Shown here: one piece after another, positions 1 to 64,000 of the stretch
Position numbering within the stretch: position 1 is the first letter of the stretch
Layout: each line of letters opens with the position of its first letter
Assembly: GCF_000702885.1 (NCBI RefSeq)
Contig: NZ_JNKO01000002.1
Coordinates: 186,001 to 250,000 of the forward strand
Source of the DNA: Oribacterium sp. P6A1
Lineage (GTDB): Bacteria > Bacillota > Clostridia > Lachnospirales > Lachnospiraceae
Length of the DNA stretch: 64,000 bases
Direction: 5' to 3'
Translations under genes and position numbers: made by a program
Notes under the pieces: generated by a model
Databases searched by the model: none
What the model was told of the DNA's origin: nothing
The model's input: the letters and a program-made list of their open reading frames with translations, nothing else

Positions 1-195
1 AGGCTTTTTTCCATGAGTATGCGGGTGAGTTCACTTGAGGACAAGGTGAGAAGTCTCGTTCAGGAGATAGCCCTGAGAGATAAGATGAAAATGGATGAGA
101 AAGAGGCGGGAGCCGCGGTTAAGGACCTTTCGGAAGAAGAGGCTCCTGTGAATAGCGTGATATCAAAGGAAAAGTCCGAAGGACAGGGTGAATGA
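1..195 (+). CDS. C-terminal end of an unidentified protein (partial)
   Basis: The frame is open from the first base of the window to a TGA at 193-195, so this is the tail of a longer gene starting upstream. The visible 64 residues are highly charged (many Glu, Lys, Asp) with a heptad-like stretch SSLEDKVRSLVQEIAL that could form a short coiled coil. No catalytic motif is present in this fragment and I do not recognise the family. The stop overlaps the start of the next gene by 8 bases, so the two are probably co-transcribed and translationally coupled. Given the neighbours, it may belong to the same cell-surface polysaccharide cluster, but that is inference from position only. Confidence 0.5.
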   Translation, partial: RLFSMSMRVSSLEDKVRSLVQEIALRDKMKMDEKEAGAAVKDLSEEEAPVNSVISKEKSEGQGE

Positions 196-1480
196 TATGG
201 CCGAAGGTAAACAGAGATCGCTTTTATGGGATATCTTTAAGGGATTCGGAATAATATTCATTGTGTTTGGCCATACCGGAAAGGTGGGGGGAGCCATAGT
301 TTATCTTTTTCATCTGGCTCTTTTCTTTTTTGTGACGGGATATTTTTTTAATGAGGAAAAGTATGGCGACAGGCCCTTTGTTTATCTGGGACACCGTATA
401 GCAGGGGCATGGCCCAAGTATGTGTTCTACTGTACTTTCTTTGCTCTTACTCACAACTATGCGGTCATTCATGGACTTATGACAGAGGGCTCGGTGATTT
501 ACGGTACTTCCGAATTCATACAATCGGTTATGGGAAGTATGGTCTTTGAAAGACCGGAGCTGTATTCGGGACCCATGTGGTTTGTGCCGCTGTGGCTTTT
601 GGGAGCCGGTCTCTTTGCAGGAGTGGTACATGTGTCGGGAGGACTCGCGGAGTATCTGGTGAAGCTTAGGATAAAGACCTCTTTCAGAAGGATTGATAAA
701 AAGGTGATGGGAACTGTAGAGGATGGTCCTTCGGCATCTTCCGACGGGAAGGATAAAAATCCGGGACCGGAATTGACGCAAAAGAGGAAGAGGAGAGTAA
801 GCTCCTATGAAGTTCTGAAACAGGCGGTTGTTGTCATTCTGACAGCTGCGTGTATAGTTGTGGGGCAGTTCGCGGTGGATAATGGAATAAATATTCTTTA
901 TCACATGGAACTTGCATTTGTGATTGAACCGTTTTTTGCCCTTGGGTATTTTATGCGGAAGTATCTTCCGGATATTCAGGAGAAGCTTCCGGTTCCATTG
1001 ATGATTGTTCTTTCTGCAGTGATATTCTATATTTTTACAAGGTTTATCGAAGCCGGAATATGGTTTGATCTTGCAAGTCAGCTTATATTCGGAATGTGGT
1101 TTTATGTGGGCGGAATACTGGGAATAGTATTTACCATATTTATCTCAAAACTCCTTGAGAAAATCAGGATTCCGGATGAAGCGATGAAGAAGATTCCCAT
1201 AATAAAAAATGCCGCAAATCCCATTGCGGGACTTGTGGCTCTTGCAGGGCGTTACAGCTTTGATATTATGGCTCTTCATATTTTTGTGTTTAAGATGCTG
1301 GACATGGTGCTGAGAAAGGTCTATTACCATGATCCGGGGATGAGTCTGTCACAGTATCCCTCACCCCTGTCCATGGAGTGGTGGATACTGTACCTTGTGG
1401 TAGCAGTGATGGTTCCTCTTTTGGCCGGTGTGATTTCAGACAAAGTAAAGTCGGCTGTCAAAGCCGGTTTAAGGCATTGA
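188..1480 (+). CDS. Membrane acyltransferase, acyltransferase-3 family
   Basis: This is an integral membrane protein of about 430 residues with roughly ten hydrophobic segments. Near the N-terminus the stretch WDIFKGFGIIFIVFGHTG carries the conserved histidine of the acyltransferase-3 family, which moves acetyl or other acyl groups onto extracytoplasmic sugars. A charged cytoplasmic-type loop at about residues 165-205 (KKVMGTVEDG and RKRRVSS) splits the membrane segments. The frame opens at GTG 188; ATG 197 is an equally plausible start behind an AGGACAGGG-like ribosome site. Its 3' end overlaps the convergent gene at 1458. It probably decorates a surface polysaccharide; the substrate cannot be read from the sequence. 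Confidence 0.8.
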   Translation: MNDMAEGKQRSLLWDIFKGFGIIFIVFGHTGKVGGAIVYLFHLALFFFVTGYFFNEEKYGDRPFVYLGHRIAGAWPKYVFYCTFFALTHNYAVIHGLMTEGSVIYGTSEFIQSVMGSMVFERPELYSGPMWFVPLWLLGAGLFAGVVHVSGGLAEYLVKLRIKTSFRRIDKKVMGTVEDGPSASSDGKDKNPGPELTQKRKRRVSSYEVLKQAVVVILTAACIVVGQFAVDNGINILYHMELAFVIEPFFALGYFMRKYLPDIQEKLPVPLMIVLSAVIFYIFTRFIEAGIWFDLASQLIFGMWFYVGGILGIVFTIFISKLLEKIRIPDEAMKKIPIIKNAANPIAGLVALAGRYSFDIMALHIFVFKMLDMVLRKVYYHDPGMSLSQYPSPLSMEWWILYLVVAVMVPLLAGVISDKVKSAVKAGLRH

Positions 1481-2666
1481 CCAAAAAACGGATTATTCTG
1501 TTCTGAAGCTTTCCTACGGTCATTTCATAGATGGGAGCCGTTATGAAAAGTGCTGTGAAAGTAGCTGCTGCGATGATGATAAATTCCTTACTGTAGGAAA
1601 TGCGGTTCACCATCAGGATGTAGAGCTTCAGGGAAAGACAGCATATCAGCGGAAAGTGAATAAGGTATACCGAAAAGTTAGTTGGAGCGAGGCGTTTCAT
1701 GATGCCTGGCTCCAATATTTTTTGCAGAAAACTGCAGTTCATGATACCCATGATAATGAAAAAGCTGAATCCGATGACCCAGTACATATTCCATGTAAAG
1801 TAAGGGAGAAGCTCCGGAAAGTGCCTGTGAACAAAGGGGCTTATGAAATTCACGAGTCCTCCCGCATCCAGTATGATGGGTATCAGAGCTGCCATCATAA
1901 AGATCAGATCATAGACCGGTGTTCCGCTGCCGCCGGTTTTCAGTTTTTCTTTTATGAATTTGTCGAGATGCATCATCACCGAGCCGAGAAGTACCAGCAC
2001 CAGATGGAAGAAATTGGGCTCAGGCGGGAAAAGGAAGCTTACGACCATAAGGATCAAAGCGGAAGCATCGGTAAAGTGCAGGATTGCTGCAGAGACATTT
2101 GAACTCATTACGGTACTCGAAATATGTCTTATATAGTTATAGATGTAAATAAGACAGGTTCCTCCGAATATATACTTCATCATCCAGAGCGGTCCGTTCA
2201 GAGTTCCGTCCATGGTGAGAGATGCCATGATGAGCTCGTCTATACCGTAGGGGTGGCTATAAAAGGTGCTTACCCAGCTGTTGTGCAAAAGCTCACTGGA
2301 AATCTGGGTGGGGAATCCCAAGGTGTAGTACATCACAAATGTGATTATGTTTATGAAGAAGAAGGGAACAGCAAATCTTATATAACGGCCCATAAGCTGC
2401 AGCAGAAGTTCCTTCAGAGAACGTATTTTTCTGAAGGATGCAAGATATCCCGAGATGATACAGAAACCGTACAGGGCAAGGTTTGAGTCCACGAGGATTG
2501 AAAGAGGGGGCTGGAACAAAAGCTGAAGCTCCGGACGAAGATCAGGCTTTATTTCGCACATTGTCCAGAAGACCCCGGTGAAGTGGGTCCAGAAAATGAT
2601 GAGGCAGAAGATGTATTTGAGTGAATCCAGATACAAAAGACGTTTTTGTTTGTTGTTCTGTGACAT
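1458..2666 (-). CDS. Membrane acyltransferase, acyltransferase-3 family
   Basis: This is a second acyltransferase-3 protein, about 402 residues with around ten membrane spans, on the opposite strand. The start LLYLDSLKYIFCLIIFWTHF has the family layout, with a conserved His in the first membrane segment (WTHF). I chose the ATG at 2666 because ATTCAGGAGTTTAAT places a good ribosome site directly before it; an in-frame start at 2696 lacks one. The last 23 bases overlap the convergent 3' end of the preceding acyltransferase, so read-through transcripts would be antisense to each other. The two paralogues are clearly divergent and may modify different sugars of the same surface glycan. Confidence 0.8.
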   Translation of the reverse strand: MSQNNKQKRLLYLDSLKYIFCLIIFWTHFTGVFWTMCEIKPDLRPELQLLFQPPLSILVDSNLALYGFCIISGYLASFRKIRSLKELLLQLMGRYIRFAVPFFFINIITFVMYYTLGFPTQISSELLHNSWVSTFYSHPYGIDELIMASLTMDGTLNGPLWMMKYIFGGTCLIYIYNYIRHISSTVMSSNVSAAILHFTDASALILMVVSFLFPPEPNFFHLVLVLLGSVMMHLDKFIKEKLKTGGSGTPVYDLIFMMAALIPIILDAGGLVNFISPFVHRHFPELLPYFTWNMYWVIGFSFFIIMGIMNCSFLQKILEPGIMKRLAPTNFSVYLIHFPLICCLSLKLYILMVNRISYSKEFIIIAAATFTALFITAPIYEMTVGKLQNRIIRFLVNALNRL

Positions 2667-2748
2667 ATTAAACTCCTGAATATGAAAAATGTTCATTCAC
2701 ACTTTACTAAATATGGGGATAAAGCGCAATGGAATAGAGTGGTGGCTT

Positions 2749-2777
2749 TTGACACATATATTAATCTATTGTAAAAT
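2749..2777 (+). promoter_or_regulatory. Sigma-A-type promoter for the DUF2142 gene
   Basis: TTGACA at 2749-2754, a 17-base spacer and TAAAAT at 2772-2777 make a near-consensus vegetative promoter. Transcription would start near 2784, downstream of the TTG at 2777, which supports the ATG at 2825 as the true start of the following gene. Confidence 0.7.
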
Positions 2778-2824
2778 TGGAAAGATTTAGACATGGAAAG
2801 AATTTGTCGGAAGGTGAGGCGAAG

Positions 2825-4393
2825 ATGCTTCAGATATTAAACAGCTTTCGCGGAACCGGAGATCAGTTCCTGATCCAATGGTTCCTTTTACTTATTATGG
2901 CACTTGCCGTGGTGTTTTTGGCGGTGACTTTTCTTTTACTTAAGTCAAAGCTCAGGCTCCACCAGATATATTTTACTGCAGTCCTATGGATGGGAATCAT
3001 TTTTATGGCGGTGCTGCCACCGCTGTCAGCACCTGATGAAGTGCTTCATTTTGTGGGAGCCTATGAGCTGTCCAATAAGATGATGCTGAAGACAGCGAGA
3101 GATGACGACGGAAACATTATCATAAGAAAAGAAGATGAGTATATAGTGAACTGGCCCGGGGACAATGATCTGAATAAAGCCACAGTCCTTGGTCAGATCC
3201 TGAGCCGTCCTGTATATAAGGAGCTTCACGAGAGCGGGATTTTTGCCGTGGAAGAAGGGGAAAGCATAACTCTTCAGCAGCCGGTTGCCACAACGCCGCT
3301 TTCGTATTTTATGCCGGCTCTGGGCATAAGTCTGGCAAGGATCTTAAATTTGAGCGCCTTTTCACTGTTGTATCTGGGACGGTTCATGAATCTTCTGATG
3401 TTCTGTGTTCTGGGGGCTGCCGCCGTGAGAAGGACGCCTGTAGGAAAGAAGGTTTTCTTTGCAGTGTCCCTTTTTCCCATGACGCTGGAGCTTATGGGAA
3501 GCTACAGCTATGACAGCTTCATTATCGCCCTGGGGTTTTATCTTACAGCGGTTATCTTAAGCCACGCCGTGAAAGGAGAAGGGGAAAAGATAGACTGGAG
3601 AGATGTGCTTGAGATGGGCATTCTTGCGGTTTTGTTATCTCCCTGCAAGATGATCTATTCGACTCTTTTTGCATTGTGCCTCATGATACCTGTGGCGAGA
3701 TGGAGAAAGCCGAGTGCAGTCAGATGGGGAGCCAGTGTATTTATCATAGGTATGCTTATGGCGGGCTCCATTGTCTTTGTAAATCTCAGAGAGGTGCTCC
3801 GCTATGTCAATGCTTCCGGCGTGACACAGGCACCTGAGCTGACCTCCTCGGGAGAAATCAACACAGTGAAGCTGCATGACATGCAGGAACTTCTAAGGGA
3901 TAAAACTCTGGTTTTTCGTATCATCAGGAATACATTCCAGATTCTGGGGATCCAGTATCTTGGAACTACAGTGGGAATGTGGCTCGGAGCTTTCGACAGG
4001 GGGCTTTCGACAGGAACGCCGCTTTTGTGGGGATTCTGGGGTGCCGCTTTCTTTACGGCTCTTTTCGGCCGCAAGGGAGAGCCCGTGCTTAAGCTGTGGA
4101 AAAGATGCTTTATGGTTTTGATTGCGATTCTGCTTACATTTATACTGCTTGTGAGCATGCTGCTTTCTTATACCCCGGCAGACACCTTTTACATACTGGG
4201 GGTTCAGGGAAGATATTTCCTGCCGTACCTTCCGGTACTGCTCATAGCTTTCCATTCAGGGATGCTCGACAGAAAGATCAGGGATATAAGATGGATCGAG
4301 CCTGTCACGGTACTTATGATTTCAGCAGAGATACTTATGGATGCCGCGGTTCTGACATGCTGTTATCTTACAGTTGTTTCCCGGGCGGGCTAA
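2825..4393 (+). CDS. DUF2142-family polytopic membrane protein
   Basis: About 522 residues with about ten or more membrane spans. The motif APDEVLHFVGAY after the second membrane span matches the conserved acidic loop of DUF2142 proteins, which are found in cell-surface glycan and teichoic-acid loci and resemble membrane glycosyltransferases (GT-C fold). The acidic pair in this loop would be the catalytic candidate by analogy with GT-C enzymes. ATG 2825 follows GGAAGGTGAGG and lies downstream of the promoter at 2749. It is followed by an ABC-2 polysaccharide permease, in keeping with a role in surface polymer assembly or modification. The exact reaction is unknown. Confidence 0.75.
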   Translation: MLQILNSFRGTGDQFLIQWFLLLIMALAVVFLAVTFLLLKSKLRLHQIYFTAVLWMGIIFMAVLPPLSAPDEVLHFVGAYELSNKMMLKTARDDDGNIIIRKEDEYIVNWPGDNDLNKATVLGQILSRPVYKELHESGIFAVEEGESITLQQPVATTPLSYFMPALGISLARILNLSAFSLLYLGRFMNLLMFCVLGAAAVRRTPVGKKVFFAVSLFPMTLELMGSYSYDSFIIALGFYLTAVILSHAVKGEGEKIDWRDVLEMGILAVLLSPCKMIYSTLFALCLMIPVARWRKPSAVRWGASVFIIGMLMAGSIVFVNLREVLRYVNASGVTQAPELTSSGEINTVKLHDMQELLRDKTLVFRIIRNTFQILGIQYLGTTVGMWLGAFDRGLSTGTPLLWGFWGAAFFTALFGRKGEPVLKLWKRCFMVLIAILLTFILLVSMLLSYTPADTFYILGVQGRYFLPYLPVLLIAFHSGMLDRKIRDIRWIEPVTVLMISAEILMDAAVLTCCYLTVVSRAG

Positions 4394-4468
4394 TAGTGGT
4401 ATAATCGGATTTTGACACATATAACATAGGAGTAAATCGAAGGTCGGGAATATGACCTTTATATAAAT

Positions 4469-5284
4469 ATGAAACATTTAAAGAAACTTTTCAGGGACAT
4501 CATCGAAAGAAGGAGGATGATCTTCGATCTTGCGAAGTCGGATTTCAGAAAACGTTTTGTGGGATCATACTTCGGAATCATCTGGATGTTCGTTCAGCCA
4601 CTGGTTACCGTGGTTATCTATGCGTTTATTTTCGGTCCATACGGATTCAAGTCGGCGCCGCCTGTACCAAACACCAGCTATGTTATCTGGCTTATACCGG
4701 GACTGGTGCCCTGGTTCTTTTTCAGCGAAGCCATGAACACCATAACGGGCATACTTCATGAGTATAACTATCTCGTAAAAAAGGTGGTATTTCCTGTGGA
4801 ACTGCTGCCCATCATAAAACTTTCATCCTGCTTTTTCGTTCACCTTTGCTTCATACTTATCATGCTTATAGCATATATTGTTTCGGGAAAGATGCCGGAG
4901 GTGAGCTGGATACAGATTTTTTATTACAGTTTTGCGGCTTCTGTTCTTGCCCTCGGACTTGGATACTTCACCGGTGCGGTGAATGTTTTCTTTAAGGATA
5001 TGCAGCAGATCGTAGGGATAATGCTTCAGTTCGGCATATGGATGTGCCCCATCATGTACGATGAGACATTATTTACCGGAAAAGCTCCCTGGGTTGGAAC
5101 TGTCCTCAAGCTGAATCCTTTTTACTATATAGTTGCTGGATACAGGGACTCGATGCTCACAGGGGATCCTTTCTGGATGAGACCTATGCTCAGTGTTTAT
5201 TTCTGGGTATTTACACTTATGGTGTTTTTCCTTGGACTTGGATTTTTCAAGCGCCTCCGTCCTCATTTTTCGGACGTACTTTGA
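4469..5284 (+). CDS. ABC-2 type polysaccharide export permease (Wzm/TagG-like)
   Basis: A 271-residue permease with six predicted membrane spans. The N-terminal amphipathic stretch LAKSDFRKRFVGSYFGIIWM and the segment LNPFYYIVAGYRDSML are typical of the TagG/Wzm/RfbA family that exports O-antigen or wall teichoic acid in partnership with an ATPase. The usual partner (Wzt/TagH) does not follow; the next gene is plsC, 18 bases downstream. The ATPase must be elsewhere, possibly left of this window. The ribosome site before ATG 4469 is weak (AGGAGT and GAAGG lie further upstream). The family assignment is secure; the exported polymer is not known. Confidence 0.85.
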   Translation: MKHLKKLFRDIIERRRMIFDLAKSDFRKRFVGSYFGIIWMFVQPLVTVVIYAFIFGPYGFKSAPPVPNTSYVIWLIPGLVPWFFFSEAMNTITGILHEYNYLVKKVVFPVELLPIIKLSSCFFVHLCFILIMLIAYIVSGKMPEVSWIQIFYYSFAASVLALGLGYFTGAVNVFFKDMQQIVGIMLQFGIWMCPIMYDETLFTGKAPWVGTVLKLNPFYYIVAGYRDSMLTGDPFWMRPMLSVYFWVFTLMVFFLGLGFFKRLRPHFSDVL

Positions 5285-5302
5285 TTTGAATGGAGATTCT
5301 AT

Positions 5303-6067
5303 ATGTTACATACAATAGCAGTTATTTCACTTATCGTTTTCTTTTTGACCATCGGAGATTTGATCTATCACGGAAGGATAGAGAAAATCGAGGATAGAAG
5401 AGAAAGATCTGCAGCGGCCGTACCACTTGTACAGGGCATACTCAGAACTATACTCAAGGCCAGCGGAGTGACCTATGAGGTTGAAGGACTGGAGAACCTT
5501 ACTTCGATTCCCAAGGAAGAGGGAGTCATGTTCGTGGGAAATCATCGTTCCTACTACGATGTACTTATCGCTTATTCACTTGTTGACCGTCCTACAGGCT
5601 TCATTGCCAAAAGCGAGATGAAGAAGATAAAGCCTCTTGCAAGATGGATGGAATATGTAAGCTGCCTTATGATAGAACGCAACAATCTCAAGCAGTCTCT
5701 TAAGGTCATCATCACAGCCATAAAGTATGTGAATCTGGGTATTTCAATGTGGATTTATCCGGAAGGAACCCGCTCAGACGGTGCATCTGAAGAGGATATG
5801 CTTCCGTTTAAAGAGGGATCTTTTAAAATTGCCGAGAAGAGCAACTGTAAGATAGTTCCTGTTTCCATGATCCATACAAGAGATATTCTGGAAGCTCATT
5901 TTCCGATTATCAAACCTCAGCATGTTAAAGTGAAAATCGGAAAGCCTCTTACGGTAAGTGACATTCCTGAGGATATGAGAAAACATGTAGGTTCCTATGT
6001 AAGAGATATCGTGATCGCAAACATCAAGGACCTTAAGGCAAAAGAACAGGACGAGAAGAAGGCATAA
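5303..6067 (+). CDS. plsC: 1-acyl-sn-glycerol-3-phosphate acyltransferase
   Basis: A 254-residue PlsC enzyme that makes phosphatidic acid from lysophosphatidic acid at the cytoplasmic membrane face. One N-terminal membrane segment (IAVISLIVFFLTIGDLIY) is followed by the catalytic HX4D box in NHRSYYD (His81, Asp86), and by the glycerol-3-phosphate-binding motif YPEGTRSDG near residue 155. Length and motif spacing match bacterial PlsC. It follows the polysaccharide permease by 18 bases and is probably co-transcribed with it. An acyl-acceptor other than lysophosphatidate cannot be excluded from sequence alone. Confidence 0.9.
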   Translation: MLHTIAVISLIVFFLTIGDLIYHGRIEKIEDRRERSAAAVPLVQGILRTILKASGVTYEVEGLENLTSIPKEEGVMFVGNHRSYYDVLIAYSLVDRPTGFIAKSEMKKIKPLARWMEYVSCLMIERNNLKQSLKVIITAIKYVNLGISMWIYPEGTRSDGASEEDMLPFKEGSFKIAEKSNCKIVPVSMIHTRDILEAHFPIIKPQHVKVKIGKPLTVSDIPEDMRKHVGSYVRDIVIANIKDLKAKEQDEKKA

Positions 6068-6156
6068 GGCTAAGGGTATAAAAAAGTAAAAGAAGACTGT
6101 ATAAGACATACCGAATGAGACGTAGGATATAAGACTAAAGGAGAGGACCTCTGAAG

Positions 6157-7299
6157 ATGGAAAGCACACAGACGCTACTTGAAATAAGAGACCGGTTGGA
6201 TGTTATAGATAAGGAGATCACTGGGCTGTACAAGAAACGTATGGATCTCTGCGCCGAAGTTGCTGAAACAAAAATCAAAAGCGGTAAGGCTGTTTTTGAT
6301 CCCGCAAGGGAAGCGGAAAAGCTGGATACCGTTTCGTCATATCTTGAAAGCGACTTTGACAAGAAGTCCATAAGAGAGCTGTATCAGCAGATGATGACCA
6401 TTTCAAGAAGGCTTCAGCTTGCTATCCTGGCAAGACATGGGAAAAGCTATGATACAGGATATAAGAAGATCGGGACCAGAAATAAGCTGGGAAAGAGGGC
6501 TGTCTATCAGGGTGTGGAAGGAGCCTATGCACATATCGCCGCAAGACAGTGCTTTGGAAATGATGCGGATCTTACCAATGTGAAGACCTGGAAGGATGCA
6601 GCGGATATGGTAAAGGAAGGGAAGGCGGATTATGCAGTACTTCCTATAGAGAATTCAAGTCATGGTGTGGTGTCGGATAATTTTGACCTGCTGATAAAAT
6701 ATCCGGAACTTGCTATAATAGAAGAAGTAGATCTCAAGGTGGAGCATGCTCTTATGAGTGTTGAAGGTGCAGAGCTTGAGGGTATTAAGGCTGTGTACTC
6801 ACATCCTCAGGCGTTGGGACAGTGCAGCAGCTTCTTTGATGAACATCCTGATATTACCCCGGTTGCCACTGCAAACACAGCAGTTGCTGCAAAGCTTGTG
6901 AAGGAGCGCGGAGACAAGAGCATAGCGGCACTTGCATCAGAGGAGTCTGCGGAGCTTTACGGACTTACAGTACTTCAGAGATCCGTAAACAAGGAGAAGA
7001 CCAATACCACAAGGTTTATAATTATCGGAAGAGAGAAGACCTATACGGATGATGCAAAGAAGATAAGCCTTTGCTTTGAAACGGCACATCGTCCCGGAGC
7101 GCTATACAATATTCTGGGTAATTTTATTTTTAATGATGTAAATATGACCATGATCTCTTCCCGCCCGGTTCCGGAGCGTCCTTTTGAATATCGTTTCTTT
7201 GTGGACATCGAGGGGAGACTTGATATGCCGGATGTTATCAATGCTCTTTCAGGCATGGTGGATCAGGTGACGGAACTGTCTATTCTTGGTAATTATTGA
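6157..7299 (+). CDS. pheA: Bifunctional chorismate mutase / prephenate dehydratase (P-protein)
   Basis: A 380-residue P-protein of phenylalanine synthesis. Residues 1-90 are an AroQ-type chorismate mutase (LLEIRDRLDVIDKEITGLYK, with the conserved Arg and Lys residues). Residues about 110-290 are prephenate dehydratase, with GVEGAYAHIAA at the start and the TTRFIIIG motif (catalytic Thr-Arg-Phe) at the end. The C-terminal ACT domain (HRPGALYNILGNF and MISSRPVPERPFEY, the ESRP-like site) gives feedback inhibition by Phe. AAAGGAGAGG precedes ATG 6157. It lies alone between plsC and ppk1; no T-box or attenuator is visible upstream. Confidence 0.95.
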   Translation: MESTQTLLEIRDRLDVIDKEITGLYKKRMDLCAEVAETKIKSGKAVFDPAREAEKLDTVSSYLESDFDKKSIRELYQQMMTISRRLQLAILARHGKSYDTGYKKIGTRNKLGKRAVYQGVEGAYAHIAARQCFGNDADLTNVKTWKDAADMVKEGKADYAVLPIENSSHGVVSDNFDLLIKYPELAIIEEVDLKVEHALMSVEGAELEGIKAVYSHPQALGQCSSFFDEHPDITPVATANTAVAAKLVKERGDKSIAALASEESAELYGLTVLQRSVNKEKTNTTRFIIIGREKTYTDDAKKISLCFETAHRPGALYNILGNFIFNDVNMTMISSRPVPERPFEYRFFVDIEGRLDMPDVINALSGMVDQVTELSILGNY

Positions 7300-7404
7300 A
7301 ATATAGTCAAAAATCTTACTGCTTGGGTCGTGTGAGGGTATGACCATGCATGTTATTCCCTTTCACAGTAAATGTACGGAACAGGGTTCCGCGGGAGGAA
7401 GGCT

Positions 7405-9624
7405 ATGACAGTAAACATAAAGAATGTTTTTGACCCGGTAAACTATACAAACCGTGAACTCAGCTGGCTTGATTTTGATGCCCGGTGCCTTTATGAGGCA
7501 AGGGATCATAGCGAGCCTTTGTTTGAGAGACTAAAATTTCTGAGTATTACTGCCTCCAATCTTGATGAGTTTTTTACCGTGCGTGTTGCGTCGCTGAAAG
7601 ATCAGGTCAATGCCGGATACCAGAAAAAGGACATCGCCGGCATGACTCCCCAGCAGCAGCTTACGGCCATTTCGGAGAAGACCCACAGTTTCATGAATCT
7701 GCAGTACTCAACATACAACAGATCCATACTTCCTTCTCTCAGAAATCAAGGGTTATATGTTATTTCGGAGCATGAGAAGCTGACAGAGGAAGAGGCTGCA
7801 TTCGTTGATGATTATTTCAGAAGCAGTGTTTATCCTGTACTCACCCCTTTCGCAGTTGACTCTTCCAGACCTTTCCCACTGGTTCTTAACAGAACACTTA
7901 ACATAGCCGCTCTTGTAAAGCCCAAGAAAATAAAGGGCAAGAGCATAGTCAGCAAGAAACATAAAAAGGCGGCAGGACTTGATATGCCTCAAAGCAATAT
8001 TGAATTTGCCATGGTTCAGGTTCCGAATACCCTGCCGCGAATAGTCGAACTTCCGCCGGAAACATTGGAAAACGGAAAGACCCAGCGTGTTGTGATGCTT
8101 CTTGAAGAGATAATCGAGCGTAATATGGGTCTTCTGTTTGCAAACTATGAGATAGTTTCCACCCATGTTTTCAGAATCATGCGTAATGCTGATCTCAGTA
8201 TAGATGAAGAAGAGGCCACAGATCTTCTTGAAGAGATAAAGAAGCAGCTTAAGCAGCGCCGCTGGGGAGAGGTGGTTAGGCTTGAGGTTGAGGATACCAT
8301 GGATAAACGTCTTCTTAAGGTTCTCAGGAAGGAGCTTCATATAGAGAACAAAGAGGATGTTTACAGAATAAACGGTCCTCTGGATCTGACCTTCCTTATG
8401 AAGATGTACAAGATGGAGGGCTTTGACTATCTGAAGACTCCGGCTTATGTGCCCCAGCCTGTTCCCGCATTGCACAATGAGAATTCCATTTTTGAATGTA
8501 TCCGCAGGAAGGATATTTTCGAAACGGTGCCCTATGAGACCTTTGAACCCGTTGTGAGACTTATCAGAGATGCGTCCAGAGATGCAGAGACTCTGGCTAT
8601 AAAGATAACCCTTTACAGGGTTTCGGGTAATTCACCCATAGTAAAGGCTCTTGAGGAGGCCGCCATAAACGGCAAGGATGTTACTGTGCTTGTGGAGCTG
8701 AAGGCCCGCTTTGATGAAGAGAATAACATTCAGTGGGCGGAACGTCTGGAGAAAGCAGGCTGCCATGTTATATACGGTCTCGTCGGACTGAAGACCCACA
8801 GTAAGATAGCCCTTGTGGTTCGCAGGGAGGCCGACGGTATCCGCCGGTATGTACATCTGGCCACCGGAAACTACAATGACAGCACCGCAAAACAGTATAC
8901 GGATCTCGGCATCTTCACCTGCGAGCCGGAATTCGGTGAAGATGCATCAAATTTCTTTAATATGATTTCCGGATATTCTGAGCCGGAAAACTGGAATGAG
9001 CTTATTCTGGCGCCGTTATGGCTGAGAAAGTGGGTTTTGCAACAAATCCGTAAGGAAATAGAGAACGCAAAGAAAGGCCTTCCTGCTAAAATAACAGCTA
9101 AGATGAACTCACTATGCGATCCCGAGGTCATAGGAACTCTTTATGAAGCCAGTCAGGCAGGGGTTCAGATCGATCTGATAGTCAGGGGTATATGCTGTCT
9201 GAAAGCCGGAATACCTAAACTAAGTGAGAACATTCAGGTAAGATCCATTGTGGGTTATTTTCTTGAGCATGCCCGCATATTCAGATTTGAAAACGGGGGA
9301 GACCCGGAGTATTATCTGGGAAGTGCAGACTGGATGCCCAGAAATCTTGACCGGCGCATAGAAATAGTTTTTCCTGTACATGATAAGGATATACAGAAGA
9401 GACTTCAGCATATTCTGGATCTGGAGCTTTCCGACAATGTGAAGGCCTCCGTTATGGATGAAAACGGAGAGTATCACCACCCTGATCTCAGAGGCCGGAA
9501 GCAGGTAAATTCTCAGATCATTCAGTGTGAAGAGGCTTTGAAGCAGACAAAGAAGCTTTCGAAGGCAACTAATGCGGATAGAAAGAAGTTTATACCCAGA
9601 GAACATAAGGATTTAGGTCGTTAA
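7405..9624 (+). CDS. ppk1: Polyphosphate kinase 1
   Basis: A 739-residue PPK1 that reversibly builds inorganic polyphosphate from ATP. The N-domain begins NRELSWLDFDARCLYEA, followed by SNLDEFFTVRVASLK. The autophosphorylated histidine lies in GLKTHSKIALVVRRE, the second conserved His region in HLATGNYNDSTAKQY, and the C-terminal phospholipase-D-like fold ends with GSADWMPRNLDRRIE. ATG 7405 has a perfect ribosome site (GGGAGGAAGGCT); an in-frame ATG at 7372 lacks one. The C-terminal 60 residues are a charged tail. No exopolyphosphatase gene adjoins. Confidence 0.95.
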   Translation: MTVNIKNVFDPVNYTNRELSWLDFDARCLYEARDHSEPLFERLKFLSITASNLDEFFTVRVASLKDQVNAGYQKKDIAGMTPQQQLTAISEKTHSFMNLQYSTYNRSILPSLRNQGLYVISEHEKLTEEEAAFVDDYFRSSVYPVLTPFAVDSSRPFPLVLNRTLNIAALVKPKKIKGKSIVSKKHKKAAGLDMPQSNIEFAMVQVPNTLPRIVELPPETLENGKTQRVVMLLEEIIERNMGLLFANYEIVSTHVFRIMRNADLSIDEEEATDLLEEIKKQLKQRRWGEVVRLEVEDTMDKRLLKVLRKELHIENKEDVYRINGPLDLTFLMKMYKMEGFDYLKTPAYVPQPVPALHNENSIFECIRRKDIFETVPYETFEPVVRLIRDASRDAETLAIKITLYRVSGNSPIVKALEEAAINGKDVTVLVELKARFDEENNIQWAERLEKAGCHVIYGLVGLKTHSKIALVVRREADGIRRYVHLATGNYNDSTAKQYTDLGIFTCEPEFGEDASNFFNMISGYSEPENWNELILAPLWLRKWVLQQIRKEIENAKKGLPAKITAKMNSLCDPEVIGTLYEASQAGVQIDLIVRGICCLKAGIPKLSENIQVRSIVGYFLEHARIFRFENGGDPEYYLGSADWMPRNLDRRIEIVFPVHDKDIQKRLQHILDLELSDNVKASVMDENGEYHHPDLRGRKQVNSQIIQCEEALKQTKKLSKATNADRKKFIPREHKDLGR

Positions 9625-9710
9625 GTACCGGTATCCCTGATGAATCCGGGGATACGGAAAGTTTTGCCGTTTCGGGGATAAAAAGATAAAAAGTATGAAA
9701 AGGAGTAGTT

Positions 9711-10412
9711 ATGCCACAGATTAATATTCTTGTAGTAGATGATGAAAAGGAGATTGCCGAGCTTGTTGAGATCTATCTTGTAAGTGATGGCTATAAGGTT
9801 TTCAAAGCCTACAATGCTGAGGACGGATTGAGGATTCTTGATGAGCAGGAGATCCATCTTGTGCTCCTTGATATCATGATGCCGGGAATGAACGGACTTG
9901 AGATGTGCAAGAAGATCCGTGAGAAGTCAAACATTCCTGTGATTATGCTTTCTGCTAAATCTACGGATCTCGATAAGATCGTAGGCCTCACAGGAGGTGC
10001 TGATGACTATGTGACAAAGCCGTTTAATCCGCTGGAGCTTACAGCCCGTGTAAAGTCACAGCTTCGTCGTTACACACAGCTTAATCCAAATGCTGCCAAC
10101 CAGTTTACCAACAACGAGATCACCATCCGCAATATGACTATCAATAAGGATAATCACAAGGTTGTTATAGATGGTGAAGATATAAAGCTTACTCCTATCG
10201 AGTTTGATATCCTTTTCCTGCTTGCTTCTCATCCCGGCAAGGTATTCTCAACAGATGAGATTTTTGAAAAGGTATGGAACGAAAAGGTTTATGAAGCCAA
10301 TAATACGGTTATGGTCCATATACGTCGTCTGCGCGGAAAGATGAAAGAAGACAGCAGAGAAAACAAGATAATAACAACCGTTTGGGGCGTTGGATACAAG
10401 ATTGAAAAATAA
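9711..10412 (+). CDS. OmpR/VanR-family response regulator
   Basis: A 233-residue two-component regulator. The receiver domain (residues 1-120) has the acidic pocket VDDEKE, the phospho-acceptor Asp in LLDIMMPGMNG and the Lys in YVTKPFNPLEL. The C-terminal winged helix (residues 135-233) ends in VHIRRLRGKM and TVWGVGYKIEK, as in OmpR/VanR regulators. A histidine kinase gene follows, and after it an ABC exporter unit, so the likely target is envelope-stress-responsive transport. AAAAGGAGTAGTT gives a strong ribosome site. The VanR-like wording reflects sequence type only; no vancomycin-resistance genes are present. Confidence 0.92.
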   Translation: MPQINILVVDDEKEIAELVEIYLVSDGYKVFKAYNAEDGLRILDEQEIHLVLLDIMMPGMNGLEMCKKIREKSNIPVIMLSAKSTDLDKIVGLTGGADDYVTKPFNPLELTARVKSQLRRYTQLNPNAANQFTNNEITIRNMTINKDNHKVVIDGEDIKLTPIEFDILFLLASHPGKVFSTDEIFEKVWNEKVYEANNTVMVHIRRLRGKMKEDSRENKIITTVWGVGYKIEK

Positions 10413-10541
10413 AGATATGCCGGAGGTTGCGCTACAGTTCATGCAGTGTTTCTTCCGGCTGTTTTTGGTTTAAGGTTAAAAACATTGGATAACGAAAATA
10501 AACACAATAACAATCAGATACACAGTACAGGACGGGGATAC

Positions 10542-11717
10542 ATGCTGCAGCTTATAGCCAATATAGCTGTGGCCACGGTGATAACTGCGGTGATAGAAGT
10601 CTTCCTGATCACCAATATCACGGCTATCACCAGTTTCCTGTATCAGACAGGAAACAGCAGCCTTGCAGTTCAGCGCTTTGCCTTTGGATCCACCATAAGC
10701 GTGCTTCTTTTCGTGCTTTTGGGCATAGTGATGTTTTCTTTCATTTTTCTCATGACTCAGAGAAAGACAGCAAGAGATATAGAGACCATAGCCAGTGCGG
10801 TTCAGCAGATTTCCGAAGGTGATCTGAGCACAAGGCTTGATGTGGTCGGAGAGGGAGAGCTGACTGAGATCGCGGAAAACATTAACCGAATGGAAAAGGA
10901 TATTCAGGAGCTCATCGAAAAGGAAAGAAACTCTGAGCAGTCAAAAACGGATCTTATCACAAATGTCGCTCACGACCTGAGAACACCGCTGACCTCCATA
11001 ATAGGATACCTTGATCTTCTCAGGAAGAACAGGAATATCTCGCCTGAAATGCAGCAGAAATATCTGGAGATAGCATATAACAAGTCTGAGAGACTGCAGA
11101 AGCTCATAGAAGAGCTCTTTGGTTTTACCAAGCTTTCCTACGGTAAGGTCAATCTCAATATTTCCAAGGTCGACATAGTGAAGCTCCTGACACAGCTTCT
11201 TGAGGAGAGCTATCCGAATTTTGTGAACAACGGTCTAAGCTATGATTTTGTTTCCAATACGGAATCCCAGATCATAGATGCGGATGGAGATCTTCTGGCC
11301 AGACTGTTTGATAATCTGATAAACAATGCCATCAAGTATGGTAAAGAGGGTAAGCGTGTAAAGGTAAATCTCAGGGTGGACAGAGAGATAGTTACCATAA
11401 AGATAGTCAACTATGGCTATGTGATTCCGGAAAAGGAACTGCCCCTTATTTTTGACAGGTTTTACAGAACGGATCACAGCCGTACCACACAGAACGGTCC
11501 CGGAGGAACGGGCCTCGGACTTGCCATCGTTAAGAACATTACGGATATGCATCATGGTGTGGTTTCGGTATCTTCGGATCTTTCGGGTACCGTCTTTTCC
11601 GTAAAATTAAAGATTCATTTTGAGGAAGGAATAGAGAATTTTGAATCCAGAAATATTGAATCCAGAAACATTGAATCTAAGAATGATGAACCACGCAGAC
11701 GGTCAGGCAGAAGATAA
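10542..11717 (+). CDS. Sensor histidine kinase (VanS-like)
   Basis: A membrane sensor kinase of about 391 residues, partner of the preceding regulator. Two membrane spans (IANIAVATVITAVIEVFLI and STISVLLFVLLGIVMFSFI) flank a very short external loop of about 20 residues, suggesting it senses within the membrane or through a partner. A HAMP linker follows, then the H-box HDLRTPLTSIIGYL, the N-box NLINNAIKYG and the G-box GTGLGLAIVKNI. ATG 10542 follows GGACGGGG; an upstream GTG at 10446 is in frame but has no ribosome site. The last 25 residues are a repetitive, charged tail (ESRNIESRNIES) encoded by a 15-bp tandem repeat that overlaps the next gene. Confidence 0.88.
   Translation: MLQLIANIAVATVITAVIEVFLITNITAITSFLYQTGNSSLAVQRFAFGSTISVLLFVLLGIVMFSFIFLMTQRKTARDIETIASAVQQISEGDLSTRLDVVGEGELTEIAENINRMEKDIQELIEKERNSEQSKTDLITNVAHDLRTPLTSIIGYLDLLRKNRNISPEMQQKYLEIAYNKSERLQKLIEELFGFTKLSYGKVNLNISKVDIVKLLTQLLEESYPNFVNNGLSYDFVSNTESQIIDADGDLLARLFDNLINNAIKYGKEGKRVKVNLRVDREIVTIKIVNYGYVIPEKELPLIFDRFYRTDHSRTTQNGPGGTGLGLAIVKNITDMHHGVVSVSSDLSGTVFSVKLKIHFEEGIENFESRNIESRNIESKNDEPRRRSGRR
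11641..11685 (+). repeat. 15-bp tandem repeat, three copies, in overlapping reading frames
   Basis: TTGAATCCAGAAATA is repeated as TTGAATCCAGAAACA and TTGAATCTAAGAATG. The array encodes the ESRNI repeats at the kinase C-terminus and, in another frame, the possible N-terminal leader LNPEILNPETLN of the next gene. Unit gain or loss would keep both frames. Confidence 0.8.
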
Positions 11718-14367
11718 GACCGGAAGCGGGTTCAGTATACAGGGGCGGGCTGCCGTAAGAACCATGGCAGCGCTTTTTTTGAGCCTTCTTTTTGCGGCTT
11801 TTTTTTCGTTTGTCTCAAAAGCTGACACTATAGACCTCTCTGTGACATACGGGTACCAGAACATAGCGAAGGCGGGAAGATATCTTCCTCTCAATGTTCA
11901 TATAGAGAATACCGGTGAACAGACTTTTTCCGGATATATACACGTGTACATGGTTGAGTCTGAAGACAGTGTCTACGAGTATCAATACAAGAAAACCGTG
12001 GAGGGAGAGTCTGAGGACGATCTTTCGGTTATTGTTTCCCTGAGTTCGGGTGTCAATCAGATCCTTGTTACAGCAGAAGATCTGAACGGAAATGTCCTTG
12101 GTTCCAGGAGAGTGGGACTTGATGTGGCGGGTTCTGACGCAGAACTTATAGTCGGAATCATTTCCCAGAGTCCCGAAGCTCTGACGTACCTCGGAGGAGT
12201 GGGCATCAACAATGGAATTCTTCGTACAAGAACGGTGACACTGGATATAAAAAATCTCCCAAGGGATAAGAGTGAGCTTGACCAGCTGGACGTTCTCCTG
12301 ATCTCTGACTATCCCGCGGAGTTTATGAAGGACAGTGAAGCCAGAACCATACTGGACTGGGTAAGAAAAGGCGGAATTCTGGTGATCGGTACGGGAGCCA
12401 AAGGCAACCAGGCACTGGCACCGCATTTTGACGGTTATCTGAAAAATGCTCTGTCTCCTTCATCCATGAAGGTTCAGATGGGGGAAGGAGATGAAGAGGA
12501 AAGGGATGAGATCACACTTTCGGCTTCGGCTATCATGCTGAACGGCGGAAGAGAGGTTATGTTCTCAAACAATGTTCCCATTCTTTCAACTGTGACGGAG
12601 GGTACCGGTATCATCGCTGTTTGCGGATTTGATTTTTGTGATATTCAGAGATATGCCACAGATAAGGTATTCTACGTGGATAAGCTTTTTACCGCCATAC
12701 TTGGGCAGAGCCGTCTGGATAAGCTGTCTCTGGCTGCATCGGAAAGAAGTCTTAGGCTCTATTGGGATATTCAGTCTCTTATGAATATGAGTGATGTAAG
12801 AAAAATCCCTGAGCCTATGTTTTATGTAAGCATTTTATTTGCCTATGTTCTTCTGATAGGACCGGGATTATACTTCTATCTCAGAACTCATGAGATGATA
12901 AGGGTATATCGCTCGGGAGTCCTCATTATAACCATACTGGCGACCCTGCTGATATGGGTAATGGGAGTCGGAACCAGATTCTCGGGACCGTTTCTTACCT
13001 ATGCAAGGATCAAGGAGGTTTCTGCCGACAGCATTAATGAAACGGATTACATCAATCTGAGATCACCGTATAACAAGACCTACAGTTTTGATGTTAAATC
13101 GGAATATTATGTGTATCCTGTTTTGAAGGGCTCGGATTATAACGGTGATATCCAGGAAATCGCCATGAACAGTGAAAAGGGACACACGACCATCAGTAAT
13201 TATCGTAATAAAACTGAAATCACCGTGGCCAATACCTCTCCCTTTACTGCAAGATACTTTGAACTGAATACCAAAACTCCCAATACCTCCGGACATTTCA
13301 CCACGGATATGGTCTATTCGGGAGGTGAGGTAAGAGGGAATCTCAGGAATTCATCCCAGTACACTCTTACGGATGCAGCCATTCTGATATACGGAAAGGT
13401 TATACGGTTGGGAAAACTTTCGGCAGGAGAGGTGGTTGATCTTTCTGATAAGGAAATCATCAATGTTCCTGTGGGTGATTGTCAGAGAATAGCAGAAACC
13501 GTAACCGGCGGATCCGGGCTTGGCTTCCTGAAGTACTATCTTTCAAACTACATGACTGGATATTACGGTGATGCAAGACTTGTGGGTTTTGTTCAGGAAG
13601 ATGAGAATGATAATTCCCTGGACTTTTCCGACGATCCCGGCTATGAGAATTACGGTGCGACCATGGTTGTGGCTTCCCTTACTCTTACCACAAGAGTCGG
13701 AGATGAGTACAGTTACAGCGCATTGTCCACGGATCCCGAAGTAAAGTCGGGTAATTATAATGTCAGCGACAATACCATATCCGGTGTGGCACCAACGGTG
13801 CTGGCTTACCACCTTGGTGAGGGCAATAACATAAACAGCATAAGCATTGAAAGTATCAATGTGGATGATGCAGATTCAAAGGGCAGGATCGGAAGCATCA
13901 GACCTTTCAGGGGATCCCTCAGTTTCTATAATAATCAGACAGGTGGATTTGATGTTATGGATATAGGAGACGGTGTACTGAACATGGCAGAGCTTACATC
14001 CTATCTCAGAGAAGATAATGTTCTTATTGTCAAGTACACATCGGCGGAACAGAATGCCGGAATAGATGAGAGAAGATATCTGCCTATGATAACAGTTACC
14101 GTAAAGGAAAATGTTGCGGTTATAAATCAGATACTTGAGTCTGATGGTAATGATACAGAGCAGCCTTCAGGAACTACGGAAGAGACCGGACCCTATGAAG
14201 CCGGTTCTTATGGAACGGTAGTGGCCGAAGAAACAGCTCCGTCTGTGGCAAATAATCCGCAATTGACAGAGTCCGGCAGTGACGTTGGTTCCGAAACAAC
14301 GGAGGGAAATGAAAGTGAAGCCGTACCAGGAGACAGTAGGGCGGCGGATACCGGAACAGGTGTCTGA
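11683..14367 (+). CDS. Large exported envelope protein linked to an ABC exporter
   Basis: About 894 residues, not a family I can name. A signal-type hydrophobic segment (MAALFLSLLFAAFFSFVS) is followed by an exported beta-rich domain (DTIDLSVTYGYQNIAKAGRY), a Rossmann or glutamine-amidotransferase-like segment around LDVLLISDYPAEF and ARTILDWVRKGGILVIGTGA, then two adjacent membrane spans (FYVSILFAYVLLIGPGLYFY and GVLIITILATLLIWVMGVG), a second external domain of about 400 residues and an acidic Glu/Thr/Ser-rich C-terminus. This layout recalls proteins encoded beside ABC-2 exporters of the gliding/YxlG type. The start is uncertain: ATG 11683 lies inside the kinase gene, and ATG 11764 begins the signal segment directly. 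It is followed at once by an ATPase and a permease. Confidence 0.7.
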   Translation: MMNHADGQAEDKTGSGFSIQGRAAVRTMAALFLSLLFAAFFSFVSKADTIDLSVTYGYQNIAKAGRYLPLNVHIENTGEQTFSGYIHVYMVESEDSVYEYQYKKTVEGESEDDLSVIVSLSSGVNQILVTAEDLNGNVLGSRRVGLDVAGSDAELIVGIISQSPEALTYLGGVGINNGILRTRTVTLDIKNLPRDKSELDQLDVLLISDYPAEFMKDSEARTILDWVRKGGILVIGTGAKGNQALAPHFDGYLKNALSPSSMKVQMGEGDEEERDEITLSASAIMLNGGREVMFSNNVPILSTVTEGTGIIAVCGFDFCDIQRYATDKVFYVDKLFTAILGQSRLDKLSLAASERSLRLYWDIQSLMNMSDVRKIPEPMFYVSILFAYVLLIGPGLYFYLRTHEMIRVYRSGVLIITILATLLIWVMGVGTRFSGPFLTYARIKEVSADSINETDYINLRSPYNKTYSFDVKSEYYVYPVLKGSDYNGDIQEIAMNSEKGHTTISNYRNKTEITVANTSPFTARYFELNTKTPNTSGHFTTDMVYSGGEVRGNLRNSSQYTLTDAAILIYGKVIRLGKLSAGEVVDLSDKEIINVPVGDCQRIAETVTGGSGLGFLKYYLSNYMTGYYGDARLVGFVQEDENDNSLDFSDDPGYENYGATMVVASLTLTTRVGDEYSYSALSTDPEVKSGNYNVSDNTISGVAPTVLAYHLGEGNNINSISIESINVDDADSKGRIGSIRPFRGSLSFYNNQTGGFDVMDIGDGVLNMAELTSYLREDNVLIVKYTSAEQNAGIDERRYLPMITVTVKENVAVINQILESDGNDTEQPSGTTEETGPYEAGSYGTVVAEETAPSVANNPQLTESGSDVGSETTEGNESEAVPGDSRAADTGTGV

Positions 14368-14400
14368 GATAAGATAAGGGAAAAGGAGGTGGGACTGTCC

Positions 14401-15372
14401 ATGATAGTTCTGGAAAATGTAAAAAAGAGCTACGGCCATATGAATGCTCTTGATGGTCTCACGATGCATATTGAGGACGGGGCCATGTACGGCTTTGTAG
14501 GCCCCAACGGTTCGGGAAAAACCACAGCCATACAGATGATGTGCGGTCTGGAATATCCCGATGAAGGAACGGTTAAGGTTGACGACATGGAAGCTGGTTC
14601 CAATGTTCGCCGACTGAAAAGAAGGATAGGGTATGTTCCTGATTATACGGGAACTTATCCTAATCTCAGGATCATAGAGTACATGGATTTTTTCGCGGAG
14701 TGCTACGATATGAAGGATCAGAAAACGAAGCGCCGCATACAGAATCTGCTGAGTATGGTGGGGCTCCAGGAAAGACAGACTCAGTTCATGGATTCCCTTA
14801 ACAGAGGCGCACAGCAGAAGCTGAGCCTGGCAAGGGCCCTGATTCACGATCCGAAGATTCTTATACTTGATGAACCTACAGCAGGACTTGACCCCAACAC
14901 GAAGTTTGAATTCCGTCAGATGATTGCAAATCTGGCTGATTCTGGAAAGACAATAATCATATCTTCAAATGTGCTGAATGAAATATCCGAGCTCTGTACA
15001 GATATAGGTATCATAGATCAGGGAAGGATGGTCATGGAAGGGAAGATAGAGGATGTACTGGATCAGGTCAATGCCTCGAACCCCATCATTATTTCCATAG
15101 CGGGAAGTCTGGGATCTGCGCTGCAGGCTCTGAGAACAGACCGTCTGGTTCGTTCTGTCAGCATCAGAAACAACGAGCTTTTTATCACTTATGCAGGTTC
15201 AAAAAAGGATGAGTCCAACCTGTTGAAAAAGCTTGTGGAGGCAGGAGTTCCCGTAAGAGGATTCCATCGTGAGAAGGGTAATTTGGAGTCTCTGTTCCTT
15301 CAGCTAACGGGAACGAGAGAGGAAAGGAGAGTGACCTACTATGAGGCTGAATCCGATTTTCCTGAAGGATGA
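14401..15372 (+). CDS. ABC transporter ATP-binding protein
   Basis: About 323 residues: a CcmA/NatA-type ATPase domain (1-220) plus a C-terminal regulatory domain. Walker A is GPNGSGKTT and Walker B is ILILDEPTAGLDP. The signature motif is degenerate, reading LNRGAQQKLSLARAL instead of LSGGQ. AGGAGGTG lies 9 bases before ATG 14401; the GTG at 14389 is too close to it. The gene starts 33 bases after the large envelope protein and overlaps the permease gene by 32 bases, so the three form one operon. The partner regulator/kinase pair upstream suggests induction by an envelope signal. Confidence 0.9.
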   Translation: MIVLENVKKSYGHMNALDGLTMHIEDGAMYGFVGPNGSGKTTAIQMMCGLEYPDEGTVKVDDMEAGSNVRRLKRRIGYVPDYTGTYPNLRIIEYMDFFAECYDMKDQKTKRRIQNLLSMVGLQERQTQFMDSLNRGAQQKLSLARALIHDPKILILDEPTAGLDPNTKFEFRQMIANLADSGKTIIISSNVLNEISELCTDIGIIDQGRMVMEGKIEDVLDQVNASNPIIISIAGSLGSALQALRTDRLVRSVSIRNNELFITYAGSKKDESNLLKKLVEAGVPVRGFHREKGNLESLFLQLTGTREERRVTYYEAESDFPEG

Positions 15373-16063
15373 GATAACCAGTTCGAGAAGGTTTGCCCTT
15401 CCTGCCCTGGTGACACTTGTAAACGGGAGCCTGTCCATGCTGGTTCTTCTGAACCTTTTTTACATCAGCAAAAGTGCAAGGGTAACGGGAGAGATATCTT
15501 ATGTGAATTTCCTCCGGATATACTATATAGCGGCAGCTGCGGAGATACTTCTCATACTTCTCATAACGCCGGCCCTTACGGCGACTTCCATTTCCGGAGA
15601 GAGGGAGCGTAAAACACTTGGACTTCTTCTCACAACTCAGCTTGATCCCTGGGACATAGTCATAGGAAAGCTTATGGGAGCTCTGGGCACTCTGCTCCTT
15701 TTGGTGTTCACATCCACTCCCATACTTGCCACGGTTTATATTTACGGTGGAATCACCTTTTATCAGATTCTGGTATTTTTCCTTTTTCTTGTGACATCGG
15801 CAGTTTTCTGTTCAAGCATAGGAATCATGGTCAGTTCCTTTTTTACCACAACAGCTGCGGCAACTGCCGTGGCCTATGTGATGATATTTTTGAGCTATAC
15901 GGTGATGCTTATGGTGACAGTCTTCAGAGCCCAGCTGGGAATTCCCGATAATCGTATCCTTCCGGGAATTTTTATTGTATTATTGCTGTTGTCTGTTTTT
16001 TTGCTGTATCTCAGTAAAAGGCACATAGCACCTCACAGAAAAAGAAAGCTGCGGGAGGGATGA
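15341..16063 (+). CDS. ABC-2 type permease
   Basis: A 240-residue permease with six predicted membrane spans (for example LVTLVNGSLSMLVLLNLFYIS and FIVLLLLSVFLLYL). SISGERERKTLGLLLTTQLDPWDIVIGKL is the cytoplasmic loop typical of ABC-2 exporters that couples to the ATPase. Its ATG at 15341 lies 32 bases inside the end of the ATPase gene and is preceded by AAAGGAGAG, so translation is coupled. With the upstream ATPase and large envelope protein it makes a complete exporter; the substrate is unknown. Confidence 0.88.
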   Translation: MRLNPIFLKDEITSSRRFALPALVTLVNGSLSMLVLLNLFYISKSARVTGEISYVNFLRIYYIAAAAEILLILLITPALTATSISGERERKTLGLLLTTQLDPWDIVIGKLMGALGTLLLLVFTSTPILATVYIYGGITFYQILVFFLFLVTSAVFCSSIGIMVSSFFTTTAAATAVAYVMIFLSYTVMLMVTVFRAQLGIPDNRILPGIFIVLLLLSVFLLYLSKRHIAPHRKRKLREG

Positions 16064-16088
16064 TTGACTGTCTAAGGAGTTTAAGGCG

Positions 16089-16604
16089 ATGTTTGCTCTA
16101 AAAAATATAAAGAAAGCAGGGAGAAAAAGCATACTGTTTATGACGGTATTGTGGATGCTGGTGATATTTGTTTTTTCGGCACAGCCGGCGGATGAATCTA
16201 CGGAGACCAGCCTTTTTATCGGACAGATAGTGGAGTCGGTATGTGTTCCCGGATATGTTGACTTGTCAGAGGAAGAAAGGCTCATAATGGCCGAGAATAT
16301 AGATTTCTTTGTCAGGAAGACTGCCCATGCCGCAGAATATGCTGTGCTGGGAATGCTTCTTTCATTATCCGCAGGTGAGATTTCAGAACTTCCCTTTTTT
16401 GAAAGGCAGAGGGCAGCGTATATTTTCGGGACGCTCTACGCCGCAACAGATGAGTTTCATCAGCTGTTCGTGCCGGGCAGAGCAGGAATGATAAGAGATG
16501 TGGTACTTGATTCCGCAGGGGTGATGGCAGGAGTTCTTTCTGTCTATGTATTTAAAAAAATTACAGAAAAGAATTTTTGCCGCAAAAGACTATCTGTGGC
16601 ATAA
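16089..16604 (+). CDS. VanZ-family membrane protein
   Basis: A 171-residue VanZ-like protein with four membrane segments. The motif FSAQPADES, the conserved RKTAHAAEYAVLG and the TDEFHQLFVPGRAG segment with YAATDE match the family, whose founding member gives low-level teicoplanin resistance, though most members have no known role. TAAGGAG precedes ATG 16089, 26 bases after the permease stop, so it may be the last gene of the exporter operon. A terminator follows at 16618. No glycopeptide-resistance genes adjoin, so resistance should not be inferred. Confidence 0.85.
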   Translation: MFALKNIKKAGRKSILFMTVLWMLVIFVFSAQPADESTETSLFIGQIVESVCVPGYVDLSEEERLIMAENIDFFVRKTAHAAEYAVLGMLLSLSAGEISELPFFERQRAAYIFGTLYAATDEFHQLFVPGRAGMIRDVVLDSAGVMAGVLSVYVFKKITEKNFCRKRLSVA

Positions 16605-16617
16605 CCAATATTTATGA

Positions 16618-16645
16618 AACCGGGTTCAGTACCCGGTTTTTCTTT
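16618..16645 (+). terminator. Rho-independent terminator after the VanZ-like gene
   Basis: AACCGGGT and ACCCGGTT form an 8-bp stem around TCAGT, followed by a T-rich run. It closes the exporter unit. Confidence 0.85.
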
Positions 16646-16742
16646 TATCTTTGGTTGAAAACGGTAGTTTAATATGCTTAAATGGTGTAAATGTTAAACC
16701 AAGGATCCTTTGGGATCCCTTTTAGACAGAGGTATAAAAAGA

Positions 16743-17378
16743 ATGAGCTGTATTATGATTGGTATCGCCGGCGGTTCAGGTTCCGGCAAGTCTACATTTA
16801 CCAACCGACTCAAGACAGAGTTTGGTGACAAGGTCACTGTTATTTATCACGATAATTACTATAAATCAAACGATGGAATTCCTTTTGAGATAAGACAGAA
16901 GAATAATTATGATTCTCCGGATGCTTTTGAGACGGATCTTTTGATTGCACACTTGAAGACATTGAGAAGAGGAGAATCCGTTCAGTGTCCTGTTTATGAT
17001 TATTCACAGCATAATCGTACAACTGAGACTATAGAGCTTAAGCCTTCAAAGATAATAATAGTCGAGGGCATACTGGTTCTTGAGAACCCTGAGTTACGTT
17101 CACTTTTTGATATCAAGATATATGTTGAAGCTGACGCAGATGAACGAATCATAAGACGTATCATCCGTGATGTTAAGGAGAGAGGCAGACAGGTGGAGGA
17201 TATCTCCACTCAGTATCTCACTACCGTAAAGCCTATGCATTATCTCTATGTTGAACCTACAAAGCAAAAGGCAGATATCGTTATCAACAGTGGAATGAAT
17301 GATGTTGCATTTGATCTCATGAAAACCAAGATCAAAAGTCTTTTAGAAAACGGAGGAAACAATACCAATGCTTTATAA
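16743..17378 (+). CDS. udk: Uridine kinase
   Basis: A 211-residue P-loop kinase that phosphorylates uridine and cytidine in pyrimidine salvage. Walker A is GIAGGSGSGKST, the substrate loop is YHDNYYKS, and the LID Arg-rich region is ERIIRRIIRDVKERGR. The ATG at 16743 has GAGG 11-14 bases upstream; the in-frame ATG at 16710 lies in an unlikely leader. The gene overlaps thrC by 11 bases, an unusual pairing of nucleoside salvage and threonine synthesis that probably only reflects operon compaction. Confidence 0.93.
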   Translation: MSCIMIGIAGGSGSGKSTFTNRLKTEFGDKVTVIYHDNYYKSNDGIPFEIRQKNNYDSPDAFETDLLIAHLKTLRRGESVQCPVYDYSQHNRTTETIELKPSKIIIVEGILVLENPELRSLFDIKIYVEADADERIIRRIIRDVKERGRQVEDISTQYLTTVKPMHYLYVEPTKQKADIVINSGMNDVAFDLMKTKIKSLLENGGNNTNAL

Positions 17379-18849
17379 CAGCACACGTGGCGGAGAAAAG
17401 GGTTTACAGGCATCAGAGGCTATACTTAAGGGTCTTGCGGATGATGGCGGCCTTTTTATGCCGGAATCCATTCCCACACTCAAGACTTCTCTTACAGAAC
17501 TGAGCAGGATGTCCTATCAGGATCTCTGCTATGAGGTAATAAAGGAATTCCTTACAGATTTTACTGAGGAGGAGCTCCGTCACTGCATTAACTCCGCTTA
17601 TGACGAGAAGTTTGAGACTCCTGCCATAGCTCCGCTGGTGAAAAGGGATGATGCATATTTCCTTGAGCTTTTCCATGGAAAGACTATTGCATTCAAGGAT
17701 ATGGCTCTTTCCATCCTTCCTCACTTTATGGTAACAAGTGCAAGAAAGAATGATGTAACAGACAAGATCGTTATCCTTACAGCTACATCCGGAGATACGG
17801 GAAAGGCTGCCATGGCAGGATTTTCAGATGTTCCGGGAACAGAGATCATCGTATTCTATCCATACGGCGGAGTATCCAGGTTCCAGGAGCTTCAGATGAG
17901 AACAGAGCCGGGAAAGAACACTCATGCAGCGGCTATCCACGGAAACTTCGATGATGCCCAGACCGGTGTAAAGAAGATTTTCGGTGATAAGGATTTTACA
18001 GCAAAGCTTAAGGAAAAAGGCGTTATCCTGAGTTCTGCAAACTCCATCAACATCGGACGTCTCGTTCCTCAGGTGGCTTACTATGTATATGCTTATGCCC
18101 AGCTCATAGCTCAGGGTGAGATCACTGAGGGAGAGAAGATCAATGTCTGCGTTCCTACAGGTAACTTCGGAAACATCCTTGCCGCTTATTTTGCAAAGCA
18201 TATGGGAGTTCCTATTGATAAGCTTATTTGCGCATCAAATGAGAATCGTGTTCTTACGGATTTCTTCGGAACAGGAAAGTATGACCGTAACCGCCCCTTC
18301 ATTCTCACTTCAAGTCCATCCATGGATATCCTGATCAGCTCCAATCTTGAGAGACTTATCTATCTCAGCACAGGCTGCAGCGCAGAAAAGACTTCAGAGC
18401 TCATGAAGGAGCTTAAGGAAAACGGCGTTTATGAGATTACAGATGATATGAGAGCATTCATTTCCGATTTCTTCGGAGGCTATGCAGATGAGGATTCTGT
18501 TTTTTCTACCATTAAGGCTCTTAAGGATAAGACCGGATATGTCATCGATCCTCACACGGCTGTTGCAAAGGCGGTATACGACAGTTATGTTGAAAAGACA
18601 GGGGACAAGACAAAGACAGTTATTGCTTCTACGGCAAGCCCCTTTAAGTTCTCACCGAATGTCATGAAAGCTCTCGGAGAGAAGGGTGATGACGAGGATG
18701 TGTTCAAGGTTATCGATGCTCTTCAGGAAATTGCAGGAGTACCGGAGCCAAGAGCCATCAGGGAAGTTCGCAGTGCTGAAATCCGTCACAATACTGTATG
18801 CGAAGTTTCAGAGATGGAAAAGACAGTGGAAAGTTTTCTGTTTTCATAA
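17368..18849 (+). CDS. thrC: Threonine synthase
   Basis: A 493-residue pyridoxal-phosphate enzyme converting O-phosphohomoserine to threonine. The N-terminus MLYNSTRGGEKGLQASEAIL is typical, the PLP-binding lysine lies in TIAFKDMALSILPHF, and the glycine-rich phosphate loop is TATSGDTGKAAMAGF. The length is that of the long fungal/bacterial ThrC type. GGAGG lies in the end of udk, and the 11-base overlap implies coupled translation. A terminator follows at 18912. Confidence 0.95.
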   Translation: MLYNSTRGGEKGLQASEAILKGLADDGGLFMPESIPTLKTSLTELSRMSYQDLCYEVIKEFLTDFTEEELRHCINSAYDEKFETPAIAPLVKRDDAYFLELFHGKTIAFKDMALSILPHFMVTSARKNDVTDKIVILTATSGDTGKAAMAGFSDVPGTEIIVFYPYGGVSRFQELQMRTEPGKNTHAAAIHGNFDDAQTGVKKIFGDKDFTAKLKEKGVILSSANSINIGRLVPQVAYYVYAYAQLIAQGEITEGEKINVCVPTGNFGNILAAYFAKHMGVPIDKLICASNENRVLTDFFGTGKYDRNRPFILTSSPSMDILISSNLERLIYLSTGCSAEKTSELMKELKENGVYEITDDMRAFISDFFGGYADEDSVFSTIKALKDKTGYVIDPHTAVAKAVYDSYVEKTGDKTKTVIASTASPFKFSPNVMKALGEKGDDEDVFKVIDALQEIAGVPEPRAIREVRSAEIRHNTVCEVSEMEKTVESFLFS

Positions 18850-18911
18850 TCAATATCCTTTTTTGAAGGAAATGGGATGCCCTCCGGGTGTTTTCTCATT
18901 AAATCAGAGTC

Positions 18912-18943
18912 GATCGGATTCCTTGGGGAGTCCGATCTTTTTC
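18912..18943 (+). terminator. Rho-independent terminator after thrC
   Basis: GATCGGATTCC and GGAGTCCGATC pair around TTGG, then five Ts follow. It ends the udk-thrC unit. Confidence 0.85.
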
Positions 18944-19108
18944 TTAATGTGGAATGCAAAATGATTTTTTTTACAAACCAAGTACCATTACAGCTCTTAA
19001 AATGTTATGATAGACGAGGATGTTGTAAGAATAGACATTCTAAAACTTCGAATTTTATGGGGACATAAGAAATATTCGTCAGTTTCTTTATGTTCTTGTA
19101 GAAATACA

Positions 19109-19144
19109 ATACGAAGTATGTTAATATATTCACATACTTCGTAT
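19109..19144. promoter_or_regulatory. 13-bp inverted repeat between promoter region and fba ribosome site
   Basis: ATACGAAGTATGT and ACATACTTCGTAT are perfect inverted 13-mers separated by 10 bases, ending 13 bases before the AGGAGG of fba. There is no T-run after it, so it is not a terminator. It is a candidate operator or 5'-leader hairpin for fba. The rest of the 18944-19108 interval is AT-rich with no gene that I can see. Confidence 0.6.
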
Positions 19145-19170
19145 AAGTTATCACATTAGGAGGATATAAA

Positions 19171-20034
19171 ATGTTAGTAAACGCAAAGGAAATGCTGGAT
19201 AAGGCTCTTGCAGGTCATTATGCAGTTCCACAGTTCAACATCAACAATCTCGAGTGGACAAAGTCAATTCTTCTTGCTTGTGAAGAAGTCAAGTCTCCGG
19301 TTATTCTCGGTGTATCTGAGGGTGCAGGCAAGTACATGACCGGCTTCAAGACAGTTGCAGCCATGGTAAAGGCTATGGACGAGTCACTTGGAATCACAGT
19401 TCCTGTAGCTCTTCATCTTGATCACGGTACATATGAAGGCTCAAAGGCTTGCATCGAGGCAGGTTTTACTTCTATCATGTTTGACGGTTCTCACTATGAT
19501 ATCGAAGAGAACGTTGCAAAGACAAAGGAACTCGTTAAGCTCGCACATGATCTGGGCGTTTCCATCGAGGCTGAAGTAGGCGGAATCGGCGGCGTTGAAG
19601 ACGGTGTAGCCTCTGACGGTGAGAAGGCTGATCCTGCTGAGTGTAAGATGATCGCAGATCTCGGCGTTGATTTCCTTGCTGCAGGTATCGGCAACATCCA
19701 TGGTGTATATCCTGCTGACTGGAAGGGACTTGACTTTGATGTTCTTGCAGCTATCAAGGATCAGATCGGAGATCTTCCTATGGTTCTTCACGGTGGTTCA
19801 GGAATCCCTGAGGATCAGATCAAGAAGGCTATCTCTCTCGGCGTATCAAAGATCAATGTTAATACAGAGCTTCAGCTTGTATTTGCCAAGGCAACAAGAG
19901 AGTATGTTGAGGCTGGAAAGGATCAGGCAGGAAAGGGCTATGACCCTCGTAAGCTCCTTAAGCCGGGCGCAGATGCTATCATCAATGAGTGCAAGAACAA
20001 GATTGCAATATTCGGATCAGCTGACAAGGCTTGA
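19171..20034 (+). CDS. fba: Class II fructose-1,6-bisphosphate aldolase
   Basis: A 287-residue zinc-dependent aldolase of glycolysis and gluconeogenesis, splitting fructose bisphosphate to dihydroxyacetone phosphate and glyceraldehyde 3-phosphate. Zinc ligands are visible in LHLDHGTYEG, GNIHGVYP and LHGGSGIPEDQI; the phosphate loop is GVSKINVNTELQ. TTAGGAGGATATAAA provides a very strong ribosome site, and codon use resembles the other glycolytic genes here, suggesting high expression. It stands alone, with its own upstream inverted repeat and a terminator at 20045, separate from the gap-pgk-tpiA run 14 kb away. Confidence 0.96.
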   Translation: MLVNAKEMLDKALAGHYAVPQFNINNLEWTKSILLACEEVKSPVILGVSEGAGKYMTGFKTVAAMVKAMDESLGITVPVALHLDHGTYEGSKACIEAGFTSIMFDGSHYDIEENVAKTKELVKLAHDLGVSIEAEVGGIGGVEDGVASDGEKADPAECKMIADLGVDFLAAGIGNIHGVYPADWKGLDFDVLAAIKDQIGDLPMVLHGGSGIPEDQIKKAISLGVSKINVNTELQLVFAKATREYVEAGKDQAGKGYDPRKLLKPGADAIINECKNKIAIFGSADKA

Positions 20035-20044
20035 TGTTAATTCA

Positions 20045-20073
20045 GGGAGTCGCTTCATGCGGCTCCCTTTTTT
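20045..20073 (+). terminator. Rho-independent terminator after fba
   Basis: GGGAGTCGC and GCGGCTCCC pair around TTCAT and a run of Ts follows. Confidence 0.85.
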
Positions 20074-20139
20074 CTGTTTTTATTCTTAAATTTGTACATT
20101 TTTCTCAATGTCTTTATCAGAAAGCAGAATATTTTTTCC

Positions 20140-20169
20140 TTGCCACAGACTTATGCTGTGGTTTACAAT
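20140..20169 (+). promoter_or_regulatory. glnN promoter with a dyad in its spacer
   Basis: TTGCCA (20140-20145), an 18-base spacer and TACAAT (20164-20169) form a promoter. The dyad CCACAG-N7-CTGTGG (20143-20161) fills the spacer, which is where MerR-type regulators such as GlnR bind. The half-sites do not match the GlnR/TnrA consensus TGTNA-N7-TNACA, although the 7-base gap is the same. Confidence 0.55.
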
Positions 20170-20231
20170 CGGCAAAGTAAAACTAAATACGCAATTTATC
20201 CTTTCATAAGGGAGTAAAAGGAGATTAACGA

Positions 20232-22367
20232 ATGAATGGTGTTCTGAACGTCGCCGAGATTTTTGGCGAAGATGTCTTCAATGACAAGGTTATGCAGGAA
20301 CGTCTTCCGAAGGCTGTATATAAGAAGCTTAAGAAGACGATCACTGAGGGCTATGAACTTGATCCGACGATAGCTGATTCTGTCGCACAGGCGATGAAAG
20401 AGTGGGCGCTTCAGCATGGAGCGACTCATTATACTCACTGGTTCCAGCCTTTGACCGGTATAACCGCCGAGAAGCATGACTCTTTCATTTCCGCCGCTGA
20501 TCAGAACGGTAAGGTAATCATGGAGTTTTCCGGAAAAGAGCTTGTCAGAAGTGAAGCTGATGCTTCTTCTTTCCCGTCAGGCGGACTTCGCGCAACATTT
20601 GAGGCAAGAGGATATACCATCTGGGATTGTACCAGTCCGGCTTTCCTCCGTCATGAGGGTGACGATAACGACATCGTGACTCTGTGTATCCCCACATCCT
20701 TCTGCTCCTTTGGAGGTGAGGCTCTCGATACAAAAACACCCCTTCTTCGTTCAATGCAGGCCATCAACGAGCAGGCATTGAGAGTTCTCCGTCTTTTCGG
20801 AAATACCACAACAAAGTCTGTAAAGCCATCCGTTGGCGCAGAGCAGGAGTATTTCCTTGTTGACAGAAACAAGTATTTAAAGAGAAAGGATCTCATATAT
20901 ACAGGCCGTACCCTGTTCGGAGTTATGCCTGCAAAGGGCCAGGAACTGGATGATCACTACTTCGGTTCCATTCGACACAGAATCGCTGAATTTATGAGAG
21001 ACGTGGATGTACAGCTCTGGAAGCTTGGTGTTACAGCCAAGACGGAGCACAATGAGGTTGCTCCGGCTCAGCATGAGCTTGCTCCTGTTTATGATGAGGC
21101 AAATCTTGCGGTAGACCATAATCAGCTGGTTATGGAGGTTATGAAGAAGACTGCTCCGAAGCACGGCCTTGAGTGTCTCCTTCATGAGAAACCATTTGAA
21201 GGAATCAACGGTTCAGGTAAGCACAATAACTGGTCACTTGTGACGGACGACGGCATTAACCTCATGAGCCCGGGAGATACACCACACGACAATATTCAGT
21301 TCCTTCTGGTTCTTGCCTGCGTTCTCGCAGCTGTAGACAAGCATGCGGATCTTCTGAGACTCAGCGCTGCAGACGTGGGAAATGAGCACAGACTCGGAGC
21401 GGATGAGGCACCACCTGCCATTATTTCAGCATTTATCGGAACACAGCTTGAGGATGTTGTTCAGCAGCTTATAGGTACAGGATATGCCACCAACTCAAAG
21501 AAGGGCAAGAAACTCCCTACCGGCGTCAACACCATGCCGGATCTTTATGCAGATGTTACGGATCGTAACCGTACATCCCCCTTCGCCTTTACAGGAAACA
21601 AGTTTGAGTTCCGTATGGTGGGTTCCAGCGATTCCATTGCCAGTGCCAATATCATTCTCGATTCAATAGTGGCTGAGCAGTTCAAAGAGGCTGCGGATGT
21701 TCTTGAAAAGGCCGAGGACTTCAAGACTGCCTGCCATGACTACATAAAGCAGCTTCTTACAGAGCACCAGAGGATCATTTTCAACGGAAACGGATACAGC
21801 GAGGACTGGGTAAAGGAAGCTGAGAGAAGAGGACTTCCGAATCTTCCTTCCATGGTTGATGCCATTCCTGCTCTTACAACAGAAAAGGCTGTAAAACTCT
21901 TTAAGGAATTCGGTATCTATACACAGTCAGAGCTTGAGAGCCGTAAAGAGGTTGAGTACGAGCATTACGTAAAGGTTACAAACATTGAAGCCCGTGCCAT
22001 GATAAACATCTCAGGTAAGCAGATCATTCCGGCTGTTATTCATTACACAACAAGACTTGCGGATTCCATCAACAAGGTGCTTGCCGCATGTCCCGGGGCA
22101 GATGTGAGTGTCCAGCAGAGACTTCTTGACAGGGCTTCAAAGCTTCTTTCGGATATGGACAGCGCACGTACAGAACTTTTCGATTATGTTGAGAAGTACG
22201 GTAAGGAAAAAGATGCAGAGAAGAAGGCACATGATTATCATGATGTAATTGTTCCTGCCATGAAGGCCCTCCGTGAGCCTGTAGATGAGCTTGAACAGAT
22301 CGTTGACAAGGATCTCTGGCCTTACCCGAGCTATGGTGACCTGATCTTCGAGGTTTCAGAGCCGTAA
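20232..22367 (+). CDS. glnN: Glutamine synthetase type III
   Basis: A 711-residue GSIII, the long dodecameric type found in Bacteroides and many anaerobic Firmicutes. It makes glutamine from glutamate, ammonia and ATP. Conserved segments include [28 protein letters not shown] (metal-binding Glu residues), [16 protein letters not shown] and [12 protein letters not shown] (ammonia and ATP site). AAAAGGAGATTAACG precedes ATG 20232. It has its own promoter and terminator and is not linked to glutamate synthase or amtB in this window. Confidence 0.96.
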
Positions 22368-22444
22368 GAGCCCTCCGCCCGGAAGGATTCGATGCTGATT
22401 TATGACTCCCGCATCGAGATATAACATAATATTTTACCTATGTG

Positions 22445-22482
22445 AGCACTTCTCTGTCGATTGAGACAGAGAGGTGCTTTTG
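22445..22482 (+). terminator. Rho-independent terminator after glnN
   Basis: AGCACTTCTCTGTC pairs with GACAGAGAGGTGCT (one G-T) around GATTGA, and TTTTG follows. It lies about 80 bases beyond the stop codon. Confidence 0.85.
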
Positions 22483-22633
22483 TGGTATATAAAGCTTGTA
22501 AAGAAGGAAGTATGATGCTATTATGTTCAAAATATTAAAAATATCTTGATAATTGAACATAAAATCAGGATCTGCTTTTGAACAAAAAGGATTCAGGAAA
22601 TAATGATATAAAGGCACTGGGGATGGGAGCAAT

Positions 22634-24511
22634 ATGATGAAAGAATCTATAGTTATTTTACGAACACTTCATGAGAACAGAGAGAGCACCCAGAGAGACA
22701 TCGCACTTCAGCTGGGAGTTTCCCTGGGAAAGACCAATAAGCTTATTACGGAAACTGTTTCCGAAGGCCTCCTTGTGAAGCTGGAAAATGCAGAGGGACG
22801 TGGGCGTAATGTTTCCTACGAAATGACTGAAAAGGGAAGACGGCTTCTGGAAAGATACCGCGTGGACAGGGCCCTGATTCTTGCTTCCGGCTTCGGCTCA
22901 AGATTCGTGCCCCTCACTTATGAGACACCTAAGGGACTTTTGGAGGTTTTCGGGGAGCGAATGATAGAAAGGCAGATAAGGCAGCTTCATGAGGTGGGGA
23001 TAAAGGACATCGCTATCATGGTGGGTTATCTCAAGGAGAAGTTCGATTATCTGATTGACAAGTATGATGTAAAGCTCATTTACAATCCTGAATTTGCCGA
23101 AAAAAATACCCTTGCAACCATGCACCATGCAAAAGACTTTCTGAAGGGCAGGAACTGCTACATACTTTCCTCGGATAACTGGATGAGGGACAATATCTAC
23201 CACACTTATGAGGCGGATTCATGGTATGCCGCCACCTTTATGGAAGGTGAGACAAGAGAGTGGGCCATGGAGACAGGTAAGAACGGGGCCATCAGAAGTG
23301 TTTCCGTGGGTGGCTGTGACAAATGGTGTATGTACGGTCCGGTTTATTTTACAAAGCAGTTCTCCGAGGCATTTCTTCCTCTTATAGAGGCATATTACAG
23401 GATGCCCGGTACGGAACAGTTCTACTGGGAGGACGTGCTTATCAGAAATCTGAGAAGACTGCCTGAAATGTACATGAATAAGCGTCCGGAGGGGGAAGTT
23501 TACGAGTTCGAAAATCTGGAGGAGCTTCGTCTCTTTGATGAGAAGTATGTTAATGATTCCGGCTCAAAAGCTATGCAGCTGGTTTCGGAAGTTTTTGGTA
23601 TGCCGGAGTCGGAGATAGTGAATATAAAGTGTCTTAAAGCCGGTATGACCAACAAATCATGGTATTTTTCTGTTTCGGATGCTGAAGAGGCGCCGGAGCA
23701 GTACAGAGGAAGGGCGTATATCTGCAGAATTCCGGGACCGGGAACCGAAAAGCTTATCAACAGAAAGCAGGAGGGGGCTGTTTACAAGGCTGTTACAGAG
23801 CTTGGCATAACAGAGGAACTTGTATACTTTAATCCGGAAAACGGGTATAAGATATCGAGATATTATACCGGTGCGAGAAATGCGGATTACGGGAAAAAGG
23901 AGGAGCTTGCAGCCTGCATGACCCTTCTGAAAAAACTCCACAATTCAGGTATAAAGCTGGATCATGAATTTGATTTCAGGAGAGAGCTTACCGGGTACGA
24001 AAAGGATATAAAAGATGTAAATGCACAGATTCCTTTTGAAGACTATCCTGCTGTGAGAATGCATGCCATGGAGCTTATGGACTGGCTGGATTCCCTGGAA
24101 AGACCCAGGACAATAGCCCATATCGATTCGGTCAAGGATAACTTTATCTTTACGGATGAAGGACTCAGAATGATAGACTGGGAATATGCGGGAATGGCGG
24201 ATCCGCTGGTGGATCTCGCTATGGCGGCTATATATTCCTATATGAATTACGATGAAGTTAAAGAGCTTATAGAAGTCTATGCCGGGGCTCCGGATGGGTC
24301 ATGGGATGACGGAGGCATTGCCCTTAAAGGCTTAAGCCCCGAGGATGCTTTCGCTATAGTGACAGCTTACATGGGCATGGGAGGACTTTTGTGGTCTCTG
24401 TGGGGAGTGTACAAAATGGCCCTTGGAGAATCCTTCGGTGATTACACATTAAAAATGTACCGTTATTTCAAGGACTCCTATAAAATCTTACAAAAATTAG
24501 AAAAAATTTAA
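22634..24511 (+). CDS. HTH / phosphocholine cytidylyltransferase / choline kinase fusion (LicC-LicA type)
   Basis: A 625-residue three-part protein. Residues 1-75 are a winged helix-turn-helix (STQRDIALQLGVSLGKTNKLI). Residues about 80-310 are a sugar/choline nucleotidyltransferase with the signature LILASGFGSRFVPLTYETPK and the metal-binding SSDNWM. Residues about 325-625 are a choline/ethanolamine-kinase fold with catalytic TIAHIDSVKDNFIF (Brenner-type HXD-N motif) and MIDWEYAGMADPLVDLA. Together these would phosphorylate choline and activate it to CDP-choline in one polypeptide. The next gene encodes a choline-binding-repeat wall protein, which fits. GGGAG precedes ATG 22634. No LicD transferase or choline importer is visible here. 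Confidence 0.85.
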   Translation: MMKESIVILRTLHENRESTQRDIALQLGVSLGKTNKLITETVSEGLLVKLENAEGRGRNVSYEMTEKGRRLLERYRVDRALILASGFGSRFVPLTYETPKGLLEVFGERMIERQIRQLHEVGIKDIAIMVGYLKEKFDYLIDKYDVKLIYNPEFAEKNTLATMHHAKDFLKGRNCYILSSDNWMRDNIYHTYEADSWYAATFMEGETREWAMETGKNGAIRSVSVGGCDKWCMYGPVYFTKQFSEAFLPLIEAYYRMPGTEQFYWEDVLIRNLRRLPEMYMNKRPEGEVYEFENLEELRLFDEKYVNDSGSKAMQLVSEVFGMPESEIVNIKCLKAGMTNKSWYFSVSDAEEAPEQYRGRAYICRIPGPGTEKLINRKQEGAVYKAVTELGITEELVYFNPENGYKISRYYTGARNADYGKKEELAACMTLLKKLHNSGIKLDHEFDFRRELTGYEKDIKDVNAQIPFEDYPAVRMHAMELMDWLDSLERPRTIAHIDSVKDNFIFTDEGLRMIDWEYAGMADPLVDLAMAAIYSYMNYDEVKELIEVYAGAPDGSWDDGGIALKGLSPEDAFAIVTAYMGMGGLLWSLWGVYKMALGESFGDYTLKMYRYFKDSYKILQKLEKI

Positions 24512-24583
24512 TGTAAAAGACAAGGACGTACGCAATACAGCGTGTTAATATGGACCTAGATATATAGCGGAGGACTTGTGATT

Positions 24584-25816
24584 ATGAATATGAAAGCTAA
24601 ATTGAATGTTGTTGGTCTGAGTCTTGCCATTGGATGTACGGCATTTGCGCCGTCTGTGTTTGCTGGATGGGGTCAGAAGGACGGAAAATACTATTATGTT
24701 GATGACTCCACCAATGAGAATATACATAACAAGTGGATACACACTTCATCCGGATATTATTACATCGGAAGTGACGGATACATGGTGACAGGATGGAAGA
24801 AGATCAATGACAACTGGCACTATTTCAGAAGCAACGGTCTTATGGCAACGGGCTGGAGACAGATCGACGATAAGTGGTATTATCTGAAGGACGACGGTGT
24901 TATGCAGACCGGATGGCTGAAGCTTACGGAAAATGATACTACAAAGTGGTATTATCTGAAGGCTGACGGATCCATGAGTACGGGCTGGGTACAGCTTGAT
25001 TCAAAATGGTATTATTTCCAGCCGGGTGACGGAACCCTGGTTATGGATTCCTGGGCAAAGATCGATGACAAGTGGTATCGCTTTGAGTCCAACGGTGTTA
25101 TGCAGACCGGATGGTATTCAAACAACGGATCTTATTACTATCTCAACACCAAGGGTGTTATGCAGACCGGTTGGAAGACGGATACTTCAGGAAATAAGTA
25201 TTATCTTGACACAGAGAACGGCAAGATGGCTCAGGGCTGGAAATCTATAGACAGCAACAACTACTATTTTGCACAGAACGGCAAGATGGTAACGGGATGG
25301 CTTGAGTACAACGGTTCCTACTACTATCTTGACAAGGAAAACGGCAAGATGATAAGGAACAAGACTGTGACCATAGACAACACAGAGTACAGCTTCAACA
25401 GTGATGGTGTGTGCACAAGCAGCATTGGCGGCATAACAGTGACACATGCTACAGCCGGTACAGGCCAGAGCTCATCCTCCGGCACCATTACCACACCTGA
25501 AACGACGAGCTCATCGAGTTCCACAAGCACCAGCAGTAACGGAAGCACAACTGTTACCACAACAACTACAACTGTTACTACAAATACAAGCTCAGGTACC
25601 GCTACGACACCTTCCTCGGGAACAGTGACAACTTCTCCTGTATCAGGTTCAGGAACTGTTACAACATCACCGGGAAGCTCAGTGTCAGGAAGCAGCATTA
25701 CGGCAACTACCGCGGCACCAACCAATGTGAGCACGGATACAAGCTCAACGAAGACAACTGTTTCCACAAGCAACAGCTCTTCTATCAATGCGGGACTGAC
25801 AACAGGACCAAAGTGA
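24584..25816 (+). CDS. Secreted choline-binding-repeat (cell wall-binding) protein
   Basis: About 410 residues with an N-terminal signal peptide (LNVVGLSLAIGCTAFAPSVFA). Residues about 30-280 are nine or ten CW repeats of about 20 residues (for example GWRQIDDKWYYLKDDGVMQT), which bind choline on teichoic acids through Trp/Tyr pairs. The last 130 residues are almost entirely Ser, Thr, Gly and Val, a likely glycosylated or extended wall-spanning stalk, with no LPXTG. No catalytic domain is present, so it is a structural or adhesive protein. GCGGAGGAC lies 10 bases before ATG 24584; the frame also opens at GTG 24578. It directly follows the choline-activating fusion. Confidence 0.88.
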   Translation: MNMKAKLNVVGLSLAIGCTAFAPSVFAGWGQKDGKYYYVDDSTNENIHNKWIHTSSGYYYIGSDGYMVTGWKKINDNWHYFRSNGLMATGWRQIDDKWYYLKDDGVMQTGWLKLTENDTTKWYYLKADGSMSTGWVQLDSKWYYFQPGDGTLVMDSWAKIDDKWYRFESNGVMQTGWYSNNGSYYYLNTKGVMQTGWKTDTSGNKYYLDTENGKMAQGWKSIDSNNYYFAQNGKMVTGWLEYNGSYYYLDKENGKMIRNKTVTIDNTEYSFNSDGVCTSSIGGITVTHATAGTGQSSSSGTITTPETTSSSSSTSTSSNGSTTVTTTTTTVTTNTSSGTATTPSSGTVTTSPVSGSGTVTTSPGSSVSGSSITATTAAPTNVSTDTSSTKTTVSTSNSSSINAGLTTGPK

Positions 25817-25920
25817 CGGGTTTTGGCTATATTTGCTATAGCAAAAAATCCATAAAAGATGTATTACATATATCAGTATTAGCTTTAGGCCAAATTGATG
25901 GCGGAGCGTGATGACTATTC

Positions 25921-25953
25921 CGGGATCAGGCATAAACGTCTGGTCCCGTTCTT
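25921..25953 (+). terminator. Probable terminator after the choline-binding protein
   Basis: CGGGATCAG pairs with CTGGTCCCG (one G-T) and is followed by TTCTTG. Another short hairpin, GCTATA-N5-TATAGC, lies at 25827-25845. The 25817-26034 gap contains nothing else that I can see. Confidence 0.55.
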
Positions 25954-26034
25954 GTGTGCGGGAAAGCTGAAGGAACAGCTTTTTTGTTTGTTGAAAGAAT
26001 CAGGAGGCAGGAAAACTGCCGTGTTTAGGAGATT

Positions 26035-27996
26035 ATGTTAGAAGATTATGTAAAAGCCAGGCATCTTGGGGAAGGACAATACCGTAAGGATGTGGCAGGA
26101 GGCCGGTATCCTTATCTTACGGCTCTTGATGATATCATTTCCCAAAACTCCATTACAGCAGAAAATCATATGGGTGTTATGGAGATACCGATTTCGGCTA
26201 TAGCCGGAACAAAGACCCGAGGGAGACAGGAGTCCTTTGCCACGAACTTTATGCCGATTCTCAGCTCCAAGACGGAGTTCGCACTGAAGTGGGGTATCCT
26301 TTATGATGCGGCCCTGAATCAGGGCATAAGGGATGCCATACTTGTTTATGAGTATATGAACCGCTTCTATGTACAGGAGGGAAACAAGAGGGTATCCGTA
26401 TCCAAATTCAACGGGGCGGTTTCCATAATGGCGGATGTTATAAGACTTCTTCCGGAAAGAAACGGTTCAAAAGAGGTCAATATCTACTATGAGTTTGTGG
26501 AATTCTTTAAAGCAGCGGGATTTTACGGTATTCGCTTTTCTGAAGAGGGGCGTTATCAGAAGCTTTGCGATGTTCTGGGACTGCCTATGTCAAAGCCCTG
26601 GGATACGGATACTAGAAAGAGTGTGAAGTCTGCTTTTGACAGATTTTCTGATATTTTTGACCGTAAGGGCGGGAACCGTCTGGAAATAACAAGGGGAGAT
26701 GCATTTCTTCTTTATCTCACAATCTACGGGTTGTATAATCTTCAGGATGTTTCAAATTCTCAGATAGAGAGTAACCTCCATCAGATCTGGAATGAATTTT
26801 TGAAGGATACAGATGATGTGAGCCTGGTGAAGGATCCTGAGGTTCTGGAGAAACAGGATAAGCCCAATCTCTTCAGTATATTCACATCTCAGGATAAGGG
26901 TTTCAGGGGCGATACTCTGAGGATAGCCTTTATTTACGAGAAGAGTGCAGAGACCTCAAGCTGGGCCTATGCCCACGAGTTGGGAAGACAGTATCTGAAG
27001 GACAGATTCGGTGACCGTATAGATACCATAAAGTTTGAGAACTGTGAGACCCCGAAGCTGGTTTCCGATGCCATAGACGCTGCGGCAGAGACCGGTGCCA
27101 ATGTCATCTTTACCACAACAGCTATGATGATTGAGGCTTCTGTAAAGGCGCAGATAAAACATCCGGATATATACATACTGAACTGTTCCGTTAATACGAA
27201 TTACAACACTATAAGGACCTATTACGGACGTATGTATGAAGCAAAGTATCTCATGGGAGCTCTTGCGGCTTCAGTTACGGACGGCAACGACATCGGATAT
27301 GCTGAACTTTGCCCCCAGTACGGAACTCTTGCCAATGTCAATGCATTTGCAATTGGTGCCCAGATGGTGAATCCGTATGTGCGAGTCCATCTTAAGTGGA
27401 CCGGACTTAAGGACGGTGACTGGAAGCAGGAGATGAAAGATGAAAATATCATGACTATCTCGGGCCCGGAGATCAATCCTCCGAAGCGGATATCGAGAGA
27501 GTTCGGGGTGTATATGGTGGCTGACGGAGATGTGGTCTCAAACATTGCCATGCCGATCTTTGACTGGGGAAAATTCTACGAGATAATCATTGATTCCATT
27601 CTGTGCGGCACATGGGGTAATACCATGCTGACAAGAGACCATAAAGCCCTTAACTTCTGGTTTGGAATGAAGTCAGGGGTTATAGATGTGATACTTTCGA
27701 GACAGCTTGGGTATGCCACAAAAAAGATGCTCAGGGTTCTCAGAAACGGTATTATGGATGACAGGCTGAATCCTTTTGACGGTGAGCTGTACAGCCAGAG
27801 GGGAATCATAAAGACAGAGGATGCGCCGAGACTTACAGGCGAAGAGATAGTGAATATGCATTGGCTCAATGACAATGTTTTGGGCACTATACCTCCTATG
27901 GAGGCATTTGACCTGCGCTCCAAAGAGCTGATGCGCATGAGCGGGTTTATGTTAAACAGAGGGGAGAAGAGGGATGAAGGTTCTTCTGATAGCTGA
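26035..27996 (+). CDS. Cytoplasmic BMP-domain protein with ParB-like N-terminus
   Basis: A 653-residue protein without signal peptide or lipobox. Residues about 40-130 resemble a ParB/sulfiredoxin-like domain (MEIPISAIAGTKTRGRQESF, then FYVQEGNKRVSVSKFNG). Residues about 285-560 match the BMP/PnrA substrate-binding fold that in exported lipoproteins captures nucleosides (RIAFIYEKSAETSSWAYAHE, GANVIFTTTAMM, MGALAASV). The absence of an export signal means a cytoplasmic sensing role is more likely than uptake. The C-terminal 90 residues match nothing I know. The gene overlaps the following phosphoesterase by 23 bases. Function is inferred from folds only. Confidence 0.7.
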   Translation: MLEDYVKARHLGEGQYRKDVAGGRYPYLTALDDIISQNSITAENHMGVMEIPISAIAGTKTRGRQESFATNFMPILSSKTEFALKWGILYDAALNQGIRDAILVYEYMNRFYVQEGNKRVSVSKFNGAVSIMADVIRLLPERNGSKEVNIYYEFVEFFKAAGFYGIRFSEEGRYQKLCDVLGLPMSKPWDTDTRKSVKSAFDRFSDIFDRKGGNRLEITRGDAFLLYLTIYGLYNLQDVSNSQIESNLHQIWNEFLKDTDDVSLVKDPEVLEKQDKPNLFSIFTSQDKGFRGDTLRIAFIYEKSAETSSWAYAHELGRQYLKDRFGDRIDTIKFENCETPKLVSDAIDAAAETGANVIFTTTAMMIEASVKAQIKHPDIYILNCSVNTNYNTIRTYYGRMYEAKYLMGALAASVTDGNDIGYAELCPQYGTLANVNAFAIGAQMVNPYVRVHLKWTGLKDGDWKQEMKDENIMTISGPEINPPKRISREFGVYMVADGDVVSNIAMPIFDWGKFYEIIIDSILCGTWGNTMLTRDHKALNFWFGMKSGVIDVILSRQLGYATKKMLRVLRNGIMDDRLNPFDGELYSQRGIIKTEDAPRLTGEEIVNMHWLNDNVLGTIPPMEAFDLRSKELMRMSGFMLNRGEKRDEGSSDS

Positions 27997-28681
27997 TGAA
28001 GAGGATAAAGCGCTATATGATTACTATGATGATTCAAAGCTCAAAGATGTGGACCTGATCATCTCCGCGGGGGACCTGAGCTCCAGGTACCTGGAGTTTC
28101 TCGTTACAGTGGGACACGCACCGGTGATTTACATTCCGGGAAACCATGACACATGCTATGTGACGGATCCGCCCCTTGGGTGTGACTGTGCGGATGACCG
28201 TATATTTGATTATCATGGACTTCGTATATTGGGGCTGGGAGGCTCCATGAAATACAAGGACGGGGCCTACATGTACACTGAAAAGGAAATGGAGAAACGC
28301 ATAGACCGTTTGAGGGGCAGCATCAAGCTTCATAACGGCTTTGACATCCTTTTGACCCATGCTCCGGCAAAGGGCTACGGCGATATGGATGACCTTCCCC
28401 ACAGAGGATTCCAGTGTTTCAATGATCTCATGGAGAAGTATCATCCCAAGTACATGATTCACGGGCATGTGCACAAGACCTACGGGGATTTTGAAAGGGT
28501 ACGGACCCATTCTTCAGGTACGGTTATCATAAACGCCTACGGAAAATACAATCTTGACCTGAAAAAGGGGGATCATCCCGAAGAGGGAAAGACAGGATCT
28601 TTCCTCTATGATTTATATAAAAACGTGTCCATGGGAAAGCGGCAGAAGCTTTATCATGGCAGTTACGGAGAAGATAAATGA
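27974..28681 (+). CDS. Calcineurin-like metallophosphoesterase
   Basis: A 235-residue metallophosphoesterase. Metal ligands are visible in DLIISAGDLSSRYLEF (GDL), IPGNHDTCY (GNHD), ILLTHAPAKGYGD (TH) and MIHGHVHKTYG (GHVH). The usual first DXH motif near the N-terminus reads LIADEEDKALY, so that site is altered. ATG 27974 lies inside the end of the BMP gene and follows GAGGGGAGAAGAGGG. Its stop overlaps the start of ung. The substrate (nucleotide, phosphodiester or protein) cannot be deduced. Confidence 0.85.
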   Translation: MKVLLIADEEDKALYDYYDDSKLKDVDLIISAGDLSSRYLEFLVTVGHAPVIYIPGNHDTCYVTDPPLGCDCADDRIFDYHGLRILGLGGSMKYKDGAYMYTEKEMEKRIDRLRGSIKLHNGFDILLTHAPAKGYGDMDDLPHRGFQCFNDLMEKYHPKYMIHGHVHKTYGDFERVRTHSSGTVIINAYGKYNLDLKKGDHPEEGKTGSFLYDLYKNVSMGKRQKLYHGSYGEDK

Positions 28682-29349
28682 TGATAAAAAACGACTGGCA
28701 GACTTTTCTTGAACCTGAGTTTGCCAAGACTTATTACAGAGAACTGTATGACAGGGTAAATGAGGAGTACAAGGCGGAAAAGATATATCCTCCTGCAGAG
28801 GATATCTTCAATGCTTTTGAACTTACGCCTGTAAGCAAAGTGAAGGCTGTGATACTCGGACAGGATCCCTATCACGAGCCCGGACAGGCCCACGGACTTT
28901 CTTTTTCCGTGAAGCCCGGAATAGACATACCGCCCTCTCTTGTGAACATATATAAGGAGCTGAACAGTGATCTGGGATGCTATATACCAAATAACGGCTA
29001 TCTCAGGAAGTGGGCGGATCAGGGAGTGATGCTTCTGAACACGGTACTTACAGTGAGAGCCCATCAGGCTAACAGTCACAGGGGAATAGGCTGGGAGGAG
29101 TTCACGGATGCAGCCATAAGAACTCTTGATAAAGTGGACCGTCCGCTGGTATTTATTCTCTGGGGAAGACCGGCTCAGATGAAAGCATCCATGCTCAGAA
29201 ATCCGAAGCATCTCATACTGAAGGCTCCTCATCCGAGCCCCTTGAGCGCATATCGTGGATTTTTCGGTTCAAAGCCCTTCTCCAAAACCAATGAGTTCCT
29301 GCAGGCCCATGGTATAGAGCCTATTGACTGGCAGATAGAAAATATTTAG
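28678..29349 (+). CDS. ung: Uracil-DNA glycosylase, family 1
   Basis: A 223-residue enzyme removing uracil from DNA at the first step of base-excision repair. The catalytic water-activating motif is GQDPYHEPGQAHGLSFSV, and the DNA-intercalation loop is HPSPLSAYRGFFG. The start overlaps the phosphoesterase stop (ATGA), giving translational coupling. It ends in TAG, which is rare in this window, with a TAA two codons later as back-up. Confidence 0.95.
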   Translation: MMIKNDWQTFLEPEFAKTYYRELYDRVNEEYKAEKIYPPAEDIFNAFELTPVSKVKAVILGQDPYHEPGQAHGLSFSVKPGIDIPPSLVNIYKELNSDLGCYIPNNGYLRKWADQGVMLLNTVLTVRAHQANSHRGIGWEEFTDAAIRTLDKVDRPLVFILWGRPAQMKASMLRNPKHLILKAPHPSPLSAYRGFFGSKPFSKTNEFLQAHGIEPIDWQIENI

Positions 29350-29374
29350 AGCTAAAAGTAAACAGGAGTATTTT

Positions 29375-30211
29375 ATGAGTTTTATTGAAATTTTAAAGGT
29401 CATTGTATTTGGACTTGTGGAAGGCTTCACAGAGTGGCTTCCGGTCTCATCAACAGGACATATGATACTTGTCAACGACATCATCAGGCTTCGCCAGCCT
29501 GCCGAGTACTATGAGGTTTTTGAAGTGGTCATACAGCTTGGTGCCATCATGGCGGTGGTTACCGCTTTCTTTAAGCAGCTTTGGCCTTTTGACCGCAGAA
29601 GAAACGGCGGAATAGCACTGGTTCCTTCCAAGGTAGAGCTCTGGATCAAGATAATAGTTGCCTGTATTCCGGCGGCTGTATTCGGACTTCTCCTGGATGA
29701 TTTCCTGGATACCTATCTTTACAACGGGCTGGTTGTGTCTCTCGCTCTTATTATCTATGGTGTGATATTCATACTTGTGGAGAAAAGAAACGAGAATACT
29801 GAATTTGCAATTCGTAATTTGAATGATCTTGACATGAAAACGGCGCTCTTTATAGGTCTGTTCCAGTGCCTTGCTCTTATACCCGGAACCTCAAGATCCG
29901 GATCCACGATAATCGGAGCCATGGTTCTGGGAGTTTCCAGAACTGTTGCGGCAGAATTCTCGTTTTTCCTTTCCGTACCTGTCATGTTCGGAGCAAGTTT
30001 TCTTAAACTCCTGAAACATGGAACTGAATTTAATGGGGTACAATGGTTCTATATGATACTCGGAATGGTCATTGCCTATGCCGTAAGTATCTACTGCATT
30101 AATTTCCTGATGAAATATATACGTAAAAACAGCTTCGTTATTTTCGGATACTATCGTATCGTTATCGGTCTCATCGTACTTATATGGTTCGCTGCTTCTG
30201 CGGCTTCCTGA
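29375..30211 (+). CDS. uppP: Undecaprenyl-diphosphatase
   Basis: A 278-residue polytopic membrane phosphatase that recycles undecaprenyl diphosphate to the monophosphate carrier used for peptidoglycan and surface glycans. The family motifs GLVEGFTEWLPVSSTGHMIL (catalytic Glu and Ser) and PGTSRSGSTI (Arg) are both complete. AACAGGAG precedes ATG 29375, 25 bases after ung. Over-expression of homologues gives bacitracin resistance, hence the older name bacA. Confidence 0.95.
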   Translation: MSFIEILKVIVFGLVEGFTEWLPVSSTGHMILVNDIIRLRQPAEYYEVFEVVIQLGAIMAVVTAFFKQLWPFDRRRNGGIALVPSKVELWIKIIVACIPAAVFGLLLDDFLDTYLYNGLVVSLALIIYGVIFILVEKRNENTEFAIRNLNDLDMKTALFIGLFQCLALIPGTSRSGSTIIGAMVLGVSRTVAAEFSFFLSVPVMFGASFLKLLKHGTEFNGVQWFYMILGMVIAYAVSIYCINFLMKYIRKNSFVIFGYYRIVIGLIVLIWFAASAAS

Positions 30212-30228
30212 GGGTGTAAGAAATACTT

Positions 30229-30271
30229 AAGAGGGACGTAACCGATTGTCGGTTGCGGACCCTCTTTTTTT
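30229..30271 (+). terminator. Rho-independent terminator after uppP
   Basis: AAGAGGG pairs with CCCTCTT, with an inner AACCG/CGGTT stem, and seven Ts follow. Confidence 0.85.
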
Positions 30272-30465
30272 GAACTATGCTCGTATCAGGTTTATAAATA
30301 AGCAGATCATGGTCGATTTCAACTATATGGATGTCTGGGTATAAGAGTGGTCACATGGATTTTTTGACAGGTTATCGGGGGTAAATTCAGACAGCTTTGA
30401 GAGAGAATTCTGCAGGAGATATAAACATAGAGCATGGAAGCTGTATGATACTGAGGGAGAAGAAA

Positions 30466-31269
30466 ATGAAGAGGTTTAAAGTTGCATTTGCGGCCATGGC
30501 GATGTCGCTCATTATGGGGATGACGGCATTCGCTTCAACAGGGATAGGACTTAATCTTGATTGGAAGTATGCAGAAAATTCAAAGATCAATACAGGAAAA
30601 GCTGTACTTTATTCCAGTGATGCTGCCAACAGGAAGGATATTACGATTGCGGTAGATGCAGGTCATGGAACACAGGGCGGTGAATCCGTAAAGGTGCCGG
30701 CTCATCCGGACGGTTCTGCCAGGACGAATGGCGGAGCCACAACAGAGTCTGCTGTTTCCGGCGGTATGACGTTTGCAGACAAAACGTCTGAAGCATCGGT
30801 GAACCTTCAGGTGGCAAAGAGCTTTGCATCGATGCTGCTTGCGGATGGATACGATGTTCTCATGCTTAGAGACGGTGATGATGTTCAGCTTGATGATGTG
30901 GCAAGAGCGGTTCTTGCAAATAACAAGGCAGACTGTCACATATCCATACATTTTGATTCCACGGCAAAGGATAAGGGCGCTTTCTACATAGGAACACCGG
31001 ATGCCATGAAGGGTATGGAGCCTTCAGCTTCATACTGGAAGAAGTCGGAGAGGCTGGGAGAAAATCTCATAGACGGACTTAGGGAAAGCGGAATAAAGAT
31101 CTACTCCGGCGGAAGCAAGGATGAGGATAACATTCAGAATGCATATTCCACCATTGCTTCAGTGGATATCGAGCTCGGTGACAAGACAACAGACCACTCT
31201 CAGGAGGCATGCGACGGTTTTGCAGCAGGACTTCTTCTCGGAGTGAACAAGTATTACGGATTTGCCTGA
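30466..31269 (+). CDS. Secreted N-acetylmuramoyl-L-alanine amidase (amidase_3)
   Basis: About 267 residues with a signal peptide (FKVAFAAMAMSLIMGMTAFA). The zinc amidase_3 fold is marked by IAVDAGHGT (first His), the Glu of SEASVNLQVAKSF and CHISIHFDS (second His). The catalytic Glu near the C-terminus is in SVDIELGDKT. It would cleave the bond between MurNAc and the stem peptide for cell separation or wall turnover. No SPOR or wall-binding domain is attached. The ATG at 30466 follows GAGGGAGAAG; upstream in-frame starts lie in a leader without protein character. Confidence 0.88.
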   Translation: MKRFKVAFAAMAMSLIMGMTAFASTGIGLNLDWKYAENSKINTGKAVLYSSDAANRKDITIAVDAGHGTQGGESVKVPAHPDGSARTNGGATTESAVSGGMTFADKTSEASVNLQVAKSFASMLLADGYDVLMLRDGDDVQLDDVARAVLANNKADCHISIHFDSTAKDKGAFYIGTPDAMKGMEPSASYWKKSERLGENLIDGLRESGIKIYSGGSKDEDNIQNAYSTIASVDIELGDKTTDHSQEACDGFAAGLLLGVNKYYGFA

Positions 31270-31363
31270 TCGGGAAGAAAGTCTTAAGCAAAGGGGACTT
31301 TTATTTAGAACCCGGCTTCCGGCAGTGAAAAGCATAATGCGATATAAAATCTATGATTACAGG

Positions 31364-31393
31364 ACCCGCGGCAGTGTTGCCGTGGGCCTTTTT
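31364..31393 (+). terminator. Rho-independent terminator after the amidase gene
   Basis: CCCGCGGCA pairs with TTGCCGTGGG, followed by CCTTTTTGG. It lies about 95 bases beyond the stop codon. Confidence 0.7.
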
Positions 31394-31424
31394 GGTTTAA
31401 AAAAGGGCACAATCCGGCCTTTCG

Positions 31425-31453
31425 TTTACATGAAAATCTGCCTCTGTTATAAT
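31425..31453 (+). promoter_or_regulatory. Promoter of the Na/Pi cotransporter gene
   Basis: TTTACA (31425-31430), a 17-base spacer and TATAAT (31448-31453). Transcription would start near 31460, giving a leader of about 37 bases. Confidence 0.65.
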
Positions 31454-31496
31454 TCACAGGACACTCTAAAACAGATAAAAATATACAGAGGTTTAT

Positions 31497-33188
31497 ATGA
31501 CAGTAGAACATTTATCGAGCATTTTCAGTCTGTTTGGCGGACTGGGCATGTTCCTCTATGGCATGACCGTCATGAGCGACGGTATGCAAAAAGCTGCCGG
31601 ATCACGTATGTCAAAGTTTCTGGATATGGTTACGGGAAACCGTATCATGGCCGTTATTCTGGGTGCGGGAATCACTGCCCTCATTCAGTCTTCTTCTGCA
31701 ACCACCGTCATGGTAGTGGGCTTTGTTAATGCCGGCATCATGAATCTGTCCCAGGCTGTGGGAATAATCATGGGGGCCAATATCGGTACCACCATTACGG
31801 CATGGATGGTATCCCTGACCCAGATATCAAGTGATATGCTTACGGTGCTGAAGCCGGATTTCTTTGCACCGATTCTGGTTGGATTTGGTGCCTTCCGTAT
31901 TCTTTTCGGAAAAAAAGGAACGGATGACCTTCTGGGAGATTTCTGCATCGGAGTAGGTTTTATATTTATAGGCCTCGGATTTATGTCGGGAGCTGTTGCA
32001 CCATATGCGGATTCGCCGGTTTTCTCACAGGCCTTCAAGGCCATAGGCGGAAATCCTGTTCTCGGAATACTTGTTGGTGCCATCGTAACGGGAATCATCC
32101 AGTCCTCTGCGGCTTCTGTTTCCATACTGCAGACCCTTGCTCTTGCAGGGGCGGTTCCCAGGGCTTCGGGCTTTTATATCACTCTCGGTCAGAATATCGG
32201 AACCTGTATCACTGCCATGATCTCTTCTGCAGGAACCACCAGAACCGCAAAGAGAGCGGCGGTTATCCATCTTTTGTTCAATGTTTCCGGCGCGATTCTG
32301 TTCGGAGTTATCATATTTGCCGGCACCTTCCTTGTGCCTGATTTTATGACAGGAAAGCTTACTCCGGTTGAAATATCGGTATTTCATACCATCTTCAATA
32401 CTCTTTGCACACTTGTACTGTTCCCCTTGGGAGATTTCCTTGTGAATCTTTCAGGTGCCATCGTGCCTGAGGAGAAAAAGGAAGAGGATGATGAGACAGT
32501 TGAAGACAAACTGAATCAGGAGGCACAGAGACTAAGAAGACATCTTGATGAACGTATGCTGGAGTCTCCTGCCATAGCTCTTGCGGCAGCGAAGAGTGAG
32601 GTTGTGAACCTCGGAAGAGTAGTGGCGGTAAACATTAACGCCGCATGCAATGCAATTACCGATGATGGGGAGAATATGATTCAAAATGTCTATGACCGGG
32701 AGAAGATCATAGACCATATGACAAATCTGCTTACGGATTATCTCATAAAGATCGACAAGCTTTCCCTCAGTGACAGGCAGAAGCTTCAGGTCACAGTGAT
32801 GCTGAATGCCCTTACGGATATAGAACGTGCGGGAGATCATGCGGAGAATATAGCGGAAAAGGCCAGTTATGCCCATGACAAAAAGACTGAATTCACGGAC
32901 TACGGACTTCAGGATCTTGACCGTATCTCTGCAAAGGCACAGGAAAGCTTCAGTCTCTCACTCAATGCCTTTGAGGATGGAAGCATAGATGAAATGGTTG
33001 ATACTGCAAAGGCTGAGGATCAGGTTGATGCCATGGAACGTGAAATGAGACAGAATCATATGATGAGACTTTCCATGGGAGAGTGCACTACAGACGCCGG
33101 AGTCGTATTCCTTGATATCATTGGCGATCTGGAGAGAATCTCGGATCATGCGGACAATATCGCAGGATATGTAAAACAGTTGATTTGA
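31497..33188 (+). CDS. Na/Pi cotransporter family protein with PhoU-like domain
   Basis: A 563-residue membrane transporter. Two inverted PNaS repeats carry the paired motifs QSSSATTVMVVGFVNAG (residues about 63-80) and QSSAASVSILQTLALAG (about 200-217), the QSS substrate/sodium site of the NptA/YjbB family. The C-terminal 200 residues are a soluble PhoU-like helical domain (LGRVVAVNINAAC and DIERAGDHAENIAEKAS). It imports or exports phosphate with sodium. No pho regulon genes adjoin, although ppk1 lies 22 kb upstream. Confidence 0.9.
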   Translation: MTVEHLSSIFSLFGGLGMFLYGMTVMSDGMQKAAGSRMSKFLDMVTGNRIMAVILGAGITALIQSSSATTVMVVGFVNAGIMNLSQAVGIIMGANIGTTITAWMVSLTQISSDMLTVLKPDFFAPILVGFGAFRILFGKKGTDDLLGDFCIGVGFIFIGLGFMSGAVAPYADSPVFSQAFKAIGGNPVLGILVGAIVTGIIQSSAASVSILQTLALAGAVPRASGFYITLGQNIGTCITAMISSAGTTRTAKRAAVIHLLFNVSGAILFGVIIFAGTFLVPDFMTGKLTPVEISVFHTIFNTLCTLVLFPLGDFLVNLSGAIVPEEKKEEDDETVEDKLNQEAQRLRRHLDERMLESPAIALAAAKSEVVNLGRVVAVNINAACNAITDDGENMIQNVYDREKIIDHMTNLLTDYLIKIDKLSLSDRQKLQVTVMLNALTDIERAGDHAENIAEKASYAHDKKTEFTDYGLQDLDRISAKAQESFSLSLNAFEDGSIDEMVDTAKAEDQVDAMEREMRQNHMMRLSMGECTTDAGVVFLDIIGDLERISDHADNIAGYVKQLI

Positions 33189-33216
33189 CAGAAGACAGAT
33201 TTTGAAAAGAGAGATG

Positions 33217-33252
33217 ACCCGGTGGACTGATTGTCAGTCTGCCGGGTTTTTG
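33217..33252 (+). terminator. Rho-independent terminator after the Na/Pi cotransporter gene
   Basis: ACCCGG, GACTGA, TCAGTC and CCGGGT build a two-step stem, followed by five Ts. From here to 33516 I see no convincing gene; a 23-codon frame at 33425 is preceded by GGAAACGGG but has no other support. Confidence 0.85.
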
Positions 33253-33516
33253 CGATAAGGAAGTCAGACGCTCCCCGGATTTTTCCTTTATAAAAGACCG
33301 GAGGAGTATTTGACGGCCAATGCGGAATCGTGTAGTGATTTTTTTCTACCCGGTTGGGCTGCCCGATTGTGGAAATTGCATATATATGTAAGTACAATGC
33401 GGTATATGGAAAACAAGGAAACGGGATGGAAAAAGGCGGTTTTAAAATGAAAAAGTTATTGGCAGAAGCGAAAAAAAGAAGAAATTTAATCTCATAGTTA
33501 GAAATTTCACGAATTT

Positions 33517-33534
33517 GTGTGAAATATTTCACAA
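33517..33534 (+). promoter_or_regulatory. Rex-type operator upstream of gap
   Basis: GTGTGAAATATTTCACAA matches the redox-repressor Rex consensus TTGTGAANNNNTTCACAA at all but the first base, and its 14-bp core is a perfect palindrome. It lies 16 bases before the -35 box of gap. A further TTTCAC half-site is at 33505. Rex senses the NADH/NAD+ ratio and is known to control fermentation and some glycolytic genes in Clostridia. Confidence 0.65.
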
Positions 33535-33550
33535 AAATAGGGTTTTGCAC

Positions 33551-33579
33551 TTGCAAAAATACATTTCATGACCTACAAT
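33551..33579 (+). promoter_or_regulatory. gap promoter
   Basis: TTGCAA (33551-33556), 17 bases, TACAAT (33574-33579). The start point near 33586 gives a leader of about 130 bases that contains a perfect 9-bp hairpin, ATGATGCAC/GTGCATCAT (33612-33645). Confidence 0.65.
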
Positions 33580-33716
33580 GATTTTGCTGACGCGGAAAAC
33601 AGTCCGACAGCATGATGCACAGGGGATATGTGAATCGTGCATCATTGATGAGTGGAAATAATTTTCACTTAAATTATTAACTACATATCATTTAAAGTAT
33701 CAGGAGGATATTTACT

Positions 33717-34733
33717 ATGGCAGTTAAAGTTGCTATTAACGGTTTTGGTCGTATCGGTCGTCTTGCATTCAGACAGATGTTTGGTGCAGAGGGATTTGAA
33801 ATCGTTGCAATCAACGATCTTACAAGCCCTGAGATGCTTGCACATCTTCTTAAGTACGACAGCACACAGGGTCGTTACGAGCTTTGTGACAAGGTTTCTT
33901 TCGGTGAGGATTCTATCACTGTTGACGGAAAGAAGATCACAATCTACAAGGAAGCAGACGCTAAGAACCTTCCTTGGGGACAGCTTGGTGTAGACGTTGT
34001 TCTTGAGTGTACAGGTTTCTATACAAGCAAGGATAAGTCACAGGCACACATCGATGCAGGTGCTAAGCACGTTATCATTTCTGCTCCTGCAGGTAATGAT
34101 CTTCCTACTATCGTTTACAATGTAAACCACCAGAACCTTACAAAGGACGACAAGATCATTTCTGCAGCTTCATGTACAACAAACTGCCTTGCTCCTATGG
34201 CTAAGGCTCTTAACGATCTTGCTACAATCAAGTCCGGTATCATGTGCACAATTCACGCTTACACAGGTGATCAGATGACTCTTGACGGACCTCAGAGAAA
34301 GGGTGACAAGAGACGTTCACGTGCAGCAGCATGCAACATCGTTCCTAACTCTACAGGTGCTGCAAAGGCAATCGGCCTTGTTATTCCTGAGCTTAATGGA
34401 AAGCTTATCGGCGCTGCACAGCGTGTTCCGACTCCTACAGGTTCAACAACTATCCTTACAGCAGTAGTTGAAGGAAACGTTACAAAGGATCAGATCAATG
34501 CAGCTATGAAGGCAGCAAGCAACGAGAGCTTCGGCTACAACGAGGACGAGATCGTTTCTTCCGATATCGTTGGAATGAGATTCGGTTCATTATTTGATGC
34601 AACCCAGACAATGGTTCTTCCTCTTGACAACGGAACCACACAGGTACAGGTTGTTTCATGGTATGACAACGAGAATTCATACACAAGCCAGATGGTTCGT
34701 ACTATCAAGCACTTCGGAAGCCTTCTTAAGTAA
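33717..34733 (+). CDS. gap: Glyceraldehyde-3-phosphate dehydrogenase, type I
   Basis: A 338-residue NAD-dependent enzyme of glycolysis. NAD-binding [14 protein letters not shown] is at the N-terminus; the catalytic cysteine lies in [15 protein letters not shown] (about residue 156) and the general-base His about 27 residues later in IHAYTGDQM. The conserved C-terminal [13 protein letters not shown] is present. TCAGGAGGATA is a strong ribosome site and codon use is highly biased, as expected for an abundant protein. It is monocistronic, with its own promoter, operator and terminator, ahead of pgk. Confidence 0.97.
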
Positions 34734-34766
34734 TTATCCTTGAAAGATAAATAAGACATGACTTTG

Positions 34767-34803
34767 AAGAGGTCCGGCCTATATGGGCCTGGGCCTCTTT
34801 ATT
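34767..34803 (+). terminator. Rho-independent terminator after gap
   Basis: AAGAGG, CCGGCC, GGGCC and GCCTCTT pair in a two-step stem before TTTATT. Confidence 0.8.
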
Positions 34804-34956
34804 TACCTGAAAATGCTAAAAATATAAGGATATTCTACAAAAAATATAGGATTTACGCTTTTGCTTTTGTTGAAATACACAAAGAGTGGAAAAATTCTTT
34901 TATAATATCATAGAGAAAAAAACAAGAGAGATACTTCTCTCAAAAAGGAGATTCAT

Positions 34957-36177
34957 ATGGCAGGTTTAAACAAGTTGACAGTCGATGATATCGACGTTAA
35001 GGGCAAGAGAGTACTTTGCAGATGTGACTTTAATGTTCCTCTTAAAGAGGGAAAGATCACAGACGAGAACAGACTCGTAGCAGCACTTCCGACAATCAAG
35101 AAGCTTATCGCTGACGGCGGAAAGGTTATCCTTTGCTCACACCTTGGAAAGGTTAAGACAGAGGAAGACAAGCCTTCAAAGACACTTGCTCCCGTAGCAA
35201 AGAGACTTTCAGAGCTTCTCGGACAGGAAGTTAAGTTTGCTGCAGATCCTGAGGTTGTTGGTGCCAATGCCAGGGCCGCTGTTGCAGAGATGAAGGACGG
35301 AGACGTTATCCTTCTTGAGAACACACGTTACAGAGCTGAAGAGACAAAGAACGGCGAGGCATTCTCAAAGGATCTTGCATCTATCGCTGATGTATTTGTA
35401 AACGATGCATTCGGTACAGCTCACAGAGCACACTGCTCAAATGTCGGTGTTACACAGTTCCTTAACGGTCCTCACGCTGTTGGTTATCTTATGCAGAAGG
35501 AAATCAAGTTCCTTGGACAGGCTGTTGAGAATCCTGTACGTCCATTCGTAGCTATCCTTGGCGGAGCTAAGGTTGCCGATAAGCTTAATGTAATCTCAAA
35601 TCTCCTTGAGAAGTGCGATACACTTATCATCGGCGGCGGTATGGCTTATACATTCGCAAAGGCACAGGGCTATGAGATCGGAACATCTCTTTGTGATGAG
35701 ACAAAGGTTGACTACTGCAAGGAAATGATCGAGAAGGCTCAGTCTCTCGGTAAGAAGCTTCTTCTTCCTGTTGATGCCGTAACTACAGATCACTTCCCTG
35801 AGCCAATCGACGGTGCTATCGATACAGTAGTTGTAGATATTGACAAGATTCCTGCAGACAGAATGGGTATGGATATCGGACCTAAGACACAGGAGCTTTA
35901 TGCAGAGGCTGTAAAGTCAGCAAAGACTGTTGTATGGAACGGACCTATGGGTGTATTTGAGAACCCTACTCTTGCAGCCGGAACAAAGTCAGTTGCAAAA
36001 GCACTTGCTGATACAGATGCTACAACAATCATCGGCGGCGGTGATTCAGCAGCTGCTGTAAACCAGCTTGGATATGGCGACAAGATGTCACATATTTCTA
36101 CAGGCGGCGGAGCTTCTCTTGAGTTCCTTGAGGGTAAGGAGCTTCCAGGTGTAGCTGCTGCAGACGACAAGAACTGA
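34957..36177 (+). CDS. pgk: Phosphoglycerate kinase
   Basis: A 406-residue enzyme forming ATP and 3-phosphoglycerate from 1,3-bisphosphoglycerate. The N-domain signature [16 protein letters not shown], the substrate-binding [14 protein letters not shown], and the C-domain GGAKVADK and nucleotide-binding [13 protein letters not shown] are complete. AAAAAGGAGATT precedes ATG 34957. TATAAT at 34901-34906 is a likely -10 box without a clear -35. Codon use is strongly biased, like gap. Confidence 0.97.
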
Positions 36178-36194
36178 TTTGAAATAAATTCTAT

Positions 36195-36235
36195 GGGATA
36201 TTCCGGAAGAGGGGATGGTCTTTTCCGGATATCCC
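36195..36235 (+). other. Hairpin between pgk and tpiA
   Basis: GGGATATTCCGGAA pairs with TTCCGGATATCCC (one bulged T), a 13-bp stem. No T-run follows, so it may be an mRNA stabiliser or processing site that sets pgk and tpiA levels rather than a terminator. Confidence 0.6.
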
Positions 36236-36262
36236 AGATATTAAGAAAGAGGAATCTTTATT

Positions 36263-37012
36263 ATGAGAAAGAAGATTATCGCCGGAAACTGGAAGATGAA
36301 CATGGTACCATCAGAGGCTGTTAAGCTTGTTGAGACTTTAAAGCCACTGGTACAGAATGATGACGTAGATGTAGTTTACTGCGTTCCTGCAATTGACATC
36401 GTACCTGTAGTTGAGGCTGTTAAGGGCACAAACGTTCATGTTGGTGCAGAGAACCTTTATTTTGAGGACAAGGGAGCGTTCACAGGTGAGATTTCAGCTG
36501 ATATGCTTCTTGATGCAGGTGTTGAGTATGTTATCATGGGACATTCTGAGAGAAGAGGTTACTTCCATGAGACAGATGAGGACATCAATAAGAAGCTTTT
36601 AAAGGCACTTGAGAAGGGCCTTAAGCCTATCGTGTGCTGCGGTGAGTCTCTTGAGCAGAGAGAGCAGGGAATCACTATGGATTTCATTAACATGCAGATC
36701 AAGATCGCTTTCCAGAATGTTTCTGCAGAGCAGGCCAAGGATGTAGTTATCGCTTACGAGCCTATCTGGGCTATCGGAACAGGTAAGACAGCTACAGTTG
36801 AGCAGGCTGAAGAAGTATGTAAGGGAATCCGTGAGACCATCGCTTCGGTTTACGGAACAGATACAGCAGAGGCTATCCGTATTCAGTACGGCGGATCAAT
36901 GAACGCAGGAAACTGCAAGGAGCTTCTTGCCCAGCCGGATATCGACGGCGGACTTATCGGTGGTGCATCACTTAAACCTGATTTCGGCACCATCGTAAAT
37001 TACAACAAGTGA
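36263..37012 (+). CDS. tpiA: Triosephosphate isomerase
   Basis: A 249-residue TIM barrel interconverting dihydroxyacetone phosphate and glyceraldehyde 3-phosphate. IAGNWKMN carries the substrate-binding Asn and Lys, VIMGHSERR the catalytic His, and [12 protein letters not shown] the catalytic Glu with the mobile loop; the phosphate loop is [22 protein letters not shown] precedes ATG 36263. It lies 85 bases after pgk across a hairpin without a terminator, so the two are probably co-transcribed. Confidence 0.97.
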
Positions 37013-37048
37013 TCATATCAGCTTAGCTGATTGATTAATATCTTCCTG

Positions 37049-37084
37049 AAAAGGCCGGTCAGATTTTCTGACCGGCCTTTTATA
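37049..37084 (+). terminator. Rho-independent terminator after tpiA
   Basis: AAAAGGCCGGTCAGA pairs with TCTGACCGGCCTTTT around TTT. This long, perfect stem ends the pgk-tpiA unit. Confidence 0.9.
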
Positions 37085-37189
37085 ATTGCATCCAGTGGAG
37101 CGGGTTTCTGATGATATAAATTTGAATCAGATATTTTGAAATATCAGAGGTGAAGTACCTGAATAAATCGTAAGCCCGCAGGGGGAGAA

Positions 37190-37900
37190 CTATGAGTGAT
37201 ATTCATTACAGCCTGCGGAGTAGATTATGCGGTTATAGGCATTGTCCAATGTGATGTGAACTATCAGTTTGTCATTTATCTTCTTGTCTATAAGTGTTAT
37301 GTCACTGGAGGATGATATTTCTGCATCCCTGAGATCAGAAAGGTTCAGGATACGTTCACACTCAGCCTCATAAGTTTCGTCCGGAAGAACCTCACCGAGA
37401 CTAAGATGAAAACTGTCCTCAAGGATACTGCTGTATTTATAGTAACGATAAGTGATATTTGAGGCATTTCCCGGGATTCTTTCCGGAAAAATATGTCTGC
37501 TGATTAGTTCTGCATCCGGATCAATATTCTGATCCATTACCATATAATGCTTTACGTTCTCAGTACTGGAGCAGTAGGGAGAAATAAAACATAGTATGAC
37601 AGAAGCTGTGATTCCCAGAATAAGCACCGGAAGCGACAGCGCTGTAAAAAACCGTACCCATACAGGGAGCTCGTTTGTCCTCGCCCACAGCCCCAGCACA
37701 CCCACAAAGAAGGGCAGAAAAAGAGTCAGATAAAGCATATTAAGAACAGCAGCTTTTTCAAAAGTGAGTTTAGGGTAGCCCATGTGCCAGACAAAAACAG
37801 CGACCAGAAAAACGATAATCTGAAGAGTTATTCCGAAAATAAGGTCATAGGTCAGCCAGTCATGCCATAGGGGAGTTTTCTTATTTGAAGATGTTTTCAC
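37190..37900 (-). CDS. Hypothetical membrane protein
   Basis: A 236-residue protein I do not recognise. Residues about 18-105 contain three hydrophobic segments (LIFGITLQIIVFLVAVFVW, VLNMLYLTLFLPFFVGVLGLW and ALSLPVLILGITASVILCF). The remaining 130 residues are an acidic, probably extracytoplasmic domain with two Cys residues. GGAGAAAACC precedes a GTG start at 37900. It ends in TAG, uncommon here. It lies between tpiA and metK on the minus strand and may be read from the metK side, although a terminator intervenes. Confidence 0.65.
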   Translation of the reverse strand: MKTSSNKKTPLWHDWLTYDLIFGITLQIIVFLVAVFVWHMGYPKLTFEKAAVLNMLYLTLFLPFFVGVLGLWARTNELPVWVRFFTALSLPVLILGITASVILCFISPYCSSTENVKHYMVMDQNIDPDAELISRHIFPERIPGNASNITYRYYKYSSILEDSFHLSLGEVLPDETYEAECERILNLSDLRDAEISSSSDITLIDKKINDKLIVHITLDNAYNRIIYSAGCNEYHS

Positions 37901-37926
37901 GGTTTTCTCCTGGATTTATAAACTAA

Positions 37927-37955
37927 AAATGCAGCTGCCGAAGCAGCTGCATCTA
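37927..37955 (-). terminator. metK terminator with UUCG tetraloop
   Basis: On the minus strand ATGCAGCTGC and GCAGCTGCAT form a perfect 10-bp stem around TTCG, then TTTTT follows. Confidence 0.9.
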
Positions 37956-37984
37956 ATTTAATCTAATGAAGAGAATGTGTCAAA

Positions 37985-39043
37985 TCATTGCTCCCATGGA
38001 AGATCAGGCTTACCGAAATGTCCGTAGCTTGAAACAAGATTGTAATCCACGTCTCTAAGCTTAAGGGAGTTGATGATTCCCTTTGGTGTAAGGTCGTAAT
38101 CATGCTTGATCTCATCCCAGATCTTGTTGCGGTCTTCCTTCTCTGTGCCGAAGCAGTCAACATAAACAGATACAGGCTCTGCTACACCGATGGCGTAGGC
38201 AAGCTGAACCTCACAACGGTCAGCCTTTCCTGCCTTTACTATATCTCTTGCGATCTTACGTGCCATATATGCTGCAGAACGGTCAACCTTACTGGGGTCC
38301 TTTCCGGAGAAAGCTCCGCCGCCGTGGTGAGCTGCTCCGCCGTAGGTATCTGCTATGATCTTACGTCCTGTAAGACCTGAATCAGCAAAGGATGAACCCA
38401 TAACAAAACGTCCAGTAGGATTAACGAGAACTCTGAAATCTGTGTTGAGACCAAGCTCCTCTGCAGTTTCCTTCATGATGGCAGTAACAATCTCGCGAAC
38501 CTTGTCAAGAGAAGTCTCTTCAGCATGCTGTGTTGAAATAAGGAAGGTATCGATACGGTGTGTGTCATAATCGAAGGATACCTGAGCCTTGGCATCAGGA
38601 CGAAGCTGCTTGAAACCATCCTTGATATTGAACTCTCTGAGCTTAAGAAGTGCTCTGTTGGAGAGAACATAAGGAATAGGAAGAAGCTCTTCTGTCTCGT
38701 TTGTGGCATATCCGAACATCATACCCTGATCTCCGGCACCGTCATTATCAACACCCATTGCGATGTCAGGTGACTGCTTTGAAATAAGAAGGCGGATGTT
38801 GTATTTATCAACGTCTGTGAGTCCGATATTCTTTAAAACATTGCGTGTCAATGTCTCGTAATCGGGATCATAGTTTGTTGTAACTTCTCCGAGAATTGTG
38901 ATCTCAAAATCCTTTATGGTTGTCTCTGCTGCGATACGTCCTGTCTTATCGTGCTGAAGAATATCAGTAACGATAGCATCCGAAATCTGGTCGCAGATTT
39001 TATCAGGGTGTCCATTAGATACCTGCTCTGATGAAAATAACAT
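37985..39043 (-). CDS. metK: S-adenosylmethionine synthetase (short form)
   Basis: A 352-residue enzyme making SAM from methionine and ATP. SSEQVSNGHPDKICDQISDA, GAGDQGMMFGYA and the GGGAFSGKDPSKVDRSAAY hexapeptide region are all present, with the ATP and metal ligands intact. The usual length is about 380-400; here the loop before GAGDQG (GVDNDGAGDQG) is shorter than in E. coli and the protein ends soon after YGHFGKPDLPWEQ. ATG 39043 is preceded by AAAGGA; the frame is open further upstream into the leader, which is not coding. A SAM-I riboswitch and terminator in the leader provide feedback control. Confidence 0.95.
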   Translation of the reverse strand: MLFSSEQVSNGHPDKICDQISDAIVTDILQHDKTGRIAAETTIKDFEITILGEVTTNYDPDYETLTRNVLKNIGLTDVDKYNIRLLISKQSPDIAMGVDNDGAGDQGMMFGYATNETEELLPIPYVLSNRALLKLREFNIKDGFKQLRPDAKAQVSFDYDTHRIDTFLISTQHAEETSLDKVREIVTAIMKETAEELGLNTDFRVLVNPTGRFVMGSSFADSGLTGRKIIADTYGGAAHHGGGAFSGKDPSKVDRSAAYMARKIARDIVKAGKADRCEVQLAYAIGVAEPVSVYVDCFGTEKEDRNKIWDEIKHDYDLTPKGIINSLKLRDVDYNLVSSYGHFGKPDLPWEQ

Positions 39044-39120
39044 ATAAATAATCCTTTCTGACGCATGGCGTCCTTGCGTTTCGAAAATGAAATCAGGATG
39101 AAGATGGTCTGATCCAAAAA

Positions 39121-39150
39121 GAAAAAGCCCGTCGAACAATCGACAGGCTT
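39121..39150 (-). terminator. Riboswitch-controlled terminator of metK
   Basis: On the minus strand AAGCCTGTCGA pairs with TCGACGGGCTT and is followed by TTTTTC. CGAACAAT upstream (within 39169-39178) is complementary to ATTGTTCG in the 3' arm and can form the competing antiterminator. Confidence 0.85.
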
Positions 39151-39162
39151 ATAATAAGCATC

Positions 39163-39272
39163 CTCTTATTGTTCGAAACAAAATTAGTTCGCTCAGGTTA
39201 GCACCTTCCGGGATTCCGGGGTTGCTGCGGTTTCATAGCTCCTATGTAGCTCCACCGACTCTGAATAAGTAT
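39163..39272 (-). promoter_or_regulatory. SAM-I (S-box) riboswitch
   Basis: On the minus strand the leader reads CTTATTCAGAGTCGGTGGAG, then TATGAAACCGCAGCAACC, then GGTGCTAACCTGAGC, and closes with AATAAG, which pairs with CTTATT as P1. These are the diagnostic S-box blocks. SAM binding stabilises P1, frees the terminator at 39121-39150 and stops metK transcription. Confidence 0.93.
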
Positions 39273-39287
39273 TCATTTGTACGAGAT

Positions 39288-39315
39288 ATTGTAACATGTC
39301 AACTCGATTTGTCAA
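39288..39315 (-). promoter_or_regulatory. metK promoter
   Basis: On the minus strand TTGACA (39315-39310), 16 bases and TACAAT (39293-39288) predict a start near 39281, just before the aptamer. Confidence 0.8.
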
Positions 39316-39375
39316 CAACTATCTTAAATCGGCATCATCCCGTACTGTTTACCCATATTGTTTTCATCGGCATAC

Positions 39376-39447
39376 GTCTGATATTTATAAATGTCTGTAT
39401 GATATTTATTTGGATTGTTGTCAAAACTGTTGTCAAACTGTAGTCAG
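39376..39447. repeat. Short direct repeats in the metK-metA divergent region
   Basis: CTGTTGTCAAA-type units recur (TTGTCAAAACTG, TTGTCAAACTG, then TAGTCAGAG) at 39418-39447. Before them TCTGATATTTAT and TCTGTATGATATTTAT repeat at 39377-39409. They could be operators for metA. No SAM riboswitch is visible on the metA side; the rest of 39316-39607 shows no gene. Confidence 0.4.
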
Positions 39448-39607
39448 AGTATAGTTATGAAAAGCAATTATTTTAATTATTGATTTTTTAATGTATACTA
39501 GCTTTAGCTGTCTGTATTTACGGGTTTTATAGGGTAAGGACGGCATTTGTACAGGTTAGAACAGTACAAAGATCAAGGGGATTGCCCCGATTAAAGGAGA
39601 TGTTCAT

Positions 39608-40609
39608 ATGCCAATTAAAGTACAGAATGATTTACCGGCAAAGCATATTCTGGAGAGTGAAAATATTTTCGTTATGGACGAAGATCGTGCACAGTCACAG
39701 GAGATTCGTCCCCTTCGTATATGTATACTCAATCTTATGCCTCTTAAAGAGGATACGGAGCTTGATATCCTGAGGGTTTTGTCAAATTTCCCTATTCAGA
39801 CTGAGATCACACTTATGAAGGTGGCCAGCCATGAGTCTACACATACCAATGCATCACATCTCAATAAGTTTTATGTGACTTTGGATAAGATTGAAAATGA
39901 GATGTTTGACGGACTTATCATCACGGGTGCGCCTGTAGAGAAAATGCCGTTTGAAGAAGTGGAGTATTGGGATGAGCTTAAGGAAATCATGAAATGGTCA
40001 GAGACTCATGTATTCTCAACCTTCCATATCTGCTGGGGTGCTCAGGCAGGTCTTTACTACCACTATGGAATCAGAAAGGTTATGCTTCCGAAGAAGCTTT
40101 CCGGAATTTACCGTAATAAGGTCCTTCATCGTAAGAAGATGATCATGAGAGGAATGGATGATTATTTCTATGTTCCCGTTTCCAGATACACCGGAATAGA
40201 TGAGAGGGCAGTTAGAAGTAATCCGGAGCTTTATGTTGTTGCCGAGTCAGTGGATCCGGAAGAAGGCGGATCATATATGATACTTGCCTGCTCAAGCCGT
40301 CAGATTTTTATCACCGGTCATTCGGAGTATGATAAGTATGATCTGGATAAAGAATACAAGAGAGATATGGCGAAGGGACTTAATCCGGACATTCCTGTAA
40401 ATTATTACACTGATGATGATCCCGAAAAGGAACCTATCCTTAGCTGGAGATCTACATCAAACTGTACTTATACAAACTGGCTGAACTTTGTATATCAGGA
40501 AACACCATATGATCTTAAAGAACTTAAGCCTGTTCATTACGACAGTTATGTAAAGGATGGAGATCATTTTAAAGAAAGAGATACAACCCTGACATTCAGA
40601 AAAATATGA
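39608..40609 (+). CDS. metA: Homoserine O-acyltransferase (probably acetyltransferase)
   Basis: A 333-residue MetA that activates homoserine for methionine synthesis. The catalytic cysteine is exactly Cys142 in HICWGAQAG; the catalytic His and Glu are in TGHSEYDKYDL. Position 111, which sets acyl-CoA preference, is Glu (ITGAPVEKM); in characterised MetA proteins Glu111 goes with acetyl-CoA and Gly with succinyl-CoA, so this is likely an O-acetyltransferase despite the MetA name. TTAAAGGAGATG precedes ATG 39608. It is divergent from metK and is followed by a terminator that ends at the pepT ribosome site. Confidence 0.93.
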   Translation: MPIKVQNDLPAKHILESENIFVMDEDRAQSQEIRPLRICILNLMPLKEDTELDILRVLSNFPIQTEITLMKVASHESTHTNASHLNKFYVTLDKIENEMFDGLIITGAPVEKMPFEEVEYWDELKEIMKWSETHVFSTFHICWGAQAGLYYHYGIRKVMLPKKLSGIYRNKVLHRKKMIMRGMDDYFYVPVSRYTGIDERAVRSNPELYVVAESVDPEEGGSYMILACSSRQIFITGHSEYDKYDLDKEYKRDMAKGLNPDIPVNYYTDDDPEKEPILSWRSTSNCTYTNWLNFVYQETPYDLKELKPVHYDSYVKDGDHFKERDTTLTFRKI

Positions 40610-40614
40610 AAGTG

Positions 40615-40647
40615 AAATCTCCCATCTCTGATGGGAGATTTAAATTT
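40615..40647 (+). terminator. Terminator between metA and pepT
   Basis: AAATCTCCCATC and GATGGGAGATTT form a perfect 12-bp stem around TCT, then AAATTTT. It ends two to three bases before the GGAGG of pepT, so it could also influence pepT translation. Confidence 0.75.
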
Positions 40648-40657
40648 TGGAGGAAAA

Positions 40658-41899
40658 ATGGACGTTTTAGAAAGATTTATTGAATATGCAAAAATTGATA
40701 CACAGTCAAGTGAGACTACAGGAACGCATCCCTCAACAGAGAAGCAGTTTGATCTTGCCAGACTTCTTGTGAAGCAGATGCAGGATATGGGGGTACAGGA
40801 TGTTCGTTTGAGCGATAAATGTTATGTATTTGGAAGAATACCTTCAAATCTCGATGGTGAAGAGAAGGAGACAACACCGAAGCTTGGTTTCATTGCTCAT
40901 ATGGATACATCACCGGCTGCAAGCGATACAGGTGTAAGCCCCCGGGAGATAAAGAATTATCAGGGTGGGGATATCATTCTTAATGAAGAGAAGAAAATAG
41001 TTTTATCACCGAAGACATTCCCAAAGCTTAATACTATGATAGGTTCAGATCTTCTGGTGACCGACGGAACTACACTTCTTGGCGCAGATGATAAAGCCGG
41101 AGATGCTGAGATTATGGCTATGGCAGAGTACCTTCTCACTCATCCTGAAGTAAAGCATGGTGAAATCCTGCTTGGTTTCACACCGGATGAGGAAATAGGA
41201 GAAGGTTCAGACTTTTTTGATGTGGCTGATTTTGGGGCTGATGTGGCTTTCACTGTTGACGGCGGAACTCTTGGCGAAATAGAGTATGAGAATTTCAATG
41301 CTGCCTCCGGAAAGGTTGAGATCACAGGTGTCAATGTTCACCCCGGAGATGCAAAAGGCAAGATGATCAATGCTCTTCTCGTAGCTATGGAGTTTAACGG
41401 GCTGCTTCCTGAGGATCAGCGTCCGGCTCTTACAGAAGGTTATGAGGGATTTTTCCATCTTTGTGGTATGGAGGGTGATGAAGCTCTTACTAAAATGAGC
41501 TATATCATAAGAGACCATGACAGAGAGAAATTCGAGGAGAAAAAGAAGGTATTTCAGCAGGCAGCCGACAGGCTTAATGAAAAGTATAAGGATACAGCGG
41601 CGCATATCGACATAGTTATAAAGGATCAGTATTACAACATGCGAGAGAAGATAGATCCTGACAATATGTATCTCATAAGTGCTGCGGAGGAAGCCTTCAG
41701 AAAAGCAGGAGTAGAGCCTGTAACAAAGCCTATTCGCGGCGGAACAGACGGCGCCCAGCTCAGTTTCAAGGGACTTCCATGTCCAAACCTTTCAACCGGC
41801 GGTGAAAACTATCATGGAATCTATGAGTATCTCAATATCAATTCCATGAGAAAGATGGTGGAAGTGCTTATCAATCTGGCAACGGGGATGGTTAAGTAA
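40658..41899 (+). CDS. pepT: Peptidase T (tripeptidase)
   Basis: A 413-residue cytosolic M20-family aminotripeptidase. Zinc ligands are in AHMDTSPAASDTGV (His, Asp), LGADDKAGDAEIM (bridging Asp) and FTPDEEIGEGSDFFD (catalytic Glu-Glu). The dimerisation domain lies between, and RGGTDGAQLSFKGLPCPNL is the C-terminal substrate site. TTGGAGGAAAA precedes ATG 40658; the frame is open upstream through the metA terminator, which is not coding. Confidence 0.95.
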   Translation: MDVLERFIEYAKIDTQSSETTGTHPSTEKQFDLARLLVKQMQDMGVQDVRLSDKCYVFGRIPSNLDGEEKETTPKLGFIAHMDTSPAASDTGVSPREIKNYQGGDIILNEEKKIVLSPKTFPKLNTMIGSDLLVTDGTTLLGADDKAGDAEIMAMAEYLLTHPEVKHGEILLGFTPDEEIGEGSDFFDVADFGADVAFTVDGGTLGEIEYENFNAASGKVEITGVNVHPGDAKGKMINALLVAMEFNGLLPEDQRPALTEGYEGFFHLCGMEGDEALTKMSYIIRDHDREKFEEKKKVFQQAADRLNEKYKDTAAHIDIVIKDQYYNMREKIDPDNMYLISAAEEAFRKAGVEPVTKPIRGGTDGAQLSFKGLPCPNLSTGGENYHGIYEYLNINSMRKMVEVLINLATGMVK

Positions 41900-41912
41900 A
41901 AAACAAAAAAAC

Positions 41913-41940
41913 AAAGGACCCTACCTCAGGGTCCTTTTCT
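41913..41940 (+). terminator. Rho-independent terminator after pepT
   Basis: AAAGGACCCT and AGGGTCCTTT pair around ACCTC, followed by TTCT. Confidence 0.85.
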
Positions 41941-41990
41941 AAGTATTTGAATTTTTAAAAGTTTCTTATCTATATTCTATTTTCAACTAT

Positions 41991-42430
41991 CTAATACAAC
42001 GGGGTAATCTCCCTTCTATGTATTAGGCATATACGCTACGCGGCGAAGCTTTGTGCTACGCTCTACTTATATACCTTGGAAAATGTAAACAAAATAGATA
42101 TCTAAGATTTAATTCTTAATACTTAAATACATCGTATCCTGACGACACTCAAACTTCAGAAAGGTTAAATGATTGGAGAAACACTCCTCAGTTGAATAAC
42201 ATGACCACGCGAAGTGCTGTTATCGATTTTTCTAAATTACCTATCTGAAACCTAAGATATCATCGAGTAACTGTGCTGGTGTCATAATTTTCATCCCTCA
42301 GCTTTCTACGATATAGTTTTGCGACTATGTATGATCACGACCGATCATAATCGCCTGTGAGCTAACTTCATCATCCTTTCTCGTCAGATGATTTAGTTAC
42401 CTTTCGTTTATCTTCTGACTTAATAGTAAC
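41991..42430 (-). ncRNA. Candidate large structured RNA, class unknown
   Basis: This AT-rich stretch has no gene but a series of inverted repeats: CTAATACA/TGTATTAG (41991-42026), GGCATATA/TATATACC (42026-42075, fully paired only as minus-strand RNA, through a G-U), GGAG/CTCC (42174-42187), ATAACA/TGTTAT (42196-42223), ATAGT/ACTAT (42313-42328), ATGATC/GATCAT (42331-42348), ATCATC/GATGAT (42370-42392) and GTTAC/GTAAC (42396-42430). A 17-codon minus-strand frame (42294-42241, start MKIMTPAQLLDD) after GCTGAGGG is embedded. The strand is inferred. I do not recognise tmRNA, RNase P, 6S or SRP RNA here. Confidence 0.35.
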
Positions 42431-42595
42431 ATTCGGGTCAGTCTTTGTGAATATCAAAAGTATAAGAAAACATTTTTATTTGAAATAAATAATTAATAAT
42501 TAATAAAATTTAGTCATATATCAGTTTGCGGACGAAACAGCAGAAAAATGCTGTAAATGCCGGATTTCTTTACATCGGAACATGTTTAAAATCGG

Positions 42596-42624
42596 CTGAC
42601 GTATACTGCCGGGAAGGTTATAAT
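42596..42624 (+). promoter_or_regulatory. Promoter directly before the cyclo-ligase gene
   Basis: CTGACG (42596-42601), a 17-base spacer and a perfect TATAAT (42619-42624). The predicted start point coincides with the ATG at 42631, which suggests a leaderless mRNA. Confidence 0.5.
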
Positions 42625-42630
42625 ATCATT

Positions 42631-43281
42631 ATGGAAAAGAAAGAGCTGCGGGAATTAATCCGCGAAAAGAACAAAAATCTTACAGAGGACTACAGAGCCA
42701 GGGCCAATGCAGGCATTGCTACACGTTTTTTACTATATCCGGTGTTTCAGCAGGTGGATTCTGTTTTCTGTTATGTGAGTATGGAGAATGAACCGGATAC
42801 AAGGACCATCATAGAGACGGCATGGCAGATGGGAAAGATGGTCACGGTTCCCAGGTGCATTTCCATAAAAGAAAGCAGGATGGAGGCAGTACAGATAAAA
42901 AGCTGGGACGATCTTCAGGTGGGGACCATGGGCATACTTGAGCCAAAGCCGGGGCTTCCGGTGATAGACGGATATAAGATAGCATTGGCAGTGGTGCCCT
43001 GCGTTACGGCTGACAGATGGGGAGGAAGACTGGGACACGGAGCAGGCTTTTACGACAGATGGCTCAAGGGACAGAGCATGTATAAGTATTGTCTCTGTTA
43101 TGAGGAGCTGCTTTCTGAAAAAGTGCCAACGGATCAGAATGACATAAAGATGGACAGAGTGTTTACAGAGGATAAGATCTACAATCCAAAAGCCCAGAGT
43201 GACGATTCCATACAGGAAGCCATGAAGGAAGCAGGGAACATCAGCATTATAGGCCTCATCAAGGGATTTTTTAAAAGGTAA
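42631..43281 (+). CDS. 5-formyltetrahydrofolate cyclo-ligase
   Basis: A 216-residue enzyme converting 5-formyl-THF to methenyl-THF with ATP. The N-terminal MEKKELRELIREKNKNL, the middle FCYVSMENEPDTRTII and the nucleotide-binding GRLGHGAGFYDRWL motif match the family. The C-terminal 30 residues (ending LIKGFFKR) extend beyond the usual length of about 190. I chose ATG 42631, where homology begins; the frame is open upstream to 42526, but TATAAT lies only 7 bases before the ATG and no ribosome site is well placed (GGAAGG is 15 bases away). Confidence 0.88.
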   Translation: MEKKELRELIREKNKNLTEDYRARANAGIATRFLLYPVFQQVDSVFCYVSMENEPDTRTIIETAWQMGKMVTVPRCISIKESRMEAVQIKSWDDLQVGTMGILEPKPGLPVIDGYKIALAVVPCVTADRWGGRLGHGAGFYDRWLKGQSMYKYCLCYEELLSEKVPTDQNDIKMDRVFTEDKIYNPKAQSDDSIQEAMKEAGNISIIGLIKGFFKR

Positions 43282-43339
43282 GAGTTTTCATAGTGACTTT
43301 TAAATGACTATAGGAACCGCTTTTACAGAGGAGGAAAAA

Positions 43340-44104
43340 ATGGACGAACAGAAGGTGTTGGAACTAAAAGAGATGATCGATAAGTCTCACAGCATTGTCT
43401 TTTTCGGAGGAGCGGGAGTATCCACCGAGAGCGGAGTGCCGGATTTCCGAAGTAAGGACGGATTATACAACCAGCATGACGTTCAGTTTGAAAAGTACAG
43501 GCCTGAGTATCTTCTCAGCCATAGCTGTCTTGTACTTGAGCCTGAGGTCTACTTTGAGTTTCACAGACAGAAAATGGATACCAGAAACATTGAACCGAAC
43601 AACGCCCACAAGTATCTTGCAGCACTTGAAAAGACAGGCAAACTTAAGGCGGTGGTCACACAGAACATTGACGGACTCCATCAGAAAGCCGGCAGCAAAG
43701 AGGTCTATGAGATTCACGGAAGTGCTCTCAGGAATTACTGCATGAGCTGCGGAAAGAAATATCCTATAGATCATATATTCTGTTCCAAAGAGCCGGTGCC
43801 CCACTGTGACTGCGGAGGCATCATTCGCCCCGACATAACATTGTACGAGGAAAGCCTTCCCGAGTTAGAAGTGAAAAAGTCTGTCAATGCCATAGCTTCG
43901 GCAGATATGCTCATAATCGGCGGAACTTCCCTAACGGTATATCCTGCGGCTTCCTACATCAACTATTTTGAAGGGAAGTATCTGGTTATCATCAACAGGG
44001 ATGAGCTGAGTCTCAGAAGAACGGCTCAGAATACGCTGGTGATAAACGACAAGATAGGAGAGGTATTTACCAGACTCGCAGAGCTCTCCGGGATGGATCT
44101 TTAA
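43340..44104 (+). CDS. NAD-dependent protein deacylase (sirtuin)
   Basis: A 254-residue class U/III-type Sir2 enzyme. NAD-binding GAGVSTESGVPDFRS, catalytic TQNIDGLHQKAG with the His of EIHGS, and four zinc cysteines (CMSC and CDC with FCSK) are complete. It removes acetyl or longer acyl groups from lysines, releasing nicotinamide and O-acyl-ADP-ribose. GAGGAGGAAAAA precedes ATG 43340; the in-frame ATG at 43304 lacks a site. It probably lies in one transcript with the cyclo-ligase, and a terminator follows. Confidence 0.93.
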   Translation: MDEQKVLELKEMIDKSHSIVFFGGAGVSTESGVPDFRSKDGLYNQHDVQFEKYRPEYLLSHSCLVLEPEVYFEFHRQKMDTRNIEPNNAHKYLAALEKTGKLKAVVTQNIDGLHQKAGSKEVYEIHGSALRNYCMSCGKKYPIDHIFCSKEPVPHCDCGGIIRPDITLYEESLPELEVKKSVNAIASADMLIIGGTSLTVYPAASYINYFEGKYLVIINRDELSLRRTAQNTLVINDKIGEVFTRLAELSGMDL

Positions 44105-44113
44105 TAGTAAAAT

Positions 44114-44157
44114 GAAGCAGCGGTCAAGAGAGTGTTGACTGCTGCTTCGTTTTTTTA
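44114..44157 (+). terminator. Rho-independent terminator after the sirtuin gene
   Basis: GAAGCAG-GTCAA pairs with TTGAC-GCTGCTTC, followed by seven Ts. Confidence 0.88.
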
Positions 44158-44158
44158 A

Positions 44159-44188
44159 AAGAGGGAACGGATCACTCCGTTCCCTCTC
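44159..44188 (-). terminator. Terminator for the small minus-strand membrane ORF
   Basis: GAGGGAACGGA and TCCGTTCCCTC form an 11-bp stem around TCAC; on the minus strand TTTT follows. It would have ended the original rubrerythrin transcript before the element inserted. Confidence 0.75.
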
Positions 44189-44242
44189 CATAAAGCTTAG
44201 ATTTACATCCTCAATGTATCTGAGAAATCAACAGACCCCCAA

Positions 44243-44374
44243 TTATCCGCTGATTTCTTTGTAATTTATATGCTTGTCCCAGAAGTAAAATCCCAGGCAA
44301 AAGACATATATGACCACTGCATAGAAGAATGTAAACGCCATCAGTTTTGTAGTGAAATCCTTGTCTTTATCCAT
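44243..44374 (-). CDS. Small single-span membrane protein, 43 residues
   Basis: A short frame: MDKDKDFTTKL, one membrane span (MAFTFFYAVVIYVFCLGFY) and a charged tail WDKHINYKEISG ending in TAA. A weak AGGTAG lies about 10 bases before the ATG. It lies immediately downstream of the left att repeat, so before the element integrated it followed rubrerythrin on the same strand and ended at the terminator at 44159-44188. That ordered layout and the clean membrane span support a real gene, now cut off from its promoter. No family is recognised. Confidence 0.5.
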   Translation of the reverse strand: MDKDKDFTTKLMAFTFFYAVVIYVFCLGFYFWDKHINYKEISG

Positions 44375-44404
44375 ATACACTACCTACAGAGACCGGACTA
44401 TCAT

Positions 44405-44471
44405 CCGAAGTATCTCTTGAGAAGTCCTGCAAATGCCTTGCCGTGTCTTGCCTCATCGCGAGCCATTTCAT
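44405..44471. repeat. Left attachment repeat of the integrated element (att)
   Basis: 67 bases match 49389-49455 with two mismatches; the inner 49 (44423-44471) are identical. The sequence is the 3' end of the rubrerythrin coding region, here as an orphan fragment. Confidence 0.9.
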
Positions 44472-44538
44472 CGAATGTTCCGCTTCGCTCCACATTCGCA
44501 AATGCTTGACTTTTCGGCATTCCTTTCATTAGTGTTCA

Positions 44539-44552
44539 GAACACATGTGTTC
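44539..44552. promoter_or_regulatory. Palindrome in the left end of the element
   Basis: GAACACATGTGTTC is a perfect 14-bp palindrome between the left att repeat and the integrase gene; GACACATGTG near the right end (49298) shares its centre. It is a candidate site for an integrase accessory factor or regulator. Confidence 0.4.
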
Positions 44553-44616
44553 CAACTAAATACAAGATTAACATAGAAAAAAGTGTCCCACAAGTGTCTT
44601 TTTGGAGGAAAAAAGC

Positions 44617-45825
44617 ATGTCGGAACATTTTAATCTTGGAGTTTATCAACTTGATAATGGGAATTGGGCTTGGAGATTTACAAAGACAGTTAATGATAAG
44701 CGTGTAAATCGTAAGGGAACAAAAGATATTGAAGGAAATCCTTTACGCAGCCAAAAGGCAGCTATTAGAGCAAGGGAACGCGCTATGCTAGACTTTGAGG
44801 CGCAATTAAACACAAAACCTAACATACGTATGACTTTGAGTGATGTATTTAAAGAATACAGCGAACATAGCATGAAAGGGAAAGCCTATTCTACCATTAG
44901 AAAGCAAAACAGCTTATGGAAAAATCATATTTGCGAAAAGTTCGGCTCACGCTTTGTTGACGATATTAGTGTTGGAGAAATTAACGATTATCTAGCAGAA
45001 CTTTACTATGTGGAAGGTCGCGCATACGGATATGTTGAAGGTTTTTTGAAAGTTTTCTATCTGCTCTTTGGTCAGGCGTATTCACACAATTATATCAATT
45101 CAGAAACATACAACAAATTATGTGTGAATAAAGATATCAGAATCACAATGCCTAAAATGAAGATTGATGAAGATACTGATATTGTGGCATTTAGTCCAGA
45201 AGAGATAAACCAACTTGACGAATATTTCAGCGGTACAAATGCGGAAACCGCGTATCTGTTAGGGCGCATGTGCGGTTTACGCATCAATGAAACTTACGGC
45301 ATCAAATGGCAAAATGTAGACTTAGATAAAGGTACGATTATTATTGATAGGCAAATGCAGTATCAAGACGGATTGATAAAGCTTGTATCACTAAAAACAA
45401 GAAATGCGCGACGCACTATTTATTTAAACGATAAAATAAAGCAGCATTTGCAGCAGGCATGGCAGCAGAGATTAGATGCCGAAAAAAATCAAAAGGATTT
45501 ACGCAAACAGAACCAAACTATCATTACCGATATTGACGGGGAATTGATTTCAAGTACAGAATTAGTCAACTGCCTGCCGAATGGAAAAATCCAGACCGTA
45601 AATTCTATGAAATTCCATTCCCGCACTTTAAAGGAAAAGGGAATCAATTTCAAATATCATTTTCTGAGACATACTTACGGAACACAGCTTGCAAACATGA
45701 ATACACCGACACACATTCTTTGTAACCAGATGGGACACGCAAGCGGCAAGGTAACAGAACGCTATTATCTTGCAGTATCTAAAGCAGGAATTGATATCCT
45801 CTTGAAAAATATCAACCACATGTAA
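44617..45825 (+). CDS. Tyrosine recombinase / integrase (Tn916-like)
   Basis: A 402-residue phage/ICE-type integrase. The N-terminal arm-binding domain starts LGVYQLDNGNWAWRFTK, as in Tn916-family integrases; a SAM-like core-binding domain follows (about residues 70-165). Catalytic residues are Arg in GRMCGLRINETYG, His-X-X-Arg-like LRHTYGTQLANM, His in QMGHASGKVTERYYL and the final nucleophilic Tyr there. TTGGAGGAAAAAAGC places a good site before ATG 44617. It adjoins the left att repeat and would catalyse site-specific entry at, and exit from, the rubrerythrin gene. It contains no internal TAG and ends in TAA. Confidence 0.95.
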   Translation: MSEHFNLGVYQLDNGNWAWRFTKTVNDKRVNRKGTKDIEGNPLRSQKAAIRARERAMLDFEAQLNTKPNIRMTLSDVFKEYSEHSMKGKAYSTIRKQNSLWKNHICEKFGSRFVDDISVGEINDYLAELYYVEGRAYGYVEGFLKVFYLLFGQAYSHNYINSETYNKLCVNKDIRITMPKMKIDEDTDIVAFSPEEINQLDEYFSGTNAETAYLLGRMCGLRINETYGIKWQNVDLDKGTIIIDRQMQYQDGLIKLVSLKTRNARRTIYLNDKIKQHLQQAWQQRLDAEKNQKDLRKQNQTIITDIDGELISSTELVNCLPNGKIQTVNSMKFHSRTLKEKGINFKYHFLRHTYGTQLANMNTPTHILCNQMGHASGKVTERYYLAVSKAGIDILLKNINHM

Positions 45826-45880
45826 AGCATAAGAACTAAAGAACGGCAACGGCAACAGACGGCAGCAGAACATAAAAAAT

Positions 45881-45905
45881 AGAGCGGGACTCGTTTTCCC
45901 GCTCT
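45881..45905 (-). terminator. Terminator of the minus-strand element operon (bidirectional stem)
   Basis: AGAGCGGGA and TCCCGCTCT form a perfect 9-bp stem. On the minus strand ATTTTTT follows, closing the operon 45914-46952. It may also stop integrase transcripts. Confidence 0.8.
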
Positions 45906-45913
45906 TTAGTATT

Positions 45914-46102
45914 TCAAAAGTTAAAATCTCCTTCTGCTGCCATAATATCATCGATAGGATATTCTATTTGTAAATCATTCCACAGATAGTGATACATGTT
46001 ATCCAGAAGCACAAGCATCTTGCTGTATGCTGTTCTATCCTTATCCATAGTCATATTAGTCCAAACCTATGTAAGGCTTTCAATCATTTCGTTTTCTGTC
46101 AT
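45914..46102 (-). CDS. Small element protein, third gene of the TAG-containing operon
   Basis: A frame of 62 codons plus TGA, starting MTENEMIESLT and, after one in-frame TAG (codon 12, 46067-46069), continuing VWTNMTMDKDRTAY to YPIDDIMAAEGDFNF. AAAGGACACTTCAAA is a good ribosome site before ATG 46102, 16 bases after the stop of the preceding gene. A glutamine at the TAG gives SLTQVWTNM, a natural helix. There is no other defect. Either one nonsense mutation (CAG to TAG) or recoding explains it; in the standard code only the 46-residue stretch after an internal ATG would be made. No family recognised. Confidence 0.5.
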
Positions 46103-46118
46103 TTTGAAGTGTCCTTTC

Positions 46119-46628
46119 TTAGAATATGAATTTCTCAACAGCGGGAGAAGCTTGCTTCTCCTGCTGCTTATTTATATTATTATTTTTATTATTTATATTT
46201 ATTTCTCTGCTATCAGCCGTGCTTTTCTGTACATCATACGTTTTTGCGGCAACGCAAAAAGTATCATCTTCAAAGAACAAACCGTTATCCGTGTGCTATA
46301 CATCATCACGCGTCACGTTTTGAGGCCGTTCATGAAATTCATAATGATTATGTCCTTTATCTACCAGATATCCTTTATCTAAAAGCTTCAAAAATTGGTC
46401 TCGATAAGTTTGAGGTGGCATTCCCACAGCCTGCCGTATGGCAGCAGGAGAAAGTGCAAGCGCATAGCCATCAGCATTTGATGCAAAGTACATATAAAGC
46501 AATAAAGCATGTGCGCCTAAATCACGTGCCGCAGCCTACCAATTAGAATTTTTGATACCTAAGAAGTCAGAAGTGGCGCGTTCTCTGTGAACATAAACTG
46601 TTCTTTGATTTGCTACAGTTCGAGGCAT
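46119..46628 (-). CDS. Replication/HTH-type element protein with two in-frame TAGs
   Basis: A frame of 169 codons plus TAA. It begins MPRTVANQRTVYVHRERATS, carries TAG at codon 31 (46536-46538, in SNW-TAG-AAARDLG) and codon 111 (46296-46298, in RDDV-TAG-HTDNG), and ends KQASPAVEKFIF. The middle (ALSPAAIRQAVGMPPQTYRDQFLKLLDKGYLV) looks like a helix-turn-helix of plasmid/phage replication proteins. After the second TAG the frame stays open for 58 codons through an AT-rich Asn stretch where the other frames are full of TAA, then stops at TAA 16 bases before the next start. AAAGGAG precedes ATG 46628. It is either recoded or multiply mutated. The function is tentative. Confidence 0.55.
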
Positions 46629-46697
46629 TATAATATACTCCTTTATCTTTAATAAGGCAGCAGCACACAGAACGGCGGCCGCTGCCCATAGTTATTT

Positions 46698-46952
46698 TTA
46701 ATTTTTTCCTAGACGGTCAATTGCTTTATTCAATTCGTCAATTTGATTGACTATATCTGTAACGTCAACAGTACCGCTGATTCTATCAATAACTCTTGAC
46801 GCAATTTCTTCTATTAACTGTTCTCGTTCCTATTGGTCAAGTAACCTCTGATGTATCATTTCACGCTAAAATGCAAGTGTTAATGCAGCGTCACCGCTTT
46901 TTACAAGAGCATTCAGCACCGCTTGATAAAATCCATTTGACATTTTCGCCAT
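46698..46952 (-). CDS. Small coiled-coil element protein with two in-frame TAGs
   Basis: A frame of 84 codons plus TAA, beginning MAKMSNGFYQAVLNALVKSG. TAG occurs at codon 29 (46866-46868) and codon 41 (46830-46832), in LAF-TAG-REMIHQRLLDQ-TAG-EREQLIEEI. Glutamine at both sites gives a continuous amphipathic helix, and the C-terminal half (VTDIVNQIDELNKAIDRL) is a predicted coiled coil. AAAGGAGGAAAGACCA is a very strong ribosome site before ATG 46952, so the gene appears set up for efficient translation, which is odd for a dead gene. It is the first gene of the operon and is divergent from the 47405 gene. No family recognised. Confidence 0.5.
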
Positions 46953-47404
46953 TGGTCTTTCCTCCTTTCTTTATTTTTCTATATTTATAATACAAAATAT
47001 TTTTATAAAAATCGAATAAGGGCATTTTGTCGCAGCATCGCAAACATTCGTAGTACATGGGGGCGGTATAATGCGGGAAAAGCTTGGTTTTGTACTCCTA
47101 TCCAAGTTTTGCGTGACCAAGCGCGACACCATGAGTTATATTGCCACACCGTTACCCGTTGCATGTATATGCATGTCAATTTGATGCATTACGCGTGTTT
47201 TTGATGAAAAAACGTAGCAATTTACAGCAATCGCAATGAAATGCATGATTTTTGTGCAAAATCGCTAAAATCACACATATTATCATTGCTTTGCATGTGA
47301 TATTGACGATTTGTGCGTAAAAAAATATAATTATTATATCGATGTAACGCAACGCAATACAATGCGCTTGTTTTAATAGTTTTGCTTTTAGAAAGGAGCG
47401 AAAT
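46953..47404. other. Divergent control / origin-like region of the element
   Basis: 452 bases without a convincing gene between divergent operons. It contains repeated short words such as GCAAT, CGCAA and TGCAT (for example CAACGCAATACAATGCG at 47350-47366 and TTGCATGTATATGCATG at 47159-47175) and an AT-rich tail. This is what a plasmid-type origin or a bidirectional promoter with iterons looks like, but no known origin motif is certain. Confidence 0.35.
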
Positions 47405-47617
47405 ATGAGGATTATTTTAGACACCGATAAAAAAACAATCACTGTACCTTGGAATTATGCTGACAAACTTAAAGAACTTAACCGCATAATAAAGGATGGC
47501 GGCGGAACTAAGCAGTATGATTTCAAGTCCTACCTCAAAGAAACTTGGGATTTTTGCATGTCAAATACAGATGAGCATCTGAAGGTAGCAGATAAGCCTG
47601 TTCGGAATACAAAATAA
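47405..47617 (+). CDS. Small hypothetical element protein
   Basis: 70 residues starting MRIILDTDKKTITVPWNYADKL, soluble, without recognised motif. Proteins with this kind of start occur in phage and ICE modules of gut Firmicutes, but I cannot name a family. AGAAAGGAGCGAAAT is a strong ribosome site before ATG 47405. Its TAA overlaps the next ATG by one base (TAATG), so translation is coupled. Confidence 0.6.
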   Translation: MRIILDTDKKTITVPWNYADKLKELNRIIKDGGGTKQYDFKSYLKETWDFCMSNTDEHLKVADKPVRNTK

Positions 47618-47811
47618 TGGGCGCGCCGCGTGTAACGCCGCAAGAAATAGTTGAAATGCACCGCCTTTATTCAGAACTTGGCAATTATGCTGCTGTTGGA
47701 AGGAAGATGGGGCGAAGTGGTTCAACTGTCGCGCGGTACATCAAAATGAAAGGTACACCTAATATTGTAAAGCATACATTTTCCGAAATTGTTAGACGAG
47801 GGGGTAAATAA
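47617..47811 (+). CDS. Small helix-turn-helix protein
   Basis: 64 residues. TPQEIVEMHRLYSELGNYAAVGRKMGRSGSTVARYIK is a resolvase/Hin-type helix-turn-helix, suggesting a small DNA-binding regulator or accessory factor. It is coupled to both neighbours by TAATG overlaps. The C-terminus (IVKHTFSEIVRRGGK) is basic. It is a candidate repressor or excision factor for the element; its site is unknown, although the repeat-rich region just upstream of this three-gene run is an obvious place to look. Confidence 0.65.
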   Translation: MGAPRVTPQEIVEMHRLYSELGNYAAVGRKMGRSGSTVARYIKMKGTPNIVKHTFSEIVRRGGK

Positions 47812-48404
47812 TGGTTCATACGTTTGATGAAATCATTGGTCTATTGGGCCAAACAATGGGATATACTCCAGATTTCAATGAAAAGCTCGGAAAAACCCTT
47901 AGAGGACATATTGAATTAGCTGTTAATTACTTGGATAGTGATGAAGAGACTCTTGCGGTTGCAAATTGTCAACCTCTTCAAAGGAGGAACGCTCCAGATA
48001 TTATAGGATGCGTTGTTATCTTTACAACTAAACGGATTTTACTTTGCGGAGGCACGAGTACTTTAACAAACAGTTTATCTTGTACATCAATTCTAATTGA
48101 TAATGTATCTTCCATAAATCCCAGTAAAGGATTTTTACTAGGAAGCGTACAAATAGAAACAATCGGAAATGATGATATAAGAATGCTAAACTTGAAGAAA
48201 GAAGAAGTTGATAGAATTACAAAAAAATTCACGGATGCACTTAAAATTGCAAAAGAAAAAATAAAAGAAAATTCAGTAACAACAATTATACATAAAGAAG
48301 CTTCGGCGGCAGATGAAATCTTAAAGTTCAAGGGGCTGCTAGATGCTGGTATTATTACTCAAGAGGAATTTAACGCAAAAAAGAACCAATTGCTTGGGTT
48401 GTAA
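47811..48404 (+). CDS. PH-like / SHOCT domain protein
   Basis: 197 residues. The middle (IIGCVVIFTTKRILLCGG, then SILIDNVSSINPSKGFLLGSVQIE) matches the bacterial PH-like fold of YvbH type. The C-terminal 35 residues (AADEILKFKGLLDAGIITQEEFNAKKNQLLGL, split here only for reference) are a SHOCT domain, a short oligomerisation module. Such proteins are common in mobile elements but have no settled function. The start overlaps the previous stop by one base. A terminator at 48412 ends the three-gene run. Confidence 0.75.
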   Translation: MVHTFDEIIGLLGQTMGYTPDFNEKLGKTLRGHIELAVNYLDSDEETLAVANCQPLQRRNAPDIIGCVVIFTTKRILLCGGTSTLTNSLSCTSILIDNVSSINPSKGFLLGSVQIETIGNDDIRMLNLKKEEVDRITKKFTDALKIAKEKIKENSVTTIIHKEASAADEILKFKGLLDAGIITQEEFNAKKNQLLGL

Positions 48405-48411
48405 TTATATT

Positions 48412-48437
48412 AAAAGCGGGACGCGAGTCCCGCTTTT
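48412..48437 (+). terminator. Rho-independent terminator after the SHOCT gene
   Basis: AAAAGCGGGA and TCCCGCTTTT form a 10-bp stem around CGCGAG. Its core is nearly the same as that of the element's other terminator at 45881. Confidence 0.85.
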
Positions 48438-48497
48438 ACTTTGCCTGTTCGCAAGAGTACACCTTTACAAACACGTGAAAACAATGCGTTTTTCTCG

Positions 48498-48577
48498 TTC
48501 GTAAAATATATTTTTGTATTTACGAATATATTCGTATAATGTATTGACATTTACGAACACTTTTGACACAATACGAA
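48498..48577. promoter_or_regulatory. TACGAA repeat cluster: candidate res site / operator
   Basis: TACGAA or its complement occurs at 48498, 48521, 48531, 48552 and 48572. The pair 48521-48536 (TACGAATATATTCGTA) is a perfect 16-bp palindrome, and the others are spaced about 20-21 bases apart, two helical turns. TTGACA (48544) and CACAAT (48567) with 17 bases between them form a promoter inside the cluster, just before the serine recombinase gene. This fits a resolution site with autoregulation. Confidence 0.55.
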
Positions 48578-48608
48578 CATAGAAATATGAAAGAGAGGAA
48601 CGCGCCAC

Positions 48609-49217
48609 ATGGAAAGCCGCACATACTATTATGCAAGAGTATCAAGCAAAGACCAGAATCTTGACAGACAAATTGCAGCATTCACCGCTCTTGGAGCGTC
48701 AGAACGCGATATAATAGCCGATAAAGAAAGCGGCAAGGATTTAGACCGCGCAGGATATCAAGCCCTTAAAAATGCAATTCTAAGGCGTGGTGACACGTTA
48801 GTTGTGAAATCACTTGACAGACTTTCAAGAAACAAAACAGATATCCATAATGAGTTACAGTATTTCAAGGAAAACGGCATTCGAGTAAAGGTCATCGATT
48901 TACCAACAACAATGATGGATTTACCAGAAGGTCAAGAATGGGTTTTTGAGATGGTAAACAACATTTTGATAGAAGTGTTGGGAACTATCGCAGAACAGGA
49001 ACGCACAACGATAAAACAGCGACAGGCCGAAGGAATCGCAGCAGCAAAACAGAACGGCAAGCGTTTAGGGCGTCCCGCACTTGAATTTCCTAATAATTGG
49101 AATGAAGTTTATTCCTCTTGGAAGGCAGGTGAAATCACAGCTAAAAAAGCAATGGAACTAACCGACACAAAGCGCACTAGCTTTTATAAGTTGGTTCAAA
49201 TATCAGAGCAACAGTAA
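48609..49217 (+). CDS. Serine recombinase (resolvase/invertase family)
   Basis: A 202-residue small serine recombinase. The catalytic serine is in YYYARVSSKDQNLDRQ, with the conserved Arg pair in LDRLSRNKTD and the long E-helix region MVNNILIEVLGTIAEQERTTIKQRQ. The C-terminal helix-turn-helix (AGEITAKKAMELTDTKRTSFYKLV) binds DNA. GAGAGGAACGCGCCAC precedes ATG 48609. It would resolve dimers or invert a segment of the element; the palindrome cluster immediately upstream is its probable site. It has no internal TAG and ends in TAA. Confidence 0.92.
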   Translation: MESRTYYYARVSSKDQNLDRQIAAFTALGASERDIIADKESGKDLDRAGYQALKNAILRRGDTLVVKSLDRLSRNKTDIHNELQYFKENGIRVKVIDLPTTMMDLPEGQEWVFEMVNNILIEVLGTIAEQERTTIKQRQAEGIAAAKQNGKRLGRPALEFPNNWNEVYSSWKAGEITAKKAMELTDTKRTSFYKLVQISEQQ

Positions 49218-49384
49218 CAGTAAATTTAGGACACTTTTTTCAAGGACACATTTTTCTATCCTAATGGAACGGGAGCAGGCAGCAGGACACCGCAAAAGAC
49301 ACATGTGCGGCAGCAGGACATAAAAATAGAGGGAATGGATTTCTCCCTTCCCTCTTGGAAATGCTTGATTTACAAGGCTTTATA

Positions 49385-49927
49385 TTAGCCGAAGTATCTC
49401 TTCAGGAGTCCTGCAAATGCCTTGCCGTGTCTTGCCTCATCGCGAGCCATTTCATGAACGGTATCATGAATAGCATCGAGGTTTAACTTCTTGGCTCTCG
49501 TAGCAAGATCAACCTTACCTGCTGTAGCTCCATTTTCGGCCTTAACGCGAACTGTCAGATTCTCCTTGGTTGATGCGGAAACGCACTCACCGAGAAGCTC
49601 TGCGAACTTTGCTGCATGCTCAGCCTCTTCAAATGCAGCTGTCTTGTAGTACTCGCCCACCTCAGGGTATCCCTCGCGGAAAGCAGCTCTTGACATGGCA
49701 AGATACATACCGACTTCTGTGCACTCAGCTTCAAAGTTTGAACGAAGATCTGCCTTGATATCTTCAGGAGCGTCAGCAGCAACACCGATAACGTGCTCTG
49801 CAGCCCATGTCATCTCACCTGACTGCTCAACGAACTTTGATGCAGGCGCCTTACAAAGAGGACATGCCTCCGGTGGTGTGTCACCCTCATGAACGTATCC
49901 GCATACTGAACAAACCCATGTCTTCAT
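49385..49927 (-). CDS. Reverse rubrerythrin (rubredoxin domain first)
   Basis: 180 residues. The N-terminal rubredoxin domain has Cys6-X2-Cys9 and Cys22-X2-Cys25 ([10 protein letters not shown] and CPLC). The C-terminal diiron four-helix bundle has [24 protein letters not shown] and [13 protein letters not shown] as iron ligands. The order is the reverse of classical rubrerythrin; such proteins act as NADH-linked peroxidases in clostridia. The last 67 bases are the attachment repeat, so the element integrated into this gene while preserving its C-terminus. AAAGGAGATTTCTAGT precedes ATG 49927. It lies 49 bases after the PerR-like gene. Confidence 0.93.
49389..49455. repeat. Right attachment repeat of the integrated element (att)
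   Basis: Matches 44405-44471 (65 of 67 identical) and forms the real 3' end of the rubrerythrin gene. Confidence 0.9.
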
Positions 49928-49976
49928 ACTAGAAATCTCCTTTTCTTTTATTTAGCGTCTTTGACGCTTATCGACG

Positions 49977-50387
49977 TTATAATCTGTCATCATCCCGGAC
50001 TGAAAGTTTTTCCGCAGCTTTGCACTCATCACATATACCATGAAATACAAGATCATGACCGGTGATCTTTCCTGATATATATTGAGAAGCGGCTTCGTCC
50101 AATGTTTCTGCCACCTGCATGGGCACATCGATTACTTTCCCGCAGAAATCACACACGAAATGATAATGGGGATTAAGCTTATGCTCGAAATGATCCGCCC
50201 CCGAAACGAAAGTCAGTCTTCTGATAGACCCGTTCTGTGCAAGCAGCTTCAGGTTACGATAAACTGTGGCAAGACTGATAGTGGGATCCTTTTCTCTGAG
50301 TTCTGAATAAATCACATCCGCAGTGGGATGATCAATATGGCAGCTGAGTTGTTCCAGAACCTCTTCTCTTTGTCTTGAATAATTCAT
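49977..50387 (-). CDS. perR: Fur-family peroxide regulator (PerR-like)
   Basis: A 136-residue Fur-family repressor. The winged helix (TADVIYSELREKDPTISLATVYRNLKLL) binds DNA. The metal sensor has HYHFVCDFCGKVID and ICDECKAAEKL, giving two CXXC zinc motifs, and His/Asp residues for the regulatory iron or manganese. Its position directly upstream of reverse rubrerythrin, a peroxide-detoxifying enzyme, favours PerR over Fur, but the two are hard to separate on sequence. A PerR-type box lies upstream of the start, suggesting that it controls itself and rubrerythrin. Confidence 0.82.
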   Translation of the reverse strand: MNYSRQREEVLEQLSCHIDHPTADVIYSELREKDPTISLATVYRNLKLLAQNGSIRRLTFVSGADHFEHKLNPHYHFVCDFCGKVIDVPMQVAETLDEAASQYISGKITGHDLVFHGICDECKAAEKLSVRDDDRL

Positions 50388-50406
50388 CCATAACTCTCCA
50401 TCTAAA

Positions 50407-50424
50407 ATGATAACAATTATTAAT
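50407..50424 (-). promoter_or_regulatory. PerR/Fur-type box upstream of perR
   Basis: On the minus strand the sequence is ATTAATAATTGTTATCAT. It resembles the imperfect AT-rich palindrome TTATAATNATTATAA bound by PerR and lies about 20 bases before the perR start. The rest of 50425-50786 contains no convincing gene; TATAAT at 50727-50732 is a possible -10 box for rfbC. Confidence 0.5.
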
Positions 50425-50786
50425 TTATTTCCACTCTAGTCCTGATAACATGTTTAGTCAATAGTTATCGAAAAAATATTTCGCGATATTCCGAAAAATA
50501 AAAGTTAGTTTTTGCTAACAAGGCAGGTACAGGGTAAAACATATTAATATAATATTGAGAATTCCCTGTATAGAATGTGAATTGCTGAAACACCCGGCTT
50601 TTTACTGTACATCCTATGTCGAAATCAGCATTGCAGCAGATAAAAATCCTATGTATTGGTCCGCTTATGTTCTGCCGGTGCCGCAATAAATAAAACTCTG
50701 ATATGGCATTTTTTGTTTTATCGTTCTATAATGGTTCAGTCTGTTTGACAGACACAGTTTGTACGTTTACGTTTTAAGGAGAAAAT

Positions 50787-51392
50787 ATGGGACAGATAAA
50801 AGTAACAAAGGCTCCTATCGAAGGCCTTTATGTTATCGAACCAACAGTTCACGGCGACAGCCGCGGATATTTCATGGAAACATATAATCAGAATGATATG
50901 CACGATGCTGGTCTTGATATGGTATTCGTTCAGGATAACCAGTCCATGTCCACAAAGGGAGTTCTCCGCGGACTTCATTTCCAGAAGGAGTTCCCCCAGG
51001 GCAAGCTTGTTCGTGTCATCAAGGGTTCTGTTTATGATGTAGCTGTTGATCTTCGTCAGGGCTCAAAGACCTACGGTCAGTATTTCGGTGTTGAGCTTAC
51101 CGAGGAGAATAAGAAGCAGTTCTATATTTCAGAGGGCTTCGCTCATGGTTTCCTTGTTCTTTCGGATGTTGCCGAGTTCTGCTACAAGGTGACAGATTTT
51201 TATCATCCGGGAGACGAGGGCGGTCTTGCATGGAATGATCCTGAGATAAACATCCAGTGGCCTACTCTCACGGGCGAGTATAAGGGCAATGCTTCTGCCG
51301 AGGGATATACTCTTTCTGACGGAACACCTCTTAATCTCTCAGATAAGGATCAGAAGTGGCTTGGTCTCAAGGATACCTTCCATTTTGAATGA
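50787..51392 (+). CDS. rfbC: dTDP-4-dehydrorhamnose 3,5-epimerase
   Basis: A 201-residue cupin enzyme of dTDP-L-rhamnose synthesis. SRGYFMETYNQNDM, the catalytic-His region VLRGLHFQKEFPQGKLVRV and the Tyr-Asp region FCYKVTDFYHPGDEGGLAWND are all typical. TTTTAAGGAG precedes ATG 50787. The other rhamnose genes (rfbA, rfbB, rfbD) are not in the window, so it stands apart from them. Rhamnose would feed surface polysaccharides such as those handled at the left end of the window. Confidence 0.94.
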   Translation: MGQIKVTKAPIEGLYVIEPTVHGDSRGYFMETYNQNDMHDAGLDMVFVQDNQSMSTKGVLRGLHFQKEFPQGKLVRVIKGSVYDVAVDLRQGSKTYGQYFGVELTEENKKQFYISEGFAHGFLVLSDVAEFCYKVTDFYHPGDEGGLAWNDPEINIQWPTLTGEYKGNASAEGYTLSDGTPLNLSDKDQKWLGLKDTFHFE

Positions 51393-51436
51393 GCTTAATG
51401 AGATTCAAAAGATACACATCGGGATGAATTATTTTA

Positions 51437-52414
51437 ATGTCTAAAAATCTAAGAGTAATCACCTATATAATTCCTGAAAGCTTCCGCGGTAAAACCGTGG
51501 AGGCTTTTCTTCGTTCCGAAGGTTTTTCAAAAAACGTAATCTATCACCTGAGGAATACCGGCACAGTTGTGCAGCCCGCAGACATTGACGGACTGCTGCT
51601 GAATGACAGGAAGACATGGCTCAGGCAGACGCTGGAAGAAGGAGATGTACTTCGCTGCAACATTCTGGAAACAGAGGACAGTCCAAATGTGACTGAATCC
51701 GAGATTCCCCTTTCCATAGTTTATGAGGATCAGGATCTGATGGTCATAAACAAGCCGTCAGATATGCCTATTCACCCTTCAATAGGGCATCATGAGAATA
51801 CCCTTGCCAATGCCCTTTCCTGGTACACTCATCACAAACTTGGGTTTGATACCTATGTGAATCGTGTGATAAACCGTCTGGACAAGAACACCAGCGGTCT
51901 TTTGATCTCTGCAAAGAATATGCTTTCTGCAGCAAAGCTTGGAGATATGGTCAGAGAACGTTCCGTTCACAGGGAATATCTTGCGATCTGTCAGGGGGAT
52001 GCAGGAGATCTCATGCCAATGTACCCTGCCGTAACAGAGGGCTTTGATATCACGATTTCTGCTCCGATTGCAAGAAAGGAAGAATCGGTGGTGGAACGTA
52101 TAGTGGATTTTGACAGGGGGGATGATGCGGTCACTCATGTTAAGGTGCTGTCATACGACAGTGAAAAGGATCTTTCTCTTCTTCGTATAAAGCTTGAGAC
52201 CGGGCGAACCCATCAGATTCGTGTCCATATGAAGTATGCAGGTCATCCCCTTACAGGAGATTTTTTGTATAATCCGGATTTCGAATTCATGGAGAGACAG
52301 GCTCTGCATTCGTATAAACTTGAATTCAATCATCCCATAACGGGAGAAAAGCTCAGTTTCGCTGCGTCGCTTCCGGAAGATATGCGGAGATTGTTCCCGG
52401 GCTTTATAATATAA
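51437..52414 (+). CDS. RluA-family RNA pseudouridine synthase
   Basis: 325 residues. An N-terminal S4-like RNA-binding domain (VEAFLRSEGFSKNVIYHLRN) is followed by the catalytic domain with VINRLDKNTSGLLISAK (catalytic Asp in RLDKNTSG) and the binding segment LETGRTHQIRVHMKYAGHPL. It isomerises uridine in rRNA or tRNA; which position cannot be told from sequence. The start at 51437 has GGGATGAATTATTTTA upstream, a weak site. It is followed by an unusually long perfect terminator hairpin. Confidence 0.92.
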   Translation: MSKNLRVITYIIPESFRGKTVEAFLRSEGFSKNVIYHLRNTGTVVQPADIDGLLLNDRKTWLRQTLEEGDVLRCNILETEDSPNVTESEIPLSIVYEDQDLMVINKPSDMPIHPSIGHHENTLANALSWYTHHKLGFDTYVNRVINRLDKNTSGLLISAKNMLSAAKLGDMVRERSVHREYLAICQGDAGDLMPMYPAVTEGFDITISAPIARKEESVVERIVDFDRGDDAVTHVKVLSYDSEKDLSLLRIKLETGRTHQIRVHMKYAGHPLTGDFLYNPDFEFMERQALHSYKLEFNHPITGEKLSFAASLPEDMRRLFPGFII

Positions 52415-52421
52415 GTTCTGT

Positions 52422-52480
52422 ATCAGCTTCATGGGATGTAATGCGAGGGACGGATTACATCCCATGAAGCTGATTTCTTT
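52422..52480 (+). terminator. Exceptionally long (21-bp perfect) terminator hairpin
   Basis: The arms at 52422-52442 and 52454-52474 are perfect complements over 21 bp (start ATCAGCTTCATGGG), around an 11-base loop, followed by TTCTTT. It ends the pseudouridine synthase transcript. Confidence 0.88.
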
Positions 52481-52681
52481 ATTTGGTGCGATTAAAAACA
52501 AGAGAAATATCGTAACAAGTTATCTGATTTTAAGCTTATGTCAAACGAATATTATAAAATGATTAAAAAAACTAAAAAGCAATAGGAAAACATTACTTTT
52601 TTAGATATAATGTATAAACGTTATCGATGGGATTATAAATTCCTATTATAATATTTTGCAGATATCTTGGGAGGATATTTT

Positions 52682-54772
52682 ATGTCAGAAAAACTTACGA
52701 GAAGAGACTTTCTCAAGGGAATCAGTGCAACTGCAGTAATCGCAGGCTTAGGTTCTCTTACAGCATGTACAGCAGGAGATACTCCTGAGGCAACAACAGC
52801 TGCCGCAACAACAGCCGCTGCCGCAGAAACAACAGCTGCAGCAGCCGAGACAGCCGCAGCAGGAGCTGCCATCTACACACCCGGTACTTATACAGCCGGA
52901 GCTGATGGAATCAGCTCAAAGGTTACAGTTACCATGACTTTTGATGAGACATCCATCACAGAGGTAAAGATCAATGCTGATGGTGAGACACCATCAATCG
53001 GAGGCGCTGCTGTTCCTGATCTTGAGAAGGCTCTTATGGATGCACAGGCAGCAGAGTTCGATGCTGTTTCAGGCGCAACTATCACATCAGATGCCGTTAA
53101 GAAGGCAGCTGCAAACTGTATTGCACAGGCAAAGGGCGAGGCTGTTGCAGCAACAGGCGATCTTATTCCGACAGGTTCCGATGAGGACTGGCTTGGCGAG
53201 GAGCCTATAGTTGACGATGCAGACGTTAAGGAGACAGTTGATACAGATATCCTTATTGTTGGTGCAGGTAATGCAGGTATGATGGCAGCAGCTTATGCAG
53301 CATCAAAGGGACTTAACTTCCGTGTGATCGAGCAGAATGCTGTTGTTCAGGATACACGTCACTGGTACGGAGCTATCAACAGTTCAGCAGCAAAGGCAGC
53401 CGGTTCATCTGTTGATAAGAAGAAGCTTCTTTCCGAGATCAGCCGTTATGCATCCGGAAAGTGCGATCAGAGAGTAGTAAAGGTATGGCTTGATGAGTCT
53501 GCAGCTATGCATGACTTCGTAGCAGGTATTCTTGAGAATGAGCCATACAACTGGAAGTGCGATTTCACATCAGGTGAGGAGGCACGTTGGCCGGACAGCG
53601 ATGAGAATACAACATTTGTATTCCCTGAGCAGGAGCACAACTACAGAGCATCAGAGTCTGAGTATGGAATGCAGAGAAATGAAGTATTCCTCGAGGTTAT
53701 CCAGAAGGCAGGATATGATGTAGACTTCAAGACTGCTCTTGTAAAGCTTGAGAAGGATGATACAGGCAGAGTAACAGGCGTTATCGCTCAGAAGACAGAG
53801 TCCGGAGACCTTGTTCGTTACAATGCAAAGGATGGTGTACTTCTTGCCTGTGGCGGATATCCCGGCAACCCATTCATGATGGAGCAGCTTGATCCTCTTG
53901 GAACATCTGTTACAACAGCATGTTCTTTCAGCCCTGCTGATAAGGGTTACGGAATCCGTGCAGCGGTTTGGGCAGGTGCACACCTTGATGCAGAGTCAGC
54001 TCCTATGCTCTTTGACCGTGGTCTCGTAGCTCCGGGTGTTGATTCCGGATATGTTGAGAGTCCGTCATCATTTGCAGGAAAGGCGTTCCCGGGAACTGTA
54101 AGACAGTACAATCCCGGAACACAGCCATTCCTTAAGGTAAACCGTCACGGTGTTCGTTTCGCTAATGAGTCAAGCCCATACAACGATATCGTTTATGCAG
54201 CAGCTCATCAGCCTGGTCATGTTTATGCCCAGATCATGGATGCCAACTACATGGAGGATATAAAGAGATTCCATACTATCGGATGTTCAGCTCAGTCAAG
54301 AAACATCCCCGGTTATGTAGACAAGCAGCTTGAGCAGTACGGAGAAGAGGGCGAGGGCCTTATCTTTAAGGCTGACACAATCGAGGAGCTTGCTGACAAG
54401 CTTGGTTTCAAGGATGAGGACAAGGAGAACTTCCTTGCTACAGTTGAGCGTTACAATGAGCTCTATGACAAGCAGGAGGATGAGGATTTCGGTAAGATGA
54501 AGGTTCGTCTTTCAGCTATCAAGACAGCTCCTTTCTACGGATGCTGGCTTGGAGCATCTCTCCTTACAACAGAGCAGGGTATCTCAATCAACGAGAAGAC
54601 ACAGGCTCTTGATGCAGAGAACAATGCAATTCCTGGTCTCTACATCGGCGGTGATATGTCAGGTTCTTTCTTCGCAAACAACTATCCTTGCCTTATGGCC
54701 GGAATCGCTTGCGGACGTACACTTACATTCGCTATGAAGTCCATTAAGGAAATGGCAGGTATCGAAGAGTAA
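52682..54772 (+). CDS. Exported FMN/FAD fumarate-reductase-like flavoprotein (lipoprotein)
   Basis: About 696 residues. A twin-arginine-like start (KLTRRDFLKG) and lipobox GSLTAC imply export and lipid anchoring. A Thr/Ala-rich linker follows, then an FMN-binding domain with the covalent-flavin motif SGATITS (about residues 60-155), then an FAD-binding fumarate-reductase/urocanate-reductase domain beginning DILIVGAGNAGMMAAAYA and ending GLYIGGDMSGSFFANNYP. It would pass electrons to an organic acceptor outside the membrane. The substrate (fumarate, urocanate, acrylate type) is not determinable. TTGGGAGGATATTTT precedes ATG 52682. Codon bias suggests high expression. Confidence 0.9.
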   Translation: MSEKLTRRDFLKGISATAVIAGLGSLTACTAGDTPEATTAAATTAAAAETTAAAAETAAAGAAIYTPGTYTAGADGISSKVTVTMTFDETSITEVKINADGETPSIGGAAVPDLEKALMDAQAAEFDAVSGATITSDAVKKAAANCIAQAKGEAVAATGDLIPTGSDEDWLGEEPIVDDADVKETVDTDILIVGAGNAGMMAAAYAASKGLNFRVIEQNAVVQDTRHWYGAINSSAAKAAGSSVDKKKLLSEISRYASGKCDQRVVKVWLDESAAMHDFVAGILENEPYNWKCDFTSGEEARWPDSDENTTFVFPEQEHNYRASESEYGMQRNEVFLEVIQKAGYDVDFKTALVKLEKDDTGRVTGVIAQKTESGDLVRYNAKDGVLLACGGYPGNPFMMEQLDPLGTSVTTACSFSPADKGYGIRAAVWAGAHLDAESAPMLFDRGLVAPGVDSGYVESPSSFAGKAFPGTVRQYNPGTQPFLKVNRHGVRFANESSPYNDIVYAAAHQPGHVYAQIMDANYMEDIKRFHTIGCSAQSRNIPGYVDKQLEQYGEEGEGLIFKADTIEELADKLGFKDEDKENFLATVERYNELYDKQEDEDFGKMKVRLSAIKTAPFYGCWLGASLLTTEQGISINEKTQALDAENNAIPGLYIGGDMSGSFFANNYPCLMAGIACGRTLTFAMKSIKEMAGIEE

Positions 54773-54794
54773 TTCGGAATACTTTTTAAAGTCA

Positions 54795-54821
54795 GGGCGT
54801 CCGGTTTCCGGACGCCTTTTC
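54795..54821 (+). terminator. Rho-independent terminator after the flavoprotein gene
   Basis: GGCGTCCGG and CCGGACGCC pair around three or four Ts and TTTT follows. Confidence 0.85.
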
Positions 54822-54838
54822 TAAAAGGGAGGTTAAAA

Positions 54839-55558
54839 TTGAGAAGTAAAACTATAAAGCTTTTGCTTGCGGTTGCAGCACTTTCTGCGGTTTGTGCCAT
54901 GACGTCCATGGCGGGTCAGTGGTTAAAGGCCGGAGACTATTGGTGCTATCAGGATGATAACGGAGATTTTGTAAAGAATCGCTGGGTTGGCAATTATTAT
55001 TTAGGAAGTGACGGTATCATGCTCACAAATACCTACACACCGGACGGTTACTATGTTGGAACGGACGGATGCTGGGATGGCAGAGGAGCGAATCTTTCAG
55101 CTGTGGAGAATCCTGTCAGCTCCCTCGGACTGACTATTTACAATTCTCCTGTGGTAAATGATGAAATAAATTATGGAGAGAAAACTCTGAGCTATAACGG
55201 CAGGGCAGTACAGATCATAGAGAGCAGGGATAATGTAATTCATGATTGCGGAACATACTATGAGATTCCGAATGCTGTTGTGGAAGGCGCTGTTTTTGAC
55301 CAGTACGGTGAGCATGGATATGAGACTATAGCATCAGGCCCCATCTATGTGAGAAAGAGTGCTACAGTGGATTTTTATGATTACAATACAGGTGCCAGTT
55401 CCATTAAGACAGCAGAACAGATATACCTGATGTATGGTTCCCTTTATCAGGGATCACTTTACTGGTCAGAGAGTCCGTCCCTTTGTACTATAGGATGTGC
55501 GACGGAAGTGGATGCCGATGGATTTATCACAAAGCTGTCGGTTCATGAATTTGAATAA
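54839..55558 (+). CDS. Secreted wall-repeat protein of unknown function
   Basis: 239 residues with a signal peptide (IKLLLAVAALSAVCAMTSMA). Two or three degenerate choline-binding-type repeats follow (GQWLKAGDYWCYQDDNGDFV, then NRWVGNYYLGSDGIML and YYVGTDGCW). The remaining 150 residues form a domain I do not recognise, with several Cys and Tyr residues. GGGAGG lies 8 bases before a TTG start at 54839; no better start is available. It is a second candidate wall-bound protein, besides the one at 24584. Confidence 0.72.
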   Translation: MRSKTIKLLLAVAALSAVCAMTSMAGQWLKAGDYWCYQDDNGDFVKNRWVGNYYLGSDGIMLTNTYTPDGYYVGTDGCWDGRGANLSAVENPVSSLGLTIYNSPVVNDEINYGEKTLSYNGRAVQIIESRDNVIHDCGTYYEIPNAVVEGAVFDQYGEHGYETIASGPIYVRKSATVDFYDYNTGASSIKTAEQIYLMYGSLYQGSLYWSESPSLCTIGCATEVDADGFITKLSVHEFE

Positions 55559-55571
55559 TGGTGATTCAATT

Positions 55572-55600
55572 AAAGGAAGGCTTAGGGGGCCTTCCTTTTT
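55572..55600 (+). terminator. Rho-independent terminator after the wall-repeat gene
   Basis: AAAGGAAGGC and GCCTTCCTTT pair around TTAGGGG, with T-run. Confidence 0.85.
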
Positions 55601-55639
55601 ATATTCGTGAAATTGATGAAAAAATATATATACAAAAAT

Positions 55640-55735
55640 AAGAACCTCGAATCAATGAAGCACACGCCATTTCATCTACCGTTCTTATCTACACGACGTC
55701 TGGGATTTGTGAAGCACTCGCCACATCTCCTTCAA
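55640..55735 (-). ncRNA. Candidate small RNA with two copies of a conserved hairpin
   Basis: Read on the minus strand, a promoter (TTGCGC, 17 bases, TACAAT just before 55735) leads into two similar hairpins whose loops contain TGGCGAGTGC and TGGCGTGTGC and whose stems differ in sequence but keep pairing (GAAG/CTTC; ATGAA/TTCAT). ATAAGAAC/GTTCTTAT encloses the second, followed by TTTTTG. No protein gene lies downstream on that strand. The remainder of 55559-55935 is AT-rich with no gene. Confidence 0.35.
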
Positions 55736-55935
55736 CTGACTTAATTGTATCAAATAAAATACACATGCGCAAGCAAAAACAAAATAAAAAGAAATTTCCG
55801 TTCTGCAGTTAATCGATACGAAAAAATGATGCATTTTTAAGAAAAAAAGAAAATAATTTCTAGTTTAAAATAGTGTTAAAATCTATACATGGAGCATGTA
55901 AGAAAGCTTTTTCAGACTGAGAGAGGAAATGATGT

Positions 55936-56451
55936 ATGGGAAATGAGGGGAATGGCGGAAATATGAAGCGTTTTAAGGACGGGGATGTGATATTTCATGA
56001 AAATCAGACCGACCCGTATATGTACAAGGTACTGAAGGGTAAGGTGGCTCTCTATGTAAGTTTCGGGGAGGAACATGAGAATATCCTGGGAGTCCTTAGT
56101 GAGGGCAAATTTTTTGGGGAGGTTTCCATGCTTACAGGAAAACCTCAGGTGTATACTGCAGTTGCCATCGAGGACTCATTGCTTCTCAGGGTAGGTGAAG
56201 ATCAGCTTGAGCAGTTTCTTAGTGACAATCGCAGCAATATGGTTGGGATGATACGCAGTATGGCACAGGTCATAGTTACCCAGAACATGAACATTTCCCT
56301 TCTTATGGAGGACATGAATGAGATAATAAAGCAGATACCGAAAGAGACAAAACTGGATCCTCAGATAGAGATGAAGATAAGGCAGTATCAGCTTAGATAC
56401 ATCGAGAAGTGCGGTTCACCTGAGATGTATCTGATGAATGAGAAGGTTTGA
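55936..56451 (+). CDS. Cyclic-nucleotide-binding-domain protein without DNA-binding domain
   Basis: 171 residues. Residues 10-125 are a CRP/PKA-type cyclic nucleotide-binding fold (VIFHENQTDPYMYKVLKGKV, LSEGKFFGEVSMLTGKPQVYTAVA). The Arg of the phosphate-binding cassette that normally contacts cAMP is replaced (GKPQVYTA), so it may bind another ligand or none. The C-terminal helix region carries no helix-turn-helix, unlike CRP/FNR regulators. GAGAGGAAATG precedes ATG 55936. It is probably a signalling or scaffold protein; its partner is unknown. Confidence 0.82.
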   Translation: MGNEGNGGNMKRFKDGDVIFHENQTDPYMYKVLKGKVALYVSFGEEHENILGVLSEGKFFGEVSMLTGKPQVYTAVAIEDSLLLRVGEDQLEQFLSDNRSNMVGMIRSMAQVIVTQNMNISLLMEDMNEIIKQIPKETKLDPQIEMKIRQYQLRYIEKCGSPEMYLMNEKV

Positions 56452-56494
56452 TTTAAGGTATCGGATACAGAATTGTATATTTTTTAACAAAGTT

Positions 56495-56526
56495 TGCCCC
56501 GGGTAATTGACGCTCCGGGGCATTTG
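56495..56526 (+). terminator. Rho-independent terminator
   Basis: TGCCCCGG and CCGGGGCA pair around 12 bases, followed by TTTG. Confidence 0.75.
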
Positions 56527-56681
56527 TAATAAACTGATGTGAGGTTCAGGTGCCTCTGTGACTGGCAGATATTTTACCCGGGGTACCGGACCGGAGTATC
56601 AAAAGCGAGTGGGATAAACATTGACACCCGCATTATACTTATAGTTTTTATTTATATGTATTTTATAGAAGGATGGTTACT

Positions 56682-58229
56682 ATGACAGATAAGAAACCTG
56701 TAGTACTACTGATACTTGATGGTTACGGAATAAATCCGAATCCTGAGGGAAATGCCATCGCTATGGCTAACACTCCTGTTATGGATAAGCTTCAGGCCGA
56801 GTATCCCTTTGTTCAGGGACAGGCATCAGGCCTTTACGTAGGTCTTCCCGACGGACAGATGGGTAATTCAGAGGTCGGACACATGAACATGGGCGCAGGC
56901 CGTATTATTTATCAGGATCTCACCAGGATAACAAAGTCTATTCAGGACGGGGATTTCTACACAAACCCGGCACTTCTCAGTGCAGTTGAGAACTGTAAGA
57001 AGAACGATTCAGCACTTAACATGTTCGGTCTTGTTTCCGACGGTGGTGTACATTCACATATAGAGCACATCTACGGTATTCTTGAACTTGCAAAGAGAAA
57101 CGGTCTTAAGAAGGTTTACCTTTATGCATTCCTTGACGGCCGTGATACACCGCCTGATTCAGGAAAGAGCTTTCTTGTTCAGGTTGAGGAGAAGATGGCA
57201 GAGCTTGGCGTGGGTGAGATCGCTATGATTTCGGGACGTTACTATGCTATGGACCGTGACAAGAACTATGACAGAGTGGTTAAGGCATATGATGCTATGA
57301 CAAAGGGAGAGGGAGACAAGGCTCCTTCAGCATTTAAGGCTATACAGCAGTCCTATGACAAGGATGTTCTCGATGAGTTCGTTGTTCCATGCGTTATCGA
57401 GAAGGATGGAAAGCCTGTACATGTGATTGAGGACGGAGATTCCTGCATCTTCTACAATTTCCGCCCGGACCGTGCACGTGAGATGACTCACTGCTTCTGT
57501 GATGATGAATTCGATTTCTTTGAGAGAGGAAAGAGACTTGATACAAAGTTCGTTTGTTTCACAGATTATGATCCGACCATCCCGAACAAGGAGATCGCTT
57601 TCCCTAAGCAGTCCATTTCAAAGACTCTCGGAGAGTATGTTTCATCCCTTGGACTTAAGCAGCTTCGTATCGCAGAGACAGAGAAGTATGCACATGTAAC
57701 ATTCTTCTTTAACGGCGGTGTCGAGGAACCGAATGAGGGAGAAGACAGGGTTCTCGTTCCTTCACCTAAGGACGTTCCTACTTATGATCTTAAGCCTCAG
57801 ATGTCATGCCCGGAGGTTTGTGAGAAGCTTTGTGATGCCATAAAGTCAGAAAAGTATGACATGATCATCGCCAACTTTGCAAATCCCGATATGGTCGGAC
57901 ATACAGGAGTTATCCCATCCGCTGTAAAGGCTATTGAGGTTGTTGATGAGGCTGTGGGCAAGGTTGTTGACGCTCTTAAGGAAGCCGGCGGACAGATGAT
58001 CATCTGCGCGGATCACGGTAATGCTGACATGATGATCAATTATGAGACAGGTGAGCCGTGGACAGCCCATACAACAAATCCTGTTCCGTTCATGCTAATC
58101 AATTCAAATCCTGACTGGAAGCTTCGTGAGGGTGGTGCCCTTTGCGATCTTGCTCCTACACTTCTTCAGATGATGGGTATCGAGCAGCCGGAGGAAATGA
58201 CAGGAAAATCTCTTATTGCAGAAAAGTGA
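56682..58229 (+). CDS. gpmI: 2,3-bisphosphoglycerate-independent phosphoglycerate mutase
   Basis: A 515-residue manganese enzyme converting 3- to 2-phosphoglycerate. LLILDGYGINPNPEGNAI holds a metal Asp, and MGNSEVGHMNMGAGR the phosphoserine nucleophile; YAFLDGRDTPPDSGKSF, IICADHGNADMM and TAHTTNPVPFM supply further ligands. AGAAGG lies 9 bases before ATG 56682; ATG 56673 is also in frame. TTGACA at 56621 is a possible -35 box. Codon bias is strong, as in gap and pgk. Confidence 0.96.
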   Translation: MTDKKPVVLLILDGYGINPNPEGNAIAMANTPVMDKLQAEYPFVQGQASGLYVGLPDGQMGNSEVGHMNMGAGRIIYQDLTRITKSIQDGDFYTNPALLSAVENCKKNDSALNMFGLVSDGGVHSHIEHIYGILELAKRNGLKKVYLYAFLDGRDTPPDSGKSFLVQVEEKMAELGVGEIAMISGRYYAMDRDKNYDRVVKAYDAMTKGEGDKAPSAFKAIQQSYDKDVLDEFVVPCVIEKDGKPVHVIEDGDSCIFYNFRPDRAREMTHCFCDDEFDFFERGKRLDTKFVCFTDYDPTIPNKEIAFPKQSISKTLGEYVSSLGLKQLRIAETEKYAHVTFFFNGGVEEPNEGEDRVLVPSPKDVPTYDLKPQMSCPEVCEKLCDAIKSEKYDMIIANFANPDMVGHTGVIPSAVKAIEVVDEAVGKVVDALKEAGGQMIICADHGNADMMINYETGEPWTAHTTNPVPFMLINSNPDWKLREGGALCDLAPTLLQMMGIEQPEEMTGKSLIAEK

Positions 58230-58291
58230 ATATTATAGTATTATTTTAGGGTTACGTTTGAGCTATAAACGTTGTTTATAATACTAAATAT

Positions 58292-58345
58292 AAGAGCGGG
58301 TGTTTCGTGAGAGGCATCCGCTTCGCCTATAAGATGCTTTTTTTG
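58292..58345 (+). terminator. Terminator/attenuator-like hairpins between gpmI and degV
   Basis: AGCGGGTG can pair with CATCCGCT, while GCATC in the same stretch can instead pair with GATGC that is followed by seven Ts. The two folds exclude each other. It is either a plain gpmI terminator or an attenuator ahead of degV. Confidence 0.45.
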
Positions 58346-58450
58346 AAAGTGGCGGGTCACAAGAGACTTGTCATGGATTGCAGTTCTTCGTAAAATATGA
58401 TTTATTGAGCATAAAAGGACTGACATTAGGAACGATAAGAGGTGTAGTTT

Positions 58451-59338
58451 ATGAGAATTGGGGTTTCAACAGACTCCGGAAGCGGTATTACACAGGAAGA
58501 AGGCATGAAGCTGGGGATACGTGTGGTTCCCATGCCATTCCGCATAGATGGACAGGAATATTTTGAGGGTGTAAACATTACCAGAGAGGAATTCTTTGAG
58601 AAGCTTCAGGATGATTGTGATGTTGCAACGTCCCAGCCAAGTCCCGAGGATGTAATGAAGGTATGGGATGAGCTTCTGGAGACCTGCGACCAGGTGGTGC
58701 ATATTCCGCTCACATCAGGACTTTCGGGTTCGACACAGACTGCTATGATGCTGAGTCATGAGGATAAATATGAAGGAAAGGTATTTGTTCCTGATGACAA
58801 GGGAGTTTCCGTTACTCAGAGACAGTACTGCATCTTTGCCAATGAGCTTGCTGAAAAGGGCTATGACGGACAGGCTATCTGTGACATCATAAATCGTGAG
58901 TCTGAGAGCAACCAGATCTATATCGGAGTTGATACCCTGAAGTATCTTAAGAAGGGCGGACGTATAACTCCTGTTGCGGCTGCCATAGGAACTCTGCTTC
59001 ATATCAAGCCTGTTCTTGGTATTACATACGGAGGAAAGCTTGATTCCTACACCAAGGTAAGAACTACAAAGCAGGTCAGAGAGTCTATCATCAGGGGACT
59101 CAAGAACGAGCTTTCAGAGCGTCTCGGTGACAAGGATATGAACAACTGCTATGTCTGCGTTGCCTATACTGACAATCCTGAGCAGGCAGAGGCCTTTGCG
59201 GAGGAAATCAAGACTGAATTTCCGGACCGTCTCAATGCTGAGATCATTGTGGCACCGCTGTCACTTCTTATCAGCTGCCATATCGGTCAGAACGGTCTTG
59301 GAGCCGCTGTTATAGAGCGTCCGGAGGAACTAAAGTAA
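58451..59338 (+). CDS. DegV-family fatty-acid-binding protein
   Basis: A 295-residue DegV/FakB-like protein. GVSTDSGSGITQEEGMKLG at the start and the lipid-pocket motif HIPLTSGLSGSTQTAMML are typical; GGRITPVAAAIGTLLHIKPVL is the second conserved block. Family members present fatty acids to the kinase FakA for phosphorylation and phospholipid synthesis. No fakA gene adjoins. AAGAGGTGTAGTTT precedes ATG 58451. Confidence 0.92.
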   Translation: MRIGVSTDSGSGITQEEGMKLGIRVVPMPFRIDGQEYFEGVNITREEFFEKLQDDCDVATSQPSPEDVMKVWDELLETCDQVVHIPLTSGLSGSTQTAMMLSHEDKYEGKVFVPDDKGVSVTQRQYCIFANELAEKGYDGQAICDIINRESESNQIYIGVDTLKYLKKGGRITPVAAAIGTLLHIKPVLGITYGGKLDSYTKVRTTKQVRESIIRGLKNELSERLGDKDMNNCYVCVAYTDNPEQAEAFAEEIKTEFPDRLNAEIIVAPLSLLISCHIGQNGLGAAVIERPEELK

Positions 59339-59343
59339 AATAC

Positions 59344-59398
59344 AAAACCCGGCTGTGTGGATGATATAAAAGATCCTTGCAGCCGGGTTTTCTTTCTG
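59344..59398 (+). terminator. Rho-independent terminator after degV
   Basis: AAACCCGGCTG pairs with CAGCCGGGTTT across a 25-base loop, with TTCTTTC following. It lies just before comEC, so comEC must have its own promoter or rely on read-through. Confidence 0.8.
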
Positions 59399-59413
59399 TT
59401 ACGATATAAACCT

Positions 59414-61984
59414 ATGAATTATAAAAGACCTATGCTTCTGATTGCGTTGGTGTTCGTACTTGGAGTGTGTGTAACGGCAGTTGATGCGGGGGTCTGTTTC
59501 AGAACAGCTGCGGGAGTTCTTTTCTGCGGAATCATTTTCCATGGATGCAAAAGTAAAAGGCTGAGTAGGGGTGCAGGCGCACTTCTTTTTGTAGTGCTGC
59601 TTCTTGGGGTGCTAAGGTACGGATATGAGTTTTACGGTATGGAGACTCACAAAAGCACTATAGAAGAGTTCGGTGAGCAGAATGTGGTTCTGAGAGGCAT
59701 AGTGGAGAGCTTCAGTGTTTCGGATAAAAATGACAGGCTGGTAATAAGGAACGGAAAGCTTTCCAATGCCTATGGCAGGGCAGAGACATTGGCAACGGAT
59801 GCGCCTGAGGAGCTGAAAAGGCGATATGACAGAGATGTGGGAAGAGTCATGGTGTACCTGAAAAGGGGAGGAGCTGAGACATCCCTGAGACCTGAGGGAG
59901 ATTCGGGAGGCAGTGGCGAAGCCGGTCCGGAAGGATTGTTTCATTCTGACGAGGTGCCGGAAGGAAAAGGCCCCTATCCCGGGGAGGCTGTGGAAGTATA
60001 CGGGAAGATGATTGCTTCCGAGGCCCCTCACAATGAGGGGGAGTTTGATTTCGGACTTTACTACAGATCTGTGGGAATAAGCGGCTCCATGTACGGTGAA
60101 AGGCTGGAAGTGACAGGTGGAGAGCCGGAGCCTTTCGAAACGGGACTTCAGAAGATAAGGATGAGAGTGTGCGGAATCCTTGATGAAATAACGGAAGAAG
60201 AGGATTCAGGGATATACAAGGCCCTTCTTGCGGGAGAAAAGTCCTTTATGGATAAGGAAATAAGAGAGCTGTATCAGAGGAACGGAATAGCCCACATACT
60301 GGCGGTTTCCGGTCTTCATTTATCCATAATCGGAGCCGGATTTCATGAACTTTTGCGAAAGCTTGGCGCAGGAAAGAAGCCGGCAGGGGTAGCTGCTTCC
60401 GTCCTGGTGATCAGCTACGGAATATTTACAGGGAGCTCCGGATCTGCCATGAGGGCAGTGATTATGCTCCTGATGAAATTTCTGGGTGATGCCATTGGCA
60501 GGAGCTACGATATGCTGACTGCCCTTTCACTTGCCTGTCTGATACTTGTGGTGGAGGAACCCTATATCATATTTTCCTCAGGGTTTCAGCTTAGCTTCAT
60601 GGCGGTTCTGTCCCTGGGAATAGGTTTAGAGCTTCCCCGTCCAAAGAACGAAGTTCTGAACGGTATCTATATGTCTTTGGTTTTACAGATATGCACATTG
60701 CCGCCGGTTTTATATCATTTTTTCAGATTTCCGGCTTATGGGATTTTTCTTAATTTTATTGTCCTTCCCTTCATGGGCTGTGTTATATACAGCGGGTTCC
60801 TTGCCGTGGCGGTTTCTGTGCTGTCCGTAACCCTCAGTATGGCGGCAATAGGCTCAGGGCACTATATACTCGGATTCTATACTGAACTTTGCAGAAAGAT
60901 ATCTGAAATTCCATATGCTTCACTTTTGCTGGGAAGACCTGCGGAAGCCGGCATCATATTATATTATTCCGTTATTTTTGGTACAGTGATGATTGTCCTC
61001 TTTCTTAAGGATATGAAAAAGAAGGATTTTCTTAAAGGAGGATGGGCAAAGCTATACAGATATATGCCGATGATATCCGGAATTGTTATCCTTATTGCTG
61101 TTTATGGACTGATACCCGGAAGTCCCGGGGGGCTTGAAATTACCGTTTTGGATGTGGGACAGGGAGACGGAAGCATCATAAGGTGCGATGGCCTGGTTAT
61201 AACCGTGGACGGAGGTTCCAGCTCGGAGAAAAAGCTGGCGGAGAACAGGCTGATACCGTATCTTCAATCACAGGCAATTGATGTAATAGACGCTGCATTC
61301 ATAACGCACTGCGATTCGGATCATTACAGTGGAATCCTGGATATACTTGAGGGAGAAAATGAGCTGTGTGTGAAAGAACTTTTTCTGCCCCCTTCTGCGG
61401 TGAAGGACAAGAGGTATGACAAGATACGGGCTGCTTCTGCAAAGAAAGGTACAAAGGTAGGATATTTCGGGGCCGGCAGCGTGCTGGAAACAGAGCGGCT
61501 TATGATTTCGGGACTTTATCCTCCGGATGATGAATATATTTCCGAGGCTAACAGCCATTCCATAGGTATGCTTCTCTTATATGGGGATTTTAACATGCTT
61601 TTCACCGGAGATATGGATAAAGAATGCGAATTTAAGATGCTTGAATATATGGAACAGATGAACATAAAAGGGGAGACAAAGAAATATGGTGCGTATGAAG
61701 ATGATGGAGGAGTACATGGAGATGATGTTTTCGATATTGATGTTCTTAAACTCGGGCATCATGGCAGTTCTACTTCCACATCTTTTGAGCTGTTGGAAAG
61801 AATGAGACCGGAGTATGGGATCATAAGCTATGGACGGGACAACGATTACGGGCATCCCCATAAAGAAACATTGGAGATACTGAAGGAATTCGGAACAGAG
61901 CCTGTTGAAACCGCTAAGACGGGAGAAATACGAATAGTGAGTGATGGGGAGGGGTATGAAATATATTATCCCATGAGAAAATGA
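59414..61984 (+). CDS. comEC: ComEC/Rec2-family DNA uptake channel
   Basis: About 856 residues. An N-terminal DUF4131 domain (membrane segments near residues 10-75, then an OB-like soluble part with a Gly/Glu-rich insert around 165-190), a central ComEC membrane domain (HILAVSGLHLSIIGAGF and SGSSGSAMRAVIMLLMKF), and a C-terminal metallo-beta-lactamase domain (VLDVGQGDGSIIRCDG, ITHCDSDHYSGILD, LKLGHHGSSTSTSF). It forms the channel for single-stranded DNA in natural transformation, with the lactamase-like domain a probable nuclease. ATG 59414 has no good ribosome site; the frame opens at 59357 inside a terminator stem. No comEA adjoins. Confidence 0.92.
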   Translation: MNYKRPMLLIALVFVLGVCVTAVDAGVCFRTAAGVLFCGIIFHGCKSKRLSRGAGALLFVVLLLGVLRYGYEFYGMETHKSTIEEFGEQNVVLRGIVESFSVSDKNDRLVIRNGKLSNAYGRAETLATDAPEELKRRYDRDVGRVMVYLKRGGAETSLRPEGDSGGSGEAGPEGLFHSDEVPEGKGPYPGEAVEVYGKMIASEAPHNEGEFDFGLYYRSVGISGSMYGERLEVTGGEPEPFETGLQKIRMRVCGILDEITEEEDSGIYKALLAGEKSFMDKEIRELYQRNGIAHILAVSGLHLSIIGAGFHELLRKLGAGKKPAGVAASVLVISYGIFTGSSGSAMRAVIMLLMKFLGDAIGRSYDMLTALSLACLILVVEEPYIIFSSGFQLSFMAVLSLGIGLELPRPKNEVLNGIYMSLVLQICTLPPVLYHFFRFPAYGIFLNFIVLPFMGCVIYSGFLAVAVSVLSVTLSMAAIGSGHYILGFYTELCRKISEIPYASLLLGRPAEAGIILYYSVIFGTVMIVLFLKDMKKKDFLKGGWAKLYRYMPMISGIVILIAVYGLIPGSPGGLEITVLDVGQGDGSIIRCDGLVITVDGGSSSEKKLAENRLIPYLQSQAIDVIDAAFITHCDSDHYSGILDILEGENELCVKELFLPPSAVKDKRYDKIRAASAKKGTKVGYFGAGSVLETERLMISGLYPPDDEYISEANSHSIGMLLLYGDFNMLFTGDMDKECEFKMLEYMEQMNIKGETKKYGAYEDDGGVHGDDVFDIDVLKLGHHGSSTSTSFELLERMRPEYGIISYGRDNDYGHPHKETLEILKEFGTEPVETAKTGEIRIVSDGEGYEIYYPMRK

Positions 61985-61991
61985 GCCAGGG

Positions 61992-62286
61992 GCATAAAGT
62001 CCTGCCCATGGCTATGTGCTGAGCGCTTGTGCCATGGGGCCTGAATAAAAAAGTGCATAAAGTCCTACGCATGGCTTCGCGCTGACGCGCTTGTACCATG
62101 GGGGGCTGAATAAAAAAGTGCATAAAGCCCCACGCATGACTTCGCTGACGCTTTCGTCATGCTGCAGAAATTCGGAATCCGGCCTGTCGGCCTACTTCCT
62201 CATTTCTGTTAGCGTCGCTAAAACAAATACGTCCTTGAACGCAAGCGTTCAGTCCGTTTTTGTTTTGCGACAGGGCTTTATGCACT
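61992..62286. repeat. Tandem hairpin-repeat array closed by an inverted copy
   Basis: GCATAAAGTCC-type units start at 61992, 62055 and 62120 (about 63-65 bp period), each with a self-complementary hairpin (for example CCCATGGC/GCCATGGG in unit 1) and the joint CTGAATAAAAAAGTGCATAAAG. Unit 3 starts with AGTGCATAAAGCCC (62117), which is perfectly inverted at 62273-62286. Inside are four further hairpins: GCATGAC/GTCATGC, CAGAAAT/ATTTCTG, TTAGCG/CGCTAA and AAACAAA/TTTGTTT enclosing TGAACGC/GCGTTCA. No gene is present in 61985-62407. Confidence 0.8.
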
Positions 62287-62289
62287 AAA

Positions 62290-62316
62290 AAAACCAGCGG
62301 TGGGTCAACCGCTGGT
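62290..62316 (-). terminator. Terminator of rpsT
   Basis: ACCAGCGGTTGACCCACCGCTGGT on the minus strand forms a stem (ACCAGCGGT/ACCGCTGGT), followed by TTTTTT. It lies about 90 bases after the stop; a perfect AGTAACGTTACT palindrome lies between. Confidence 0.8.
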
Positions 62317-62407
62317 CTTTGTGAGTAACGTTACTTACAAAGTTTTTTATTTCAAGAACGACTTGAAAAGCAGAAATCCTGATCAAAGATTTCCGGATCA
62401 TAGTATA

Positions 62408-62671
62408 TTAGTTCATTGCATCAACAGCCTTATAAAGCTTAGCAACCTTTCTTGAAGCGTTGTTTGACTTAAGAACGCCCTTGCTGTGAGCCATGCTGAT
62501 CTTCTTCTGAGCCATCTTAAGAGCATCCTGAGCCTTAGCCTTATCACCAGCCTCTACTGCTGCGTATACTCTCTTGATGTATGTCTTAACTTCTGAACGA
62601 ATTGACTTGTTACGCTCATATCTTGTAGCTGCAACAAGGATTCTCTTCTTAGCGGATTTAATGTTTGCCAT
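62408..62671 (-). CDS. rpsT: 30S ribosomal protein S20
   Basis: An 87-residue basic protein. MANIKSAKKRILVAATRYERN is the characteristic N-terminus, and the helical hairpin ends with HSKGVLKSNNASRKVAKLYKAV. It binds 16S rRNA in the 30S body. GAAAGGAGATATTTCCA gives a strong ribosome site before ATG 62671. It is divergent from lepA, a common arrangement in Firmicutes. Confidence 0.96.
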   Translation of the reverse strand: MANIKSAKKRILVAATRYERNKSIRSEVKTYIKRVYAAVEAGDKAKAQDALKMAQKKISMAHSKGVLKSNNASRKVAKLYKAVDAMN

Positions 62672-62760
62672 TGGAAATATCTCCTTTCATAATGATATCA
62701 ATATCTTTTTTATGCTGTTTTCAAATACCGGACACGGACAGTTTGAAAACACGCTCAACT

Positions 62761-62789
62761 ATCATATATAAAAGCCATAATCGTGTCAA
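62761..62789 (-). promoter_or_regulatory. rpsT promoter
   Basis: On the minus strand TTGACA (62789-62784), 17 bases, TATGAT (62766-62761). The leader would be about 80 bases. For lepA on the plus strand, TTGGCA (62809) with TAGTAT (62833) is a weaker candidate. Confidence 0.75.
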
Positions 62790-62880
62790 GAGAATAAAAT
62801 GATTATGTTGGCAAAAAGTGTCACAATATGATAGTATATTTGCACAAAAACGAAGAAATAAAATTAAAATAGGAAAAAAG

Positions 62881-64000
62881 ATGGCAGATATTAAAAACAT
62901 TGATCAGTCAAAAATCAGAAACTTCTGTATCATAGCTCATATCGATCATGGTAAGTCGACATTGGCAGACCGTATCATCGAGATGACGGGTACACTTACC
63001 GAAAGAGAGATGCAGTCCCAGGTCCTCGATAACATGGATATCGAGAGAGAACGCGGAATCACCATCAAGTCTCAGACCACAAGAGTCATATATACCGCAA
63101 AGGATGGCGAGGAGTATATCTTCAATCTTATCGACACACCGGGGCATGTAGACTTTAACTATGAGGTATCCCGTGCCCTTGCGGCCTGTGACGGTGCCAT
63201 ACTTATAGTTGATGCCACACAGGGTATTCAGGCCCAGACCCTGGCCAATACTTACCTTGCGCTTGATCATGATCTGGAGATACTTCCGGTTATCAATAAG
63301 ATAGACCTTCCATCCGCAGATCCTGACCGTGTTGCTGAAGAGGTTGAGGATGTCATCGGAATCGAGGCCATGGACGCGCCGAGGATTTCAGCCAAGACAG
63401 GTGAAAATGTTCAGGATGTTCTTGAGGCGCTGGTCAAGAAGCTTCCTGCCCCCGAGGGCTCACCGGAAAATCCTCTTCAGGCCCTCATCTTTGACTCTCT
63501 TTACGACAACTACCGCGGAGTTATCATTTTCTGTCGCGTAAAGGAGGGTACAGTCAAGGTGGGAACACGAATCAGGCTCATGGCAAGTAAGGCTGAGTTC
63601 GATGTTACGGAGGTTGGCTATTTCGCGCCGGGAAGATTTATTCCGTGTGAGGAGCTGACAGCGGGAATGGTTGGATACATTACCGCATCCATCAAGGATA
63701 TCCGTGAGACCCGTGTCGGTGATACCGTTACCGATGCAAATCGCCCTGCGGACAAACCCCTTCCGGGATACAAGAAGGTCCAGTCCATGGTTTACTGCGG
63801 AATCTATCCTGCGGACACCATGAGATACCCTGATCTGAGGGACGCTCTTGAAAAGCTTCAGTTAAATGATGCGGCTCTTCAGTATGAGCCTGAGACCTCA
63901 CAGGCCCTTGGCTTTGGTTTCCGATGCGGTTTCCTGGGACTTCTTCATCTTGATGTGGTTCAGGAACGTCTGGAAAGAGAGTACAATCTTGACCTCGTAA
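62881..64000 (+). CDS. lepA: Elongation factor 4 (LepA), 5' part
   Basis: The first 373 codons; the gene runs off the window. GTPase motifs are complete: [14 protein letters not shown] (G1), [10 protein letters not shown] (G2), IDTPGHVDF (G3), [11 protein letters not shown] (G4) and SAKTGENV (G5). Domain II and the start of domain III ([21 protein letters not shown]) follow, which distinguishes LepA from EF-G. It back-translocates or rescues stalled ribosomes under ionic stress. TAGGAAAAAAG precedes ATG 62881. Confidence 0.96.

Follow-up and report, generated by a model that had tools for sequence, protein, structure and literature searches.

In-frame TAG codons, apparently standing for glutamine, in the putative replication operon of a family of small integrative elements

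The stretch of DNA analysed here (the window, 64,000 nucleotides of Oribacterium sp. P6A1) harbours a 5.0 kb integrative element that is bounded by a 73-bp direct repeat whose two copies start 4,984 bp apart (Table 1). Convergent to its tyrosine integrase gene lies a minus-strand operon of three frames with five in-frame stops. According to a first-pass annotation, all five are TAG and none is TAA or TGA, no frameshift is involved, each gene has its own ribosome site and ends in TAA or TGA, a terminator follows the operon, the middle gene stays open for 58 codons beyond its second TAG, and the integrase, resolvase and other genes of the element are free of TAG. Re-reading of the frames upheld all of this. 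The stops are TAG in five of five cases (last bases 46866, 46830, 46536, 46296 and 46067; codons 29 and 41 of gene 1, 31 and 111 of gene 2, and 12 of gene 3), a Shine-Dalgarno-like stretch precedes each of the three genes, and the hairpin downstream of the operon runs from 45905 to 45881. The frames continue through every TAG, which rules out a frameshift as the cause of their interruption. Terminator-like sites in the region number four against 1.4 expected. A standard-code list of open reading frames shows gene 2 as a 68-aa fragment, and a restart frame beginning with TTG (46502-46296) lies downstream of its first TAG.

Table 1. Features of the window element and, in the last row, of two related viral contigs (positions on those contigs)
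Feature	Position	Strand	Description
Left attachment repeat	44399-44471		73 bp, 95% identical to right copy; copies rubrerythrin gene 3' end
Tyrosine integrase	44602-45825	plus	PF00589 (6.2e-18); no internal TAG; ends in TAA
Operon terminator	45881-45905	minus	terminator-like hairpin of 9 pairs with T run; consensus match
Gene 3	46102-45914	minus	62 aa; one in-frame TAG (46069-46067); ends in TGA
Gene 2	46628-46119	minus	169 aa; two in-frame TAGs (46538-46536, 46298-46296); ends in TAA
Gene 1	46952-46698	minus	84 aa; two in-frame TAGs (46868-46866, 46832-46830); ends in TAA
Operon leader	46953-47010	minus	AT-rich promoter-like stretch, strong Shine-Dalgarno
70-aa protein	47405-47617	plus	no internal TAG
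64-aa HTH_38-like protein	47617-47811	plus	5.8e-5, below Pfam cut-off; no internal TAG
Bacterial PH and SHOCT domain protein	47811-48404	plus	Pfam; no internal TAG
Serine resolvase	48609-49217	plus	PF00239 (1.6e-30); no internal TAG
Right attachment repeat	49383-49455		rubrerythrin gene 3' end
TAG-coded phage genes	L174 1531-2535; L170 1526-2533		replication initiator and GIY-YIG gene beside TAG-free terminase and other genes

The window element adjoins the 3' end of a gene (49385-49927, minus strand) that we take, from its sequence, to be rubrerythrin, and the element of a Butyricicoccus MAG (L052) likewise adjoins the 3' end of a rubrerythrin gene (4683-5222). This gene end is likely the preferred integration site of both. 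L052 repeats the order of integrase, operon, small divergent genes and resolvase with the rubrerythrin gene adjacent; no matching pair of attachment repeats was seen on its contig. Its operon consists of the same three genes in identical order, and the homology of gene 2 to proteins of other genomes extends to both sides of each of its TAGs; on both grounds, the operon with its TAGs is more than a product of chance.

The product of gene 2 matches PHROG_270 (replication initiation, 2.6e-6), and among its relatives there are matches to DnaD-like helicase loaders as well. In the predicted structure, the core (residues 31-100, with a block pLDDT of 86-92) resembles a winged helix, the nearest fold being the Geobacillus primosome protein DnaB (a weak match, E 0.014). 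We therefore take gene 2 to encode a winged-helix protein similar to replication initiators and helicase loaders, and the operon is most likely a replication module. Gene 2 found no match among phage and plasmid records. In four elements, the third operon gene encodes a GIY-YIG endonuclease-like protein with two or three TAGs; these proteins had no match among phage records, and PADLOC returned only a weak PDC-S14 match for the one of L139. Homologues of gene 3 occur in L052, with a TAG of its own at codon 24, and in L105, where the gene is TAG-free. Among the eight genes of the window element, no Pfam or PHROG match to packaging or helper-interference genes was found, and PADLOC gave no match for the six of them submitted. 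Rfam yielded five matches on the window element, all far under the gathering scores, and on six loci only tmRNA and tRNA-Ala, both in L173. The sigma-70 match of the window leader is weaker than in the relatives examined: a TATAAT box with 17-nt spacing is found in the operon leaders of nine of ten elements, the window with its weaker match being the exception, and promoter scores taken singly are no better than those of shuffles.

Homology searches added 16 relatives of gene 2, giving a family of 17 elements (the window, L052, L105-L112, L120, L139-L143 and L173). Searches with gene 2 or its alignments covered 195 relatives (one match, the window itself), 392 genomes (seven matches, strong for the window and G651), 216 genomes (15 matches, eight with E < 1e-16) and 395 genomes overlapping the 216 (nine matches at E <= 1e-8, one of them new), while sets of 87, 394 and 48 genomes gave one, nine and one match, respectively. 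Weak matches outside the 17 elements came from G669, G694, G138, G714 and G709 among the 392 genomes, with three TAA inside the 20-bit match of G709, and from G437, G552, G942, G367, G617, G1086 and G1099 among the 216.

In total, 32 in-frame TAGs are spread over the operons of 11 of the 17 elements: five each in the window and L140, four each in L139 and L141, three each in L107, L108 and L112, two in L142, and one each in L052, L120 and L173. Since the other six are TAG-free in the genes examined (three genes of L105, two of L106, gene 2 only of L109, L110, L111 and L143), TAG is not needed for persistence of the element. Counted over 33 operon genes of 16 elements, 30 in-frame TAGs stand beside 136 CAA and 69 CAG codons; the total of 32 includes one more TAG in gene 1 of L141 and one in gene 2 of L173, and leaves out gene 1 of L173, which has no clear start. 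CAA is thus about twice as frequent as CAG, yet no TAA or TGA cuts the conserved regions. Each of these 33 frames was extended until a TAA or TGA was reached; a TAG end could therefore not show, and the absence of internal TAA and TGA rests on frame lengths like those of homologues. All 33 can be closed by TAA or TGA at such lengths except the short gene 2 of L108 and L142, where the usual tail is missing. The last TAG of gene 2 in L108 (codon 110, three codons ahead of TAA) may be a true stop; for L142, the HMM match reported two TAA, i.e., the frame end and one just past it. A poorly resolved gene 2 tree of 15 of the 17 elements (one of 12 inner branches starred) would require at least three changes between TAG and non-TAG states. 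Upstream of the operon, L107-L112, L120 and L142 encode one or two small proteins of 119-158 aa (with starts such as MTNITVNYKKNTIEITKSF), which look by eye like one family and are not present in the window element.

The use of TAG differs between the operon and the remainder of the element. In 38 non-operon genes, there is no internal TAG against 232 Gln codons; because reading ended at whichever stop codon came first, this claim depends on their homologue-like lengths, and the listed integrase of L126 was not found and is absent from the 38. A Fisher test on TAG against other Gln codons (31/205 in the operons, 0/232 in the other genes) gives 3e-10, one of the 31 TAGs being that in gene 1 of L141, whose other Gln codons lie outside the 205. 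The non-operon genes end in TAA or TGA in 35 cases and in TAG in three (the integrase of L107 and a small protein in L108 and L142), with C-termini that resemble those of homologues; L107 ends its integrase at TAG while the TAGs of its operon are sense codons. Among the genes counted, TAG is confined to the replication operon. This confinement is softened by one minus-strand frame outside the operon of L120 (3585-4052, 155 aa), which has two in-frame TAGs and no convincing Pfam match. The element had previously been likened to phages that keep their early genes readable in both codes; that likeness does not hold, since the TAGs of this element lie in its replication genes.

Replication genes with TAG also occur outside the element family. 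The IMG/VR contigs L169/L174 and L170 have one TAG each in a replication-initiator gene, and four (L169/L174) and five (L170) in a GIY-YIG gene. The terminase and seven other long genes of L174 have no TAG against 100 Gln codons, this terminase is 40% identical to those of staphylococcal phages, and the 11-kb contig bears no tRNA. For recoded phages a late-gene pattern has been suggested; L174 and L170, whose TAGs lie in replication genes, show the opposite. Scans of IMG/VR with gene 2 and the integrase retrieved no copy of the element; the sole gene 2 relative is L119, a TAG-free, 40% identical gene on a viral contig, and the window integrase had one relative at 26%.

To guard against circularity, homologues were aligned with every TAG masked as X. 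Gln then makes up 91 of the 266 homologous residues at TAG columns, a 7.4-fold excess over background, the next residue being Met at 1.95; over unique TAG columns the values are 5.4-fold for Gln and 2.2 for Met. The masked set comprises 35 genes, 38 TAGs and 23 columns. It was enlarged by two GIY-YIG genes from phages and one viral GIY-YIG gene that is TAG-free, whereas gene 2 of L112 and L143 was omitted as too divergent. No homologue has Gln at 12 of the 23 columns, e.g., codon 111 of window gene 2, and the enrichment comes mainly from six columns in which Gln accounts for a third or more. With TAG aligned as Gln, the residue that homologues show at TAG sites is Gln in 40 of 88 cases for gene 2, 6 of 14 for GIY-YIG and 13 of 50 for gene 1, compared with background Gln of 4.7, 2.5 and 5.6% and with 39, 20.5 and 12.7% at CAA/CAG sites, respectively. 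The latter alignments contain 13 of 17 gene 2 sequences (without L111, L112, L143 and L173), all four element GIY-YIG genes and nine of the ten gene 1 sequences with a clear start. Single sites tell the same story. Gln 8 of gene 2, invariant elsewhere, is replaced by TAG in two elements from different host families (codon 8 in L120, codon 11 in L173), Gln 78 is TAG in L108 and L142, and the window and L140 have TAG at a common column, 31. In the GIY-YIG gene, L139 and L107 have TAG-KEG where L140 has Q-KEG, and in the reverse swap NTQIP of L139 and L107 corresponds to NT-TAG-IP of L140 and L141. A site that does not fit this pattern is one column at which all four element GIY-YIG genes have TAG and the viral relatives G or F. 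As Gln alone is strongly enriched, pyrrolysine or another residue at TAG is ruled out.

We estimated dN/dS according to Nei-Gojobori, with TAG read as Gln. For L108/L142, gene 1 gives 0.20 (0.12 past the first TAG) and gene 2 gives 0.23 (0.53 on the 31 codons past TAG). For the phage pair L174/L170, the GIY-YIG gene gives 0.15, both overall and past the first TAG, and the initiator 0.28 (0.30 past the first TAG). Three of the four close pairs thus lie between 0.12 and 0.30 past the first TAG, the fourth at 0.53; both copies hold the TAG in the gene 1 pair of L108/L142 and the GIY-YIG pair of L174/L170. The window compared to the TAG-free L105 yields 0.17 for gene 2 and 0.44 for gene 3, while several wider pairs are saturated in dS and hence uninformative. 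By these values, purifying selection mostly persists across TAG. Some element copies may nevertheless be decaying, given the lost tail of gene 2 in L108 and L142 with its value of 0.53, codon 110 of L108 and the start of gene 1 in L173.

Taken together, TAG as glutamine in the operon family is well supported by these comparisons. The first-pass annotation had proposed this reading, with an alignment of homologues at the TAG sites as a check, and it is borne out by the enrichment of Gln, the reciprocal swaps and the low dN/dS past TAG. The same annotation held that homologues with plain CAG at all five window sites, together with the lack of a suppressor, would speak for decay. The close sister L105 corresponds to this in part: it is TAG-free in three genes, but Gln occupies only a part of the five sites in it, and it does not favour decay because other members have independent TAGs at Gln sites.

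A search of the whole genome for a tRNA with CUA anticodon, likewise suggested earlier, found none in the window's genome when ARAGORN was run on the regions of 60 tRNA-model matches (from 150 scored of 183 candidates); two degenerate matches that ARAGORN did not call were read by eye. A degenerate tRNA-like sequence lies between tRNA-Gln and tRNA-Asn on contig C48 of G000 (1061-1118; about 361-418 of L043); ARAGORN does not call it, and its loop, read by eye, has no CTA. In the Butyricicoccus MAG, none of 46 matches is a CUA tRNA, one that is cut by a contig end reading as tRNA-Tyr. Run over the host genomes of 12 of the 17 elements, among them 10 of the 11 that have TAG, a class-I CUA pattern detected no CUA tRNA; it picked up one tRNA-Arg(TCT) per genome, which served as an unplanned positive control, and four further sites at which there is no tRNA. 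A stricter pattern had no match in 246 genomes of one host family. The 64-kb window contains no tRNA and the 16 other element loci no CUA tRNA, so that no suppressor of the elements' own was seen; such a tRNA is not obligatory for a code 15 element. All these searches were made on draft assemblies, from which a tRNA contig may be missing, with patterns that do not include tRNAs with a long variable arm, and for the host of L173 on a 7.2-kb contig only. Overall, no decoder or helper phage was identified in the genomes and loci examined. In IMG/VR, a sub-pattern of the stricter pattern matched at least 120 stretches, and among the matches listed, 66 of 80 loci have an ARAGORN-called CUA tRNA, which indicates that such tRNAs are plentiful in viruses.

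In this study, we propose that the replication operon of the 5-kb element uses TAG as Gln and becomes readable once an external UAG-suppressor tRNA(Gln) enters the cell, most plausibly by way of a code 15 phage, an explanation to which we give an even chance. The other genes of the element, like those of the host, employ TAG only as a stop, where they employ it at all. In the integrated state, the operon would not be fully translatable, since no UAG-reading tRNA was seen in the host. The most plausible source of a suppressor tRNA(Gln) is infection by a phage in which TAG is recoded (code 15); with such a tRNA present the operon would become readable, the initiator and its partners would be made, and the element would excise and replicate alongside that phage. 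Transcription would start from an ordinary promoter and the gating would be translational, by the code. We infer the external decoder, its origin from a phage and the ensuing replication. As a recoded phage is the obvious carrier of a UAG-reading tRNA(Gln), we regard the element above all as a candidate satellite of such phages. Somewhat short of an even chance is the broader view that the elements of Butyricicoccus and other hosts form a family of code-locked satellites, for which a foreign code would be the induction signal and the code switch of the phage the trigger that its parasite senses.

Other explanations have to be weighed against this one. The operon may have originated, or taken its present form, in cells or phages with a UAG suppressor (on a plasmid, virulent phage or prophage that these assemblies lack), leaving the element stranded and silent in its present host. 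The lack of a decoder in the genomes examined and the damaged-looking copies (gene 2 tail of L108 and L142, gene 1 of L173) would agree with such a history, which we hold to be unlikely: readable TAG frames are kept in 11 of 17 elements from at least four host families and the testable close pairs are under purifying selection, both of which argue that the TAG state has been long maintained. We are slightly less inclined still to a role of the host itself, in which near-cognate reading by tRNA-Gln(CUG/UUG) would supply a trickle of initiator, as a built-in copy-number brake that needs no helper. Near-cognate Gln tRNAs at UAG are expected to insert Gln, the window's host has two adjacent tRNA-Gln(CTG) genes, and few ORFs of the window end in TAG (2 of the 46 with at least 200 aa, some of which may not be genes). 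Against this, there are up to three TAGs per element gene (GIY-YIG of L139 and L141, gene 2 of L112) and five in the GIY-YIG gene of phage L170, and because readthrough multiplies over several TAGs the yield would be near zero; nor do the TAGs, by eye, have a single common context. A dead operon with ordinary CAG-to-TAG decay, the alternative named in the first-pass annotation and suggested by the TAG-free sister operon of L105, is very improbable, and for the family rejected, in view of 32 TAGs in 11 of 17 elements, TAG sites common to diverged elements, Gln enrichment, swaps between TAG and Gln, and pseudogene marks that are missing (no mixed stop types in conserved regions, where TAA and TGA are absent though CAA exceeds CAG; dN/dS well under 1 in most comparisons). 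Equally improbable, and likewise rejected, are true stops with functional short or restarted products, for which the TTG restart frame of gene 2 and a few TAGs near gene ends (e.g., codon 110 in L108) could be cited, as TAG appears in gene 2 as early as codon 8 in L120 and codon 11 in L173, lies, in all four element genes, within the conserved GIY-YIG region, and alternates with Gln codons at the same sites.

The proposal of an externally decoded satellite has parallels in several known systems. Borges 2022 is reportedly the original paper for the regulation of late, lytic genes by recoding. Code 15 phages, in which TAG is Gln, are known (PMC9523058; PMC11210395; PMC10879173), about half of them (375 of 715) having their own Sup-CTA tRNA (PMC11210395), and recoding has been suggested to regulate late, lytic genes (PMC11210395; for TGA, PMC10746230). 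As in crAss-like and other gut phages with this code, TAG here stands for Gln side by side with CAA and CAG, the code of the host is the standard one and the usage is limited to certain genes; unlike those phages, the present case is a 5-kb integrative element with TAG in replication genes and no suppressor found. With phage satellites such as PICI and P4-like elements, the element shares its small size, integrated state, tyrosine integrase and replication initiator and the absence of structural genes. Unlike them, it has no recognised packaging-interference or capsid-remodelling gene and no known helper. Its integrase is about 25% identical to those of Streptococcus satellite phages, phage integrases being equally distant. 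A change of genetic code is not known as a trigger that induces phage satellites. A further class consists of small integrative elements whose initiator is DnaD-like or RepA-like. Our element has the combination of integrase, winged-helix initiator and resolvase in common with them, but its operon is readable only with TAG as Gln. In open-licence papers, we found no report of TAG-coded satellites or of integrative elements split between codes.

Stop-codon recoding has been described for phages, many of which bring their own decoder, whereas the genes of this small chromosomal element are divided between two codes and no decoder was detected. The code can therefore serve as a switch in its own right. 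It becomes possible to test, on the side of the parasite, why phages recode, and the proposal predicts phage-satellite pairs that are matched by code. In pig-gut prophages, recoding was tested by whole-genome coding density (PMC12454387). A test of this kind would hardly notice one operon, and standard-code annotation hides such operons.

A further feature of the operon leaders is an inverted repeat with perfect arms of 6-8 nt, located 6-8 nt past the TATAAT box in nine of the 11 leaders compared (L052, L105, L106, L107, L120, L139, L140, L141 and L142) and absent from those of the window and L108. In mononucleotide shuffles, such a repeat occurred in a mean of 0.96 of 11 leaders, with a maximum of five in 2000. 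The arms show compensatory changes (GAAAGT/ACTTTC, TAAGGTAA/TTACCTTA, CAAGGTT/AACCTTG and GAAAATC/GATTTTC), and the repeat is a candidate operator or 5' mRNA hairpin.
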